A DNA stretch of 50,792 bases, taken from the IMG/VR virus record IMGVR_UViG_3300015366_000230, positions 1 to 50,792 of that record. One strand, written 5' to 3'. Below, in pieces: positions 1 to 50,792 of the stretch. A model generated the notes under the pieces. It was not told the origin of the DNA. It made no database searches and worked only from the letters and a program-made list of their open reading frames with translations. Position 1 is the first letter of the stretch; the number at the start of each line of letters is the position of its first letter. This DNA is from a virus. The translations under genes were made by a program, and so were the position numbers.

Positions 1-117
1 ACCGCCCCCTCCTCCGCCACCAGCGACAATGACAATGCTAGATGTGTAAGGGGATGAAGTAGAAGCTGTAAATCCAAAAGATTTAACTGATTCTGCTCTG
101 GCTGATAAAAATGGCAT
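1..117 (-). CDS. Glycine-rich tail fiber/adhesin, N-terminal part (cut by left contig end)
   Basis: The ATG at 117 lies one base after the TAA of the upstream gene. It opens a frame of 39 codons, beginning MPFLSARAESVKSF and ending in VIVAGGGGGGG, that runs off the left edge. In the two intact glycine-rich fibers of this window (4069-5448 and 48471-49382) the same hydrophobic strand followed by a glycine run marks the start of the glycine-rich domain. The right end of the contig holds a glycine-rich frame on the same strand that lacks its start, so both pieces are probably one gene. Polyglycine adhesin tips are known from T4-like phages such as S16 gp38, where they recognise the host; a receptor-binding role here is inferred. 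Confidence 0.75.
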   Translation of the reverse strand, partial: MPFLSARAESVKSFGFTASTSSPYTSSIVIVAGGGGGGG

Positions 118-118
118 A

Positions 119-646
119 TTAGGCGAACTTTGTTTGTGAAGCAAAAACTGTAAAAGTAGCACTAGCTGTTTTAAAGATAGTGAAAACATAAGCATCAATA
201 GAGCTTGTATTGCCACTAGTAGGGGCTGTTCCGCCTTGCCATTTTGGTGTTACGGAGCTTCCGTCAATTTGAAAAGCATTTAAATAATAGGCTGTTCCGC
301 CATTAGTGTTCATAAAAACAACAGATACGGACTCTCCTACTGCCATGCTATTGTTTAAAGTAACACTAGAGCTTCCACGGATATTAATTGTGGCGTTTGC
401 AGTTGCATTGCTTGTGTAATAAAGGATGGCTTGCGTCAAAACATCATAATTTACCGTTGTAGCCATAGCTGTAGCGGTAGTTGTTTGCTTTTCTTTAATA
501 GCTCCAGCAAAAGAGGATGTTTGGTCAGCATTAACCGTGAAAGCTGTTGTTGGAGTAGCGCCAGTTTGGAAAACAAGATTTCCATTTGTATCGCCAGTAG
601 CAACAAAAGCCGTTGTTGTGCTTGTTCCTGCGCTTACTATGCTCAT
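119..646 (-). CDS. Tail fiber-associated structural protein (175 aa)
   Basis: A Thr/Ser/Ala/Asn-rich protein with almost no charged residues, begun by MSIVSAGTSTTTAFVATGD. The N-terminal 45 residues (TNGNLVFQTGATPTTAFTV) resemble the beta-prism-like segments found near the ends of phage tail fibers. The rest looks like a beta-sandwich. It sits one base downstream of the stop of the collagen-like fiber and one base upstream of the next fiber start, so it is translated from the same message. It is probably a fiber tip or fiber accessory protein. No enzyme motif is visible. Confidence 0.6.
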   Translation of the reverse strand: MSIVSAGTSTTTAFVATGDTNGNLVFQTGATPTTAFTVNADQTSSFAGAIKEKQTTTATAMATTVNYDVLTQAILYYTSNATANATINIRGSSSVTLNNSMAVGESVSVVFMNTNGGTAYYLNAFQIDGSSVTPKWQGGTAPTSGNTSSIDAYVFTIFKTASATFTVFASQTKFA

Positions 647-647
647 A

Positions 648-3600
648 TTAAATTACCATCCATCTTTGACCTGAAGAAACTGTTAATGAAACACCGCTTG
701 CAACAGTAATTGAACCTACAGAAAAGGCATTTGTTCCTGAAGCAATAGTGTAACTTGAATTTACGGTAGTTGAGTTAACAAAAAGACCGTTTGAAGCAAC
801 TACTTCTGGAGCAGATAAAGCGCCAGTAGAAGGATTAAAATTATATGCTGAATTGACATTAGCAGTGCCAAAAGTGCCAGAAGTGGTGCTATTAAATACC
901 GGATAGAAAGTAGCATTAGAACTGGTAGAAGTTACTGTAATTGTTGATCCTGCGCCTGAATATCCAGAATAGCCTGAAATACCCAAGCCACTATAACCTG
1001 AAATTCCTGAACCAGAATATCCAGATATACCCGAATATCCTGATGCGCCATTAGAACCTGTACCACCAGAATAGCCTGAATAACCAGAAGTCCCATTAGT
1101 TCCAGTACCGCCTGAATATCCAGAATAGCCCGATGTACCATTTGTACCTGTACCGCCAGAGTATCCGCTAAAGCCAGAATAGCCAGAAATACCAGAATAA
1201 CCAGAAATTCCAGAATAACCACTAAAGCCAGAATAACCACTTACTCCGCTTCCGCTATAACCACTTATTCCGCTAGTTCCTGAGTAGCCTGAGATACCTG
1301 AATAACCACTGTATCCACTTGTTGCTATTCCTGAGAAACCTGAGTAACCACTATAACCACTTGTTCCGCTTATTCCCGCTGTAATAGCTAAAAATAATGG
1401 ATGATTGTTTGCAAAATCAGTTGTGCCTGTGCCACCTGAAGATATAAGGCTAACTGGAACTGTCCAATAACTATTAGAAGTTCCAGCATTTATGTTTGTT
1501 GTTGCACCAGTAATTAACCATGACTGATAATTGGCACTTGCATTTTGATCTTGAATTGTAAATTTTTGTGTAGGTTGTAACAATGCTAAAAATATATCAA
1601 TATCATCGCCATTGTTTGTAAGATGATTAATATTAATTTGTGTAGCATTACTTTGTGTTGCAGTATTCCAAAGTAAATATCCACTTGCAGGTTGTCCACT
1701 TGTTTGGACTGCTTCTGCATAATATAAAAATAAACTAGATGATGAACCTTGTACACCTGAGAATCCGCTTAGTCCTGAGTAACCGCTTACACCCGACCAT
1801 CCGCTGTATCCTGAAAGTCCCGACCATCCCGATACCCCTGAGAATCCTGACCATCCGCTAGTTCCACTGTATCCCGATTCCCCACTCCAGCCACTGTAAC
1901 CCGATGTACCTGAGTAACCACTAAAGCCTGAATAGCCACTATAGCCTGATAAACCAGAATAACCACTTACACCACTTCCAGAGTAACCGCTTGTACCTGA
2001 GTATCCAGAAATGCCTGAGTAACCAGAAATTCCGCTTGCGCCTGAATAGCCTGATATTCCTGATCCAGAATAGCCAGAAATTCCTGAATCTCCGCTAAAT
2101 CCTGAGTAGCCACTTATACCACTATCGCCAGACCATCCAGAATATCCGCTAATACCAGAATCTCCGCTAAATCCAGAAATGCCTGAATCGCCTGAATAAC
2201 CGCTAAAACCAGAAATTCCAGAATCACCTGAATACCCATTTATTCCAGAATCACCGCTATAGCCGGAAATACCGCTATCGCCTGACCAACCAGAAATACC
2301 GCTATCGCCACTATAGCCAGATATGCCACTATCTCCAGAATAGCCACTTATTCCAGAGTCACCAGAAAATCCGCTAATACCACTATCTCCTGACCAACCC
2401 GAAATACCACTATCACCACTAAATCCGCTAATGCCTGAATCACCAGAAAATCCGCTATAACCAGAAATTCCTGAGTCACCAGAGAATCCAGATATACCAG
2501 AGTCACCTGACCAACCACTTATTCCTGAATCACCAGAAAAACCTGAGATACCGCTATCGCCAGAATAACCACTAATACCAGAATCACCACTATATCCAGA
2601 GATTCCTGAATAGCCTGATTCACCGCTATATCCTGATGTGCTATCTCCGCTATAACCAGAGAATCCTGAGTAACCAGAAAAGCCTACAATTTGACCAGCA
2701 TTAAACCATTCAGTACCATTCCATACCCACAAGTCACCATCAGAGATAACAATGTAGGCATCATTGACTTGATTGCCTGTAGGGGGTAAGTCAGCAGGTG
2801 TTGGTACTGATCCCAATAAATTAATGGATGTACCTTGTTGACCGCTATAACCCGAAAAACCTGAATAACCAGAAATACCAGAATAGCCTGAAGTGCTATC
2901 TCCTGAGTATCCTGAAATACCAGAATCACCAGATAAACCACTTGTTCCAGAATAACCAGAATAACCACTGATACCTGAATAACCTGATGTGCCTACACCA
3001 GAAAATTGTGTCCAAATAATAGGGGTTACATTAATAGTTCCAGCTACAGGAGCAATAACTACCCAACCTGTACTGCCATTAATAGTTCCATATTGAATAA
3101 AAGTAAAAGCACCGGGTACTTCTGACCAGATATTCATATCTAGCGATCTTGACCAAGCAGTTTCAGATACTACATAAATTCCATTTTCAGCAGGATCATC
3201 TTGGTTTTTTACACAAACTCGATCACCAACTAAAACAGTGTAATTATCAATAGTTTGTAAACCATAAAGATCAATGTTGTTACCTAAAGGAGTGGTAGCG
3301 CATTGACAAGATGCTTTAGCCACCATGCCTTGAGCTATTGCATCGGCATAGGCTTTATTTACTAAATCATTTGGGTTAACAGGCAAAGTATTAACTTGAC
3401 CTGTTACTGTAAACATATTTTGAAATACAGCGGAATACAAACCTTCTTGTAAACCTTCAATTTGAACAAAAGCTCGACCTGTTCCCGCAGTCATTAAATT
3501 GACTACAAAATCACCAATAGACCAAGCTCTAGCGACTGTTCCTTCTTGACCTCTAATAACTGTCCATACATTGCCAGTTACATTCGTAACATAAACAATC

Positions 3601-3773
3601 TCATTAATCAGATTATTTTTTGCGCTAACAATCGTAGCGGTAAAGGCTTGCCCTACTGCTGGGCTAGGAAAATTAACTGAAGTGCCACTAGCGACTGTAA
3701 TCGTTGTGGCTGTGCTGCTAACAGGCAGCGCAAGCGCAGTTTGGGCTTGATTAGAAAATAATAGTATTGTCAT
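648..3773 (-). CDS. Long collagen-like (Gly-X-Ser) tail fiber, 1041 aa
   Basis: The N-terminal ~110 residues (TTITVASGTSVNFPSP, IRGQEGTVARAW) are shared with the N-terminus of the 459-aa fiber at 4069-5448 and are probably the particle-binding anchor. From about residue 262 the chain is mostly Gly-X-Ser triplets with X = Tyr, Ile, Asp, Phe or Trp, that is collagen-like periodicity but almost without proline. Globular inserts interrupt it: about residues 312-365 (LLGSVPTPADLPPTGNQVND) and a ~125-residue domain beginning SSSLFLYYAEAV. The last ~110 residues are non-repetitive. A trimeric rod with globular knobs is the likely shape. The repeated DNA makes this gene prone to copy-number change and misassembly. 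Confidence 0.85.
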   Translation of the reverse strand: MTILLFSNQAQTALALPVSSTATTITVASGTSVNFPSPAVGQAFTATIVSAKNNLINEIVYVTNVTGNVWTVIRGQEGTVARAWSIGDFVVNLMTAGTGRAFVQIEGLQEGLYSAVFQNMFTVTGQVNTLPVNPNDLVNKAYADAIAQGMVAKASCQCATTPLGNNIDLYGLQTIDNYTVLVGDRVCVKNQDDPAENGIYVVSETAWSRSLDMNIWSEVPGAFTFIQYGTINGSTGWVVIAPVAGTINVTPIIWTQFSGVGTSGYSGISGYSGYSGTSGLSGDSGISGYSGDSTSGYSGISGYSGFSGYSGQQGTSINLLGSVPTPADLPPTGNQVNDAYIVISDGDLWVWNGTEWFNAGQIVGFSGYSGFSGYSGDSTSGYSGESGYSGISGYSGDSGISGYSGDSGISGFSGDSGISGWSGDSGISGFSGDSGISGYSGFSGDSGISGFSGDSGISGWSGDSGISGFSGDSGISGYSGDSGISGYSGDSGISGWSGDSGISGYSGDSGINGYSGDSGISGFSGYSGDSGISGFSGDSGISGYSGWSGDSGISGYSGFSGDSGISGYSGSGISGYSGASGISGYSGISGYSGTSGYSGSGVSGYSGLSGYSGYSGFSGYSGTSGYSGWSGESGYSGTSGWSGFSGVSGWSGLSGYSGWSGVSGYSGLSGFSGVQGSSSSLFLYYAEAVQTSGQPASGYLLWNTATQSNATQININHLTNNGDDIDIFLALLQPTQKFTIQDQNASANYQSWLITGATTNINAGTSNSYWTVPVSLISSGGTGTTDFANNHPLFLAITAGISGTSGYSGYSGFSGIATSGYSGYSGISGYSGTSGISGYSGSGVSGYSGFSGYSGISGYSGISGYSGFSGYSGGTGTNGTSGYSGYSGGTGTNGTSGYSGYSGGTGSNGASGYSGISGYSGSGISGYSGLGISGYSGYSGAGSTITVTSTSSNATFYPVFNSTTSGTFGTANVNSAYNFNPSTGALSAPEVVASNGLFVNSTTVNSSYTIASGTNAFSVGSITVASGVSLTVSSGQRWMVI

Positions 3774-3791
3774 AGCAAACCCTTAATGCTA

Positions 3792-4058
3792 TTAAAGAAC
3801 AGTGTAAGTGTCGTTAGCAACACCAGTAAATTTAATTGATTTAACTGGGAAAGCTAAAACATAATAAATTTGACCTGTCATAGAGCCAGTTGGAGTAACT
3901 GTATAATAGTTAGTTCCGTCAAAAGAAATAGCAATCGCCTTAGTAGAGTCGGCACTATTTAATGCAATAGAAGCTGGAATTTGAGTACCAACAACATTTA
4001 CTGTTGCAGTAGTTCCTGTCAAAGTTCCAGTAATTGGACTTCCATAATTTGTTGTCAT
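3792..4058 (-). CDS. Small tail/fiber structural protein (88 aa)
   Basis: An 88-residue, Thr/Val/Ala-rich, weakly charged protein (MTTNYGSPITGTLTGTTATV) predicted to be all beta. It lies between two fiber genes that share an N-terminal anchor, with short gaps on both sides, and starts after a good ribosome site (GGAAAAATT on the minus strand). No family was recognised. By position it may be a fiber attachment or decoration protein. Confidence 0.55.
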   Translation of the reverse strand: MTTNYGSPITGTLTGTTATVNVVGTQIPASIALNSADSTKAIAISFDGTNYYTVTPTGSMTGQIYYVLAFPVKSIKFTGVANDTYTVL

Positions 4059-4068
4059 AATTTTTCCT

Positions 4069-5448
4069 TTAAGCTGTATATATTCCTGAAGTAGTAAATG
4101 TATGGATAGTAAATGTACCTGAAGTTGTTACTGTGCCTCCAGTACCACGCTGTGCGCCTGTATACCAAATAATTACAACACCTGAACCACCAACTCCAGT
4201 ATTTCTACCGCCTGAACCGCCACCAGTATTGGCTGTTCCATTTGTGCCGTTTCCGTATCCTGAATTTCCATCACTACCATTACCGCCACCACCAATACCG
4301 CCACCGCCTCCGCCATATCCTGCCGAAGCATCACTACCGCAACCGCCTCCGCCTCCGCCATAATAAGGAGTAGTTAAACCAATAGTGATCTGTACGCCTG
4401 CACCTCCACCGCCACCTGAACCTTGTGGAGTTGAACTACCATTATTTCCACCATTACCACCATTGGCAGTTGCTCCGCCACCACCGCCTAATGCAGTTGG
4501 CGAACCTGTGCTTGAGCCTCCGTTAAAGCCTTGACCACTTGTACCTGAACCACCAGAGCCGCCACCGCCTCCGCTACCGCCTGATCCACCAGAGCTACCA
4601 TTTCCAGCGCCAAAACCACCGCCTAAAGCAGTTGCTAATGTAGGTAAAACTGAATTAGAGCCTGTGCTGTAAGAGCCGCCAGCCCCAACAATAATGTTGT
4701 AAGTAGTTGAAGGAACAAAAACAGCAGAAGCATTAAAAACTACACCGCCAGCACCACCGCCACCAGTACCACCATTAGCTCCACCACCGCCACCAACCAC
4801 TAAATAACTTGCTGAATAAGCAGATGGGGCAGATGGATTTTGCAAAATAAAAAATCCATTTGATGCGCTATAAAGCAAAAGTAATGGATAACCAAAACCA
4901 GCGATATTTCCCGCTTCTAAAGCAACTCCATTTCCTTTAACAATAGGAGCTGGCGGTAAAATGGTTGACCCCATAGTAAGCTGCAAAGTTGCCGCGCCGG
5001 TATTGAGATTAGTAGATTTCAATACAAATAAAAAGCCGTCTGGAATAACTGTTAAATTTGATGTAATTTGACTTGTTAAAGCATTCGCTGTACCGCCAGC
5101 AACTCCAAAAGTATAAGTGCCAAGCTGTAATTGGTCTATTTGGATATTGTTTTCCATTGTTCCTTTAGTAGGATACATACCAAAACTATTGCCAGTCAGC
5201 CAAGTTTGAGCCGTTGTATTTTCTTGCGCTCTAACCACGGTGACGGTATCGCCTGATCTAGCTGTTACTAAAACAATTTCATAGCTAGTGCTAGAGCTGT
5301 TATAGATAGTGGCTAAAAATACTTGTCCAGAAGTTGGAGTTGGAAATAGCGAACCAGTACCCGCTTGAAGATAGATAGTGGTATCAGCGCTAGTAATCGG
5401 GCTTGCCAATGCGGATAAAGCATTATTAGCGAATTGCAAAATAGTCAT
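4069..5448 (-). CDS. Glycine-rich tail fiber/adhesin (459 aa)
   Basis: Residues 1-110 (MTILQFANNALSALASPITS, VVRAQENTTAQTW) match the anchor domain of the collagen-like fiber, showing that the two fibers are paralogs at their bases. A middle domain ends in SYLVVGGGGG, and the glycine-rich domain (about residues 215-415) consists of Gly runs separated by short polar or hydrophobic stretches, as in polyglycine-II adhesins. The C-terminus GAQRGTGGTVTTSGTFTIHT...GIYTA is shared with the fibers at 48471-49382 and 50132-50745. It is probably the receptor-binding tip; the known parallel is the S16 gp38 adhesin. Confidence 0.8.
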   Translation of the reverse strand: MTILQFANNALSALASPITSADTTIYLQAGTGSLFPTPTSGQVFLATIYNSSSTSYEIVLVTARSGDTVTVVRAQENTTAQTWLTGNSFGMYPTKGTMENNIQIDQLQLGTYTFGVAGGTANALTSQITSNLTVIPDGFLFVLKSTNLNTGAATLQLTMGSTILPPAPIVKGNGVALEAGNIAGFGYPLLLLYSASNGFFILQNPSAPSAYSASYLVVGGGGGANGGTGGGGAGGVVFNASAVFVPSTTYNIIVGAGGSYSTGSNSVLPTLATALGGGFGAGNGSSGGSGGSGGGGGSGGSGTSGQGFNGGSSTGSPTALGGGGGATANGGNGGNNGSSTPQGSGGGGGAGVQITIGLTTPYYGGGGGGCGSDASAGYGGGGGGIGGGGNGSDGNSGYGNGTNGTANTGGGSGGRNTGVGGSGVVIIWYTGAQRGTGGTVTTSGTFTIHTFTTSGIYTA

Positions 5449-5457
5449 AGCAAAACC

Positions 5458-6075
5458 TTAATAAGTAACATTGAAAGTATACTGGAAAGGGAGCTGTAAA
5501 GCACCTGAATTTATTGCCGCTTGCAAAATTGGCGCAAAAGTCACTAATGAGCTTGATGGGTTTATAGCTATATCCACTACGTTGTTGGAGGCAAAACTGA
5601 CGCCAATATCATAAGTATTTGGGATTGGAAGAGGAACCCCATTTTGTTGCGCCAAAAATCTATACACTCTGTTTTTTAACCAAACAGTATTAAATTGGAA
5701 TCCATCGCCTTTATAGAAATTCCAAGTAATTACTCGTTTAAAAATATCGTCCGTCGTTTCGTAAAAACCTGCTGGAGAAATAATAATGTTTTCGTTATAA
5801 ACGGTTGTATCGTAAACAGCTTCGTCATACACACCCGAAGATATAGTTCCAGAATAAGGTAAAACAGGTCTAAGAATACCGTATATACTGAGTGCCGTCC
5901 AATCTAATAAAGGAGCAATTTGAGTTGTATATACAGGTAAATTTAAATCATTTGTGTTATCTAAATAAGTTTGTGAGATATTGTTATATGCTGTAAAAAA
6001 CGCTTGTAAATCGTCAACATATACATCTTGCGTATATTGCTGATAAAGATAGGCTGGAAGAACCTTAGTCTGCAT
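5458..6075 (-). CDS. Baseplate protein, P2 gpI-like position (205 aa)
   Basis: It follows the J-like baseplate gene by one base, the position of the P2 I / Mu gp48 type baseplate protein that links the wedge to the fibers. The sequence is rich in Tyr, Asn and Val (LDWTALSIYGILRPVLPYSG, FKRVITWNFYKGDGFQFNTVW), as is usual for baseplate proteins of this group. The functional call rests mainly on gene order: gp25-like, J-like, this gene, then fibers. Confidence 0.65.
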   Translation of the reverse strand: MQTKVLPAYLYQQYTQDVYVDDLQAFFTAYNNISQTYLDNTNDLNLPVYTTQIAPLLDWTALSIYGILRPVLPYSGTISSGVYDEAVYDTTVYNENIIISPAGFYETTDDIFKRVITWNFYKGDGFQFNTVWLKNRVYRFLAQQNGVPLPIPNTYDIGVSFASNNVVDIAINPSSSLVTFAPILQAAINSGALQLPFQYTFNVTY

Positions 6076-6076
6076 A

Positions 6077-7708
6077 TTAGCCTTGAGTAATTGTGACTAA
6101 TTCAGTTGCAGTTTCAAAGTAACTTTCAGGGTCGCCATATATTAACCCTGTACCTGAAGAAGGGTTTACTACGTTTCCGTTAATAGTTACTGTAAATACC
6201 ATGCGAGAAAGTAGGGGTGCTGGCACTAAGTTAACAATAGCATTTTGAAATACATTTTGTAATTCAAATACATTGATTGGTTGCCCTACATAAATACTAT
6301 TAATGTAGTTAACAATTGCTGGATTACCTAGTTGAGCAACTGCTGAAGGAGATACATAGTTTAGTGATGTTGTATTCCAGACTAATCCAACCGTCACTGT
6401 TTGTACTGGGGGGATTACAAAAGTAATGTTGTAACTATCCGGATAGTCGTTAATAGAAACTATTTCGTTTCTCAAATTTGGAGTAACTATACCGCCGCTT
6501 ATATAAGTACCGGCGCTTGCAGAATCAAATCCGGTATACCCCAAAGTTCCAACTGTCCCGGGATTACTAGCCAAAGGATAAGTAAATGTTGTGGAATTTA
6601 CTTGAGTAAACGTATACGTACCGTTATAACCTGTAGGTGTGCATCCTGCAATAGAACCGCTAGTTGTACCTGAAGGTAATCCGTGTGGGTAAGCAGTAAC
6701 TACAGTTACGGTGCCTCCACCTGTGCTTGCCCATGTAATAGATGAAATTGCTACCGCAAGCGTAAATGTTTCTTGACCAGTAACTACCGCCACAAAAGGC
6801 ACGTTGTTAATACCTGACATTCCTGTGACGCCAGTGATATTAATGGTTTGACCAGTGGTATAGCCGTGAGTCAAATTAGTTGTTACGGCGGCTGAATATG
6901 CGTTTGTAATAGCTGTAATGCCTAGTGTTGATCCAGTTAACGTGGATATATCAAACACACTTTTAAAAATAGCGTTAGCAACAGAGTATGGGTCGCCACC
7001 GCCTACAATTATTTCCCATTGGGCAGTGCCTACTTCACGCACTGCAATAAGACGGGCTTGGACTCCAGACACTTTTTGTAACTGAGTTTTTAAAAAAGTC
7101 GGCATTCCTTGAGCTGAAGCCAATCCCGCTTGAACTACTTGTGCTCTATAGTCTTGAATTGGTTGAACCGATGCTCCGGGTAAACCCGCAGTTAAGTTTG
7201 TACACGTTAAAGTTACCCCTGAAGGGATAGAGGTAATAATCTGAGTGACAGTTCCAATTGGAACTGCCCATGAGCCAGCAGATGTAGCTAAGCAGTAAAG
7301 CGATACGCTTTGACCATTTGTCTGAATAATTCCGCCGTCTTGAACAGTGTATTGGTAACTACCATCGGACACGGTAAAACCAACTGGAATAATAAAACCC
7401 GGGCTGCCCGTAAAAGTTACATAAACCGAAGTGTTTGATCCAATCCCTTGTTGAACGCCATAGACTTGCCCTAATTGATAAAGAATTGAAGGGTTAGCTG
7501 TGGCGGGGCTAATTGAATTTACAAGATCTACAAAGGCTTGATCTTGAACTACTACGGCGCCCGCAGCGGTGGAAGCCATATCTTCAACTAAAGAACCGGG
7601 TAAATTGGCTGTTAAACCAGGCGCAAGAGCAGTCGCCGCCGCAATTTCAGCGTTTAAAAGATCTGTTGGAAGAGCTGGCACTGCGCCAGCGGTAGTAATT
7701 TGTGCCAT
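6077..7708 (-). CDS. Baseplate J-like protein (543 aa)
   Basis: The N-terminal half has typical J-like features: an Ala-rich start followed by EDMASTAAGAVVVQDQAFVD and a beta segment FTGSPGFIIPVGFTVSDGSY. The C-terminal part returns to the J pattern (SINDYPDSYNITFVIPPVQT). About residues 262-400 form an insert of two related beta modules with HGYTTGQTINITGVTG and HGLPSGT...GYNGTYTFTQVNSTTFTY; a related module is found in the sheath protein. J-like proteins form the outer baseplate wedge. The start codon overlaps the stop of the gp25-like gene, so translation is coupled. Confidence 0.85.
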   Translation of the reverse strand: MAQITTAGAVPALPTDLLNAEIAAATALAPGLTANLPGSLVEDMASTAAGAVVVQDQAFVDLVNSISPATANPSILYQLGQVYGVQQGIGSNTSVYVTFTGSPGFIIPVGFTVSDGSYQYTVQDGGIIQTNGQSVSLYCLATSAGSWAVPIGTVTQIITSIPSGVTLTCTNLTAGLPGASVQPIQDYRAQVVQAGLASAQGMPTFLKTQLQKVSGVQARLIAVREVGTAQWEIIVGGGDPYSVANAIFKSVFDISTLTGSTLGITAITNAYSAAVTTNLTHGYTTGQTINITGVTGMSGINNVPFVAVVTGQETFTLAVAISSITWASTGGGTVTVVTAYPHGLPSGTTSGSIAGCTPTGYNGTYTFTQVNSTTFTYPLASNPGTVGTLGYTGFDSASAGTYISGGIVTPNLRNEIVSINDYPDSYNITFVIPPVQTVTVGLVWNTTSLNYVSPSAVAQLGNPAIVNYINSIYVGQPINVFELQNVFQNAIVNLVPAPLLSRMVFTVTINGNVVNPSSGTGLIYGDPESYFETATELVTITQG

Positions 7709-8031
7709 TAGCTTGCCACCGTAGATTGAATAACTGTTCCGTTTTGAAATACTGCTGCTATATTGTATGTCGGATTGACTGCGTTTTGTTGTATCACAAC
7801 CGTTAAACTAGCAAAATGCGGTGCGTATTGTCCTTGAGTTCTATTTACTGCAATGTCGGGCGGAATTTGCGTCATAACCGAGTTTTGAGCTGGTATCCCA
7901 TAGTTTGCATAAAAAGGACTTTCCCCTTGATTTAATCGTAAAGTCTGAGCTAACGTAGCCAGCCATATATAACTGGTTTCGGTTACTTCTACCCATCGCT
8001 TTGTTGCTGGATCTACGCCATAAGTTCTCAT
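7708..8031 (-). CDS. Baseplate wedge protein, gp25/GPW-like (107 aa)
   Basis: The length (107 aa) and the pattern IWLATLAQTLRLNQGESPFYANYGIPAQNSV fit the T4 gp25 / P2 gpW family, in which a conserved short segment contacts the sheath initiation site. It lies between the spike (V-like) and J-like genes, the order found in P2, Mu and pyocins. Its start overlaps the stop of the spike gene by four bases (ATGA). Confidence 0.8.
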   Translation of the reverse strand: MRTYGVDPATKRWVEVTETSYIWLATLAQTLRLNQGESPFYANYGIPAQNSVMTQIPPDIAVNRTQGQYAPHFASLTVVIQQNAVNPTYNIAAVFQNGTVIQSTVAS

Positions 8032-8780
8032 ACTGGTTTTCCTGAATTATCACTACCTGCTCTAACTCCACTATGAACGTGGTTTTCAAGACTAATACTT
8101 CCAGCGGTAATATCGCCACCTGAAGCAATACCGCCCGTATTTGTAAGACTACCTGTTTGGTTAATGTTACCTGTTACATTCATCGTAGCTCCAGTGCCGC
8201 CGGTAATGTTAAATCCAGCGTCGCCCGTAATTAATCCATGTATAGTCAAATTTCCTATAATGGTAACGCCTGTTGCGTCTATAGTCATTTTGGTATTACC
8301 AATGGTGACTACGGTGCCTGTTGGAGTTAGTGTAATAACGCATTTATTACTGCTATCGCGAATTACAGCGCCATTTGGAGCATTAATATTAACGGCGTTA
8401 GGGTCAACTGACTCCCAATCTTTATTACCTAAAGGTACAAAAATAAGCCCACCAAGGTTAAAAGGCGTTGTTAATGGAGCTAACCCTTGTCCAAGCCCGT
8501 TGATCCCGCCCAAGCGTGTATCGGCTGCTATGCAGACCCCATAATCGCCTACTTGTACGGGAAGTCGTACGTAGTTACTTTCGGCAATAGCGCAAGTAAC
8601 TGGAGGAAACGTAAAATCGCCGCCAGTGTCGATTTCAAAATTAACTGTGACAATTGCACCGTTTACGGCGGTTACGCGCGCAGGTAATTGCAAACCAAAA
8701 TTTTCTTGATTTGAATTTAATCGATTTTGAATATATTCAGTAATCGTTACCGCAAAGGGGGTTTTTTGAGATAAATCCAT
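8028..8780 (-). CDS. Baseplate assembly/tail spike protein V-like (250 aa)
   Basis: The N-terminal domain (about 20-115) looks like the OB-fold of P2 gpV / Gp138 spikes (VNFEIDTGGDFTFPPVTCAI, VQVGDYGVCIAADTRLGG). It is followed by a repetitive beta stretch (TPTGTVVTIGNTKMTIDATG), consistent with a beta-helix needle. The C-terminus carries NHVHSG: an HxH motif of this kind binds an iron ion at the tip of the P2 and phi92 spikes. The protein punctures the outer membrane during injection. Confidence 0.85.
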   Translation of the reverse strand: MDLSQKTPFAVTITEYIQNRLNSNQENFGLQLPARVTAVNGAIVTVNFEIDTGGDFTFPPVTCAIAESNYVRLPVQVGDYGVCIAADTRLGGINGLGQGLAPLTTPFNLGGLIFVPLGNKDWESVDPNAVNINAPNGAVIRDSSNKCVITLTPTGTVVTIGNTKMTIDATGVTIIGNLTIHGLITGDAGFNITGGTGATMNVTGNINQTGSLTNTGGIASGGDITAGSISLENHVHSGVRAGSDNSGKPV

Positions 8781-8782
8781 AA

Positions 8783-9778
8783 TTAAAAAGCTACCCCGGG
8801 CATAACTGCATCAATAACGGTTACCCAACTATCTCCGTTTGGCTGTCTACTGCTGCCAATATGATGCAGTTTATTAATCATAAAAGAACCGTTAAATGCC
8901 AAATTATTTCTAAATTGAGAGTTATTATTAATTACGTTATTCACTGGGATGTGATTCTGAAACGTAATATAATCCCCAACATTTAAATCAGCTCTCATAG
9001 TGACTCGAGCTTGAATAGTGGCGATGTCAATCCAAGTAAGGTTTCCGATAACATCGGTAAAAGCTATTTGTTTTGTGCCTGTAGGTGCTATTGTGGAATC
9101 GCTCAATAAAAACCCTTGGCTAGTAGCGGTAATACTTGCACCAGCGTATGTTGGACTTGGATTAATCCAACGGCTAATTTCTTGTACTTTTTTAGCAAAA
9201 GCAATGAAGCTAGTAAACTGCCCTTTTGCATCTTCGGTATATACTAAATTTGAGCTAAAGCTACCTGAAATATTGGTGTTAGCTCCGTACGCGTTTTTTA
9301 ACGCTTGTGTAACGGCTTCCGTTAAAGTTTGACCTTTATCCCATGCCATAGTGATATTGGCAACTGCGTTTGGATTTACTTGCGCGGGGATAAGTACAAT
9401 GTCTAATCCTACTTCGGTACCTTGCCACGTAGAAAAAGATTGCAGTATGGAGCCATTTACAATTACTCCGGCTTGGTTTGGATTAGCAAAGGGTAAACCC
9501 TTAGACATTCCAACACCAATTTGAATTTTGGCATAGTCATAACCCAAACCGCTTGCTTGTTTGACAGGGTTAAACCCTGCTTTTTGTCCTAAATCTTTTA
9601 AATCTACACCCCAAAGTTTTATGTGGCTATTTCCAGCGGGTTGATGATACCAAGTTTGAAACACGTCTAAATCAAGCCGTAGGCATGAGTAATTATCAAC
9701 GCCAAGAACTGATTGTGAATTAAAAGTTATTGGTGAAGAAGATTTTACGGGTGTGATCTGGACAGAGTATGACCTCAT
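8783..9778 (-). CDS. Baseplate hub protein (331 aa)
   Basis: It is placed between the small plug-like gene and the spike gene, where contractile-tail phages encode the hub (gpD / Mu gp44 type) that holds the spike. The sequence contains two beta-rich halves and a segment VGDYITFQNHIPV that suits a tail-tube-like fold. No catalytic motif is seen. The call rests on position and size; sequence alone is not decisive. Confidence 0.65.
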   Translation of the reverse strand: MRSYSVQITPVKSSSPITFNSQSVLGVDNYSCLRLDLDVFQTWYHQPAGNSHIKLWGVDLKDLGQKAGFNPVKQASGLGYDYAKIQIGVGMSKGLPFANPNQAGVIVNGSILQSFSTWQGTEVGLDIVLIPAQVNPNAVANITMAWDKGQTLTEAVTQALKNAYGANTNISGSFSSNLVYTEDAKGQFTSFIAFAKKVQEISRWINPSPTYAGASITATSQGFLLSDSTIAPTGTKQIAFTDVIGNLTWIDIATIQARVTMRADLNVGDYITFQNHIPVNNVINNNSQFRNNLAFNGSFMINKLHHIGSSRQPNGDSWVTVIDAVMPGVAF

Positions 9779-10047
9779 GGGGTAATCTCGAAATTCCCGC
9801 TACTTGCTCTATAAACAAGCTTTGAAGTTTGAAAATATCCGTATACCAAATCAATATCGAAATGATCGGGCGATGAAATAATTGGGTTAGTCACAATTAA
9901 ATTACCCGAGTTATCGTAAATACTTATGTAATACCTTGGTGCATATATGTTCCAAGTACAGATTGCTACATAAGTAATCCCGTCTAAAGTTGGATTAAAC
10001 TGAAAATTAGCATATTGTGACGGATTAAAATTAACAATAGTGGTCAT
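9775..10047 (-). CDS. Baseplate plug-like protein (90 aa)
   Basis: A 90-residue protein (ANFQFNPTLDGITYVAICTW, RYYISIYDNSGNLIVTNP) whose pattern of an aromatic strand followed by YYISIYD resembles the small phage baseplate plug family (DUF6983-like). It overlaps the hub gene by four bases (ATGA) and follows the upstream tail gene with a similar overlap. Family assignment is from memory of the pattern. Confidence 0.6.
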   Translation of the reverse strand: MTTIVNFNPSQYANFQFNPTLDGITYVAICTWNIYAPRYYISIYDNSGNLIVTNPIISSPDHFDIDLVYGYFQTSKLVYRASSGNFEITP

Positions 10048-10676
10048 TGTGGTACCACGCTTTCACCGGGGGCTAATCCTAATGGGTTTGTCCAATTTGT
10101 AGTGGTTGGCAATCCGTTTGAAACGGCGTTCATTAAAGTGCCTTGAATTGACTCGGCGGCAGATTGCGTAATCAAAGGTTGCACAAAATCCCATTGATAC
10201 ATATATTGAACTTGTTTATCGCTGGCAGGCGTGATATCGCGCAAGCTAGTTAATAAGCAATTAAAATAAGTGTATGCTGGTGTGATTACAGTAAAAGTTC
10301 CACCTGTAGAAATATGAGTTTGAATACCTAATTGCAACGCGGTAAGAATCGCTTGCTTTAAGGTATAGCCTCCGTGAGTTTGTGCGGGGCAAACCATTAG
10401 CATACTAACGTCTAAAGGTTGCTGTACAACTGCATTGGCAGCCGTAGCAAAGTTAGCGAATGGATATGTCGCTACATCCCATTTTGCCAAACTACCGCCG
10501 GGGAGCGGTTTAAAATGAGCAAAAAATTCACCATTTTCAATACCGGGTATATCAAACATTTCTGTGAGCAAAGTCACGGGGGCGTATCCACCTAATAAAT
10601 TAGCAAGTCCGCCTTGTAGCCAAATCGGAGCTATTTCATAAACTGCTGAAAAAGCGGTTTGTCCAAAAGAAGCCAT
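10044..10676 (-). CDS. Tail/baseplate structural protein (210 aa)
   Basis: It lies directly after the tape-measure gene and before the plug-like gene, overlapping the latter by four bases. The sequence has a Pro/Ala-rich C-terminus (NWTNPLGLAPGESVVPQ) and a central helix-rich part (LKQAILTALQLGIQTHI). It is probably a baseplate hub-associated or tube-initiator protein of the type that usually follows the tape measure. No specific family was recognised. Confidence 0.55.
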   Translation of the reverse strand: MASFGQTAFSAVYEIAPIWLQGGLANLLGGYAPVTLLTEMFDIPGIENGEFFAHFKPLPGGSLAKWDVATYPFANFATAANAVVQQPLDVSMLMVCPAQTHGGYTLKQAILTALQLGIQTHISTGGTFTVITPAYTYFNCLLTSLRDITPASDKQVQYMYQWDFVQPLITQSAAESIQGTLMNAVSNGLPTTTNWTNPLGLAPGESVVPQ

Positions 10677-10678
10677 AT

Positions 10679-12223
10679 TTATCTTCCTGTCGTTCCAGCT
10701 AATTGAGCTGTTGCATTTGGTATGGATGTGCCCGGGGCGCCTTCAAAAGTAATTTGCATAGCATAATTTTGTCTGCGGCTTCTCTCAACGGGGTCAATTT
10801 GATAATTGTAATATCTTTCGTAATTAATATTAGCTTCGACGCCTTCTTTACGACCTACACCGCTTTGCAAGCGTTTTAAGGTAGCTGCTTCGGTATTCAT
10901 TAATTCCCAACGCATAAAGGCAACTTGTTCATCGTCGGGGGTAGATGTAGTTAAAGGGTGACCCATCACTTTTGCAAAAAGCGCTTGTCTAGCTTTACCC
11001 CATTGGGCAAGACCGATATGACCGCCGCCAATATCATTACTAGCTGCGGGATTAAATCCACTTTCACCGTATAAGCCACCCATAAAACCAGCGATTACAT
11101 CGGGTTTAACGCCTAAACCACCCAACATCATTGCGGTTTTTTGCGCGGCGGAATTTAGTTGTACTTGATCTTTACCAAGTACTTTATGTTCCCAATTACC
11201 GATTTGTTGCATTCCTTGATAAGAACCAGCCACAAATCCGGGGATCTTTGAGACTACCCATGCAATAGCTTGTCCAAGCATTGCCAAGCCATTAAAAAAT
11301 TCTTTGATCTGCTGTTTACCTTCTGGACTATTGATAAACTCAGTTAAATCCTTAATTGCGCTTTTTACTTCATCGCTTTTAAGGAAATCTGCAATAGCTT
11401 GTTCGACTGCTTGAGTAAGCTGAATTAATGGCTGAGTCAACCCTTCTAGGTTGTCTAGCAAATTTACTTCAATAGAGTTTCCAGCTTCGCGAATTTTTAC
11501 CCAAAAATCTTGCCAGCGTTTGCTGCTTTCTTCTGATAGTTTGAATTTTTGTAGTCCTTCTGCTGCATCGCGAGCAGATTTATCGAGATCTTCAATACTG
11601 GTTTTTGCAAGGCGAATTAAATTTTCTTCGCCGCCAACCAAATCTGTCCACCCCATTGTTTTTGCATAGGATAAGTTTTGACCTGACCCGAGAAACTGCT
11701 CGCGAATTGTTTTAAGCATGGGCGCCAAATTTTGATAGGCATCTTTATCCATGCTGCCACCAGCATTAAATAGCTTCCAAGATTCTTCAGGTGTGCGCTG
11801 AATCCGAGCAATATTCGCCAAAGTAGACTCGGGATCAATGTAACGCCCATAGTAGACGTTTGCTGATCGTAATTGAGCTGTGCTTACACCCGCGCCTTGC
11901 GCGCGGCGATAAACATCGCTTCCTGAAGCAGCTAACGCTCCAAAACCAAAGCCGGTGCCGGCGGCGCTAAAAGCAACCCATTTTGCCGCAGATATAGCCA
12001 TAGATGCCATATTGCGAGCAATATTAAATGTAGATACGGATAAATCTTTAAAAGTCGCAGAAACGTCTTTTGCGGACTTATTGACCTTATCAAAATGCTT
12101 ATTGATGTCTTGCCATTTTTTGGATTGCTGATCCATTTGTTTGATGTATTTATCAAACGTGGCTTGAAAAGCTTTAAACTTTTCATCTTGGACATCAATC
12201 TCAATAACACTTTTTACAGCCAT
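10679..12223 (-). CDS. Tail tape measure protein with C-terminal lysozyme domain (514 aa)
   Basis: The N-terminal ~75 residues form a charged coiled coil (VQDEKFKAFQATFDKYIKQM), followed by a hydrophobic stretch around 70-105 (NMASMAISAAKWVAFSAAGT). Long helices continue to about residue 380. From about 385 to 480 there is a tail-lysozyme-type peptidoglycan hydrolase domain (GFMGGLYGESGFNP, GHIGLAQW, FMRWELMNTE), with the Glu of YGESGF as the likely catalytic acid. A tape measure of this size implies a short tail, about 75 nm if the usual 1.5 angstrom per residue applies. Confidence 0.85.
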   Translation of the reverse strand: MAVKSVIEIDVQDEKFKAFQATFDKYIKQMDQQSKKWQDINKHFDKVNKSAKDVSATFKDLSVSTFNIARNMASMAISAAKWVAFSAAGTGFGFGALAASGSDVYRRAQGAGVSTAQLRSANVYYGRYIDPESTLANIARIQRTPEESWKLFNAGGSMDKDAYQNLAPMLKTIREQFLGSGQNLSYAKTMGWTDLVGGEENLIRLAKTSIEDLDKSARDAAEGLQKFKLSEESSKRWQDFWVKIREAGNSIEVNLLDNLEGLTQPLIQLTQAVEQAIADFLKSDEVKSAIKDLTEFINSPEGKQQIKEFFNGLAMLGQAIAWVVSKIPGFVAGSYQGMQQIGNWEHKVLGKDQVQLNSAAQKTAMMLGGLGVKPDVIAGFMGGLYGESGFNPAASNDIGGGHIGLAQWGKARQALFAKVMGHPLTTSTPDDEQVAFMRWELMNTEAATLKRLQSGVGRKEGVEANINYERYYNYQIDPVERSRRQNYAMQITFEGAPGTSIPNATAQLAGTTGR

Positions 12224-12232
12224 TTTGATTTC

Positions 12233-12463
12233 CTACAATAAAGTTTTGCTTTTTATCGCTCTAATTAAATGTCTTTGACGATATTCTGAAGCATCGTCAA
12301 ATTTACCGCCAACTTCTTTCATAAGTTCATCAAAATGCTTGTAAGTGATAAAGTCTAAGATACTATGGATGATTCCTTCACCTTCTTGCCAGTACTTTCT
12401 GTCTTGGTCAATGTCGGTAAGCCATTCTGATACCCCGTAGAGTCCAAGGATGTAAGTTCCCAA
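12233..12463 (-). CDS. Tail assembly chaperone, T-part in the -1 frame
   Basis: This frame overlaps the end of the 194-aa chaperone gene and is shifted by -1 relative to it. Its first possible start is a TTG without a convincing ribosome site, and the frame stays open for about 80 codons further upstream inside the first gene. That is the arrangement of lambda G/GT and P2 E/E', where a -1 ribosomal frameshift makes a longer fusion protein. The product (ITYKHFDELMKEVGGKFDDA) is charged and helical. It lies between tube and tape measure as expected. The fusion rather than a free 76-aa protein is likely. Confidence 0.7.
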   Translation of the reverse strand: MGTYILGLYGVSEWLTDIDQDRKYWQEGEGIIHSILDFITYKHFDELMKEVGGKFDDASEYRQRHLIRAIKSKTLL

Positions 12464-12939
12464 TTTCGCAGCGCACCTGCCATCTCCAAAAAGGAATTCT
12501 TTAAATCCTTCGGTGCGACTTTGGAGATTGCTGTAAAAAACACTAGAGAGCTTAATACCTCGGCTTCTTCATCTTCACTTAGAACTTCTCTTTTTACTGC
12601 TACGTCAAAGGGAATGGTTTCCCATCCCTTTTCTGTACTTACTATCACATTAGTTAAACGAATAATTTCATTTACTAACCCAAATTTTACGCCACCAGCT
12701 CCATCCCAATTTCCCGCTTTTGTTGCTATAGACTTCAAAGCAGCGTAAGCGAGTTGGGGTGCAGATAAGGCTAAATGAGCCTGACTAATACCATCAAAAC
12801 ATTGGCTAAATACTTTGCCTAACTCTAAATAAAATTGTTCAAATACAGATCGACTAATAGAAGTGGAGTGAATGTAGATTGTTCCATTTTCATCAGTCTG
12901 CACCTGCATCACAAGGGACAGATTACGATCGATTTTCAA
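12355..12939 (-). CDS. Tail assembly chaperone, G-part (194 aa)
   Basis: It stands between the tail tube and the tape measure, the fixed place of the G-type chaperone that coats the tape measure during tail assembly. The N-terminus is beta-rich (LVMQVQTDENGTIYIHSTSI) and the rest helical. The last 36 codons overlap the -1 frame at 12233-12463. Near-slippery runs are visible on the minus strand at 12486-12494 (CCTTTTTGG) and 12535-12540 (six T), but neither is a perfect X XXY YYZ heptamer in frame. Confidence 0.75.
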   Translation of the reverse strand: MKIDRNLSLVMQVQTDENGTIYIHSTSISRSVFEQFYLELGKVFSQCFDGISQAHLALSAPQLAYAALKSIATKAGNWDGAGGVKFGLVNEIIRLTNVIVSTEKGWETIPFDVAVKREVLSEDEEAEVLSSLVFFTAISKVAPKDLKNSFLEMAGALRNWELTSLDSTGYQNGLPTLTKTESTGKKVKESSIVS

Positions 12940-12953
12940 TTTTTATCCTTTCA

Positions 12954-13397
12954 TTATGCTGCGTCAAATAGCGTTGAGTTGATGTTGTATACGCCGCGTA
13001 AACGAACAACTAGACCAGCCTGATTACCGTCAAACGCAGTTTCTTGAATACTCATCAAAACACAGTTATTTAATTGAAATGGCGGCAATACTTGGGTATC
13101 TGGGTAAATCGTTACAGAACCTAAAGTAGTGTTTGTTTCAATTTGGTTTTTATAAGCAGCGCCAAGAGCTTGAGTTCTTAACAAGTGCATCGTTACTGTT
13201 CCGTAAACATACGGTTCTGGGCTTGTAACAGCGCCAGTCAGGGTTCCAATAAGCAATGAAGTATCGCCATCAAAAGCCAAACTGATTGCTTCGCGAGCTA
13301 GATATCCAGCAGTGACATTTAATTGCGTATAGTCAGCGTATACAACGCTGGCTAGTAGCCTATTTAATGTACCTTGTTGAATTTGTGGATTTGACAT
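12954..13397 (-). CDS. Tail tube protein (147 aa)
   Basis: Directly downstream of the sheath gene, 147 residues long, as for myoviral tube proteins. It begins MSNPQIQQGTLNRLLASVVY and has strand-rich segments ending GLVVRLRGVYNINSTLFDAA. The position between sheath and chaperone pair is the main evidence. The phrase IGTLTGAVTSPEPYVYGTVT matches the pattern of tubes in which a sigma of beta strands lines the lumen. Confidence 0.75.
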   Translation of the reverse strand: MSNPQIQQGTLNRLLASVVYADYTQLNVTAGYLAREAISLAFDGDTSLLIGTLTGAVTSPEPYVYGTVTMHLLRTQALGAAYKNQIETNTTLGSVTIYPDTQVLPPFQLNNCVLMSIQETAFDGNQAGLVVRLRGVYNINSTLFDAA

Positions 13398-13409
13398 TAT
13401 TTATTCTCC

Positions 13410-14723
13410 TTAAACTGGAATGTTAGATGCAGTTAAGTAAATAGTAATGGAGCTAAATCCTCTAGCTGGAACAAATGTCAAGCTTAAGCCGTTATAAGTT
13501 CCTGTAGCGTAATCACTAGGATGTTGCGCTACATATTTTACAAACGAAATTGCATTAACAGTTGCAGGGCTAAGAATTAATCCAAACGAAATACCGTTAT
13601 TAACTGTTGCTTGGGCTACTTTCTGCAAAGTATTAATACCTGCTTGATTGTAGTACAACGGATTAGTCGGTAAATTACTTCCGTTAATAATTGCATTAGC
13701 TAAAGCTTGAGCAACATTAATCGCAAGCCAATCTACGCAATACCAGTAATTAAAGGGGTTCAAGTCCATGAACGTACCGCCTTCAATTAAAGTGTTACTG
13801 ATACCGCCTTGTGCGCCAGTTCCAACCCAATTTACGCCCGCTGCCAACAATGTTGTTTGTTGTGCGTTAGTTAATGCGCTATACGCAGTAACAGCATATA
13901 CATAAGTGTATTCCAACGGATGTGCTAAATTACTTGCGCTAGGGTTGTAACTTAATGTTGCCCAAAAAATTGCGGCAGCACTAAATTCGCTAATTGGAGC
14001 TGAAGGGCTTGGCAATGTTACAAAAACAGATTTAATACCTTCCCAACCACTATATGTTGCTAAAGTAGATGATACATAGAAATATATTTGGGCAGTCGTG
14101 CCTGTATATTGCTTAGCCATTGTTTGAACGGCAGAAGTATCCCATGTTTTAGGCAATAAATAGCTGTAAAACTGAATAGTTGGGTTTGTGATATATGCTT
14201 CTAACGCACTAACGCCTTGTGCAATAGTACCTACACCTAACTCCAACACATAAACTGGAACAGTCGCGCCTTGAGCAAAAAAAGTATTTGCCATAGCAAC
14301 CAATTCAGACACATCTTCAAGCGTAAAAAATGCACCTGTTGTTACTGCCGTACCGGGATTACCTGTAACAGCATAAGTTAACGTGTAGACGCCTGTAGAA
14401 GTAACAGCAAAAGTACCGTTATATCCGTTATTTACGCTACCGCTAACAGTTACTCCTGCAATAGTCCCCTCAACTTCATCTCCAAGAGGAATTCCGTGAG
14501 CAACGGTAGTTGTAAGTGTTACAACACCACCAGACCAAGTAGCAGAAGTAATGGCGCTTGAACTAGCTAAAATAGCCGTCAAATCGCTCACTTGAGTCAA
14601 CAGTTGAGTTGACCCTGCTGATAAAGTTGTTGCGCCTTGAGATATAAAGGCTCCAGTCTGTTGCAATTTATTTGGCGCACTTGCCACCTGTTGGGTGACA
14701 ACTACATTGACAATATTTGGCAT
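13410..14723 (-). CDS. Contractile tail sheath protein (437 aa)
   Basis: It begins MPNIVNVVVTQQVASAPNKL, with the first beta strand typical of sheath N-termini, and ends with a strand-rich region (LSLTFVPARGFSSITIYLTA) that suits the C-terminal sheath handshake strand. The central part has the sheath-like VYVLELGVG...ALEAYI pattern. About residues 58-130 carry an inserted beta module (AHGIPLGDEVEGTIAGVTV, NNGYNGTFAVTSTGVYTLTY) related to the inserts of the J-like baseplate protein. It forms the contracting outer tail layer. Confidence 0.8.
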   Translation of the reverse strand: MPNIVNVVVTQQVASAPNKLQQTGAFISQGATTLSAGSTQLLTQVSDLTAILASSSAITSATWSGGVVTLTTTVAHGIPLGDEVEGTIAGVTVSGSVNNGYNGTFAVTSTGVYTLTYAVTGNPGTAVTTGAFFTLEDVSELVAMANTFFAQGATVPVYVLELGVGTIAQGVSALEAYITNPTIQFYSYLLPKTWDTSAVQTMAKQYTGTTAQIYFYVSSTLATYSGWEGIKSVFVTLPSPSAPISEFSAAAIFWATLSYNPSASNLAHPLEYTYVYAVTAYSALTNAQQTTLLAAGVNWVGTGAQGGISNTLIEGGTFMDLNPFNYWYCVDWLAINVAQALANAIINGSNLPTNPLYYNQAGINTLQKVAQATVNNGISFGLILSPATVNAISFVKYVAQHPSDYATGTYNGLSLTFVPARGFSSITIYLTASNIPV

Positions 14724-14736
14724 TTTTGCCCCCTAA

Positions 14737-15063
14737 TTAGATAAAGCTAATCGCCAAAATTTGACCTGCGCCGCCCGGCACCAAAGTAATACCTGTAGCT
14801 GCTGGCATATCTACATTGTAAACGCCAACTGCATCAGGAATCACTGCCAGTAAATTTGCATCACTAACACCTGAAGTAGAGGCATGATCGGCAACAGCCG
14901 CATTTTGACCACCAGCAGTGGAAGGAGCGATAACGCTTACTTTAGCGACGCGTCCAGCAGTAGTTTTAATTACTGTAGCTGAGGTAATATTTAAAAAAGT
15001 TTGTGTTCCTTGGGCAGTGATTAGTGCGCCATTTTGAACTCTTGGGTTTGCTGTAATTGCCAT
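14737..15063 (-). CDS. Small structural protein before the sheath (108 aa)
   Basis: A 108-residue Ala/Thr/Val-rich protein (MAITANPRVQNGALITAQGT) without charged clusters, probably all beta. It lies 13 bases upstream of the sheath gene. It could be a head or tail decoration protein or a neck component. No family was recognised. Confidence 0.5.
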   Translation of the reverse strand: MAITANPRVQNGALITAQGTQTFLNITSATVIKTTAGRVAKVSVIAPSTAGGQNAAVADHASTSGVSDANLLAVIPDAVGVYNVDMPAATGITLVPGGAGQILAISFI

Positions 15064-15116
15064 TTGTAACTCCTTTTATACACTTGTTTTAGATAACAAC
15101 ATCTTACTACTTAATT

Positions 15117-16118
15117 TTATACTGGAACAGTGCCTTCTGTCAGGGTAATAAAGGCATGTTCGATTAATTGTCTTGCAATATTATTTACTGTGGTCTGAAA
15201 ATAGCTTACTTCAAAAGTAATGACTTTCTTCTGAGCGATTATCCCCATTTCAGGCTGAGTGACTTTTTCATCCTGCATAATGGGCATATTCATCATACCT
15301 ATGTTATCGGTATTTCTACTGTAATCAAGGATATATTCAACAAAATTAAGCGCGTCGTGGTTTCTGACCCCGAAAAGTTCAATTCTGACAGTATCTTTAG
15401 TCAATTGCCAAGGGTTAGATTCGGGGTCTAAAAGCGGAAAATCTTGTAAAGCGACGGTTTGTCTTGGGTCAATATCGACTGAAGCATATACCGGAGGTAG
15501 ATTTTGCTCCACCAAGTAAGACGGATACATAGGGAAAAATTGATTCAAACTAAGCCAAATAGGAAGGCTATTAGATACGATTACGCTACTTGTATCAAAA
15601 CCTGTCATGGAATCGATAATCTGCGTATCCATAATGGAGTACAGCGCATCGCCGCGGTAATGATATAGATCCGCCTGTTTATAGAAATTTTCTTTACGAC
15701 TAAAAGAGAACCGATTTCCTTGGTAATTTGCAATATAAAGGAATTGCGGGTTAACCAAATTAAAGTCTTGAACTGGCTTAGTTGCAGTGAAAATAACGTG
15801 GTTATACGTAGTGGTTCTATCCGCTAGTTGATGTAGTTCTTGATTAAAATGGAATGAACCCGATACCGTTAATTGTCGCGCGGGGACGCCTTCAGGATAG
15901 TTGTCATATAGCAGTCGGTTATATTGCGACGCATTATATAGCGCAGAATCGGTTAAAAGACTAGCGTTTACCCAAAATACATAGCCGTCTAAAGGCAACA
16001 CCAGTTTTACGTAAAGCGTAAAAGTAACTTCTTCGTTACCAGATAGAGTTTCAACGCCTTGTGCTAAACCAGCGCCAAGTTGCGGTTTTGCGGTTGCGGC
16101 TTCTACGGCTGACGCCAT
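15117..16118 (-). CDS. Structural protein, probably neck or tail completion (333 aa)
   Basis: The gene sits between two connector-like genes and the sheath. The protein is beta-rich with many Tyr, Phe and Asn residues (VTFTLYVKLVLPLDGYVFWV, DRTTTYNHVIFTATKPVQDF). Its start overlaps the stop of the previous gene as TAATG. No catalytic motif is seen. From gene order it could be a neck, tail terminator or tail completion protein; this is an inference. Confidence 0.55.
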   Translation of the reverse strand: MASAVEAATAKPQLGAGLAQGVETLSGNEEVTFTLYVKLVLPLDGYVFWVNASLLTDSALYNASQYNRLLYDNYPEGVPARQLTVSGSFHFNQELHQLADRTTTYNHVIFTATKPVQDFNLVNPQFLYIANYQGNRFSFSRKENFYKQADLYHYRGDALYSIMDTQIIDSMTGFDTSSVIVSNSLPIWLSLNQFFPMYPSYLVEQNLPPVYASVDIDPRQTVALQDFPLLDPESNPWQLTKDTVRIELFGVRNHDALNFVEYILDYSRNTDNIGMMNMPIMQDEKVTQPEMGIIAQKKVITFEVSYFQTTVNNIARQLIEHAFITLTEGTVPV

Positions 16119-16606
16119 TATTTAATCTCCGCTTTTAATGATGCTTCAAATACGCCGGAATATATAAAAGATGGGCGCGCGGCGCGTTTTATAACTTGTT
16201 TACCTTTGCCTAGTTTGCCTTTTACATATCTTTTTGCGGTTACGCCTTTTTCAAAACGATAAGACAGTCCGTCTTTTGCGGCTTGAGTAGGTATTCCGTG
16301 TTCGCCGTATAAAGATGCCACGCGTTCTACTTCTTGAGAAGTAATAAATTTGTGCATTTTATCTGTAATTTCTTCAGAACTTATAGCAAAAACTTTGGAG
16401 ATATCTATATCTTGCCCTGCCATCATCATTTCTAAACCGACGGCAGCGTCTTTGCTAATCCAATCAGCAATTTCTTCTTTTTCGTGGTTATAGAACATTG
16501 AAAATAAACCGTAAGTTTTTTCAAGGTCTTTTCCTACCTCATAGGTGGATTTATCCCCGTAAGGTTCTGGAACATCTATAACTCCTAGACCTAGTTTCAA
16601 ACTCAT
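16118..16606 (-). CDS. Head-tail connector-type protein (162 aa)
   Basis: The start was set at the ATG at 16606 (MSLKLGLGVIDVPEPYGDK), which overlaps the upstream TAA as TAATG; a TTG five codons earlier is less likely. The N-terminal half is helical and acidic, and the C-terminus is basic (KRYVKGKLGKGKQVIKRAAR). The location after the gp6-like gene suggests a head closure or tail connector of the HK97 gp10 type. That identification is from position. Confidence 0.5.
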   Translation of the reverse strand: MSLKLGLGVIDVPEPYGDKSTYEVGKDLEKTYGLFSMFYNHEKEEIADWISKDAAVGLEMMMAGQDIDISKVFAISSEEITDKMHKFITSQEVERVASLYGEHGIPTQAAKDGLSYRFEKGVTAKRYVKGKLGKGKQVIKRAARPSFIYSGVFEASLKAEIK

Positions 16607-17064
16607 TAAGTTAAACCCCAAAGAGTACCAAGTTGTTGCATGTAGGATAACGCTACGCGCCCGTATGGGTCTTTAATACGTTGCAAATCTAACAAGCTTA
16701 GATCACGCAATCCATGACCAATAGACAAGGATTCATGCGTACTAACATCGCCAGCCGCGTTTACAACGCCCGCTACAAAGTTATTAATCCCAAATTGAGC
16801 ACGTAAAGTAGCAAAATAAGTTTGCCCGGGTATGTCTTGTTGAAACTGTAGTAGTTGGCTTCCCGCCCAGTTGTACACAGTTAAAGTGTATATGTCAGCT
16901 AAAGTTGACGCAAAATCTGTTGGGACAATATCTAAAGCCACAACATACGCATAATTCCAACCCGGGTCGTTATCTGCCATTGCGAGCGTAGGTATACCCA
17001 TTACGGCTCTTGCCCACGCAATAAAACCATTTAATGAAGGTGGCGAAACAATTGGATCAGCCAT
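16606..17064 (-). CDS. Head-tail connector/completion protein (152 aa)
   Basis: A helical protein (SLNGFIAWARAVMGIPTLAM, AYVVALDIVPTDFASTLADI, LLDLQRIKDPYGRVALSYMQ) whose length and placement fit a head completion adaptor. The segment FIAWARAVMGIP near the N-terminus is a pattern seen in connector proteins of related uncultured phages. It starts after a weak ribosome site 66 bases downstream of a terminator. Confidence 0.55.
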   Translation of the reverse strand: MADPIVSPPSLNGFIAWARAVMGIPTLAMADNDPGWNYAYVVALDIVPTDFASTLADIYTLTVYNWAGSQLLQFQQDIPGQTYFATLRAQFGINNFVAGVVNAAGDVSTHESLSIGHGLRDLSLLDLQRIKDPYGRVALSYMQQLGTLWGLT

Positions 17065-17097
17065 AGAAGCACCCTAGAAAGATTTTCTATATTCTAA

Positions 17098-17121
17098 ATC
17101 AAAAAGCCCCCGAAGGGGGCT
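17098..17121 (-). terminator. Rho-independent terminator
   Basis: A perfect 7-bp stem AGCCCCC / GGGGGCT with a three-base loop is followed on the minus strand by a run of T. It lies just after the stop of the 167-aa gene at 17130 and reduces read-through from the head genes into the connector genes. Confidence 0.85.
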
Positions 17122-17129
17122 AGTTATTA

Positions 17130-17633
17130 CTACTTTCTTGGTCTACCGCGACCTTTTGGGGTTTCACCTTCGTGAATAACCTCAATTTTTTGGTCAAATT
17201 TCTCTGACTGATCGGCAGCGTTCTTTTTATCTTCCGTAATTTCAAACTCAATACCGCCTTTTTGTTTGATCCCCATTTCCTGTGCTTTCATTGAAATGAT
17301 TTGATCTTGTGCTGCGGCAGTAATACTGCGAGCTTCTTGAGCGCGATCGATGTTTTCTTGATCGGATTGAGTAATACCTGCTTCAATCGCTTCAACATTA
17401 ATTGGCTTTCCGATGCGATAACATAAGCCACCAAAGCCTTTTTTGACTTTAGTAACTTCCATCATTCCATACAATTCATGCTGTTTAATGATGGTATCCA
17501 CTTCCGGTTGGTTTTGAGATAGCTTAATTTGTGCGCCCGCGCGGATTTTATGCGAAAACGGTCTAATGTTTTCAGGCAGCATGTAAGTGAATAGAAAGTC
17601 CTGTTTACTGCAATTTGCGATAAATAATTCCAT
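17130..17633 (-). CDS. Virion-module protein with C-terminal AT-hook-like tail (167 aa)
   Basis: Placed between the major capsid and connector genes. The first 80 residues are mixed alpha/beta (FLFTYMLPENIRPFSHKIRA); the middle is a charged coiled coil (SDQENIDRAQEARSITAAAQ). The C-terminus KGRGRPRK matches the AT-hook core (RGRP) that binds the minor groove of AT-rich DNA. A role in DNA contact inside or at the head is possible but not shown. The gene lies between two terminators, so it may be its own transcription unit. Confidence 0.6.
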   Translation of the reverse strand: MELFIANCSKQDFLFTYMLPENIRPFSHKIRAGAQIKLSQNQPEVDTIIKQHELYGMMEVTKVKKGFGGLCYRIGKPINVEAIEAGITQSDQENIDRAQEARSITAAAQDQIISMKAQEMGIKQKGGIEFEITEDKKNAADQSEKFDQKIEVIHEGETPKGRGRPRK

Positions 17634-17652
17634 TATTTTCCCCTAGTATGGG

Positions 17653-17696
17653 TGGGGCGCCGATGATGCGGGGTCTTTTGAACCCCCGGCGCCCCA
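17653..17696. other. Large GC-rich stem-loop
   Basis: A 10-bp perfect inverted repeat, TGGGGCGCCG and CGGCGCCCCA, encloses a 24-base loop that itself contains GGGGT / ACCCC. It lies between the major capsid terminator and the 167-aa gene, in otherwise AT-rich DNA. It lacks a T-run next to the stem, so a simple terminator is not evident. Confidence 0.7.
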
Positions 17697-17737
17697 TAAA
17701 GAATGTTCCCAGCATCACTTGGGTTCTTATATATTAA

Positions 17738-17762
17738 CAAAAAACCACCCCGAAGGGTGGTT
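17738..17762 (-). terminator. Rho-independent terminator after major capsid gene
   Basis: An 8-bp stem AACCACCC / GGGTGGTT with a CGAA loop, followed on the minus strand by six T. It is 18 bases after the capsid stop codon and probably caps the abundant capsid message. Confidence 0.85.
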
Positions 17763-17780
17763 AAATCCTCACGCAGGATT

Positions 17781-18806
17781 TTAGTAGGCAGCCGAAATAA
17801 TCGTCATACCTTCTGGACGGATACCCCAACCAGAGGTGCTACGCATTGTGTAGAGGGTAGTAATACCACCGTCTGGCAATGGAGTAGGAATCTCTGTAGG
17901 TGCAGCCACGTCGCAAAGCATCAAAGATGTTGCAGTTGTATTTGGTGTCAATTCAGCAAATACGTTGGTGTTGATGCGTGAGTTTGCTTTAGGAATCTTG
18001 AGTTCTGGAGCAATCAAGATGATTGCATCAGTACCGCCGTAACCTTGACCGATGAGAGTATCATCAGCAGCAAAAGATACATCGTCACCACCTGCCCACT
18101 GAGCTACGGTTTCAACCAAGCCAGCAGCAGTTTCAACACCAGCACCGATACGTTGGAATTGTGTCAATGACACGATGCCGCCGTAAGAGATTTGTTGAAT
18201 AAAACGCTGTGGAGCAAGGAATACCAAGCGCAAAGGTTGACCAATTTGCAATGTAGTAGTTTTTAAGTTACCGATTGCGTTTAGCAAGAACTGAGCTAAT
18301 TGACCAGAATCCCATGTGCTGTAGCCAGTGTTACCGTTGCTGTCTGCACCTAAGTTGATGCGGGTTGCGCCAGCAGTATTGAGCAAGCCTTCGCCGTTGG
18401 CTGGGTTATAGCCGTAGAGAAGTGCATTACGCAATTGCTGAGCGATACCTTGACGAGCAGCTAAACGGAGAGCTTCTGGGAGTGCATAACCCCAAGCACC
18501 AGTAGCAGCTTCGTCGAAGTTGTCATACTGAGCGCGGGTTTGCAGACGATAAGTAGCAGTACTAATCATCGAAGGGATAACAGATGCGCTTGGCAACTGG
18601 TTAGCAGTCGATTGGTTAGCAGATACTTGAGTCGTCAACTGAACCTTTTTAGCGTAAACATAAAGGTCAGCCTCGCCTAAGCGTGGCATTGGATTCTCTG
18701 TTGCCAGAGTGGTAAACGCACCAGAAGCCAAGCTGTACTGCATAATCAGCTCAGGCATCATGAAGTGTGGATTTACTGTTACATATGAAGGTGCAAAACC
18801 TGACAT
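17781..18806 (-). CDS. Major capsid protein (341 aa)
   Basis: The gene follows scaffold and cement genes and is followed by a strong terminator, as is common for the most abundant virion protein. The sequence (TYRLQTRAQYDNFDEAATGA, LPEALRLAARQGIAQQLRNA, LYTMRSTSGWGIRPEGM) resembles the DUF2184 / HK97-fold capsid group. No N-terminal propeptide site could be fixed by eye. It starts after GAAAGGAATAG, a good ribosome site. Confidence 0.8.
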   Translation of the reverse strand: MSGFAPSYVTVNPHFMMPELIMQYSLASGAFTTLATENPMPRLGEADLYVYAKKVQLTTQVSANQSTANQLPSASVIPSMISTATYRLQTRAQYDNFDEAATGAWGYALPEALRLAARQGIAQQLRNALLYGYNPANGEGLLNTAGATRINLGADSNGNTGYSTWDSGQLAQFLLNAIGNLKTTTLQIGQPLRLVFLAPQRFIQQISYGGIVSLTQFQRIGAGVETAAGLVETVAQWAGGDDVSFAADDTLIGQGYGGTDAIILIAPELKIPKANSRINTNVFAELTPNTTATSLMLCDVAAPTEIPTPLPDGGITTLYTMRSTSGWGIRPEGMTIISAAY

Positions 18807-18820
18807 GATCTATTCCTTTC

Positions 18821-19480
18821 TTAGATTAGAACAACTGCTACAGGAGCAGCAGATGAGCCACCAACGATGGTGTTAGACCAGTTAGCATTACCAGTACCAG
18901 AATTGTAGTTAACAATTTTGTTACCAGAAGTGCTAATACGCAAGATTTTGCAAGGTACTGCAAAGTTGCTCGTTGCTGTTGTTGTTAAACGAAGGTTTGT
19001 TGTATCCCAATACACAGTTTCAGTAATGGAGCTACCAGCCAAAGCTACGATAGAAGCATCGCAAGGCAATGGAATACGAGCGCCTGAACCGAAACGGTAG
19101 AAGTTTACAGACATGCCGGGAGAATACAACGGCGCTGTGCTTTGTGGGGTTGTGATACCTTGAAAAGCTTGGTTAAACACGGCAATACCAGTTGGAGCAG
19201 CACCAGTAGATGCTTGAATAATGGTAGAACCTAATGTGTCAGTACCGGGTTGTGTATCGCCAGAGTAAACGCCTGATTGTGCTGTTGGAATTGTTTCAGC
19301 AATTGGAACTCCACCCCATAAAGGAGAAGTAGCAGAAGTTGAAAGAACACCGCCAGCCAACCAGAATTTAACTGCTGGATCGTCGAGTGCATCACCTTGA
19401 GTAAAACCAGCGGAGTTGACATTAAATAAGCCAGCAGCGTTGGTTGTTACCATTGGTTGTAGAGAAATTTGTGCGGTCAT
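18821..19480 (-). CDS. Head decoration / structural cement protein (219 aa)
   Basis: A Ser/Thr/Gly-rich protein with very few charged residues, immediately upstream of the capsid gene. The segments DDPAVKFWLAGGVLSTSATS and GMSVNFYRFGSGARIPLPCD suit the cement-type proteins that bind the outer capsid in phages with DUF2184 capsids. The role is inferred from position and composition. Confidence 0.6.
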   Translation of the reverse strand: MTAQISLQPMVTTNAAGLFNVNSAGFTQGDALDDPAVKFWLAGGVLSTSATSPLWGGVPIAETIPTAQSGVYSGDTQPGTDTLGSTIIQASTGAAPTGIAVFNQAFQGITTPQSTAPLYSPGMSVNFYRFGSGARIPLPCDASIVALAGSSITETVYWDTTNLRLTTTATSNFAVPCKILRISTSGNKIVNYNSGTGNANWSNTIVGGSSAAPVAVVLI

Positions 19481-19490
19481 GGCTTATTCC

Positions 19491-20330
19491 TTATCGCTTA
19501 ACATTTTCAGTATTAAACTTCACGACCCGATGAGTTGGGAGCTTGAAGTCACCTAACCATGCTTCCATATCACCACGGTATTCAGTGATGGTACGACCAG
19601 CTTGGTCTTTCTTGTGCAACGCGATCAATTGACCTTTTGCGATTGCGCCAGTTCCACGGGAAGCAGCCAAAGCGTCAGCGTAAACACGTTTTTCAACAAG
19701 AGCCAACATTGCGTTGTCTTTAATTGAATTTACGTTAATACTCTTCATTTCATCGCTATGAGCTTGCAAACCGCGCACCATACGCTTACGATAAGCCATT
19801 AAAGTTTCGCCTTGCAATGGGCGTGATGCAGATTTACCAAAAGCAGAATAAACAGAATCAGCTTTAGCTTGTGCATCGCACATAGCAGCTTCTTCGTCAT
19901 CTTTTTTAGCAGCTTCTTCATCGTCATCTTTACGGTCATCTTCTTCATCGTCGTCTTTTTTGAACTCCATGTGACCCGGATGTTCAACTTCGCCTTCGTC
20001 GTCTGGCTTAATTTCACCAGCTTTGCCGTGCTCTTTAGGATCAGATCCTTCTGCGTCTTTTTTAGCTTTACGCATCATGAATTTTTTAGCTTTGGCTTCA
20101 GACTCATCGTCATCTTTCTTAGCTTCTTCTTCTTCGTCGTCGTCGCATGCTTCCATGTCGTCATCTTTTTTCGCTTTAGCTTTTTTATCAGCCGCAGTTA
20201 CTAGTGGTGGCGCAGGAAGGTTTTTTTCCATTTCATCTAAACGGGACATTGTTTTGCCCAGTAAAGACATAATGGCATCTAATTTATCGCCTTGGGCATC
20301 TGCCTTTGGCTCAATCTTATTTTCAGTCAT
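19491..20330 (-). CDS. Scaffold-type protein (279 aa)
   Basis: The start was set at the ATG at 20330 (MTENKIEPKADAQGDKLDAI): it overlaps the upstream TGA and is preceded by GAGGTG. The N-terminal ~40 residues form a coiled coil, followed by ~110 residues of almost only Asp, Glu and Lys (KKDDDMEACDDDEEEEAKKD). The C-terminal part is helical (RPLQGETLMAYRKRMVRGLQ). Charged, helical proteins between protease and capsid genes act as scaffolds. The same C-terminal pattern is seen in phage proteins of unknown function, so scaffold is an inference. Confidence 0.65.
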   Translation of the reverse strand: MTENKIEPKADAQGDKLDAIMSLLGKTMSRLDEMEKNLPAPPLVTAADKKAKAKKDDDMEACDDDEEEEAKKDDDESEAKAKKFMMRKAKKDAEGSDPKEHGKAGEIKPDDEGEVEHPGHMEFKKDDDEEDDRKDDDEEAAKKDDEEAAMCDAQAKADSVYSAFGKSASRPLQGETLMAYRKRMVRGLQAHSDEMKSINVNSIKDNAMLALVEKRVYADALAASRGTGAIAKGQLIALHKKDQAGRTITEYRGDMEAWLGDFKLPTHRVVKFNTENVKR

Positions 20331-22140
20331 TTTCAGACACCTCATTGTTAGTTAATAAAACTCCAGCGGCGTCGCCGCCTTTGTCCCATACTCCCTTTGA
20401 ACCCCTAGCTTTCGTAACGATTGCTATGTGATCCAGCAGGAATGGCACACCCTCAATCAAGAGTGGCTCGCCATTCTCGGTTGTAAGTGTAATGTTACCA
20501 GCAGTATTATCAAATACAACTGCTGGGGAAGTTGATACCTCACCTTCCAAAATTTCTTTAATTGCATCTTGGTCATAGATTTTTGCAATACCCCAGACTT
20601 CATCACCTTTAATGTAAGGTAGCAAAACGGAACCAACGGCACGGTTTTTAAATTCTTCTGTTGTTAATACTTGAGTTTCAGGGTGATCCATAATCACCAT
20701 TAAGCCATTACAGCGTTGTAAAAACTCGTTGTTTAAGTACAAAGATGGATCGCGCCAAACGTGTTCACCAATGCTTGAACGGAATGCCAAACCTGTACCT
20801 GTAATGCGAATTGCTAACAAAGCAATATTGGCATACATCTGTGGGCTGGCTAATAAATCTTCAGAAATCAGTTTAGCTACGTCAGTTTCGGTTTTAGCCA
20901 TAGCAATTTTGAACGCATTTTCTAAGCCCGGGTGAAGTGGCATCGGAGGCACCGTTGGACTACACCAATCGGAACCCGAAGATTCGTAGTTAAGCTTTAC
21001 TTCTTCTTTTACAAAGTTGTGAGCAACGTAATAGCAAAATTGTCCATCATCATAAAGAACTTCTAAATCGCCTTTATAATCGATGCCCGTTTCTTCTTTA
21101 CATTCACGGCGAGCGCATTCTTCAAGGGTTTCATCGCCTTTTTGATGTCCGCCGGGGATACACCAAGTACCGGGATAATCCCCACCACCCATACCTCTGC
21201 GAATCATTAAAACTTCTTCGTTAGGAGTGATAAACATAATTCCCGCAGCTCTACCTTGAGCGCCACCCATATTATCTTCAGGCTTTACTTCTTTTGGTGG
21301 TTCTGGTACTAATGCTGCGTTTTGTTCAATTGGCTCGTTTTCGGCATCTGGTACGCAATTCGGTACGCTTTTTCCGTCTTTTTCTTTCATACCATATTGG
21401 GTATAACCTTCCCAACATGGATCATCATCTGGAATAGCTTGTGCATATTCAATTAATGCGTCGCACATTTCTTCTAAATGGCTTTGCGCTTCATCAGCAT
21501 CGCATTTCCATTTTCGCAATGACTTATTGATTCTTGAATCAGGATCGTGAGCCGTCTTTTCAGAAGTAAGTTTGGCTTTCATGCCCTTCATTCGAGCGCA
21601 AAATGATTCTTTTCTTGACCCACCTTTAGGCTGAGGGGCTTTTAAATGCGCGCCATGTTCTTTGTTGTAAGATTCACGACCTTTTTCATTTAAACCACCA
21701 TTTTTGTTTTTGCCTTCTTTGGTCTGCCAAGCTTCAGAATCTTCAACACCAAAACGCGGTACGACTTCCTCATCGCAATCGTCGTCTTGTTTCATGGATT
21801 TGACATGTTGAGCAACTTGATAAAGTTTTTCGCCAATGTCTTTAATTTGCAATTTGCGTAGTTCGTGGCTTAATTCGCCTTTGCGAACCATGATATTGCT
21901 ATCAGTTTCAAACTCTGTTGGAGCTAAAAGTACAGGTGCAGATACCAAAGAATCTTCTTTTAAGGCTTTTACTTCCATTTCTTTTAATAAAAGTTCATTA
22001 AGCCACTCAAGATTTTCAGCTTCGCTGTCATCTTTGTGTTTTACAAATTTTTCGCCAACAGATTGTGGAATACCAATATTAGAATGCCCTGCGGCAGCAG
22101 CGTACATCGCTTTTCTTTGGTTTTCCGACTTAAATGGCAT
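20323..22140 (-). CDS. Head maturation protein: DUF6321-Nudix-DUF2213 protease-like fusion (605 aa)
   Basis: Several parts are visible. The N-terminus MPFKSENQRKAMYAAAAG is a motif seen in phage head proteins. About residues 139-205 read GGLNEKGRESYNKEHGAHLK...PKGGSRKESFCARM, the DUF6321 pattern. About 295-385 is a Nudix hydrolase domain with a complete Nudix box at 331-353 (GX5EX7REXXEEXG; RECKEETG). About 445-590 resembles DUF2213 (RDPSLYLNNEFLQRCNGLMV, EGEVSTSPAVVF), a phage family placed beside scaffolds and thought to include prohead proteases. The gene lies between Mu F-like protein and scaffold, the usual protease position. Nudix substrate is unknown. Confidence 0.75.
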   Translation of the reverse strand: MPFKSENQRKAMYAAAAGHSNIGIPQSVGEKFVKHKDDSEAENLEWLNELLLKEMEVKALKEDSLVSAPVLLAPTEFETDSNIMVRKGELSHELRKLQIKDIGEKLYQVAQHVKSMKQDDDCDEEVVPRFGVEDSEAWQTKEGKNKNGGLNEKGRESYNKEHGAHLKAPQPKGGSRKESFCARMKGMKAKLTSEKTAHDPDSRINKSLRKWKCDADEAQSHLEEMCDALIEYAQAIPDDDPCWEGYTQYGMKEKDGKSVPNCVPDAENEPIEQNAALVPEPPKEVKPEDNMGGAQGRAAGIMFITPNEEVLMIRRGMGGGDYPGTWCIPGGHQKGDETLEECARRECKEETGIDYKGDLEVLYDDGQFCYYVAHNFVKEEVKLNYESSGSDWCSPTVPPMPLHPGLENAFKIAMAKTETDVAKLISEDLLASPQMYANIALLAIRITGTGLAFRSSIGEHVWRDPSLYLNNEFLQRCNGLMVIMDHPETQVLTTEEFKNRAVGSVLLPYIKGDEVWGIAKIYDQDAIKEILEGEVSTSPAVVFDNTAGNITLTTENGEPLLIEGVPFLLDHIAIVTKARGSKGVWDKGGDAAGVLLTNNEVSEND

Positions 22141-22151
22141 AGGTTAAAACC

Positions 22152-22952
22152 CTAATAAATTTTCTTGGATTGTAACGCTTCTTTACCTTTTTGGGTAATC
22201 ATTTCGTCGGGTAGTTGACTCACCCGGTATAAATACTTATACCTACACCGGCAATAAACCTCTTCGCCGGGCGCGACTACATCTGTAGTATAGCCATTTT
22301 TTGACTTTACGTAACCTTCTTTTTGTGCCCAACTATTGTGTATCAAAAATATTTTTTCGTCTAATTCTCGATGATCTTCACGATAATTGTAATTTGATTG
22401 GCGCCAATTACTATGCCATTGCGCTGCGATAGCTCCGTTATCTACAGCTACAATTTCATTAATGTTATTAATTAATTTGTGGGTTTGGTCAATAATAACG
22501 CGGCGTTCTTTAAAAGGTAGCAGTCCCAAAGACTTTTTAACTTGCTTCTTTTCTTCTCTTTTATCAACAGTATCGCTACCGCCAAGGGGGATCGAAGTCG
22601 CCCAACCAGAAAAACGACGTAGCATACTGCTAATCGTTTCTTCGCGGTTGTATTTAATTAAATTAACTGAAGCTAGAATGCGGCGATCCAATTCAGCGCG
22701 CATTTTTGGCTTTAATCGGTCTACAGTAAATCTTGTTACATCTTTATTGACTAATCCGCCCTTAGTTACTAAACGATCAAAAGCGCCCTTTAAAGCACGT
22801 TCAAGCTCGTTTTGGAGCTTTTGTGGTGTAATTAATGATTTTACAGCCGTTTTTCTAAGCTCTTTTACCCAATAATCGAGTCTATCTTGGCTATCGAAGC
22901 CATAAATAATAAACTCATTAATGGCGGCTGTGAGGCACTCATAGAATGTCAT
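22152..22952 (-). CDS. Mu F-like minor head / head morphogenesis protein (266 aa)
   Basis: The C-terminal half shows the Mu gpF / SPP1 gp7 pattern: QWHSNWRQSNYNYREDHREL, DEKIFLIHNSW and then VAPGEEVYCRCRY, where the His and CxC residues are thought to bind metal. The N-terminal half is helical. It follows the portal gene, as in Mu and SPP1. Proteins of this family are injected or structural minor head proteins needed for head assembly. Confidence 0.8.
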   Translation of the reverse strand: MTFYECLTAAINEFIIYGFDSQDRLDYWVKELRKTAVKSLITPQKLQNELERALKGAFDRLVTKGGLVNKDVTRFTVDRLKPKMRAELDRRILASVNLIKYNREETISSMLRRFSGWATSIPLGGSDTVDKREEKKQVKKSLGLLPFKERRVIIDQTHKLINNINEIVAVDNGAIAAQWHSNWRQSNYNYREDHRELDEKIFLIHNSWAQKEGYVKSKNGYTTDVVAPGEEVYCRCRYKYLYRVSQLPDEMITQKGKEALQSKKIY

Positions 22953-22962
22953 TGCTTTTTCT

Positions 22963-24369
22963 TTAAGCTAATTTAGGTAAATTAGGTTGTTCTTGAATTG
23001 GAATTTCATACTCTGCAATATCTTCCATATCCAATTGCATATTAGATTTAAACATTTCCGGCATTTCAGACAAATTGTCTTGCGCCCACTGAATCAATAC
23101 AGCTCTGTTTTCTGGACTTACCACTGGCAACAGAGTGCGAAGCATTTCGTTAATGCCTTTGAGTTTTACTTCTTCTGTTTTAACCAGTTCGCTTGGGGTT
23201 TCCTCAATCATAGAGTCCCAAGTTGGGGTAAACGCATCTTTCCACTCGTAAAAGGCTTGTTCGTAAGTTTTGTTGCTGTACATCTCAGGATATTTATTCT
23301 GAACAGCTTCAAAAAACTGTTTATTCCATGCGCGGTGCATTACGATTTTGTCAAAAAAGGTAAACAGGAAGCGCATATCGTTACGCAAACCAGTAACGTA
23401 CTGAGCAATAGCGATAGCATCTTGAGAGCCTTCTGCAAAGCTGTTTGCCAAAGCCTCATCTTTTAACAAGATAGCTGGCACGTCCGTAGCTGCCGCGATG
23501 TTGGCGATGATGTTGTCGCGCGCGGTAGTCATGGCAGTGTCGGTGTTATTCAAGTCGATAGACTCAATATTTTCATCAATATCAATCGACAACACGTTGC
23601 CGGTAGTGCCTTGTTGCAAGTAGCTACGCTTGATGCCCGCCGCTGTTTGCATCAAGCGATTAACGATTGAGCCAGATTGCTTTTGCTTAATTACCAGCAG
23701 ACCCGCTTTGAAAGTGACCAAATCGTCAGTGACCATAGACTGAACGAATGATTTCAAAGGATACAGGGCTCGCTGGAATACCGAACGACCTGTGAAACCG
23801 AAACCGGATGGCTGGTAAGCTAAGTAAATCGGCGTATTGTTATACACAATACAGCTACGACTTGGATGATAAGGTTGACCCGCAGCCGTTATAAAAGGTA
23901 ACGGCTTTTGAAAGTCTGGCGCATTCGGGTTTTGGTTGGTGACAGTTGAGCCAGCAAGGTTTAACGGGTCAAGTTTGTTAAAGTAAATATTTAAATCAGG
24001 CAATTTCCAAGGATCAATTTCTTGGTCAGTCGGAATACCTTCGGCGCCATACACAACGGCAGCCACACCATATACACGTTTTAAAAAAGTAACATCGCGA
24101 ATAATGTTGGTAGCGTCAAGCCTATCCCATTCTTCTTGAAATGCTTTAATCAACATTTCCTTTGGGTGACAATCCATCGCAATTAAGCGTGGCTTTGCTA
24201 ACGCTAAAACAATTGGCTTTTCAATAATCTTAGGGGCTAACGGGTGAAACTCAAAGATGGCTTTGCAAGTTTGATAACCAACAGGGCTACCCGGCTCAAT
24301 CGCTTCTGACTGTAAAAAATCCATCAATGGGGATGGTAAGCCTGTATTGGATACGGTGACGTCAGCCAT
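22963..24369 (-). CDS. Portal protein, DUF1073-like (468 aa)
   Basis: It lies directly after the large terminase. The sequence has typical portal features of the DUF1073 / anti-CBASS-unrelated phage portal group: GYQTCKAIFEFHPLAPKIIE at the N-terminus, GRSVFQRALYPLKSFVQSM, NTDTAMTTARDNIIANIAAA and DVPAILLKDEALANSFAEGS. Length suits the family. The portal ring is the DNA gate of the head. Confidence 0.85.
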   Translation of the reverse strand: MADVTVSNTGLPSPLMDFLQSEAIEPGSPVGYQTCKAIFEFHPLAPKIIEKPIVLALAKPRLIAMDCHPKEMLIKAFQEEWDRLDATNIIRDVTFLKRVYGVAAVVYGAEGIPTDQEIDPWKLPDLNIYFNKLDPLNLAGSTVTNQNPNAPDFQKPLPFITAAGQPYHPSRSCIVYNNTPIYLAYQPSGFGFTGRSVFQRALYPLKSFVQSMVTDDLVTFKAGLLVIKQKQSGSIVNRLMQTAAGIKRSYLQQGTTGNVLSIDIDENIESIDLNNTDTAMTTARDNIIANIAAATDVPAILLKDEALANSFAEGSQDAIAIAQYVTGLRNDMRFLFTFFDKIVMHRAWNKQFFEAVQNKYPEMYSNKTYEQAFYEWKDAFTPTWDSMIEETPSELVKTEEVKLKGINEMLRTLLPVVSPENRAVLIQWAQDNLSEMPEMFKSNMQLDMEDIAEYEIPIQEQPNLPKLA

Positions 24370-24404
24370 AAATTAATCCTATAAATAGATTGCCCATCAT
24401 ACCA

Positions 24405-25691
24405 TTAGAATCCGAGCTTATTGCCTAATCCTAGCGCAATTCCATAGACTGTGCAATCTAATAAATCGTCCGCGCGCTTGTGGGCATCGGGATCACCTAG
24501 TCTAAACGCAGATAGCTGAGTAATCAAGTGATTGCGTGTAGCGCCCTTAAAACCGACGGTTTTATTGAACGCATATTCGCTAATTTTCATTTGTTCTTGG
24601 TGAACGTACCCTGATACGTTGACCACTCTTTCATCTTTGCCTAATTGTGTCATTTTGCTATCAATGGCGCGCATATTCCAACCACGGTTTTCAGCTTGCT
24701 GCAATAAAATAGAACCAGTAGCCGTATCTTCAGTGAATATTCCCACCGATCCATAGACTGCTTTGGTTTGAATGGCTAATTCTTCTAGTCGGCGGTAAAT
24801 GCTGGGAATCCAATGCTCTAATAACCCACCATCGATTTGAACCACGTCCCAATCGAGGACGGTTAGCGGTATGCCAAACTCATTTAACGCAAAAAAGACC
24901 ACTGCAGTTCCATCGTGTTGTTTGCCGCCTTTTACCGCCGTATCCATTACCGCGAACACCGCGTCAGATCTTTCGGGGTAGGGGACGGGCAATCCGTCAA
25001 TGAGCATCTTGTCGATCGACAGGATGGCAACGCTAGACCAATCGACAAACTCGGCAAGATACTCTTGCTGGAACACTTGCGGGTGGTTGCGCTGGCGTTC
25101 GCGTTCTAATTCATCTAACGGGACATACGGGTTTGTACTGGTAGGCGCATGAAACGGCACAAAACCCAGTTCGGGATCGTTACTTGCTGCCCAAAAGAAA
25201 TTGCTAGCATCTACGCCGTTCGGCGTAGAAAATACCCATCCAATACCTTTGGTTGTCAGCATGGTTGGCTTGATGGACTTGAACCAGAGTTCATCTAACA
25301 TTTGCGGGCTTTTGGTAAACGCCGCTTCGTCAATCAGCACCAAGTCGTACTCGCGCCCGCGCCCTGCTAGCGGGTTGTCATTTAGCGCCCAGAAGTCAAT
25401 CTTGCCGCCACCCATAATCTTGATGGTACCGTCGTTGCGGTTGGCGGACTTGACCACGGGATCTAACATGTCGCGCAAATTACTCCACGGTTCGGACAAC
25501 TGCTTATACTCGGGGGTAAACAATCCGACTGACAGCCCATTGCAAGCGCCCTTAGCCGCAAGCCATTCCATCATGCGTGTTTTACCCCAGCGTCGTCCGC
25601 AGCGTACAACATTCAATCTTTTTTGTTGTAAAAACAGGGCTTCTTGCCCTGAATGTAACACTGGTAACTTGACTCTTCGGACGTCAGCCAT
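24405..25691 (-). CDS. terL: Terminase large subunit (428 aa)
   Basis: The ATPase domain has Walker A GRRWGKT at residues 32-38 and Walker B YDLVLIDEAAF ending at D121/E122. The C-terminal nuclease domain shows the expected acidic residues in AVMDTAVKGGKQHDGTAVV and IFTEDTATGS. The enzyme packages DNA into the prohead through the portal and cuts the concatemer. It follows the small subunit by six bases. Headful packaging would fit the circular map, but the type cannot be told from this sequence by eye. Confidence 0.93.
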   Translation of the reverse strand: MADVRRVKLPVLHSGQEALFLQQKRLNVVRCGRRWGKTRMMEWLAAKGACNGLSVGLFTPEYKQLSEPWSNLRDMLDPVVKSANRNDGTIKIMGGGKIDFWALNDNPLAGRGREYDLVLIDEAAFTKSPQMLDELWFKSIKPTMLTTKGIGWVFSTPNGVDASNFFWAASNDPELGFVPFHAPTSTNPYVPLDELERERQRNHPQVFQQEYLAEFVDWSSVAILSIDKMLIDGLPVPYPERSDAVFAVMDTAVKGGKQHDGTAVVFFALNEFGIPLTVLDWDVVQIDGGLLEHWIPSIYRRLEELAIQTKAVYGSVGIFTEDTATGSILLQQAENRGWNMRAIDSKMTQLGKDERVVNVSGYVHQEQMKISEYAFNKTVGFKGATRNHLITQLSAFRLGDPDAHKRADDLLDCTVYGIALGLGNKLGF

Positions 25692-25697
25692 TAGCTG

Positions 25698-26099
25698 TTA
25701 GCTTTCAATTTTTGGATCGGGCAATGAGTTCTCAACAATAATGCGTAGTTCGTTAGTGCCGTCAGCTTCTGGCTTGGCAGGTTTCCAGCCATGTAAGTGA
25801 GTAAGCACTGTCGTTGCCGCTTTTGTATCACCATTTAAAGCATTACGCATAAGCGATCCGCTGACATCGGAATGGTTTTTGGCACGTCCATAGACAACGG
25901 CTTCAGCCGCTTTTTGGTCAAATTGGCAAAGACGATTGAAATCTACGGGCAAAAAGCCGGCGGCGATAGCAAGGGCGTCACCGGATAGTCCACGATAAGC
26001 TGCATCGTAAATATTGGCGATCTCTTCTTCGGTGGCGACAATTTTGTCTGTTTTATGGTCAATAGAGAAAAATAGCGGATCGGGTGTAAAGCGTTCCAT
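25698..26099 (-). CDS. terS: Terminase small subunit (133 aa)
   Basis: A helical 133-residue protein with a helix-turn-helix-like N-terminus (EEEIANIYDAAYRGLSGDAL, AIAAGFLPVDFNRLCQFDQK) and a central oligomerisation region with VYGRAKNHSDVSGSLMRNAL. This pattern and its place immediately before terL identify it. It recognises phage DNA for packaging. The start has a strong ribosome site, AGGAGAAAC. It is the first gene of the leftward virion operon. Confidence 0.85.
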   Translation of the reverse strand: MERFTPDPLFFSIDHKTDKIVATEEEIANIYDAAYRGLSGDALAIAAGFLPVDFNRLCQFDQKAAEAVVYGRAKNHSDVSGSLMRNALNGDTKAATTVLTHLHGWKPAKPEADGTNELRIIVENSLPDPKIES

Positions 26100-26145
26100 A
26101 GTTTCTCCTAAATATTGACAGATGAGCCGATATTAGCACAAACCC

Positions 26146-26177
26146 TTAAATATGCAAACTATTAGGGTTTACCCTAT
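26146..26177. repeat. Island-flanking repeat, left copy
   Basis: TTAAATATGC (26146-26155) followed by TTAGGGTTTACCCTAT (26162-26177). The same two words occur in the same order and orientation at 30058-30110, on the other side of the plus-strand island. Confidence 0.65.
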
Positions 26178-26190
26178 AGTTTAAAACTAT
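26176..26190. promoter_or_regulatory. Dyad ATAGTTT-A-AAACTAT
   Basis: A perfect 7-base inverted repeat with a one-base centre, about 80 bases upstream of the small terminase start. It could be an operator for the late operon. No regulator in the window is known to bind it. Confidence 0.45.
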
Positions 26191-26223
26191 GGGCTTTTAG
26201 CTTGGGGCTGTTTGACATAATAT

Positions 26224-26239
26224 GTTAGTACATACTAAC
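26224..26239. promoter_or_regulatory. Dyad GTTAGTA-CA-TACTAAC
   Basis: A perfect 7-base inverted repeat with a two-base centre, about 125 bases upstream of the small terminase start. A TTGACA box (26210-26215) lies just before it on the plus strand, so it may sit in a promoter. Confidence 0.45.
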
Positions 26240-26414
26240 TTAGTTTTATTTTTTAAAAATTTTTGTAGCCGATTTGCAAAAGACTTTTTTGCATAAATCC
26301 TAGATTAAAAACCCGATTCTTTGTGCTCACCTAAAGTAATGACCCCCTTTTTCGATTTTATATGGCAAAAATCCGCGCCTTATAAACAAAGGGCGGGCGG
26401 GCGATATCGCCTTG

Positions 26415-26725
26415 AAAGCCCCTAGTTATAAGCCCCCAGCCCCTCGCTGATAGCTTTTAGCTGACGGCTTGCGTATAACGTACATTATGTCAATCAATAA
26501 TAGGTTAAATTGTCATTGGAAAACTATTAGCTTAGGTCTATTAGCTAGGGGCTAACGGCTTGAAATTTAAGCCGGAGCGAGGCGGGGACAAAATTTACCT
26601 ATTAGCCCCTAGCCCCTAGCTGATAGCTCTAATATTAGCCCCTAGCTCCTAGCTCCCAGCTGATAGCTTTGCTATTTATCAGCTTGATCGAGCTATTTTT
26701 CAGCTATTAGCTAGCAGCTCAAAAT
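26415..26725. repeat. Cluster of AGCCCCTAGC / AGCTGATAGC short repeats
   Basis: Many imperfect copies of the words TAGCCCCTAGC, TAGCTCCTAGC and AGCTGATAGC occur here in direct orientation, with one inverted copy (TAGCTAGGGGCTAACGGCTT). The word AGCTATCAGC, the reverse complement of the last unit, is also found at 28844-28853. The array could fold into alternative hairpins around AGCT. Confidence 0.7.
26498..26516 (-). promoter_or_regulatory. 19-base motif, inverted copy
   Basis: Reads ATGACAATTTAACCTATTA on the minus strand, 18 of 19 identical to the copy at 27057-27075. Its inverse orientation argues that the motif is a binding site or promoter element and not part of a duplicated gene start. 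Confidence 0.5.
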
Positions 26726-26851
26726 CACGGATTTTTGCATGGTTTAAAAAATTGTCATTTGGGCAAATTGTCACGCACGAAAAATTGCTCGCCATAAAAA
26801 TATATAAAAACCCTATATATACATTCAGTAAAATTAAAAATTTAAGATAGT

Positions 26852-26870
26852 ATGACAATTTGACCTATAA
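26852..26870 (+). promoter_or_regulatory. 19-base motif ATGACAATTTGACCTATAA
   Basis: Identical in 18 of 19 positions to the copy immediately before the first island gene. Shorter relatives (ATGACAATTT or its complement) are seen at 26749, 26903 and 26950. The CTATAA end could act as a -10 box. Confidence 0.5.
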
Positions 26871-27056
26871 AAAAGCTCCAAGCTCCTAGCCGTAAACCTT
26901 TGCCGATTGTCACGCCCCCAAAAAAGCGGCTTTATTCATTACCTAAAAAAATGACAATTTCCCGCTATTTTGCAAAAACGCAACAAAATGTAAAATAATT
27001 CTTTACGCATGCTTAAAAATTTGAGATACTGATTTTGTTGTATCGCAATTTGATAA

Positions 27057-27075
27057 ATGACAATTTAACCTATAA
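27057..27075 (+). promoter_or_regulatory. 19-base motif at the head of the island operon
   Basis: ATGACAATTTAACCTATAA ends two bases before the ribosome site (AAGGGAT) of the first island gene. It is likely a promoter -10 region or an operator controlling the plus-strand island. Confidence 0.5.
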
Positions 27076-27086
27076 GGGATAAAAAA

Positions 27087-27197
27087 ATGAATAAACAAAA
27101 AATAACATTTTGGGAATTTTTAGGCGCTTGCGTTTTGGGCGCAGTAATCGGGACATTTTCCGCCATTGTTTACATATACGCTACAGGGGGTTTTTAA
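27087..27197 (+). CDS. Small single-span membrane protein (36 aa)
   Basis: Reads MNKQKITFWEFLGACVLGAV followed by IGTFSAIVYIYATGGF: a short charged N-terminus and one hydrophobic helix. AAGGGAT lies eight bases before the ATG. It stops two bases before the start of the next gene, so it is the first cistron of the island. Such tiny membrane proteins are frequent in phage early regions; the function is unknown. Confidence 0.6.
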   Translation: MNKQKITFWEFLGACVLGAVIGTFSAIVYIYATGGF

Positions 27198-27198
27198 C

Positions 27199-28089
27199 AT
27201 GAAAACAGTTTTTTCTAGCCATAACGAGTGCGCGCATATTTGGGCGTCACAATCACAATACGAAGGGCGCGCGGGCAATATCTTTTTTGAAGGGGATACG
27301 GTTTACAGTTACGGGCGTCATTTTCCCGTCGCGCGCTTCGCGCCTGAATTTGGCGGGATTGTTTTATTCACGGATCGCGGCTATTCCAACAGTACGAGCA
27401 AACATAAGGGGATTATTCGCGGCGCTATCCCTAGCGCCTACACCGTTATATATTGCGACGATCCAAGCCGCCCCGCCTCGCATAATTTAGATATTTGGGC
27501 GCGGCGCGTGGATCGCTTGCGCGGGGAATTTGCCGCTAAGAAAAACAAACAAGGGCGCGCCAAGCTCGCGGGCGAGATATTCGCCAATAGCTGCGCGGCG
27601 ATCGCCTATTGTGACGCGCTCAAGATCGACGCGCCCGGCTTTACTTGCTCAACCACGGACGAGGATAATAGCCGCGAATACGGTGCTATTGTTGCGCGCG
27701 AGCGAGAAGCTAAGGCGACAATTCGCCGCGCTGAATATGAGAAAAAATCCGCTCTAGAGGCTGCCGAGCGCCTCGCTTTATGGCAAGCGGGCGAATATGT
27801 ACCTTCTCACGGCTTCAATTATTGCGATACGGTTTTAAGAATTAAGGGCGAAAACATACAAACAAGCCGCGGCGCTCAAATACCCGTTGCCGACGCGCTC
27901 AAAATCTATCCTTTATTAGATCGCGCCAAGCGATCCGGCAAAACATTAGAGGCGGGGCTGCACAATATCAATTTGGGATCGTATCGTTTTAATAGTTTTG
28001 ATGGAAATACGCTTATCGTCGGCTGCCATTCGATAGCGTGGAATGAAATAGAAAAAATGGCAATTCAGTTAAATTTAAGAGAGGGTTAA
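27199..28089 (+). CDS. Island protein of unknown function (296 aa)
   Basis: The start was set at the ATG at 27199 (MKTVFSSHNECAHIWASQSQ), preceded by ACAGGGGG; an in-frame ATG 33 bases upstream would overlap the membrane gene and has no ribosome site. The N-terminal ~90 residues include GNIFFEGDTVYSYGRHFPVA and FTDRGYSNSTSKHKG, a pattern seen in uncharacterised phage proteins (possibly DUF8033-like). The centre is a charged helix (REREAKATIRRAEYEKKSAL). The last ~100 residues look like a second small domain. Codons are visibly richer in GCG and CGC than in the virion genes. Confidence 0.7.
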   Translation: MKTVFSSHNECAHIWASQSQYEGRAGNIFFEGDTVYSYGRHFPVARFAPEFGGIVLFTDRGYSNSTSKHKGIIRGAIPSAYTVIYCDDPSRPASHNLDIWARRVDRLRGEFAAKKNKQGRAKLAGEIFANSCAAIAYCDALKIDAPGFTCSTTDEDNSREYGAIVAREREAKATIRRAEYEKKSALEAAERLALWQAGEYVPSHGFNYCDTVLRIKGENIQTSRGAQIPVADALKIYPLLDRAKRSGKTLEAGLHNINLGSYRFNSFDGNTLIVGCHSIAWNEIEKMAIQLNLREG

Positions 28090-28092
28090 AAA

Positions 28093-28335
28093 ATGGCTAA
28101 ATTTAGAGTTTACACGGACGAAAAAATAACTTTATGGCAGCGCGTCGGCTTAGTTATTGACGCCGAAAACGAAGAGCAAGCCCGCGCGATCTTAAACGAT
28201 CCGGCGCGCTTCGAGGCGCTCATGTATGACGGCGGGGGCGAATATACCGGCGACGTTGATCCGTATTGGGAGACCGAAGAGCATAGCGAATGGGATCACG
28301 TCGCCCCGACAATAACAGAAATTGGGGGTAAATAA
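28093..28335 (+). CDS. Island protein of unknown function (80 aa)
   Basis: An acidic 80-residue protein (MAKFRVYTDEKITLWQRVGL, VIDAENEEQARAILNDPARF) with a beta-alpha pattern of the kind found in small phage proteins that begin with a strand and an EEA helix. GAGGG lies ahead of the start. The stop overlaps the next ATG as TAATG. Confidence 0.65.
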   Translation: MAKFRVYTDEKITLWQRVGLVIDAENEEQARAILNDPARFEALMYDGGGEYTGDVDPYWETEEHSEWDHVAPTITEIGGK

Positions 28336-28544
28336 TGATAAATATCACTTATGACGAATATCAAAAAATCCGCCGATTGTCCGATTTTGCTTTATGGTAT
28401 CTCGAAGAGCGCGAGCCGTCCGGCGAGCAATATTTTCTAGATAAAGCGGATATATGCGAGGGGCTAAAAGTGATAGAGCAATTAAACGGCGATCTATCAA
28501 TTATGGCAATTAAACAAATAAACAAGGATAGCGAAAGAGCATAA
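28335..28544 (+). CDS. Island protein of unknown function (69 aa)
   Basis: A small, mostly helical protein (ITYDEYQKIRRLSDFALWYL, DICEGLKVIEQLNGDLSIMA). It is translationally coupled to the gene before it through a TAATG overlap and is followed by the next gene after three bases. No family recognised. Confidence 0.6.
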   Translation: MINITYDEYQKIRRLSDFALWYLEEREPSGEQYFLDKADICEGLKVIEQLNGDLSIMAIKQINKDSERA

Positions 28545-28547
28545 AAA

Positions 28548-28865
28548 ATGATTACTTCCGAAGATTTTAGCCGCGCAAATAATGACGTAAACGGGAACCC
28601 CCGCTATGTTTGCCACTTTTTAAGCCTGACAGTACCAAGCGATCTAGAGGGCTATTTAGGGTTAGATAAAATAACGCAAAAATACAATATAGCTTTAGCC
28701 CGCGCCCGTAAGCTAGGCGGCAAAAAATTTCACAATAAACAATATGGCGGGGGGATCATTTTTACTACTTATAACTTGCGCGAATTGTGCGAGCAAATAA
28801 ACGCGATCCGCGCCGCGTTATTGCCGCCCCAAGCCCCTAGCTATCAGCAATTAGAATTATTTTAA
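28548..28865 (+). CDS. Island protein of unknown function (105 aa)
   Basis: A 105-residue protein (YVCHFLSLTVPSDLEGYLGL, KYNIALARARKLGGKKFHNK, GGIIFTTYNLRELCEQINAI). The 3' end of the gene contains a copy of the island repeat (AAGCCCCTAGCTATCAGC at about 28837-28853), which encodes QAPSYQQ, so the repeat has entered or extended the coding region. A terminator follows after 18 bases. Confidence 0.65.
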   Translation: MITSEDFSRANNDVNGNPRYVCHFLSLTVPSDLEGYLGLDKITQKYNIALARARKLGGKKFHNKQYGGGIIFTTYNLRELCEQINAIRAALLPPQAPSYQQLELF

Positions 28866-28883
28866 AAATTATCAGTTAAAACG

Positions 28884-28913
28884 CCCCGCCTTGATCTATT
28901 GGCGGGGTTTTTT
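28884..28913 (+). terminator. Rho-independent terminator in the island
   Basis: Stem CCCCGCC / GGCGGGG with a 10-base loop and six T. It separates the first five island genes from the sixth. Confidence 0.85.
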
Positions 28914-28960
28914 GGCGGGTAATTTTGCCCGATTTTGTTTTAATTCTAGAGGGTTAAACC

Positions 28961-29707
28961 ATGCAAAAAATCAATTATCTATTAAACGGGCGGCTTGCCG
29001 CTATTAAAACGCGCGCCGAGCGTAACGCCGTGCACAATCCCGAGGGCGCATACAAGAGCGCGCTAGAGTATCAGGTGAAATATGGGCGCCGTGGCTGGAT
29101 CAGGTACGATAGCGCTAACGATTATGACGACGCGGGCAATATGCGCCGTTATGATCTTAACGGGTTTGACGTCACGCCAATTCAAGAAATTAGCCCCCGC
29201 GTTTTTGATTATTCGGGTTATTATGCTGACAATTTTCAGATGGAGCTAATTAAGCCCTATATTGTGAAGATCAAAGCGGGCAAAAAAGGCGTATTTATCG
29301 CGCCCGCTATCGCTTATTCTGATTGTGACATAGCGACAATTTACCTAAGCCGCGGGCAATTAGCCCCAAATGATCCCCAAGATTTGGCGCAACAATCCGC
29401 GATATATGACGCGGCGCGAATTGCGGATTATCTAGCCGAGCGCGAAGCCGAGCGAAGCCGCGAAGCGGACGCGCAATTTCAAGCAGAGCAGCAACGCGAA
29501 GAGCTAGCCCAAGAGATAAGCGAAGCGCGCAAAACGGCGCGCGGCTTAATTGCTGCCATTCGCGCGCAACGCCGCGCGGGAATTGATCTAGGCGGCGCAA
29601 TATGCGACGCGCTAACGGATAAGCTCCGCGAATATCGGCGCGACGTTATCAAGGCTAGAGAGCGCCGCGAAGCTCTAGCCGTCAATTATTGGCTAGCCGT
29701 TGATTAA
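28961..29707 (+). CDS. Island protein with long charged helix (248 aa)
   Basis: The N-terminal ~150 residues form a mixed domain (LEYQVKYGRRGWIRYDSAND, YDDAGNMRRYDLNGFDVTPI); the rest is a coiled coil very rich in Ala, Glu and Arg (LAEREAERSREADAQFQAEQ, EISEARKTARGLIAAIRAQR). AGAGGG precedes the ATG. The separate ribosome site and the terminators on both sides suggest its own transcript or read-through control. Function unknown. Confidence 0.65.
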   Translation: MQKINYLLNGRLAAIKTRAERNAVHNPEGAYKSALEYQVKYGRRGWIRYDSANDYDDAGNMRRYDLNGFDVTPIQEISPRVFDYSGYYADNFQMELIKPYIVKIKAGKKGVFIAPAIAYSDCDIATIYLSRGQLAPNDPQDLAQQSAIYDAARIADYLAEREAERSREADAQFQAEQQREELAQEISEARKTARGLIAAIRAQRRAGIDLGGAICDALTDKLREYRRDVIKARERREALAVNYWLAVD

Positions 29708-29726
29708 ATATGATTAGATAAACAAC

Positions 29727-29749
29727 GCCGCCGTATAGGGCGGCTTTTT
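29727..29749 (+). terminator. Rho-independent terminator at island end
   Basis: Stem GCCGCC / GGCGGC with a six-base loop and five T, 20 bases after the last island gene. Confidence 0.85.
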
Positions 29750-29756
29750 CTCTTAT

Positions 29757-30251
29757 TAGCCCCTAGCCCCGAGCTATTTGCTCGCAGGTATTGGGCGGGC
29801 TATTGTCGCGAATATCGCGGGCGCTAAAGGCGCGCGGGGTATTGCCGAGAATAACGCCCTTGCATTATTCGCAAGCCATTGTGCGCCCTTGCGCGCCCCC
29901 GCTTGTGCTCTTTCACAATTTGCCGATTATTGGCGGGGATATATGCGCGCGCTATAAAGCGCCCCGCCGCGCCTTATGGTATCAAGCGCAACCAATAAAA
30001 ACCTTTATTCTATAAGGCGCGGACGCTTACATTTTTGCATAAACTTAAAGTAAAACTTTAAATATGCGTTGTAAGTGATTGATTTTATTGGACTTAGGGT
30101 TTACCCCTATGCTAAATGAGAATTATTCTCAGTTAAAAATACAAAAACGGGGTTTTTGGCAATAAAAAAGATGGGGGCTACTCGCTGCGTCTGGTCGACC
30201 GTGTAGTCACAATCCAACAACCCAGCATTCGCTTTCACCCCCCTAAGAGGA
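29757..30251. other. Gene-poor region downstream of the island
   Basis: It starts with a further repeat copy (TTAGCCCCTAGCCCCGAGCT) and a GC-rich stretch to about 30020. A frame at 29778-29957 on the plus strand reads sensibly (ENNALALFASHCAPLRAPAC) but has only a TTG start and no ribosome site, so it may be a remnant. From 30058 to 30110 come the island-flanking words. Between 30173 and 30243, GGGGG pairs with CCCCC around a GGTCGACC palindrome, a possible structured RNA. No firm gene was found. Confidence 0.5.
30058..30110. repeat. Island-flanking repeat, right copy
   Basis: TTAAATATGC (30058-30067) and TTAGGGTTTACCCCTAT (30094-30110) repeat, in the same order, the words at 26146-26177. 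The second word differs by one inserted C. Confidence 0.65.
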
Positions 30252-30413
30252 TTAACTTGTTTTGCTTGGGCGTCCGCCCAGCTTGCCGTTATTTTGTACG
30301 GCTTGTGTTTTAGCAGGCGATGATACGTGCCCGCCCTTTGTGCCCAAAGCTTTAGCTGCTTTTGACAGCGTAAACTTAACGGCACCTGAATCATTACGAG
30401 TTGGTTTGTTCAT
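30252..30413 (-). CDS. Small basic protein (53 aa)
   Basis: Start ATG at 30413, preceded by AGGAAAATAAT; stop TAA at 30252-30254. It reads MNKPTRNDSGAVKFTLSKAA ... QNNGKLGGRPSKTS, with 11 Lys or Arg residues. The protein is too short for standard ORF thresholds and a longer shadow frame covers it. A nucleic-acid-binding role is possible from its charge; nothing more can be said. It is the last gene of the leftward replication operon. Confidence 0.65.
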   Translation of the reverse strand: MNKPTRNDSGAVKFTLSKAAKALGTKGGHVSSPAKTQAVQNNGKLGGRPSKTS

Positions 30414-30437
30414 ATTATTTTCCTAGAAAATGCTAAA

Positions 30438-30466
30438 CCTAAGCGCTTAGGGTAGGGTGTATACAC
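30438..30466. promoter_or_regulatory. Two adjacent palindromes before the small basic gene
   Basis: CCTAAGCGCTTAGG (30438-30451, perfect 14-base palindrome) and GTGTATACAC (30457-30466, perfect 10-base palindrome), followed by GTATATAC. They lie between two small genes, upstream of the 53-aa gene, and could be operators of a separate promoter. Confidence 0.5.
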
Positions 30467-30478
30467 ATTGTATATACA

Positions 30479-30655
30479 TTAATGCAAACGGCAAGGCGTG
30501 TACATTACATAGCCTTCGGGCGCGGACAGTAGCTTGACAATCGCTTTATCTTCAATGATTTGAGCTAGCTTCATCAACTCCGATTCAATGCACACAATCT
30601 CTAATGCGTTAAAGCCAGCTTGTTCGCTTAAATCAAATAGTTCTTCTTGAGTCAT
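30479..30655 (-). CDS. Small acidic protein (58 aa)
   Basis: The ATG at 30655 overlaps the stop of the primase-helicase gene as TAATG. It reads MTQEELFDLSEQAGFNALEI ... APEGYVMYTPCRLH and ends at TAA 30479-30481. Coupled translation and good frame quality support it as a real gene. A helical, weakly acidic protein of unknown role, co-expressed with the replication enzymes. Confidence 0.65.
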   Translation of the reverse strand: MTQEELFDLSEQAGFNALEIVCIESELMKLAQIIEDKAIVKLLSAPEGYVMYTPCRLH

Positions 30656-32994
30656 TATGCGCTCCGTTTTATATCTAATACCACGGCTTTTGGCTCTGGT
30701 GGTACTTCAATCATACGCCTCAAATCGGACTTTTTGTACTTCTCTTTTAATTCTGGCGCTACAAAGATATGCTTCTTGTTTGAATAGTCGTTCGATGCAA
30801 TACGCCCCATGTCTATCCAGCCGGCTTCTTTGAGTGCATGAAGCAAAGCGGCTTGGGGTACCTTGGTTCCCGATGGCGCTAAACTAGATAGCTTATCGCA
30901 CACAAGATGGAATGGTGAACCAATCACACCGCGGCTAAACTCACCCATGCGATTCTTAAGCATCTCTACGATAAAGGACTCAGCCATTGACCTACCATGC
31001 TCAATCAAGTTCAACTTAAACTCAGTCATGCTTGGAGTTGCGCCCGGATTGAAATGAGATACATCGCGATCCCAAAGACTAGCAGCTATTTGCTCAAAGC
31101 CCCCAGCTAAATACCATTCCCAAATAGCTTTACCTTCGTAGTCTTTCATGCGTGGGCTGTCAGACTGAATTGCAAACCAACGGCGATCTTGTGATGCTAA
31201 GCTAATTGGAATTTGTTCGTTTGAAAATGCCAATACAAAAAGCCTATTAGCCATTTGATAGGGGTGCAAACCCTTACGATTAATGTTGAGCATTTCAGGC
31301 GGCGCTGCAATGATTGGCTTGAGTTTATTGGCAAGCGCGCGCCGTGCTGCTGCATCTGGCTCTTTTAACTCATTAATAATAAGAATCTCAGACTCTAAGT
31401 CATAACCCCATTGCGAATTCAAACTGTCACTATCCATGTAGCCGCGGTTTTTTAAACGTGAGCCACATACTGACCAGATAAACGGTGCCCACATGGTATC
31501 TTTACCGCAACCTTCATCTCCTACATGCAAAACAGCATGGTTAATTTTGATCTTTGGATTTTGCAATTTGAATGCCATGATATCAAGCAGATGGCTGCGG
31601 TCTTGCTCGTCTGGCACCAAACGCTCAACCAACTCTGTCCAAACAGAAATATCGTTAACTTTCACTTTTTCTACGTTAGGACGGGCATCAACCCAACGGT
31701 TGCCGTAGATGTCACCTTCGCGCCCAACGAGTACTGACTCGCCAGCCGCGTAAGTAATACCAACTACAGCTTTAGCGTTGTGAGCTTGTCTGTTTTCGTC
31801 ATAACAAACTGAGGCTTCGATTTTTCGTCCAGTGTGAACTGATCGGCAATTAACGTGTCGAAATATTGCGTTAAACGTGCCTCGAGAGATCTCCCGTCTT
31901 TCGACAAGATCGAAGTAAGCGTCGTCATCTTGGACATACGCAAATCGTTCATACCATTCTTCCTTTTCTATTCTTGCTAATTCTTTTCGTTCTACTTCAG
32001 CAATGATTTTGGAAGTATCTGAAAACATAGTTGATGGCTCAATCTTTTCTAAAGCTTTAGCCATTTTTTCGGTTAATAATTCGGAACGTACTCCGGGGCG
32101 ATGCTTTGGCGCACCATTTTCTGCTGCCCATGCTAAATACGCGTGAGAATCAAAATCTTGGCAATGTTCGTGATAACAGCAAAATGCCCGATTAACAGGG
32201 TGATAGCGAGCCATTGGATTACCATCGCTATGCTCCGCACTATTAGGGCAAATAATTCCGTACCAACCAGCACCATTGGCAGGCTCTAGCAACATTCCAT
32301 TATCAGCGATCCACTGCAAAATGTCATCATCGCCGTTATCTTCTAAGGCGATACGCTGCATGGAGGCTGTGTCTGCATCATTCGGCACAACCTCCAGCGC
32401 GTCACAGATCTGCTCAAGCGTAAATTTTCGATCGGCGTGAAATTCTAATAGCTTGGCAGCAAAATTGTTTTTACCGGGTTTAAGGTTAACTGAACCGGGC
32501 ACTCGCACGTTGCGAACGGCATTGGTAGCACCGCCATCGGTATAACCTGCATTGGCAATCGCGGTAATGGCTGCGGTGAACTCACCTTTAGTAGGCTGAG
32601 CATCAAGCGCAAAAACGTACCCCCACTGCTCGTTGCCGGGGGAAGTTTCAAGCTTCCATGTAGGATCTAACGGCGGGCGTTTGGATTTGGTTCCGATGTC
32701 ATCGCACATCAAAAAGAGCACATGCTCGCAATTGGCAGATGAAGCGGACAACTTGCCCGCAGCAAAACGATCAACAAGAAAACTACCTGTGTTGACGTAC
32801 AACGCCGTATCAGGCTTGATTTTGGTAGGTAATGAAGGAATCCAAGTGTACTTTGGTGTTCCATCTCCATGCAAAACAGGCTGTCCATCCTTCTTTACTG
32901 GCTTTTGTTGTACTAATAGAAGAGTTTCGCCTTCCGCAGGTAACTTCGATAAATATTCAATAAATTCAATTTGTGATATTATTTTGGGAGCCAT
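30655..32994 (-). CDS. Primase-helicase, RepB-like/zinc finger/SF3-type (779 aa)
   Basis: About residues 85-190 resemble a RepB-type primase (MCDDIGTKSKRPP, WKLETSPGNEQWGYVFALDA, NVRVPGSVNLKPG). A zinc-binding motif follows near 250-280 (CPNSAEHSDG...CCYHEHC). The C-terminal half is a D5/SF3-like helicase (DUF5906-like) with Walker A VGDEGCGKDT and Walker B ILIINELKEP. This is the usual primase-helicase of phages that carry a family A polymerase. It primes and unwinds DNA at the fork. Confidence 0.85.
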   Translation of the reverse strand: MAPKIISQIEFIEYLSKLPAEGETLLLVQQKPVKKDGQPVLHGDGTPKYTWIPSLPTKIKPDTALYVNTGSFLVDRFAAGKLSASSANCEHVLFLMCDDIGTKSKRPPLDPTWKLETSPGNEQWGYVFALDAQPTKGEFTAAITAIANAGYTDGGATNAVRNVRVPGSVNLKPGKNNFAAKLLEFHADRKFTLEQICDALEVVPNDADTASMQRIALEDNGDDDILQWIADNGMLLEPANGAGWYGIICPNSAEHSDGNPMARYHPVNRAFCCYHEHCQDFDSHAYLAWAAENGAPKHRPGVRSELLTEKMAKALEKIEPSTMFSDTSKIIAEVERKELARIEKEEWYERFAYVQDDDAYFDLVERREISRGTFNAIFRHVNCRSVHTGRKIEASVCYDENRQAHNAKAVVGITYAAGESVLVGREGDIYGNRWVDARPNVEKVKVNDISVWTELVERLVPDEQDRSHLLDIMAFKLQNPKIKINHAVLHVGDEGCGKDTMWAPFIWSVCGSRLKNRGYMDSDSLNSQWGYDLESEILIINELKEPDAAARRALANKLKPIIAAPPEMLNINRKGLHPYQMANRLFVLAFSNEQIPISLASQDRRWFAIQSDSPRMKDYEGKAIWEWYLAGGFEQIAASLWDRDVSHFNPGATPSMTEFKLNLIEHGRSMAESFIVEMLKNRMGEFSRGVIGSPFHLVCDKLSSLAPSGTKVPQAALLHALKEAGWIDMGRIASNDYSNKKHIFVAPELKEKYKKSDLRRMIEVPPEPKAVVLDIKRSA

Positions 32995-33017
32995 TTAATC
33001 CTCTAGTTATTGGTTAG

Positions 33018-33052
33018 AAAAGGTCTAAATCTCATAAGGGTTTAGACCTTTT
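33018..33052 (-). terminator. Intercistronic hairpin/terminator after DNA polymerase
   Basis: A 12-bp perfect stem AAAAGGTCTAAA / TTTAGACCTTTT with an 11-base loop. Only four T follow on the minus strand, so it may be a partial terminator or an RNA-stability element between polymerase and primase genes. Confidence 0.65.
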
Positions 33053-33075
33053 CGCTTTATTGGACAATCAGTTTA

Positions 33076-35022
33076 CTACTTTCCATATCGGGACATAATC
33101 TTAATCTCTACGTCTAAGGGTAAGCCCTCAGCCCAAACGGGCGCTTGACGCATAACAGATTCCATCTCGCATTTTACTTCTTCTGGACGGTCTGTTTCTA
33201 TAACAATTTCATCGTGGACGTGGAGAACAACATTATCCAACTGGCGTAAAGAATTACGCAATATATCATTAGCAACAGCTTGAGTAATATTTTCACAAGC
33301 AAGCCCTTTCCAAAGTCTAGCTCTAGCCCATTCGGTAGCCATTGCAGCCGGTTTCCACGCCGCTTTCGCATAGGAAACCCCCTCCTCATCTAAGCGGGCA
33401 TAGGGGTAGCATAACACGCGCCCGCTTGGAAGTGCGTACCAAAGATGCTGAGTATCATACAAATACGTTACCCGACCCGCGCTAAATTCATAGCCCGGAT
33501 TACGCATCGCTCTGGTATAGGCTGATTCAAGTTCTTGCCAGTAAAGCACCGCCCATTGGTTTGCTCGGCGCCATGCGTCCACAGTCTTTCGAGCGTCAGA
33601 CTCGGGTAGAATTACACCGTAATTGCGACCCATCGCAGCAAAAGCACCAATGCCACCACCATAACCACATGAAAGAATAGCGACCTTGCCAATCTGTCTT
33701 TTAGAGTCAGTAACTTCATTTTCTGAACAGCTAAATATACTTGCAGCTTCTTTAACATAAATATCCTTTCCAGTTCTGAAAATATCCAAAACTGATTCAG
33801 CCGTAGGCTGATTTGAAAGCCATGGATTGCACCGAGCTTCAATGCCCGCCCAGTCTGCTACTACTAGGTATTTACCCTTAGCTGGAATAATTGCTGGCCG
33901 TAACATGCCTTTTAGCACATCTGTCACTCTTTTGCCATACTGCGGCACAATATCACCGCCTTTGACCATTGCATCGCGTACCAACTCAGGCTCTTTGGCG
34001 CATTTACGAGTAAAGTTGTGAACTTGTAGCCCAAAGCTAGAAGCCCTTCCCGTAGCCGAACCGCCATTAAACATAAAGGCACCGCGAACGCGGTGATCTT
34101 CTTCATCAGCAAGGTTGACCATGCGTTGAAACTTGGCAACCGAAGATGCCCACAAGTCATCAGCACACTGAATTACGTCAGCGACGTGAGGTGGTACTTG
34201 GTCTGGGTTTTCATCAGAAAAAGCTAAGAGAGTATTGCGGACATTTTTGTCAATTGAATACTTCTTTCGACCCTCCTTGTAACTCTCCATGAGCTTGAGC
34301 GCTTCTTCACCAACCCGCGACTGAACCCACTCCCGCATCTTGGGAGAACGAACCGAGGTAATTTCACCTTTGGTGATTTCAACCACGAGCTTTTGTACTT
34401 CCGCGATCTCTTCTTCCGAGTAAAGCATAGCAGCTTGGGCAAGTGGTACGTCGACCAATACACCCTTATCATTAATAAGCTCGTTGATATGGTAATCATT
34501 TAATTCTTCCTTTGATAGCGGACGCATGGCTTTGCTAATGTTTCGCATTACCCGAACGTCTTGTTCGCAATACTCAACCATTTCCTTCATTAGTTTCGGA
34601 TCATCGTTAAATGTTCCATCAGGCTGTGGAATCGATAGGGCGCGAACCAATTGAGAACCTCTAAAATCCTTACGCATTGAGGCACCAGAAAACCGCCCAA
34701 CATCCTCAAGAGAACCGGGAGCGCAGTTGGCTCGAGCTTGCGTAGCAGTACAATAAAATTGCTCTAGCTTAAAGTTCACCTGCAAGACATACCAAAAGAT
34801 TAAACGCTCGAACGCTGCATTGTGAGCGTAAATCATGCCTTTGTGCTGCATGATTTTTTCTGGAAAAGGCATGTCAGGCATCCACGTCACAACCTCGTCA
34901 TTGTCGAACGCATACGACATACACAAGACTTCTGTAGAAAGGTCTTGCGCGTAGTTGTATACACCGCGCGTCAGCAGGTTGCAACGGGACTTGGTTTCAA
35001 AGTCAACCCAAAGAATGGACAT
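33076..35022 (-). CDS. DNA polymerase, family A with 3'-5' exonuclease domain (648 aa)
   Basis: The exonuclease domain shows Exo I (VDFETKS, D7 and E9), Exo II (YAHNAAFERLI) and Exo III (YCEQDVRVM). Polymerase motifs are A (VVADWAGIEARCNPWL), B (RQIGKVAILSCGYGGG) and C (VLHVHDEIVIE). All catalytic acids are present. It starts with a TAATG overlap after the 65-aa gene. It replicates the phage genome together with the primase-helicase. Confidence 0.93.
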   Translation of the reverse strand: MSILWVDFETKSRCNLLTRGVYNYAQDLSTEVLCMSYAFDNDEVVTWMPDMPFPEKIMQHKGMIYAHNAAFERLIFWYVLQVNFKLEQFYCTATQARANCAPGSLEDVGRFSGASMRKDFRGSQLVRALSIPQPDGTFNDDPKLMKEMVEYCEQDVRVMRNISKAMRPLSKEELNDYHINELINDKGVLVDVPLAQAAMLYSEEEIAEVQKLVVEITKGEITSVRSPKMREWVQSRVGEEALKLMESYKEGRKKYSIDKNVRNTLLAFSDENPDQVPPHVADVIQCADDLWASSVAKFQRMVNLADEEDHRVRGAFMFNGGSATGRASSFGLQVHNFTRKCAKEPELVRDAMVKGGDIVPQYGKRVTDVLKGMLRPAIIPAKGKYLVVADWAGIEARCNPWLSNQPTAESVLDIFRTGKDIYVKEAASIFSCSENEVTDSKRQIGKVAILSCGYGGGIGAFAAMGRNYGVILPESDARKTVDAWRRANQWAVLYWQELESAYTRAMRNPGYEFSAGRVTYLYDTQHLWYALPSGRVLCYPYARLDEEGVSYAKAAWKPAAMATEWARARLWKGLACENITQAVANDILRNSLRQLDNVVLHVHDEIVIETDRPEEVKCEMESVMRQAPVWAEGLPLDVEIKIMSRYGK

Positions 35023-35219
35023 TATTTTCCTTGTTGATGTCTGCGACCTGAACCTTTACGCGTATGCGATAAGCTTTTGGTGTGATGCACTTTTTCGCTT
35101 TTATTTACTAATCCGGGAAAAATGTTTTTAATATTTACATGCGCGGCTTTAACCATTGCCATTTTTACTTCGCTAATCTGTCTACGCTCATCTGGCGTTA
35201 AGTTTGTTCTATCTACCAT
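35022..35219 (-). CDS. Small basic protein upstream of polymerase (65 aa)
   Basis: Reads MVDRTNLTPDERRQISEVKM ... SLSHTRKGSGRRHQQGK. The C-terminus is strongly basic. The gene ends in the TAATG overlap that starts the polymerase, so it may mainly couple translation or be a polymerase partner. Function unknown. Confidence 0.6.
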   Translation of the reverse strand: MVDRTNLTPDERRQISEVKMAMVKAAHVNIKNIFPGLVNKSEKVHHTKSLSHTRKGSGRRHQQGK

Positions 35220-35243
35220 GATTATTCCTCTAGTTAAATTAGG

Positions 35244-35314
35244 TGGGGTTAGTAAGTCTTTTTAGTCTGAAATCTCTTCGAGCCATAGAGCTGAATAGTG
35301 TCGAACTAACCCCA
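35244..35314 (-). promoter_or_regulatory. Inverted repeat in the leader of the 65-aa/polymerase genes
   Basis: TGGGGTTAGT and ACTAACCCCA form a perfect 10-bp stem around 51 bases. The loop contains a possible inner helix UUCGA / UCGAA in the RNA. The element fills the gap between the putative DNA-binding protein and the polymerase unit. It may regulate or process the message. A tRNA was considered and rejected because there is no T-loop. Confidence 0.55.
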
Positions 35315-35320
35315 TATTCA

Positions 35321-35992
35321 TTACACTGCTGCGCGGCGGCGACGTACTGGCGTTGCGGAAGCTGGCGCCTCTTCAATCTCTGCTTCTTTTGCTTCTAACT
35401 GTGGCGCGTCAGTCGCAGACTCTACATCAATTGATTCAAAACGAATCACGCGGATCTTCGGTGTATACACCTTGCCATAAGACTTGTGTGTATAGTGCTC
35501 AGTTTCGAGCGCTACGATAGCAACAGGTTTACTAGAATCCTTCTCAATTTGCTCGGCAATCTCAACGCCCAGCGCTTGAATAGCACGTTTGCCACCGGTT
35601 GCGGTTGTTGCCCAACGAGCTGTTAGCCCCTTGTCATCGCCGTTAATGCAAGTCAATTCCAAACCCACTTGCACTTCCCAGCCTTTTTTAGCGTTGGCTG
35701 GCGCTGGCTCAAGTTCTGGCAAAGGCTGATTGATGGGAACCATCTTTTCACCCAAGACTTCACTCGCCCCCCAAGCAATATACCCATGTACAAAGCTAAA
35801 AGGGTTAATTGCCCATTCAGATCCATCTTGAGTTTCAGTCTGATCGCTACCAAAAACCCAATGACCTGTTTTGTCCATTTTGATAATAACAGTACCAACA
35901 TCGGTGACGTTAGCTAAGTTGGACTTTAGTGCTGCGGATAAATCTGCTACTGCTGGAAGGTTTGCACCTTTAAATGTGGTCAAATTGCTCAT
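35321..35992 (-). CDS. Putative DNA-binding replication protein (223 aa)
   Basis: It lies between the RecB/Cas4-like nuclease and the polymerase, the place where related phages encode a single-strand DNA-binding protein. The core is mixed alpha/beta (VGTVIIKMDKTGHWVFGSDQ, VQVGLELTCINGDDKGLTAR, YTPKIRVIRFESIDVES). The C-terminal 30 residues are first acidic and then RRRRAAV. Acidic tails are usual in SSBs, while the final Arg cluster is unusual. The SSB/annealing role is an inference from context. Confidence 0.6.
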   Translation of the reverse strand: MSNLTTFKGANLPAVADLSAALKSNLANVTDVGTVIIKMDKTGHWVFGSDQTETQDGSEWAINPFSFVHGYIAWGASEVLGEKMVPINQPLPELEPAPANAKKGWEVQVGLELTCINGDDKGLTARWATTATGGKRAIQALGVEIAEQIEKDSSKPVAIVALETEHYTHKSYGKVYTPKIRVIRFESIDVESATDAPQLEAKEAEIEEAPASATPVRRRRAAV

Positions 35993-36004
35993 TGCTCTTT
36001 GCTC

Positions 36005-37132
36005 CTAGTTAAGTTTATTTAAGGCAGCGGTGAGTTGCTTGCCGATTTGTAAAACCTCTGGTCTGGGATCACTCTCAGGCACCAAAGTACTGCCACTGCT
36101 TACTGCAACTACTAAATCTTGTGGTATTTCATACCCAAAAGGCTTTAATGCTTTTTCCATTTGAGCAGGAGATTTTAGTTTGCGCGGTTCATAAACTACA
36201 CCACCTTCATATTTTGAAAAATAATTTTGTGCTTCTTTATCGTCTGACCATTGGCGTATGGCTCTTTTAGCTACTAGCTTATAGCCGGGCACTCTTACGT
36301 CAGATTCCAACATTTGGTGTGCCAACTCACGCAACTCTTTGATCCAATCTTCAAGAACATCGGCTTGTTGCAAATACGTTGCAATCAAATCAGGCTTTAA
36401 ATCTTTAAGTGCAAGTTGTGTTGAACGTGCTACCGAATCCGTCATAATTGGGCAAACAGGTTTGGCAGCGCACCAACGGCAATGGCTGCCCGATTGCATC
36501 GGCGCATCTTTACGTTTGGCTTCTTTGACTGCAATAGAAAGTTGTTGTTCAAACTCTTTAATACGTTCAGGGGTAGTTACCCAACGACGCATTTCAGGTG
36601 GCTGGACAATAATGATTTCTACTTCGTCAACATCCTCAAACGCCCATTTTGTCTTTTCAGTGCGCATAGCGGCTGCTGCATAAAACATCCCCTGATAGTT
36701 TTCTTCAGCTTCAACGATAACGCCAGAACCAAACTTCCAGTCAATGACTTTAGCTGAACGCTTTAACTTACCAATGACGTCAGCCGAACCAAACACACCC
36801 GGCAAATAATCACCAAAGTCGACTTCAGACTCAACTGAAATACGCATCTCGCATTCAGGATCGATTTCATCAAGGCTACGTAAAGCGAAGACAATCTTTT
36901 CGTCGTAAAGTTCTTGTGTAACAACCAGTTCTTTGTATTTAAAACCAATGATGTCGCTGGGATTTAAATCTTTTTCTAAAATTTCTGCGATTGCGTTATG
37001 TAGCAAGGTTCCTTCATCAGCGTACTTGCTAGAAGGCTTTGGAGGCATCTTGGCGCATAGCGCTACGGACGCTGGGCACTTGATTACCCGTGAAGCGGTG
37101 GAACCACCTACAATTGCTGAATGTTTTGCCAT
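36005..37132 (-). CDS. RecB/Cas4-like nuclease, DUF2800-type (375 aa)
   Basis: It contains the elements of a PD-(D/E)XK nuclease of the RecB/Cas4 type: EGTLLHNAI, GSADVIG, VIDWKFG (D-x-K) and the Q motif YQGMFYAAA. A Cys near the N-terminus (C19, VIKCPAS) and three near residue 230-240 (HCRWCAAKPVCP) match the four-cysteine iron-sulfur arrangement of Cas4 and AddB. It likely processes DNA ends for recombination-dependent replication. AAGGAAAA precedes the start. Confidence 0.8.
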   Translation of the reverse strand: MAKHSAIVGGSTASRVIKCPASVALCAKMPPKPSSKYADEGTLLHNAIAEILEKDLNPSDIIGFKYKELVVTQELYDEKIVFALRSLDEIDPECEMRISVESEVDFGDYLPGVFGSADVIGKLKRSAKVIDWKFGSGVIVEAEENYQGMFYAAAAMRTEKTKWAFEDVDEVEIIIVQPPEMRRWVTTPERIKEFEQQLSIAVKEAKRKDAPMQSGSHCRWCAAKPVCPIMTDSVARSTQLALKDLKPDLIATYLQQADVLEDWIKELRELAHQMLESDVRVPGYKLVAKRAIRQWSDDKEAQNYFSKYEGGVVYEPRKLKSPAQMEKALKPFGYEIPQDLVVAVSSGSTLVPESDPRPEVLQIGKQLTAALNKLN

Positions 37133-37164
37133 TTTTCCTTAATCCTTTTTTCTTTAGAACTTTT

Positions 37165-37192
37165 AGTGTAACAGATTATTTTTTGTGTGCAA
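37165..37192 (-). promoter_or_regulatory. Possible promoter of the replication operon
   Basis: On the minus strand TTGCAC and TACACT are separated by 16 bases, in the 78-base gap between divergent operons. The match to sigma70 is only partial. The rightward genes must also be served from this gap, but no clear plus-strand promoter or ribosome site was found there. Confidence 0.35.
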
Positions 37193-37210
37193 CAACTTTT
37201 GTGATAAATT

Positions 37211-37492
37211 ATGAATGAACGTGAACGCGAAATAGAAAAGTACTTTGTTTGGTCAGTGGAATCTATAGGCGGAAAAACTTATAAGTTTAAGTCTACAACT
37301 CAACGTGGCGTGTCTGATCGCATCGCTTGTATTCCGAATGGACATACATGGTTTGTAGAATTAAAAAGACCAAAGGGTGGGTATTTATCACCAATGCAAG
37401 AAATATTTCGCGATGATGTTGTAGCTTTAAAACAACGATATGTTTGTTTATATACGAAAGAAATGATTAATGAATGGATTGCTAAAGCTTAG
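37211..37492 (+). CDS. VRR-NUC domain nuclease (93 aa)
   Basis: The core GVSDRIACIPNGHTWFVELK followed by RPKGGYLSPMQ matches the VRR-NUC PD-(D/E)XK nuclease family, with the catalytic D, ExK and Q residues present. Small VRR-NUC proteins of phages cut branched DNA such as Holliday junctions. The gene overlaps the helicase gene, so the two are coupled. The ATG has no evident Shine-Dalgarno sequence. Confidence 0.88.
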   Translation: MNEREREIEKYFVWSVESIGGKTYKFKSTTQRGVSDRIACIPNGHTWFVELKRPKGGYLSPMQEIFRDDVVALKQRYVCLYTKEMINEWIAKA

Positions 37493-38816
37493 GGACTATC
37501 AAGAAAAAGCTGTTGACTTCTTGTATGAGAACGACAGGGCAATGGTTTTAGCATCAGTGGGCGCGGGTAAGACGGCAATTGCATTGACCGCCATGCAAGA
37601 AATGATTAGTAACAAATATGTTAATAGGTGGTTAGTATTAGCTCCTAAGCGCGTCTGCACCGATGTTTGGAAACAAGAACGTGACAAGTGGGCGCCACAG
37701 TTATCCATTGCGATTTGCGTCGGCACAGCTAAACAACGGTTAGCGGCGCTTAAAAGCAATGCTCGCGTAGTTGTCATTAACTACGACAACATTCAATGGC
37801 TAACCGAACAGTATTTAGATTTTGATGGCATTGTGTTTGATGAGTTAACCAAGCTCAAAAACCCATCAGGCGCACGATTTAAAGCATTAAATAAAGTACT
37901 TGATAGCGTACTAATCCGTTGGGGGTTGACCGGATCTTTTACCAGCAATGGTTTAGAGGATGTCTTTGGTCAATGCAAAATCGTTGACCAGAAGCTGTTA
38001 GGTCGTAGCAAGGGCGCTTTCTTACAACAATACTTTGTATGTATCAATCGCGATTTTGGTGAATGGCAGCCCAGATTAGGATCGCTAGAATCAGTAATGC
38101 AACGTATTCGTCCTTCAACATTTCTATTAGAGTCATCTGAGTATAAAGATAAGCTTCCACCACTCCACACCGTAGAGATACGTTGCGATTTGCCAGATCG
38201 CGAACCCTACGAGAAGATGAAGAAAGATTTTGTGCATCAATTCCCTGAAGCAAAGGTAGTTGCCGCAAACTCGGCTGTAGTCACACAAAAACTACAGCAG
38301 ATGGCATCTGGCTTTTGTTATTATACCGAAAAATCAGTGTCTAATACACCCGGGCAGTTTGATATTAAGCAAACGCCAGTATGGTTTTCAGACCACAGGT
38401 TCGAGTTGTTAGAAGATTTGTTAGCCGAGAATCAACGCGCCAATACCCTGATTGTCTACAACTACAAAGAAGAGTTAGCTGAACTTAAACGTCGTTATCC
38501 GCAAGCTGTCACTTTTGACGATAAGGATGCAATCGAACGCTGGAACGCAGGCAAGGTTGAGTTGTTACTGATTCACCCCAAGTCCGCAGGGCATGGCTTA
38601 AACCTTCAGCATGGTGGCAATAAGCTGGTATTTATTAGCCTACCTTGGAGCTTGGAGCTGTACGAGCAAACTATTGGGCGATTGCATCGTAGCGGGCAAA
38701 CGCAGGATGTATGGTGTTACATCTTGTTAACCAATAAAACAATCGATGAACGCATCTGGGCAGCGTTGGCGGATAAGCGAGCTATTAGTGATATAGCGAT
38801 TGAAGAGTTGAAATAG
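37470..38816 (+). CDS. SNF2/DEAD-type DNA helicase (448 aa)
   Basis: Motif I is SVGAGKTAIA (GAGKT at 31-35), motif II VFDELTKLKN, motif III LTGSFTSNG, and motifs V and VI HPKSAGHGLNLQHG and EQTIGRLHRSGQT. This is the usual phage SF2 helicase paired with a VRR-NUC nuclease. It probably remodels DNA for recombination or replication restart. The start lies 23 bases inside the nuclease gene. Confidence 0.88.
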   Translation: MNGLLKLRDYQEKAVDFLYENDRAMVLASVGAGKTAIALTAMQEMISNKYVNRWLVLAPKRVCTDVWKQERDKWAPQLSIAICVGTAKQRLAALKSNARVVVINYDNIQWLTEQYLDFDGIVFDELTKLKNPSGARFKALNKVLDSVLIRWGLTGSFTSNGLEDVFGQCKIVDQKLLGRSKGAFLQQYFVCINRDFGEWQPRLGSLESVMQRIRPSTFLLESSEYKDKLPPLHTVEIRCDLPDREPYEKMKKDFVHQFPEAKVVAANSAVVTQKLQQMASGFCYYTEKSVSNTPGQFDIKQTPVWFSDHRFELLEDLLAENQRANTLIVYNYKEELAELKRRYPQAVTFDDKDAIERWNAGKVELLLIHPKSAGHGLNLQHGGNKLVFISLPWSLELYEQTIGRLHRSGQTQDVWCYILLTNKTIDERIWAALADKRAISDIAIEELK

Positions 38817-38882
38817 CAAAAAAGCAACACAATGCTTTACAAGACAAATAAATCTGTTACAGTAACTAAAACGGAGAAAGAA

Positions 38883-39044
38883 ATGAACGCAAATGAACTA
38901 GCTGATATGGCAGAATATGCTTGTTGTGCTTACCACAAAGAAATAGCCACCATGCTACGCCAGCAACAAGCCGAAATAGAAGCGTTGAAAGAAGAATTAG
39001 ATGATATTAAACAATACAACATGGATAGGAACTTATCAGAATGA
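38883..39044 (+). CDS. Small coiled-coil protein (53 aa)
   Basis: The start was set at ATG 38883 (MNANELADMAEYACCAYHKE), preceded by GGAGAAAG; an earlier ATG at 38832 lacks a ribosome site. The C-terminal half is a helix rich in Gln, Glu and Leu (QQQAEIEALKEELDDIKQYN), probably a coiled coil. Function unknown. Confidence 0.65.
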   Translation: MNANELADMAEYACCAYHKEIATMLRQQQAEIEALKEELDDIKQYNMDRNLSE

Positions 39045-39328
39045 AACCACACAAACACGCAGAACTAATTAAGGCATGGGCTGATGGTGCTGAGATTGAA
39101 GAATTTAATAACTTTCGTTGGTGTGACAGCACTTTTCCAACTTGGCATGAACACATAGAGTACCGCATAAAATATATCATAAAGTTTGATCGTATTACCT
39201 TTATGAACAACCGTTTTGGATTAGGGTGGGCTGAAGATTCATACCCTTACTCTAATGCTGACGAAATATTAAGGATATTCAGAGATGCAAAAACAGACAA
39301 AATAAAATTAGTAGAGGTGTGTAAATGA
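39041..39328 (+). CDS. Small conserved phage protein (95 aa)
   Basis: It begins KPHKHAELIKAWADGAEIEE and has PTWHEHIEYRIKY in the middle. This H-A-x-x-I-x-x-W-A-D-G...W...EYRI pattern is common in small phage proteins of unknown role and is often present in several copies per genome. It overlaps the previous gene by four bases. Confidence 0.7.
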   Translation: MKPHKHAELIKAWADGAEIEEFNNFRWCDSTFPTWHEHIEYRIKYIIKFDRITFMNNRFGLGWAEDSYPYSNADEILRIFRDAKTDKIKLVEVCK

Positions 39329-39423
39329 CTGGATTTTTAATTTTATAAGCAATTTTGTATTTTGGTATTTTTATGGGGAAATCTGTTTCTAGAGCAATAT
39401 TAAGAAAGGCAAGTGAGAAATGA
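39325..39423 (+). pseudogene. Small membrane-protein frame interrupted by TAA
   Basis: The ATG at 39325 overlaps the upstream stop as ATGA. The frame gives MTGFLIL, then TAA at 39346-39348, then continues AILYFGIFMGKSVSRAILRK ASEK to TGA at 39421. Without the stop it would be a 32-residue single-span protein like the two membrane proteins nearby. It may be a nonsense mutation, a sequencing error, or a restart at the ATG at 39373. Confidence 0.45.
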
Positions 39424-39518
39424 TGAAATTTATTGTTTGTTTAATTGGTTGGGTATTGATTCCATTAGCTATGCTTGTTGTGGCTTTTGATATTGCTTTT
39501 AGTTATAACAAGGAATAG
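39423..39518 (+). CDS. Tiny membrane protein (31 aa)
   Basis: Reads MKFIVCLIGWVLIPLAMLVV then AFDIAFSYNKE: one hydrophobic helix with a short C-terminal tail. The ATG overlaps the TGA of the interrupted frame before it, and its stop lies two bases before the next start. Typical of compact phage early operons; function unknown. Confidence 0.55.
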   Translation: MKFIVCLIGWVLIPLAMLVVAFDIAFSYNKE

Positions 39519-39520
39519 TA

Positions 39521-39742
39521 ATGAAATGGCTTAGAAAAAAAGAAACACCAGCTAAAACTTACAGTTGGAGATCATTAACCGATATTTTGGCAACGCTATC
39601 TGAAGAACAAGTAGCCGAACTATTGGATCAAGAACTCGAAGGTGCCAAGCGTTGGTCAATTGTCCAGCGTTTGCATCAACGGTACACCATTCTTCGTGCA
39701 GCGCGAGAACGGGCGGATTTAAAGAAACAAATAGCTGCTTAA
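39521..39742 (+). CDS. Small conserved phage protein (73 aa)
   Basis: The sequence TDILATLSEEQVAELLDQEL followed by EGAKRWSIVQRLHQRYTILR and AARERADL is a pattern seen in small, helical phage proteins of unknown function. It is preceded by AAGGAATAGT as ribosome site. It may bind DNA or RNA from its many Arg residues, but that is a guess. Confidence 0.65.
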   Translation: MKWLRKKETPAKTYSWRSLTDILATLSEEQVAELLDQELEGAKRWSIVQRLHQRYTILRAARERADLKKQIAA

Positions 39743-39778
39743 ACTAACGTAGTAATTGATTTAACTAGAGGAAAAATC

Positions 39779-39991
39779 ATGGCAAAAGAAGAATATATTT
39801 GGACTAAACCCGGTACCGACATTGCTTTACGCTGGCGCATGCGCTACGGCTGGATACCGCCATCTGAACAGCAAGAGTACAAAGATAAATGGAAATATTG
39901 GCAAAATCTTCCTATTCGAGATTTAGATGCTGACGCCAAAGAAACGTACGAACGGGCTTTGGCTAAAGCTAAAGTAGTGAGGCTCAAATGA
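39779..39991 (+). CDS. Small protein of unknown function (70 aa)
   Basis: A Trp/Lys/Arg-rich protein (IWTKPGTDIALRWRMRYGWI, EYKDKWKYWQNLPIRDLDAD). The start follows AGAGGAAAAATC. The stop overlaps the next gene as ATGA. Function unknown. Confidence 0.65.
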   Translation: MAKEEYIWTKPGTDIALRWRMRYGWIPPSEQQEYKDKWKYWQNLPIRDLDADAKETYERALAKAKVVRLK

Positions 39992-40158
39992 ACGATCTAT
40001 CATACGACCTTGTTAAGCTTAAAAAGCTTGTTAATCAGCTAGAAATATTAAACGCCAACCCGGGGCTAATTGGAAAAAAATTAATTACAGAAGCCGTACA
40101 AGAGATTAAGATTACGGTTACCCAATTAGAAATTCAGGTGGCGAATTATGCAGACTAG
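39988..40158 (+). CDS. Small helical protein (56 aa)
   Basis: Reads MNDLSYDLVKLKKLVNQLEI ... EIKITVTQLEIQVANYAD. A Leu/Ile heptad pattern suggests a coiled coil. It overlaps the upstream stop by four bases and the next gene by eleven. It is too short for usual thresholds but tightly packed in the operon. Confidence 0.6.
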   Translation: MNDLSYDLVKLKKLVNQLEILNANPGLIGKKLITEAVQEIKITVTQLEIQVANYAD

Positions 40159-40255
40159 CTGGGCTGATAAAGTGGCTATCACTGTTGCAGTGATAGCTAC
40201 TATCATTCTTCTATCTGCCGTTCGCCTTGCAATACGACTTGGGGGTTGGGCATGA
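40148..40255 (+). CDS. Tiny membrane protein (35 aa)
   Basis: Reads MQTSWADKVAITVAVIATII then LLSAVRLAIRLGGWA: one strongly hydrophobic helix ended by Arg residues. CAGGTGG is the likely ribosome site. The stop overlaps the next ATG as ATGA. Function unknown. Confidence 0.55.
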   Translation: MQTSWADKVAITVAVIATIILLSAVRLAIRLGGWA

Positions 40256-40431
40256 CTACTTGGACATTATCGGAATTAGAAAACAATACGAAAGTAAACA
40301 ATAACGATTGCCCTGTGGTTGTCGTGGATAGCGGTGCTAGCGTGGAACCGATTCCGTTTGCCGGGATGGTAGACTTATCGATTACTAACGATGAGAAAAA
40401 AATTGAAATTAAAAAAACATGGGGATTTTAA
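40252..40431 (+). CDS. Small protein of unknown function (59 aa)
   Basis: The ATG at 40252 overlaps the preceding TGA and was preferred to the TTG two codons earlier. It reads MTTWTLSELENNTKVNNNDC ... GMVDLSITNDEKKIEIKKTW, probably a small beta protein. GGGGGTTGG lies before the start. Confidence 0.6.
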   Translation: MTTWTLSELENNTKVNNNDCPVVVVDSGASVEPIPFAGMVDLSITNDEKKIEIKKTWGF

Positions 40432-40595
40432 TGGATGAGATAGAAATTGCCAAATTGCAAGAACGATTGGCTAAAGCTTTAGCCGATGCAGATTATTGGC
40501 GTTTAATGTACGACAAACTCATTAAATATATTGACCATCAAAACAGCTATGTCCGTCATTTAGAACAACAAGTTTGGGGAGGGAAAACTTTTTGA
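40431..40595 (+). CDS. Small helical protein (54 aa)
   Basis: Reads MDEIEIAKLQERLAKALADA DYWRLMYDKL ... HLEQQVWGGKTF, a probable coiled coil. Start overlaps the previous stop (TAATG) and the stop overlaps the next start. Function unknown. Confidence 0.6.
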   Translation: MDEIEIAKLQERLAKALADADYWRLMYDKLIKYIDHQNSYVRHLEQQVWGGKTF

Positions 40596-41074
40596 GAAAA
40601 CGAAAAGAAATTGAAGTTAAAGTTGGTGATCCATCAACAGATGTTTGGGACGATGCAACCATATCAACATCAGAGTATCTTCGCATTCAACAGTTAAAAC
40701 ACCAATCTGCTTTAGCGGCGCTTAACGGAATTGGTGATGTTAATAGTGATGCCAAAGGGTCGGGCGCTCGCTACAATGCTGGCAAACCCGACATGAGTTT
40801 GATACCGCTATGTACTCTTGAAGATGAAGCCAAAGTGTGGGCGTATGGAAAGCAAAAATACGCTGCATGGAATTGGGCGAAAGGCATGGATTGGTCAGTA
40901 CCTTTGGCTTGCGCTTTGCGTCATTTATCTAAATGGCAAGCGGGTGAAGAGAACGATGAAGAGTCTGGTTTACCACACTTAGCCCATGCTATGTGCAATT
41001 TACGAATGTTGACCTTGTACGCAAAAACGTACGTCGAAGGGGACGATCGACCACCAAAGGAATTAATGCCATGA
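40592..41074 (+). CDS. MazZ-like dATP/dGTP diphosphohydrolase, DUF5664-type (160 aa)
   Basis: The core RYNAGKPDMSLIPLCTLEDE followed by KYAAWNWAKGMDWSVPLACA and EESGLPHLAHAMCNLRMLTL is the dGTP diphosphohydrolase (MazZ/MazG-like) pattern with acidic metal-binding residues. In 2-aminoadenine phages MazZ cleaves dGTP, but no PurZ or DatZ is visible here, so a role in nucleotide pools or in removal of signal nucleotides is likelier. The start is probably the TTG at 40592, behind GGAGGG; a TTG at 40574 is an alternative. Confidence 0.75.
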   Translation: MRKRKEIEVKVGDPSTDVWDDATISTSEYLRIQQLKHQSALAALNGIGDVNSDAKGSGARYNAGKPDMSLIPLCTLEDEAKVWAYGKQKYAAWNWAKGMDWSVPLACALRHLSKWQAGEENDEESGLPHLAHAMCNLRMLTLYAKTYVEGDDRPPKELMP

Positions 41075-41634
41075 GTTATATTTTGTATCCGTTTTTAGTA
41101 ATTATTAATCTTATTGGAACCATTCTGACGTTTCCGTTAGCCTTTATTATTGCTATTTGCTACAGCTATCAAGATGGGTGGTGCAACAATGCAACTGTGT
41201 GGCAAAATAGCCCGCGCCTGTGGAAGTTTTTGTCTTGGTTTCAAGCCCCTGACAACAGCCTTGATGGTGACCAGACGTTTCAGGCAGCACATACACCTTG
41301 TTGGTGGTCAAAAGTCCAATGGTTGTGGCGTAACCCTTTTTATGGATTTGCAGTAGTTACATTCGACGGTTCTACAGGAATGTCGTATTCAGGCGATTTA
41401 CATTGTGATGAAAAGAACCCGGGGCATATTTTGGTCAAAGGACATGGGTTGTTTCAATGGGTTTACACCAAACATATTTTTGGTAAATGTTTGTATTTAA
41501 ATTTTGGTTGGAACATCCGCGCTTTAGTTGACCCTGCTTTCGTGACTCCGGATCAATGGCATAACAACACCGCGTTGATTAAAAAATACCCTGCGACGTT
41601 TGCTTTTAGCCCAAGGCTAGTAAGCTATCAATGA
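41071..41634 (+). CDS. Membrane-anchored phage protein (187 aa)
   Basis: The ATG at 41071 overlaps the upstream TGA and gives MSYILYPFLVIINLIGTILT, a hydrophobic N-terminal helix of about 30 residues. The motif LSWFQAPDNSLDGDQTF in the middle is characteristic of a phage family of unknown function (DUF7338-like by memory). The C-terminal part is rich in Trp and Gly and probably lies on one side of the inner membrane. An upstream start would give an unusual basic leader and has no ribosome site. Confidence 0.65.
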   Translation: MSYILYPFLVIINLIGTILTFPLAFIIAICYSYQDGWCNNATVWQNSPRLWKFLSWFQAPDNSLDGDQTFQAAHTPCWWSKVQWLWRNPFYGFAVVTFDGSTGMSYSGDLHCDEKNPGHILVKGHGLFQWVYTKHIFGKCLYLNFGWNIRALVDPAFVTPDQWHNNTALIKKYPATFAFSPRLVSYQ

Positions 41635-41861
41635 GTCAAACCAAATTAGGTTCTTTTATTGAGGCATGGGTAAATGTCGCAATTGGCTTTGGTATTAATT
41701 ACATTGCCAATTTGCTGATATTTCCCTTGTTTGGTTTTCACATTACTTTATTGGAAAACTTGTACATGGGTTTGATATATACCGTTATTTCAGTAGTCCG
41801 TAGCTATTGCATTCGCCGTTGGTTTAATGCCCGCATCCATAAGCTGTTAGCTAACGTATGA
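41631..41861 (+). CDS. Membrane protein, DUF7220-like (76 aa)
   Basis: The pattern SQTKLGSFIEAWVNVAIGFG followed by LIFPLFGFHITLLENLYMG and VVRSYCIRRWF is a recurrent two-helix phage membrane protein. It overlaps both neighbours by four bases. The two small membrane proteins are usually found together next to DUF5664 in phages; their function is unknown. Confidence 0.7.
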   Translation: MSQTKLGSFIEAWVNVAIGFGINYIANLLIFPLFGFHITLLENLYMGLIYTVISVVRSYCIRRWFNARIHKLLANV

Positions 41862-42001
41862 GCAGTTGGCTAATAGTTCTCACCGGGCTGATTTATCTAT
41901 ACATCAGCATTGAACAGGGGTTTAAAGGCAATCTAGGGATGGCTATTTGTTATTTTGGCTACGCCCTTGGGAATGTTGGGTTTTACATGATGGCTAAGTA
42001 A
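41858..42001 (+). CDS. Small two-helix membrane protein (47 aa)
   Basis: Reads MSSWLIVLTGLIYLYISIEQ then GFKGNLGMAICYFGYALGNV GFYMMAK. Two hydrophobic segments are visible. It overlaps the upstream gene by four bases and ends five bases before the terminator of the rightward operon. Confidence 0.65.
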   Translation: MSSWLIVLTGLIYLYISIEQGFKGNLGMAICYFGYALGNVGFYMMAK

Positions 42002-42006
42002 TACCT

Positions 42007-42032
42007 AAAGGTTGCAAATTGCAACCTTTTTT
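42007..42032 (+). terminator. Rho-independent terminator of the rightward operon
   Basis: Stem AAAGGTTGC / GCAACCTTT with a five-base loop and a T-run; the A-run on the other side could also serve the leftward strand weakly. Confidence 0.85.
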
Positions 42033-42142
42033 CATACCTATAAGTACAAAAAAGATACACAAATTTCGGACAACAATGTCACATTTTTGCATGATTTTTT
42101 ATTGAAATTTCATGCACTTATAGGCGTTTTTAAAATAGGTCG

Positions 42143-42188
42143 TTTATACAATAACAAAGTAATCATTTATACAATAACAAAGTAATCG
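42143..42188. repeat. Tandem 23-base repeat, two copies
   Basis: TTTATACAATAACAAAGTAA plus TC and one base, at 42143-42165 and 42166-42188. The two units are identical except for their last base. Confidence 0.9.
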
Positions 42189-42275
42189 TTGTAACTTTGA
42201 AACACAACCTACACCCTGTAATTTGCGCAATATATTGAACAAAACACCCCATATAGTTAGGGTTACGCACCACAT

Positions 42276-42364
42276 AAAAAAGTTTCCCGAACGGGAAGAA
42301 TGTAATAAAAAGTAGGCAAAAATAGTAAAAAGTTACCGAACGGGACATTTTGTAAGGAAAAGTA
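42276..42364. repeat. Two copies of an AAAAAGTTWCCGAACGGGA unit
   Basis: The units at 42276-42314 and 42327-42364 share AAAAAGTT, (C)CCGAACGGGA, TGTAA and AAAAGTA in the same order. The first contains the inverted repeat TTCCCG-AA-CGGGAA. Confidence 0.85.
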
Positions 42365-42498
42365 ATGTCAACCAAAGTGCGGATAAAACGCATTACATGT
42401 ACAAAATGTCAACGAAAGTGTACATACCCCCAAAACATGTCTACAAAACGGCAAATTCTGTACATATTAAATGACTCATTAATAAGGCTTTAAGCTAT

Positions 42499-42930
42499 TT
42501 AAGGACTCTTTAATAAGTCATAAACTTTAACCGGTTCGTGGCTTTTTAAATCCACATTGCAAGCCCATTTAACCGCTTCTTCTGCTGTTAGCCCCATTCT
42601 CATGCAGACTTCTGCCGCCATTGCACCAGAGCCAATAGCCATAAAGGTTCTAACGCGTTCCCATTCTAAATCATCATTACAAGAAAAAAGCCCTTCGGCA
42701 GTTAGCTTTAAGAAAGAGCTGCCAGATTTTAGTTTGGGCTTGGTTTTTTGTTTTTTATTAATGTATTCAACGACTTTTTCGCCATCTGACCAATTGCCAG
42801 CAACGCCAAGCCATCCGTTATCTATTTGAAGAATCTTATCCTCATAATATTTGATTCCCGCATCGTCATCGGAAAACTGGCTATCTGCCACCATTACTTT
42901 ATTAATCCAATCGCCAACGATAGTAGTCAT
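42499..42930 (-). CDS. HslV/proteasome-like Ntn peptidase (143 aa)
   Basis: Starting at the ATG at 42930, preceded by AAGG, the protein begins M-TTIVGDWINKVMVADSQF. HslV begins with the same TTIV after the Met, Thr being the catalytic nucleophile after Met removal. The Asp of VADSQ matches the HslV Asp17 site, and Lys in YYEDKI fits Lys33. Further on, FMAIGSGAMAAEVCMRMGLT and AEEAVKWACNVDL align with the AIGSGG...AREIAEKAL part of HslV. No HslU partner is in the window. It could degrade host proteins or work with host HslU; activity is not shown. Confidence 0.75.
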   Translation of the reverse strand: MTTIVGDWINKVMVADSQFSDDDAGIKYYEDKILQIDNGWLGVAGNWSDGEKVVEYINKKQKTKPKLKSGSSFLKLTAEGLFSCNDDLEWERVRTFMAIGSGAMAAEVCMRMGLTAEEAVKWACNVDLKSHEPVKVYDLLKSP

Positions 42931-42932
42931 GT

Positions 42933-43916
42933 TTAAACCTTGTTTATACAACCTCTAAACTCGAACTCGCCATTTTGCTCATCGCTGACCATAATCAACT
43001 CTGGCATTAACATTCTACCTTGGTCAAACGACAGCAATACAAAACCCGATCGCCAGTCTTTGGGGGAATCTTCGCAATATTCAAAGGTAGCGCTCATTGG
43101 ATCCGCCAAGCAGCCGGTCTGAACCCCGTAGAAGTTGCCCTGATAGTTACTGATTGGTTGCACCGCTAAGACATGCGTATGCCCCGTAATGATGTTGGTA
43201 TTGCCCGCTGCCAGCAAGTTGCTGTAACCTGCCGTGCGCCCGCCCTTGAACCGGTGTTTGACCACAGTATCCTCACCAATCCAAAAGCTCCAACAGGTTT
43301 CCCATTCAGGAAAGTGATATTTGAGGCTAAAACCGTCTACACCGCTATATTCTGGCACCTTATTGACCAACCAAGATTCGTAACGCATGTCGTGATTGCC
43401 CAGCGTCCAGATTAAACGACAGCCAGCCGGCTTATGTTTAACGATTTGATCTAAATGATAACGGCAAGACTCTAATTCTTGCAGTACCGTAGGCTTGGCG
43501 TCGTAATTAATGGACGGAAAACGGCTCAAAACCTGTCCGTCGAACGCGTCGCCATTGCAGATGATGACTTCTGGCTTGAATTCTTTAATCATCAACAGCA
43601 GGGCTTTAAATGCCGTTGTAGTGGTATCTGTAAAATGGGCGTCTGAAAACACAATAACGCGCTTCACCTTGTCAACGTCTATGCCTCTTCGGACGTTATG
43701 GGGTGCAAGCTCTATCTTTTTAGGTTTTTCTTTTTTGGGATCTCGTAAAGAACCGTGCGTAGGCAATTCGATGTTATGCCGAATTTGAATAGCGGATTTA
43801 CGATTAGATACGCTTCTAGGGTTTATACCTAGTTTTTTTCCTACGAGAGTTGGCGACCCTAGCTTTTTCCAAAGTTTAATAAACTCTTCATCGGAACACA
43901 CAGGCTTAAACGGCAT
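42933..43916 (-). CDS. Metallophosphoesterase with N-terminal HTH (327 aa)
   Basis: All calcineurin-like motifs are present: FSDAHF (DxH), NGDAFDG (GDxxD), TLGNHDMRYE (GNHD), and GHTHVLAV (GHxH). The first ~55 residues (EEFIKLWKKLGSPTLVGKKL, GINPRSVSNRKS) look like a helix-turn-helix, so it is probably a DNA-targeted nuclease or phosphatase. It ends two bases before the HslV-like gene, and the two are expressed together. Length and fusion are usual for the phage form. Confidence 0.85.
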   Translation of the reverse strand: MPFKPVCSDEEFIKLWKKLGSPTLVGKKLGINPRSVSNRKSAIQIRHNIELPTHGSLRDPKKEKPKKIELAPHNVRRGIDVDKVKRVIVFSDAHFTDTTTTAFKALLLMIKEFKPEVIICNGDAFDGQVLSRFPSINYDAKPTVLQELESCRYHLDQIVKHKPAGCRLIWTLGNHDMRYESWLVNKVPEYSGVDGFSLKYHFPEWETCWSFWIGEDTVVKHRFKGGRTAGYSNLLAAGNTNIITGHTHVLAVQPISNYQGNFYGVQTGCLADPMSATFEYCEDSPKDWRSGFVLLSFDQGRMLMPELIMVSDEQNGEFEFRGCINKV

Positions 43917-43933
43917 AGTAATCCTTATGACAA

Positions 43934-43956
43934 TAGTTCGGATATTAACCGAACTA
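43934..43956. terminator. Hairpin between zinc-finger and phosphoesterase genes
   Basis: Perfect 8-bp stem TAGTTCGG / CCGAACTA with a seven-base loop. No clean T-run follows on the minus strand, so it may be an RNA-processing or regulatory hairpin. Confidence 0.45.
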
Positions 43957-43973
43957 CGTGGAAATTCAATGAC

Positions 43974-44186
43974 TTATAGTGATTTTCCTGCTATTTTTTT
44001 AATCTTTTGTTCCATTTCCCAATCTTCGCGACATTCTGCGGAACAAAATCGCCCTGTAGGGATTAGTTCATTACAGCAAAGGCAATGCCCTGTGTAAGGG
44101 TGTTTCTTTTCATTACGAATAGCTTTAATAGCTAAATCACGGTGGAGGGCTTCCATATCGGATGCCTCATCAAAAAAATCGCTCAT
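43974..44186 (-). CDS. TraR/DksA-like C4 zinc-finger protein (70 aa)
   Basis: Contains HCLCCNELIPTGRFCSAECR, a CxxC...CxxxC zinc knuckle as in DksA/TraR C-terminal fingers, with a short helical N-terminus carrying acidic residues (SDFFDEASDMEALHRDLAIK). TraR binds the RNA polymerase secondary channel without ppGpp; this protein may modulate host transcription in the same way. It overlaps the endolysin gene by four bases (ATGA). Confidence 0.75.
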   Translation of the reverse strand: MSDFFDEASDMEALHRDLAIKAIRNEKKHPYTGHCLCCNELIPTGRFCSAECREDWEMEQKIKKIAGKSL

Positions 44187-44632
44187 GCTAGCGTACCGCC
44201 TACATTTTCATAAAAGGCTTCAAGATGAGCCATTGAATTAGTCCTCTGCCCATAGGGGCTATTAGGCAAACTAGCCCAAATACGATTGCATCGAATAATA
44301 GCATCTTGGAATCTCCCATCGTTAATTAGCATATCAGCGCCAGTTTCTTTAATCAGTTCTAGCGCGATCATATCTTGTGCGTGAGGAGAAAAATCAACAA
44401 CGCCTACGCGAGTCTTGTAGGCGTCGTATATACGTTCTAATATTTGATATTTACCAGCCGCCGTAGAAGTCAAACCGTTAATAGTAATGTGCTTACGGGG
44501 ATGGTCTGCATAGCTGGCAAACAATGTTCCGCCATACAGAACATTGTAACCGTTGTCAGAATGAGCTAATAAATCTCTGCCTAACTCAGAAAAACCAATC
44601 GTTTTAAGTAACGCTATTTCGTTATTGGTCAT
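44183..44632 (-). CDS. Endolysin, lambda R-type lytic transglycosylase (149 aa)
   Basis: The sequence follows lambda R closely: FSELGRDLLAHSDNGYNVLY, GGTLFASYADHPRKHITING, LTSTAAGKYQILERIYDAYK, DFSPHAQDMIALELIKETGA and CNRIWASLPNSPYGQ. Glu16 in GFSE is the expected catalytic acid. No signal sequence is visible, so a holin should release it. It cuts the glycan strands of peptidoglycan. Confidence 0.93.
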   Translation of the reverse strand: MTNNEIALLKTIGFSELGRDLLAHSDNGYNVLYGGTLFASYADHPRKHITINGLTSTAAGKYQILERIYDAYKTRVGVVDFSPHAQDMIALELIKETGADMLINDGRFQDAIIRCNRIWASLPNSPYGQRTNSMAHLEAFYENVGGTLA

Positions 44633-45077
44633 CTGGCAATCCTAGTCTTTCGCGTTCGTACTTTTGTAATAACTCATATTTAAGCGTTACTTCAGCGCAT
44701 TCTCCAGCAAGTAGTGTGTACTTGGCTTCTGCATCAATTCTGGGGGAGGCGGTTTGTCCTGATAACACGGTACCGGTACTTGATGGGCGCACCCCGACAG
44801 CATAATAACGGCGCAAAATGATAGTTTTAGAAGCGAGTTCATTTTGAAGTCCTTTAACAATTAACTTATGGTTTTCATCTTTTTGTTTGTTTTCAACTTC
44901 CTGTTGCGTAACAAGCGCTTGCTGTTGCGCTTTGTAGTTAACAAACTTAGTATGCTCCCAATGCCAAGGAGTATATCCAACGCAAAATAGCACTACAACA
45001 GCCAGTCCAATTTCAAGGTAAGTGAGAACATTACCAGAGAAAAAACCAACAACACTACTGAGAAGAGTTTTCCACAT
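44622..45077 (-). CDS. i-spanin, Rz-like (151 aa)
   Basis: A hydrophobic helix near residues 20-40 (YLEIGLAVVVLFCVGYTPWH) is followed by a long coiled coil (AQQQALVTQQEVENKQKDEN). This is the inner-membrane spanin layout. A lipoprotein frame nested in it (44687-44842) is the partner o-spanin. It overlaps the endolysin gene by eleven bases. Spanins fuse inner and outer membrane at the end of lysis of Gram-negative cells. Confidence 0.85.
   Translation of the reverse strand: MWKTLLSSVVGFFSGNVLTYLEIGLAVVVLFCVGYTPWHWEHTKFVNYKAQQQALVTQQEVENKQKDENHKLIVKGLQNELASKTIILRRYYAVGVRPSSTGTVLSGQTASPRIDAEAKYTLLAGECAEVTLKYELLQKYERERLGLPDDQ
44687..44842 (-). CDS. o-spanin lipoprotein, Rz1-like, nested in Rz (51 aa)
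   Basis: In another frame of the Rz gene, ATG at 44842 is preceded by AAAGGA and gives MNSLLKLSFCAVIMLSGCAH. This is a lipoprotein signal peptide with lipobox LSGC (Cys18). A Pro-rich part follows (QVPVPCYQDKPPPPELMQKP), as in lambda Rz1, and the stop is TAA 44687-44689. The mature lipoprotein would sit in the outer membrane and bind Rz. All three features together make this call strong although the gene is short. Confidence 0.9.
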   Translation of the reverse strand: MNSLLKLSFCAVIMLSGCAHQVPVPCYQDKPPPPELMQKPSTHYLLENALK

Positions 45078-45297
45078 TTTTATCCGTCGCTGATTGAGCG
45101 CCTACATAAACACCGCTACCACCAATTAAAGCCCCTAGCCCCATGCCAAAAGCTGAAAAATCCATCGAATGGTTTAAGATAGCGTGTATAAAACCAAGAA
45201 TAATAAACGCTAAAGCCCCTAAAAATAGCGATACCCTACCGACACACCAAGTACGATTATCGTTTTGGGTTAACATGTCGACAAAAAACTTTTTCAT
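45055..45297 (-). CDS. Holin candidate, two-helix membrane protein (80 aa)
   Basis: Hydrophobic segments GRVSLFLGALAFIILGFIHA and AFGMGLGALIGGSGVYVGAQ suggest two transmembrane helices, with a charged N-terminus and a polar C-terminus. It overlaps Rz by 23 bases and the Lys-rich gene by four. The size, topology and place in the lysis cassette fit a holin, but the 87-aa membrane gene upstream is a second candidate. Confidence 0.6.
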   Translation of the reverse strand: MKKFFVDMLTQNDNRTWCVGRVSLFLGALAFIILGFIHAILNHSMDFSAFGMGLGALIGGSGVYVGAQSATDKNVENSSQ

Positions 45298-45476
45298 TTT
45301 TTCTTTTTGATCGTCGCTTTTTTAGCAACTACAGTTGCTTTTTTTGCTGCGGGTTTGCGAGTAGTCGCTTTTTTAACCAGCTCTTTTTTTGCTTTTGCTG
45401 GTATTTCTACAGGGAATTCGGGCAGTTTAGACTCAACTGGCTTTTTACGAAGAAGGGCGCAGATTTTAGCGAACAT
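45294..45476 (-). CDS. Lys/Ala-rich histone H1-like protein (60 aa)
   Basis: Reads MFAKICALLRKKPVESKLPE followed by KAKKELVKKATTRKPAAKKA and TVVAKKATIKKKK. The C-terminal part is almost only Lys, Ala, Thr and Val, with KKAT/AKKA repeats like the tails of H1-type and AlgP-like proteins. It probably binds DNA or another polyanion. It overlaps both neighbours (ATGA and TAATG), so it is expressed with the lysis genes, an unexpected place for a DNA-binding protein. Confidence 0.7.
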   Translation of the reverse strand: MFAKICALLRKKPVESKLPEFPVEIPAKAKKELVKKATTRKPAAKKATVVAKKATIKKKK

Positions 45477-45739
45477 TATTTATCCTGTTTGGTATCTAAT
45501 TTTGCCATTATCAAGTCTAATGTGTGTTCCATTCTTGATAATCTTTGATCTAAGTCAGTTTTTTTGACGTATTCATTGGGAAGCATTACTTCCAGTTTTT
45601 TCATGTCTTTAGCTAATTGGGTTTGAGCATCACTTACCTCTTTTTGACTGCGCGAAATGCTGTTAGTCCACCACCCAATAAGCCCGCTGATAAACATGTA
45701 GGCTAGGGTTATTGCCGCAATAATTGATTCCCAAGACAT
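45476..45739 (-). CDS. Membrane protein with coiled coil, lysis cassette (87 aa)
   Basis: One hydrophobic helix at residues 5-25 (SIIAAITLAYMFISGLIGWW) and a polar coiled coil (SQKEVSDAQTQLAKDMKKLE, KKTDLDQRLSRMEHTLDLIM). A short N-terminus and long cytoplasmic helix suit an antiholin, pinholin or other lysis regulator. It is the first gene of the lysis cassette. Confidence 0.55.
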   Translation of the reverse strand: MSWESIIAAITLAYMFISGLIGWWTNSISRSQKEVSDAQTQLAKDMKKLEVMLPNEYVKKTDLDQRLSRMEHTLDLIMAKLDTKQDK

Positions 45740-45767
45740 GCTTTACCCCTCATTTAAACACTAAAAG

Positions 45768-46202
45768 CTATAGGAAGTTTAACACTTCTTGCGGTTTTAC
45801 AAAAGCATCTGGATTATGCTCCGTATGCTCCCACCAAAGAAATTGGTTAGGCGCCAAATATTTCCGATCGCGTAACAAATTAGTGTTTTCTGGGTGCCCA
45901 AAGATATTAGGGTCAGATACAGACCATAAAACAATACCCGGTTTACCTTCGCTCCAAGCTAGATGCTGAAAAAAGCTATCTACGCCGATCCACGTTTTGC
46001 AATTTTTAATGAGTTGGCGCAACTCAATCATAGGTAAATTCTTACAAAAATCCGGTACTAACTGAGTTTCTCCTTCTATGCCGACTTGAACAACTTGCAT
46101 AGTTTTTTGCAATTCTTGTACAAGTTCTTCCCAATATGGATAGTTTTTAGGATTTTCTTTGCCATTTCTCAATGGTTTTGCATAAGGATGAATTAAGATC
46201 AT
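45768..46202 (-). CDS. GT9-like glycosyltransferase C-terminal half (144 aa)
   Basis: The sequence ILIHPYAKPLRNGKENPKNY, LIKNCKTWIGVDSFFQHLAW and KPGIVLWSVSDPNIFGHPEN is the C-terminal Rossmann domain of heptosyltransferase-like (GT9) enzymes, which binds the sugar nucleotide. The N-terminal half is missing here and appears as the C-terminal extension of the preceding gene, with an ATGA overlap. The two may pair into one transferase. Confidence 0.7.
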   Translation of the reverse strand: MILIHPYAKPLRNGKENPKNYPYWEELVQELQKTMQVVQVGIEGETQLVPDFCKNLPMIELRQLIKNCKTWIGVDSFFQHLAWSEGKPGIVLWSVSDPNIFGHPENTNLLRDRKYLAPNQFLWWEHTEHNPDAFVKPQEVLNFL

Positions 46203-47176
46203 AGATACAGCTTTCTAAAAGCATTCTCTAAACTATCTTTCCATTTCCATTGATCCATTTTTTTATAGATATTCCACTGATCTAAATTGCCAAATAAGGC
46301 TTGTGCTTCGGCTATTGATTTGCCGGGTACTACTTCCGGGTAGCAAGTGAAAACAAGAGGGCTGGCAATATTAGGCAGCACACGACTAAAAACGATATGG
46401 TCGCCAAGCCCAGAATTAAGAACCACAATATTATTTCCACGATAGCGGAGGAAATTTCTGAATATAGCTTCGTCATGGTTAAACAATTCCTTTTTAGTTT
46501 CGCTACGAATACCGCCTTCTGGATTCTTTAAATGCCAAGAGTTAGCGTTAGGGATAACTATAACTGCATATCCCTTTTGATGTAACCCATAGGTAAATAG
46601 CGTTTCTTCACGATGTGCTACTCGGGATAACCCTAAGTTATAGTCATGCACCCCAGATCGGTACAAAAAGGAACAATGCAGATGTTCTACAAAATTAGAC
46701 TTTTCAATGTAGTTCCATTGAATATTAGGCTCTATATCAATATGCTTAATTTGACCTGTGGCATTGACTTGTAGCAATGGCGGGGTAAGAATAGCCCCAC
46801 CGACTGCACCCACTTTAGGTACTTGTGTTGCATAGGTATATAGGCTTTTTAAAACATTTGGCTCTGGAATACAGTCGTCATCGACTCGCCACACCCATTC
46901 AAAACCCTGTTTACAAGCGATGTCATTTGCCATTTGATGGATATGGTGCTGTCCTTTTTTAGGAGCAAATAGCCATTCCCATTGAATGCCTTTAATGTTT
47001 AAGATTTCAAAGATATGCCTGTAGATAAACTCTTGTCGCATATCCTTTGGATCGTCATTGTCATCAAAAATAATCAGCTTATCGGGAAGCTGATCTTGAT
47101 TGAGAATGGCGGTTAAAACTAAGGGCAGTGTAGTGAAATACCGCCCCCGGGTGGCTACGGAGCAGAGTACTTGCAT
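46199..47176 (-). CDS. GT2 glycosyltransferase with C-terminal GT9-like half (325 aa)
   Basis: Residues 1-240 form a GT-A family 2 transferase (CSVATRGRYFTTLPLVLTAI, LIIFDDNDDPKDM, VWRVDDDCIPEPNVL with DDD). From about 245 the sequence NNIVVLNSGLGDHIVFSRVL PNI is the start of a GT9-like Rossmann domain (the GD motif), and it ends after about 80 residues. The next gene supplies the second GT9 domain. The enzymes may glycosylate virion proteins such as the fibers, or the host surface. Confidence 0.75.
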   Translation of the reverse strand: MQVLCSVATRGRYFTTLPLVLTAILNQDQLPDKLIIFDDNDDPKDMRQEFIYRHIFEILNIKGIQWEWLFAPKKGQHHIHQMANDIACKQGFEWVWRVDDDCIPEPNVLKSLYTYATQVPKVGAVGGAILTPPLLQVNATGQIKHIDIEPNIQWNYIEKSNFVEHLHCSFLYRSGVHDYNLGLSRVAHREETLFTYGLHQKGYAVIVIPNANSWHLKNPEGGIRSETKKELFNHDEAIFRNFLRYRGNNIVVLNSGLGDHIVFSRVLPNIASPLVFTCYPEVVPGKSIAEAQALFGNLDQWNIYKKMDQWKWKDSLENAFRKLYL

Positions 47177-48453
47177 AGCATTAAATTGGCTCGGTTAGAT
47201 TCTGAAATTGGCATGGGTTCATTTGACAAAATACCATGCTCGTTAATAAAGGTAAACTCAAACCCGGGAAAGTTGCTTTCATTTAAGCCATGCAGCTGAT
47301 GATGCTCTCCCCAAAATCCTTTAGGTTCATTCCAAGGAACAGAAATCAATAATTGTTTGCAATGATTTTTGAGTTTTTCAACTATTTCTAACCCATTATC
47401 TAAATGCTCAATGACTTCAAAAGCAACAATCGCATCGTATTGGTCAAGTTCATAAGTATTAATGTCCGCCCATTCAAAAGCAGCATTTGGTCGCCAATCT
47501 TGATCTTTAGCTACTTCTACAATAATTGGATCGTAATCTAGCCCTAGATAGTTGGCATTGTCAGAAAAGAAATTGCAGCCATATCCAGTAGAGCAGCCAA
47601 TTTCTAAAATGCTTAACCCAGCAAAGTTTTTTCTAGCCCAGTTGTATCTTTGGGTTTCTCTAGGAAAAATAGTGTCACCTTTTAAAAACACTGCTCGCTC
47701 ATAATTATTGGATAGCAAGAATCGGTAGTAGTCTGGATTGTATTTTTTAGCCAATCTTAAAGAATTGGATTTAAAAGTGGCATCCCAATCTGGGACTAAA
47801 TTGACATCATGGACTGTACCTTCCCCTTGATGGTAAATTGGAAATCCGCCAGTAAAGTTATTACCTGTCCATTGTTTATCAAATACCTCTAAAACCTTAA
47901 AACCTGCTTTTTCAGCTTCAATACAAAACTCGGTATCTTCACCACCGCCTACTCCATATTCCTCATTAAGTAAGCCAATGGCATCAAATACTTTGCGATC
48001 AATCATTACACAGAAAAATACCGCAAAGTCCTTACCTGCGGGTGGAGAAAAGATTTTAATAATGCAAGAGATACCGCAATCAGGATTGGCAAAAGGTTGA
48101 TTCAATATCTCTAACCACTGATTTTTGCTTTGTTCTAGCAAAACAGTATCATTGTTTAACAAAATGATTTTGTCAGTTGTAGCCAGTTTAATGCCACTAT
48201 TACAGGCTTTTGAGTAACCTAATGGAATACTGTAAAACAAATAGTTAAAGTGTTTTGGCAATCCGAGATTGATGTATTTAGCTTCTAAATATCTAAGGTA
48301 GGCTAGGGTTTCATCGTTGCAGCCATTGGCAATAATGATAAGTTCAATGTCCTCAATATTGGTGTATTTAAAAATACTATCAATACAAGGTTTTAATAAA
48401 TCATCGCAATGATTATAAGTCGGTATAACTACCGAATACTTGGGGGATTGCAT
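47155..48453 (-). CDS. GT2 glycosyltransferase-methyltransferase fusion (432 aa)
   Basis: The start was set at ATG 48453, behind AAGGA; a GTG one codon earlier is possible. Residues 1-240 form a GT2 domain (YSVVIPTYNHCDDLLKPCID, IIIANGCNDE, IILLNNDTVLLE). From about 270 an SAM-dependent methyltransferase follows (LSILEIGCSTGYGCNFFSDN, YDAIVAFEVIEHLDNGLEIV). Such fusions occur in surface polysaccharide clusters and in phage glycan modules. It overlaps the next gene by 22 bases. Confidence 0.8.
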   Translation of the reverse strand: MQSPKYSVVIPTYNHCDDLLKPCIDSIFKYTNIEDIELIIIANGCNDETLAYLRYLEAKYINLGLPKHFNYLFYSIPLGYSKACNSGIKLATTDKIILLNNDTVLLEQSKNQWLEILNQPFANPDCGISCIIKIFSPPAGKDFAVFFCVMIDRKVFDAIGLLNEEYGVGGGEDTEFCIEAEKAGFKVLEVFDKQWTGNNFTGGFPIYHQGEGTVHDVNLVPDWDATFKSNSLRLAKKYNPDYYRFLLSNNYERAVFLKGDTIFPRETQRYNWARKNFAGLSILEIGCSTGYGCNFFSDNANYLGLDYDPIIVEVAKDQDWRPNAAFEWADINTYELDQYDAIVAFEVIEHLDNGLEIVEKLKNHCKQLLISVPWNEPKGFWGEHHQLHGLNESNFPGFEFTFINEHGILSNEPMPISESNRANLMLCKYSAP

Positions 48454-48470
48454 CACTAATCCTTAAAAAG

Positions 48471-49382
48471 TTAAGCTGTGTAAGTGCCAGAAGTAGTAAA
48501 GGTATGGATTGTGTTGCCACCGCTAAAAGTTACAGTACCACCAGTTCCTTTTTGTGCGCCAGCATAAGAAATAATGACTATTCCAGAACCACCACTAGCG
48601 CTTCCGCCTCCGCCTCCGCCAGTATTAGCAGTAGCGCTTGAACCTCCGTTACCTCCGCCACCAGCACCACCAGAACCAGCGCCAGCGCCACTTACGGTAG
48701 AAGCACCACCACCACCGCCAGAATAAGATGTGGCTGTTCCTGAAATTGTAGAAGAAGTACCAGCGCCACCGTTTCCTGAAGCGCCAGTTCCCCCATTTGC
48801 ACCGACAGCAGCAGAACCTCCGCCTCCGCCAGCGCCATAGTTAGCACTTCCTGTGCTTGTACCACCTGCGTTTCCTTGCCCTGCAGTTCCAGCGCCACCA
48901 GACCTAGCAGTAAAATCCTGTCCACCACCACCGCCACCTGAACCGCCAGAAGTTCCATTTGAACCAGGGCTACCAACACCACCATATCCACCGCCAATGG
49001 CTGTTTGTGTAAATCCTGTTGAATTGTTGCCAGCAGCGCCAGCGCCCCCTCCAGCACCTACAGTAATCGTATAAGCAGTTGTAGGGGTAATTGAAGCAGT
49101 AGAAATAATTAAACCGCCAGCACCTCCACCTCCTGAAGAACCACTATTACCACCCCCACCACCTCCAGCAGCAATTAAATAATTTACTGAATAAGTAGTT
49201 AATGTGATTTGTTGCCAACTACCATTAGCATAAATTTCTACATAATTTAATGTAGTATTAAATCTTGTTGAACCAGTAGTAGGACTAGACGGTCTTTGTG
49301 CTGTAGTTCCTATTGGCAAATCTAAACTTTGCGTTGTAGTACTAGCATCAATGCCAGTAGAACCATTAATAATAACCGTCAT
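48471..49382 (-). CDS. Glycine-rich tail fiber/adhesin (303 aa)
   Basis: The first 70 residues (TVIINGSTGIDASTTTQSLD, IGTTAQRPSSPTTGSTRFNT) are a short fiber-type head as found in many phage fibers. The glycine-rich domain begins at NYLIAAGGGGGG and runs to about residue 270. The C-terminus GAQKGTGGTVTFSGGNTIHT...GTYTA is shared with two other fibers of this genome. It lies between the glycosyltransferases and the cupin-like gene; a receptor-binding role is likely. Confidence 0.75.
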   Translation of the reverse strand: MTVIINGSTGIDASTTTQSLDLPIGTTAQRPSSPTTGSTRFNTTLNYVEIYANGSWQQITLTTYSVNYLIAAGGGGGGNSGSSGGGGAGGLIISTASITPTTAYTITVGAGGGAGAAGNNSTGFTQTAIGGGYGGVGSPGSNGTSGGSGGGGGGQDFTARSGGAGTAGQGNAGGTSTGSANYGAGGGGGSAAVGANGGTGASGNGGAGTSSTISGTATSYSGGGGGASTVSGAGAGSGGAGGGGNGGSSATANTGGGGGGSASGGSGIVIISYAGAQKGTGGTVTFSGGNTIHTFTTSGTYTA

Positions 49383-49391
49383 AATTTATCC

Positions 49392-49748
49392 TTAAACTAC
49401 TAGGTGAGGCATTGCACATAATGGATCATGCTTACCTTCGTATATTTCAATAACTTCACCATCTAAATCACGCAAAGCAAATACGCAATACCAATTAGTA
49501 TTGTCCTCTAGCGCAGTAAAACGGTGTTTGTGTTCTTTGCGAATAACAATGAAAGTTGGTGCAGTAAACTCTTTTGATGGATAGCCCTCTACTTCTACAA
49601 GGACTTTTCCAGTTGTCAAAAGGCTTACATGGTCAAACTTATGGGTGTGGTTTTCTACGCCATCACCTGCTTTGTTCATAAGGTTTTGACGAACCCATAT
49701 GTTTCCAAAAAAGCCAAGTTCACCAGTTTCTACTGCATGATCTGTCAT
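49392..49748 (-). CDS. Cupin-like protein (118 aa)
   Basis: The start was set at ATG 49748, which overlaps the upstream TGA (MTDHAVETGELGFFGNIWVR). The core has HTHKFDHVSLLTTGKVLVEV and FIVIRKEHKHRFTAL, the cupin arrangement with HxH and a later His as metal ligands. Cupins of this type occur in phage fiber and sugar clusters. The substrate is unknown. Confidence 0.7.
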   Translation of the reverse strand: MTDHAVETGELGFFGNIWVRQNLMNKAGDGVENHTHKFDHVSLLTTGKVLVEVEGYPSKEFTAPTFIVIRKEHKHRFTALEDNTNWYCVFALRDLDGEVIEIYEGKHDPLCAMPHLVV

Positions 49749-50119
49749 GGTAATGTTTCTACTGGTGTTGTTGTAGGTAATGCTGCCCAAGCCAATGTTG
49801 GCTCATCCCAACGGTATTCTTTTCCGTCTGTTGGCATAGCTACAGGTGCTTCCCATGTCCATGTAGATTGGTTTAATACCCAGCTTCCGTATGGTTGTGG
49901 TGCGTAGAAAACATCATTAGCTTGGTCGTATGTATAACCAATACCAGCATAGTTACCACGCAAAGGTGTACCGCCTAATGTGTGTGTATTAGCAATAGTG
50001 TTATAGCTAGTTTGAATCCATTGACCCGGAGAAGAATCTACGAAGGTCTTAAAAAAATCAAGTTCGGCAACAATGACTTGTTCTACCTTACCATTTACTA
50101 CTTTTGCAAAATGTCCCAT
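49745..50119 (-). CDS. Tail fiber-associated protein (124 aa)
   Basis: The pattern HFAKVVNGKVEQVIVAELDF, YAPQPYGSWVLNQSTWTWEA and MPTDGKEYRWDEPTLAW is well known from structural proteins of aquatic phages, especially cyanophages and pelagiphages. It overlaps the cupin-like gene by four bases. It may be a fiber tip or chaperone; the role is unknown. Confidence 0.7.
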   Translation of the reverse strand: MGHFAKVVNGKVEQVIVAELDFFKTFVDSSPGQWIQTSYNTIANTHTLGGTPLRGNYAGIGYTYDQANDVFYAPQPYGSWVLNQSTWTWEAPVAMPTDGKEYRWDEPTLAWAALPTTTPVETLP

Positions 50120-50131
50120 TTAATGCTCCTT

Positions 50132-50745
50132 TTAACCTGTAAATGTACCGCTAGAAGTAAAAGTATGTACTGTATATCCTCCTGAAGAAGTTACAGTTCC
50201 ACCAGTGCCTTTTTGTGCGCCCAAATACCAAATAACAATAGTTCCTGAACCACCGCCATAACTAGATGGGCTAAATCCACCAGCACCACCTCCTCCACCA
50301 CCTGTGTTAACCGAACCAGCAGAACCTCCAGAAGTATTTTGACCAGTTCCACCACCTCCAGAACCGCCTCCACCACGACCTGATTTTTGGTTTCCGCCTC
50401 CGCCACCACCGCCAGCGTAATATGGATTATTAGCGCCTATAGTAAATTGAAGGCCAACGCCACCATTCCTATCTCCTGTAGCAGCCCCAGCACCACCACC
50501 ACCACCACCTACTTGGTTGTTTGTGCCACCGTTAGTTCCACCACCACCATTATTACCTTGGCCAGAAGTTCCACCACCTCCACCTCCAGCAAATGCTCCA
50601 CCACCTCCAGAGCCACCAGTATTTCCGCTATTAGTTTGTGCATTTCCACCGCCACCTCCACCAACAGCAGTAGTAAATCCTGTTACCGATGAATTAGAGC
50701 CGTTGCCATTACCACCTGAACCACCACCACCAATGGTTACGGTAT
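50132..50745 (-). CDS. Glycine-rich tail fiber/adhesin, C-terminal part (cut by right contig end)
   Basis: The frame is open from the right end (mid-codon xAT, then TVTIGGGGSGGNGNG) to TAA 50132-50134: 203 complete codons before the stop. In the intact fibers the equivalent motif is YNIIVGAGG or YTITVGAGG, so the cut codon is most likely Tyr. It contains long glycine runs, QFTIGANNPYYAGGGGGG, and the shared C-terminus GAQKGTGGTVTSSGGYTVHT...GTFTG. The missing N-terminus is very probably the frame at 1-117. Confidence 0.8.
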
Positions 50746-50792
50746 CTGTCTCTTATACACATCTCCGAGCCCACGAGACGCTACGCTATCTC
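50746..50792. other. Nextera adapter sequence, not phage DNA
   Basis: CTGTCTCTTATACACATCT (50746-50764) is the Tn5 mosaic-end part of the Illumina Nextera adapter. It is followed by CCGAGCCCACGAGAC, by GCTACGCT (the Nextera index N709) and by ATCTC, the start of the flow-cell primer. It is read-through at the end of the assembly and should be trimmed; it is not a transposon. Confidence 0.98.

Follow-up and report, generated by a model that had tools for sequence, protein, structure and literature searches.

What is the small β module that recurs in the tail proteins of this virus, and why should it sit in both sheath and baseplate? The question arises from the virus record IMGVR_UViG_3300015366_000230, whose full 50,792 bases make up the stretch considered here (hereafter, the window). 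The genes for the sheath and for a J-like protein both lie on the minus strand, inside a contractile-tail gene block. The relevant parts are as follows:

13410..14723, minus strand: tail sheath protein, 437 aa; PHROG 205 (tail sheath), E 1.6e-33; fold match to the Sf14 sheath, Z 20.8
14322..14555, minus strand: sheath module, aa ~57-134; predicted sheath-type, FCCH-like barrel; HGI at aa 76
6077..7708, minus strand: J-like baseplate wedge protein, 543 aa; PF04865, 23.5 bits (cut-off 21.1); PHROG 6 (baseplate wedge), E 3.5e-20
6752..6937, minus strand: J module 1, N-terminal part, aa ~258-319; predicted FCCH domain (PF16190); HGY at aa 281
6536..6751, minus strand: J module 2, aa ~320-391; sheath-type, nested in a loop of module 1; HGL at aa 342
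6476..6535, minus strand: J module 1, C-terminal part, aa ~392-411, placed by alignment with relatives that carry module 1 only; the structural alignment extends to model residue 163
5458..6075, minus strand: protein encoded after J (PHROG 8212); without a module in the window, a third module host in relatives

Sequence and predicted fold both support a conserved sheath core in the window protein, and the J-like protein passes the PF04865 cut-off. The window copy of the protein after J has no Pfam match (its label DUF2612 comes from the PdC23 record), and NCBIfam gave no match for this protein, the J-like protein, or the sheath.

A preliminary description placed one module in the sheath and two, in tandem, in the J-like protein. 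The places and the kinship hold; the tandem layout does not. BLASTP aligns the sheath copy with J residues ~320-390 at 40% identity over 77 columns (36.6 bits), above the top score against the sheath copy from 1000 residue shuffles of J (27.7 bits). An HMM of sheath copies only matches the window J copy at E about 1e-20, and found no other convincing match among the 201 window ORFs of at least 60 aa (next E 0.69). In hhalign comparisons, the sheath copy matches the nested J copy (probability 99.9, E 1.4e-31) and J module 1 (probability 97.1, E 5.5e-11). Together, these comparisons indicate that all three copies are homologous, module 1 being the divergent one. The motif first used to join them, HG(I/L)P.G......G..GYNGT(F/Y), has an exact match in neither protein: relative to it, the sheath copy has a five-residue insertion ahead of YNGT, and the first J copy is without its P and without YNGT.

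The two J copies are nested. A full sheath-type copy interrupts module 1 at aa ~319/392; in relatives that carry module 1 only, the module is continuous. The predicted structure gives the same picture: 78-79 model residues between 9 and 163 match a single FCCH domain, with the middle skipped. Tandem duplication within J was considered and rejected, because the second copy falls between two parts of what is one module in module-1-only phages; the N- and C-terminal parts of the window module align to one module in RothD, PdC23, and vB_YenM_21.09. Automatic alignment of the module-1-only rows was ambiguous (one run put their second half on the nested copy), and these rows were therefore left out of the alignment used for modelling, which holds 29 rows: 8 nested J rows and 21 sheath modules.

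By sequence and predicted fold, J module 1 belongs to the FCCH domains, small β-barrels of eukaryotic ubiquitin E1 enzymes. PF16190 (E1_FCCH) matches 38 of 38 J-region rows, with a best E of 8.5e-13; the window J region scores 31.1 bits when scanned alone (cut-off 29.5), and the whole protein 26.9. A profile of the 29 module-1-only rows finds the mouse UBA1 FCCH domain (2lzj) at E 1.6e-6, and further UBA1 and UBA6 chains at E 5e-6 to 7e-5. The AlphaFold model of J (mean pLDDT 87; nested copy about 90 or more in blocks of ten) superimposes on UBA6 FCCH residues 212-292 (7pvn/7sol) with Z 10.2 and rmsd 1.3-1.6 over 78-79 aligned residues, at about 27% identity. Eight rows lie behind the module-1 part of this model, and of the five AlphaFold models one clearly outperformed the others. 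Foldseek found no match to the J model in the PDB at E ≤0.001 (best 1.6e-3). The phage module has in common with UBA1 the landmarks HG..TG, NG, and TFS. In E1 enzymes, FCCH barrels are themselves insertions. Here, by comparison, the host is a phage baseplate protein and a second module interrupts the domain; the kinship does not imply any ubiquitin machinery.

The FCCH domain is not new to phages. Matches in BFVD include proteins of uncultured phages (Caudovirales) named for the FCCH domain, along with fibres, and FCCH-annotated Vibrio phage proteins (1.021.A, for example) match module 1; phage FCCH domains are thus already known to databases. Among the entries returned by literature searches (FCCH, E1_FCCH, or ubiquitin-activating E1, with phage or tail fiber), no paper on a phage FCCH domain was found. 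What differs from those annotated proteins is the setting: a contractile-tail sheath, nesting within a J-like protein, and relatives with empty or alternative sites. The set of homologous accessory barrels, one nested in another, is real, and represents a known domain family in a new arrangement; its function is something we infer.

The sheath-type copy, on profile comparison, is a diverged relative of FCCH module 1. Its direct match to E1_FCCH is weak (9 of 32 rows, best E 0.0019; the window copy is unmatched). PHROG 9998 matches all 32 rows; 701 and 19630 (virion structural) match 18 each, and 529 (tail fiber) matches 10. Searched against PDB sequences, the sheath-type profile gave nothing significant (best the CV39L lectin, E 0.092), and the sheath profile gave no match. 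In the AlphaFold model of the sheath, the strands of the module run from E56-64 to E125-127 with pLDDT about 81-96 in blocks of ten. The mean over the model is 74; the C-terminal core is poor in parts, and the sheath fold is clear. The common fold expected in the preliminary description was borne out by hhalign, the two AlphaFold models, and matches in the PDB.

Relatives show the module sites both occupied and empty. Site A is the insertion site used in the window, and site B is another loop. Among 68 distinct IMG/VR J sequences that span the region, 49 carry module 1 only and three carry none; the nested copy is at site A in 12, at site B in two, and at both in two. Six reference phages were fetched: J module 1 is present in RothD, PdC23, vB_YenM_21.09, and QDWS, and its site is empty in Rac-SA53 and vB_Apl-pPE4. 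The sheath module is found in 84/84 spanning sheath rows (49/49 distinct) and in five of the six reference phages, QDWS being the exception. The protein after J carries a module in 6 of 66 distinct spanning sequences. These occupancy counts are biased towards presence, because some loci were fetched by peptide patterns that lie inside modules (NNGYNGTF, TGMSGINN). One locus fetch used 80 of 162 matches; counts not marked distinct include contigs with more than one locus, and only rows that span the insertion site were counted. The empty sites support the module as an added, dispensable domain.

Two further loci deserve mention. The sheath of the Shewanella phage vB_Sb_QDWS (locus L147, 10739-12061) is without the FCCH-like module; further along, it carries a different insert, marked by GGSGYTSAPTVTF-type repeats. 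A 1481-aa protein encoded elsewhere (locus L063, 7466-11908, plus strand) has one clear and two weak matches to the sheath-type module.

Modules diverge faster than the cores that host them. Mean identity in the sheath is 0.60 for the module and 0.69 for the core, the module being lower in 73% of pairs; in J it is 0.63-0.65 for modules and 0.72 for the core. Against the nearest relative of the window (L051), the sheath module is 0.59 identical and its core 0.88, and J module 2 is 0.73 identical and its core 0.94. In a tree of 65 distinct modules, copies group by insertion site. One branch (bootstrap/SH-aLRT 96/93) separates sheath and site-B J copies on one side from site-A copies and those in the protein after J on the other. 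Many forks in this tree do not resolve, because the module is short. Between sites, mean identities are 0.47-0.58, with a maximum of 0.74. Recent copying within one genome is not supported, given the grouping by site and this maximum. On a J core tree of 72 rows, module 1 needs two changes, site A six, and site B two, as counted by a quick method that gave long-branch warnings. Since modules cluster by site rather than by genome, their spread appears to have been slow. The pattern is compatible with a few old transfers and vertical descent thereafter, and looks as if an accessory decoration domain had spread slowly from one tail protein to another.

These results suggest a model in which loops of tail proteins have received, as accessory inserts, small FCCH-type β-barrels of one family. 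Module 1, an FCCH barrel, occupies one such loop in the J-like protein; the sheath-type version, which has diverged, occupies the N-terminal part of the sheath and, in this phage, a hairpin loop within module 1 as well. Because the ends of the barrel probably lie close together, exposed loops, including those of its own kind, could take it up without disturbing the host fold. Most likely, the barrels decorate the outside of the tail and offer weak accessory contacts to the host surface or to adjacent subunits. We consider this explanation probable as a whole. What the analysis shows is the homology, the nesting, the empty sites, and the predicted fold; outward exposure, function, and the route by which copies moved are what we infer.

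Decoration of the exterior is the best reading, and here the analogies are instructive. In the published sheath models of Evseev et al. 2022 (PMC9230969), the extra domains sit at a distance from the tube and have been proposed to serve adhesion and stability; there, as here, a domain is added to a conserved sheath core. The differences are that the present domain is FCCH-like, not Ig-like, and is common to baseplate proteins too. In phage T1, residues 16-94 of the tail-tube protein gp41 form an Ig-like domain that extends outside the tube, according to passages of PMC11945409. The J model matches this tail-tube chain (PDB 9l0f chain G, 14-97) with Z 6.9 and rmsd 2.6, although identity is only 18% and the T1 host protein is a non-contractile tail tube. 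The T1 domain, as those passages have it, decorates the tail exterior. The surface decoration proposed in the preliminary description thus gains support by analogy with T1 and the published sheath models. As to what the decoration does, accessory adhesion may be the leading role, at somewhat below an even chance; stabilising contacts would be a lesser candidate, with near-neutral decoration about level with them.

Whether the modules are what they seem, and how they came to occupy several proteins, can be asked of other readings. They might be ordinary phage Ig-like domains, the label given to most of the extra sheath domains in the sections of PMC9230969 consulted, and to the matching T1 domain in those of PMC11945409. 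Single members also match Ig-like Pfam families at E 0.032 and 0.081. The best Ig-like score, however, is 14.7 bits (PF16403), far under the 27-bit cut-off, whereas the E1 FCCH domain ranks first both by sequence and by fold; this reading is disfavoured and seems improbable, although the lack of an Ig β-sandwich among the top fold matches does not by itself disprove one. Indeed, the T1 domain ranks with FCCH folds, so its Ig-like label may deserve a second look. A more serious possibility is that other phages supplied the sheath and J copies independently, in place of copying within one lineage. Grouping by site is in keeping with that history, as is the modest identity of the sheath and J copies in the window (47%). 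Yet the tree joins site-B J copies to the sheath copies and sets both apart from the site-A and after-J copies, and a sheath-type query of the phage collection at E ≤0.01 returned 10 records, none of them outside the sheath of this phage group. Independent acquisition stands at perhaps one chance in three. Because copies cluster by site, active mobility is only a candidate, and old transfers or uptake from other phages account for the pattern just as well. A bolder proposal, that FCCH-type barrels form a slowly mobile tail cassette inserting into tail-protein loops, their own copies included, and that the eukaryotic E1 FCCH domain descended from the same pool of insertion-prone barrels, is in our judgement unlikely.

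Two other readings concern function. The modules could be barrels that bind glycans and so keep the phage attached to polysaccharide of its host or environment, much as the endosialidase barrel binds sialic acid; portions of a preprint (PMC12632334) describe in the endosialidase NF barrel a sialic-acid site with S460, S468, and G504. The nested copy (model 68-144) resembles endosialidase NF 425-504 at 20-22% identity, but the match is weak, and its Z scores of 4.8 and 4.6, being under 5, are within the noise level of the comparison tool. PF12195 (endosialidase β-barrel) weakly matches 3 of 38 rows (best E 0.017), and a relative of the module in Vibrio phage PS25B.1 belongs to a protein whose annotation includes a chitin-binding domain. 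The residues HG, G, and NG are invariant; together with TFS, they are landmarks also found in the FCCH domain of E1/UBA1, and thus read as signatures of the fold rather than as evidence of sugar binding. Compared with the endosialidases of phages K1F and phi92, there is no catalytic propeller here, and glycan binding by the phage module is hypothetical; we regard it as doubtful. Alternatively, the modules could act as cement, contacting neighbouring sheath or baseplate subunits and so stabilising the extended tail, a role proposed for additional sheath domains in passages of PMC9230969. Retention of the sheath copy in every spanning sheath row fits that role, but those rows were partly chosen by a peptide pattern from the module itself. 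The QDWS sheath does without the module, J modules are gained and lost among relatives, and modules diverge faster than cores; cementing, too, is tentative, and no likelier than glycan binding.

One small barrel family serves as an interchangeable insert in the sheath, the baseplate wedge protein, and the product of the next baseplate gene. This ties a named part of the ubiquitin E1 enzyme to phage structural modules, and suggests that certain tail decorations labelled Ig-like, that of T1 for example, are FCCH-like. The natural empty, single, alternative-site, and double states make the role of the module testable by deletion.

Other features of the record were noted in passing. The product of 648-3773 (minus strand) is a collagen-like tail fibre (PF01391, E 4.4e-56) in which GYSGISGYSG-type repeats run over a long stretch. 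It and the product of 4069-5448 (minus strand), both putative fibres, appear by eye to have an N-terminal region in common (MTIL.F.N.A..AL), perhaps an attachment domain. The glycine-rich domain PF21722 occurs in the products of both 4069-5448 and 48471-49382 (minus strand), at opposite ends of the record. Finally, a protein encoded near the head genes (20323-22140, minus strand) has, by eye, an apparent Nudix box (GGHQKGDETLEECARRECKEETG).

Follow-up and report, generated by a model that had tools for sequence, protein, structure and literature searches.

What does a phage do with a small relative of HslV (ClpQ, the protease of HslUV), and does it need HslU to do it? The locus that raises this question lies in a window of 50,792 nucleotides, the whole stretch of DNA analysed here (IMG/VR virus record IMGVR_UViG_3300015366_000230). 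A preliminary description had noted a phage-encoded HslV-like protease without HslU, paired with an HTH-phosphoesterase (MPE in the following), and had put forward three modes of action: recruitment of host HslU, action alone, or a decoy subunit. Of these claims, the pairing with MPE turned out to tell us most.

The gene and its surroundings

The gene is a real open reading frame, confirmed at 42499..42930 on the minus strand. Its coding part occupies 42502-42930, with an ATG at 42930 and the stop reaching 42499, and encodes 143 aa whose translation opens with MTTIVGDW. An AAGG resembling a Shine-Dalgarno sequence, read from the sequence at 42937..42941 (minus strand, to within a base or two), stands seven bases 5' of the ATG, within the terminal part of the MPE gene, whose stop codon ends 2 bases ahead of that ATG. 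A longer version starting at TTG (150 aa) is possible on paper; a Met-Thr (or Met-Ser) start is kept in all those relatives, from our set of 156, whose rows reach the start. Downstream, a terminator-like hairpin with a T-run, a consensus match only, is found at 42284..42297 (minus strand).

Directly upstream on the same strand comes MPE, an HTH-metallophosphoesterase of 327 aa (42933..43916). It is preceded by a treble-clef-like ORF of 70 aa (43974..44186), which shows a weak DUF2116 match and is conserved in syntenic relatives, then by the endolysin (44183..44632; phrog_90, E=3e-38) and a candidate Rz-like spanin (44622..45077; weak match, E=0.007), all on the minus strand. MPE and the protease gene are the last genes after this lysis cassette and share the direction of transcription of the endolysin. 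Besides lysis genes, the record carries tail and DNA-replication genes; tRNA genes, sought in the window as a clue to the host, were not found.

Three other regions of the minus strand are worth recording in their own right. A glycosyltransferase run upstream of the lysis genes (45768-48456) includes a heptosyltransferase-like ORF and a gene in which a glycosyltransferase is fused to a methyltransferase. A 1041-aa tail-type protein (648-3773) consists mostly of Gly-Tyr-Ser-Gly repeats resembling collagen (Pfam Collagen, E=4e-56), with many tandem DNA repeats. Finally, a 605-aa head-region protein (20323-22140) joins DUF6321, NUDIX and DUF2213, placing a nucleotide-hydrolase domain inside a structural or maturation protein.

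A PPH-type hydrolase with the predicted fold of HslV

The protein matches PHROG 1040, 'peptidase HslV family', over its whole length (E=1.9e-26). Its own match to Pfam Proteasome stays under the family cut-off (E=9e-4), while the same model recognises 24 of 40 relatives (best E=1.5e-8), and profiles made from the relatives reach about 1e-6 against solved chains of HslV, BPH and the proteasome beta subunit. An AlphaFold model built on a 40-row alignment (pLDDT 91.9, pTM 0.86) retrieves BPH and HslV as top Foldseek matches at about 1e-7; with VIA-align, HslV is the best structural match (Z 17.9 over 138 residues, 2.4 A). The protein is thus a proteasome-type Ntn hydrolase, as had been proposed. 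An NCBIfam search returned irrelevant matches only, far below cut-off. A single-sequence PDB search gave designed proteins only, headed by repeat proteins that aligned with the C-terminal helix, and was set aside as an artefact.

A family of this kind has been defined by Fuchs, Alva and Lupas (2021): PPH (proteasome homolog of phages), uncharacterised proteins of about 140 residues from tailed phages and their hosts, with no propeptide, no helix H2, no AAA+ interactor and no informative gene context (PMC8665760). Their catalytic Thr/Ser1, Asp17 and Lys33 and oxyanion Gly47 (PMC8665760) correspond to T2, D16, K32 and G45 of the window protein. With its 143 aa, its origin in a virus record, its Thr-Asp-Lys triad and its lack of propeptide, H2 and AAA+ partner, the window protein agrees with the published description in all features compared and fits PPH, a family that PHROG 1040 covers. 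Since 'HslV but no HslU' has also been stated for the Salmonella jumbo phage pSal-SNUABM-04 (PMC7823757), what was first described amounts to one more member of a family already in print.

The HslV-like character claimed at the outset stands for the fold, the N-terminal Thr nucleophile, Asp, Lys and the GSG loop, but not for identity with HslV, from which the protein differs by being about 30 residues shorter, with about 20% identity. HslV has two apical helices, H1 and H2, and a pocket for the HslU tail. In our model a helix at 47-58 is followed by coil (59-71) and a strand (72-77), so that H2 is missing; the aligned gap spans HslV 73-80, including Ala79 and Lys80, which line the HslU-tail pocket (PMC6429459). 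The absence of any counterpart to this segment rules out an assignment as HslV. BPH (beta-proteobacterial proteasome homolog; 5ovs, 5ovt, 5ovu), the top Foldseek match, likewise has no known unfoldase partner (PMC8665760); it differs in its greater length, its long acidic pore loop and its bacterial gene.

An initial scan of viral contigs by profile recovered the same clade only, and distant members then served as queries. The 156 distinct relatives compared here reach down to 20-30% identity. Relatives in bacterial genomes are two only, both distant (25-28%; Variovorax and a betaproteobacterial MAG). The N-terminal Met-Thr-Thr-Ile-Val, Asp16, Lys32 and the Ile-Gly-Ser-Gly at 99-102, on which the preliminary description had based its assignment, are all present, and their conservation goes well beyond chance. 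Position 2 is Thr in 152 of the 156 sequences and Ser, an accepted Ntn nucleophile, in the other 4. Asp16 and Lys32 occur in every one and Gly45 in 155; Gly100, Gly102, Ala106 and Gly113 are invariant. A propeptide is absent from every row that covers the start: Met immediately precedes Thr/Ser in 147 rows, and the remaining 9 begin at Thr. N-termini in which Thr or Ser follows Met are among those trimmed by methionine aminopeptidase. Purifying selection on the gene is strong in the window's clade, with a median dN/dS of 0.08.

From these sequence patterns, the protein is very probably an active-type peptidase. With a triad that is never lost and no propeptide, this would be far likelier than a dead decoy co-assembling with host HslV and poisoning it, since invariant residues and a low dN/dS are not what a catalytically dead decoy would show. 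Homology and small size are what speaks for the decoy; the invariance of the catalytic residues in 156 distinct sequences and the exchange of the gene for unrelated proteases, described below, make it the least credible of the modes proposed, with a chance we regard as minute.

As for HslU, its absence from the record was borne out: the AAA and AAA_2 models detected no ATPase in the window, nor did AAA_2 in 22 phage records carrying PPH. Most proteobacterial hosts possess HslU. A phage lacking its own ATPase, with HslV as its closest solved fold, could in principle recruit this widespread host enzyme into a phage-host hybrid HslUV, as an alternative HslV. We consider this improbable: H2 and the pocket segment with Ala79/Lys80 are absent from the model, the loss of H2 is also reported for the family (PMC8665760), and the SprT-like proteases that replace the gene elsewhere need no HslU. 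Of the three modes, acting alone fits best, and the protein probably works without HslU, by itself or as an oligomer.

A metallophosphoesterase with an exchangeable peptidase

The pairing with an HTH-phosphoesterase was upheld. The adjoining MPE matches Pfam Metallophos (calcineurin-like phosphoesterase) at E=5.6e-9, with 37.2 bits against a cut-off of 21.5. It displays the ligand pattern D-x-H, G-D-x-x-D, G-N-H-D, H and G-H-x-H, and the metal ligands D92, H94, D123, N174, H221, H246 and H248 are invariant in 26 relatives. Its model (pLDDT 82) predicts three helices at the N-terminus that would agree with an HTH. The core fold is nearest to YfcE, Vps29, the PolD DP1 exonuclease and Mre11 (Z 13-15). 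Mre11/SbcD, PolD DP1 and YfcE share both this fold and the metal-ligand pattern, but MPE has no sequence-level match to them, nor by sequence to any solved chain, and carries the HTH-like N-terminal helices. YfcE/Vps29 and LpxH match just as well, so that the predicted fold is compatible with a nuclease and with a phosphatase alike.

Among the 51 distinct PPH alleles of the window's clade, 38 have MPE directly upstream or downstream, and the pairs occur in both gene orders. To this we added loci fetched by MPE alone, with PPH ignored. The window's MPE retrieved 80 loci (L233-L312), of which 59 have an adjacent SprT-like protease, 18 PPH, 3 neither and none both. A second query, an MPE 36% identical to the window's, gave 74 further loci: 66 with PPH directly 5', 1 with SprT, 1 with another HExxH protein (5' of MPE, L330) and 6 cut by contig ends. 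Taken together, the 154 loci, many of them near-copies (at 90% identity the pooled set falls into no more than 28 MPE types), comprise 84 with PPH, 60 with a SprT-like protease, 1 with the other HExxH protein, 2 with an acetyltransferase, 1 with nothing and the 6 truncated ones; PPH and SprT-like protease never stand together beside the same MPE. A peptidase is therefore present in 145 of 148 informative loci. MPEs about 42% identical to the second query still adjoin PPHs only about 32% identical to the window's, which indicates that the linkage is old.

The SprT-like assignment rests on a member (P0002) scoring 28.5 bits against the Pfam cut-off of 25.6, several others falling below it, and on HExxH residues H77, E78 and H81, invariant in 9 members. 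The HExxH motif is uncommon, with 80 occurrences in the 4501 ORFs of comparable size in our set, most of which we take to be the SprT genes themselves. Annotated phages follow the same pattern: MW202674 has an unannotated SprT-like ORF directly 3' of MPE (L391:3948-4292), and in MW202879 a 'hypothetical protein' directly 5' of MPE (L392:2631-2990) carries HECLH. In two distant phages, Microcystis phage Mvi-Yong1342-1 and MW202691, no peptidase could be recognised with MPE. Judging by title and abstract, none of the papers retrieved on phage metallophosphoesterases together with SprT deals with such a pairing.

The replacement is exact. In one contig (L253), the endolysin (96% identical to the window's), the 70-aa ORF (96%) and MPE (85%) are followed by SprT and then by a 76-aa ORF (91%) and a 213-aa membrane ORF (94%); the gene order of the window is kept on both sides, with SprT in place of the PPH found in the window and in L239. 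In another (L268:3960-4310), a SprT-like zinc protease likewise occupies the very slot of PPH. When MPEs are grouped at 90% identity or more, PPH and SprT loci occur side by side in three of the groups. Parsimony on the MPE tree counts 5 PPH/SprT switches, and well-supported branches force at least 2 for the SprT label; the tree set includes loci fetched by PPH, which biases its proportions. The PPH profile found nothing in 11 whole SprT records (5/5 controls positive), and the SprT profile nothing in the window and five other records with PPH and MPE (4/4 controls positive). PPH and SprT-like proteases are thus exchanged between phages with closely related MPEs and syntenic surroundings.

Could the slot beside MPE simply be a variable accessory site for small mobile genes, its bias towards peptidases being historical? 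A GNAT acetyltransferase, recognised by a look at the sequence, lies 3' of MPE in two loci (L287, L303) where PPH or SprT is otherwise found, one slot is empty, and HNH nucleases that adjoin PPH elsewhere could mobilise it. We nevertheless judge this rather unlikely, as a peptidase is present in nearly all informative loci and the pairing holds whichever gene comes first, and even where MPE identity is down to 42%.

MPE is not a companion of every PPH, an idea that had to be dropped. In other genomes, PPH stands beside HNH nucleases or a DnaQ-type exonuclease, and in a distant clade (L157, L194, L223 and other loci of the L140/L141 clade) it sits inside a virion cluster ordered as scaffold, major head protein, adaptor Ad1, PPH, head closure Hc1, neck and tail terminator. 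Whole-record searches of PPH records with HNH, exonuclease and head-tail contexts found no MPE, while positive controls were detected; the linkage is therefore a property of one large group of PPHs. The virion cluster suggests a link to morphogenesis in those phages, and one function need not fit all PPHs. For the window gene itself, a role as virion-morphogenesis or maturation protease has a slim chance: the position between Ad1 and Hc1, downstream of the major head protein, is that of other clades, whereas here PPH lies beside lysis genes, the head region has its own DUF2213-bearing protein, and the SprT exchange is tied to MPE and not to head genes.

Two observations on these other contexts may be added. 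A small HNH endonuclease gene adjoins PPH in L020-L025, L069, L075-L081 and L082, on its 3' side in the clade of the window and on its 5' side in that of DSL-LC04; it is a possible vehicle for the mobility of PPH between phages. In Aeromonas phage 2L372D (L083, 3432-4885), two 'peptidase HslV family' genes lie side by side, the second of which is extended at its C-terminus and resembles the published RPC type; the pair possibly forms a two-subunit enzyme.

A proposed peptidase-phosphoesterase unit

The simplest reading of a threonine peptidase replaced by an unrelated zinc peptidase is selection for peptidase activity, which favours an active PPH and disfavours both HslU recruitment and the decoy. 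We lean towards PPH being a minimal threonine peptidase which works independently of HslU and, in this phage group, joins MPE in a two-gene unit as the peptidase component; that MPE and the peptidase make a functional pair is, taken separately, reasonably probable.

The invariant active sites, the purifying selection, the linkage and the exchange are observed, and the fold is predicted; from these we infer the catalysis, oligomeric state, substrate and timing of PPH as follows. Removal of Met1 would expose Thr2 as the N-terminal nucleophile, and Asp16, Lys32 and Gly45 would complete the active site. Having no ATPase of its own, the enzyme would act alone or as an oligomer, independently of HslU. 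As the unit tolerates a swap of its peptidase for a SprT/WLM-like zinc protease, selection at the slot would be for a peptidase activity beside the phosphoesterase. In the likeliest sharing of tasks, MPE would act on DNA, or on another phosphodiester, aided by its HTH, and the peptidase would clear protein attached to or guarding this DNA late in infection.

The substrate in this last step is suggested by analogy. SprT-type proteases are best known for degrading proteins crosslinked to DNA, with the proteasome as an independent second protease in Xenopus extracts (Larsen et al. 2019, PMC6375733). SPRTN and the proteasome thus put a zinc protease and a proteasome-type protease to one job, the repair of DNA-protein crosslinks; their system is eukaryotic and ubiquitin-linked, and its likeness to the phage pair is an analogy only. 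Together with an HTH-like MPE of a fold that contains nucleases, this points tentatively to a DNA-bound protein as substrate, a reading to which we assign a low probability. By the same token, it is conceivable, if not especially likely, that freshwater tailed phages possess an undescribed unit for processing protein-bearing DNA, composed of an HTH-MPE and an exchangeable peptidase: PPH (threonine), a SprT/WLM zinc protease or the other HExxH protein.

Alternatively, PPH and SprT may be interchangeable anti-defence effectors that degrade a host defence protein while MPE hydrolyses a nucleotide signal. The accessory position at the end of the operon, the mobility and exchange of the genes and the GNAT in the same slot are compatible with such a role, and the fold of MPE permits nucleotide hydrolysis. 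The conserved HTH-like N-terminus and the pairing with a single family of MPEs point instead to work on DNA; a PADLOC search without a match argues weakly in the same direction, as PADLOC lists defence and not counter-defence proteins. On balance, we find the anti-defence role doubtful.

What is new here is the MPE partner and the peptidase swap. Whereas published PPHs lack an informative context, the group to which the window belongs offers a first good clue to the role of the family, and leads to a testable hypothesis, namely a peptidase activity serving one phosphoesterase. It also provides a label for small ORFs next to metallophosphoesterase genes of phages that are listed as hypothetical or carry no annotation. 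If the substrate is a DNA-bound protein, these phages would use two unrelated proteases as animals do with SPRTN and the proteasome; if true, the unit would be a viral counterpart of these eukaryotic alternatives for DNA-protein crosslinks.
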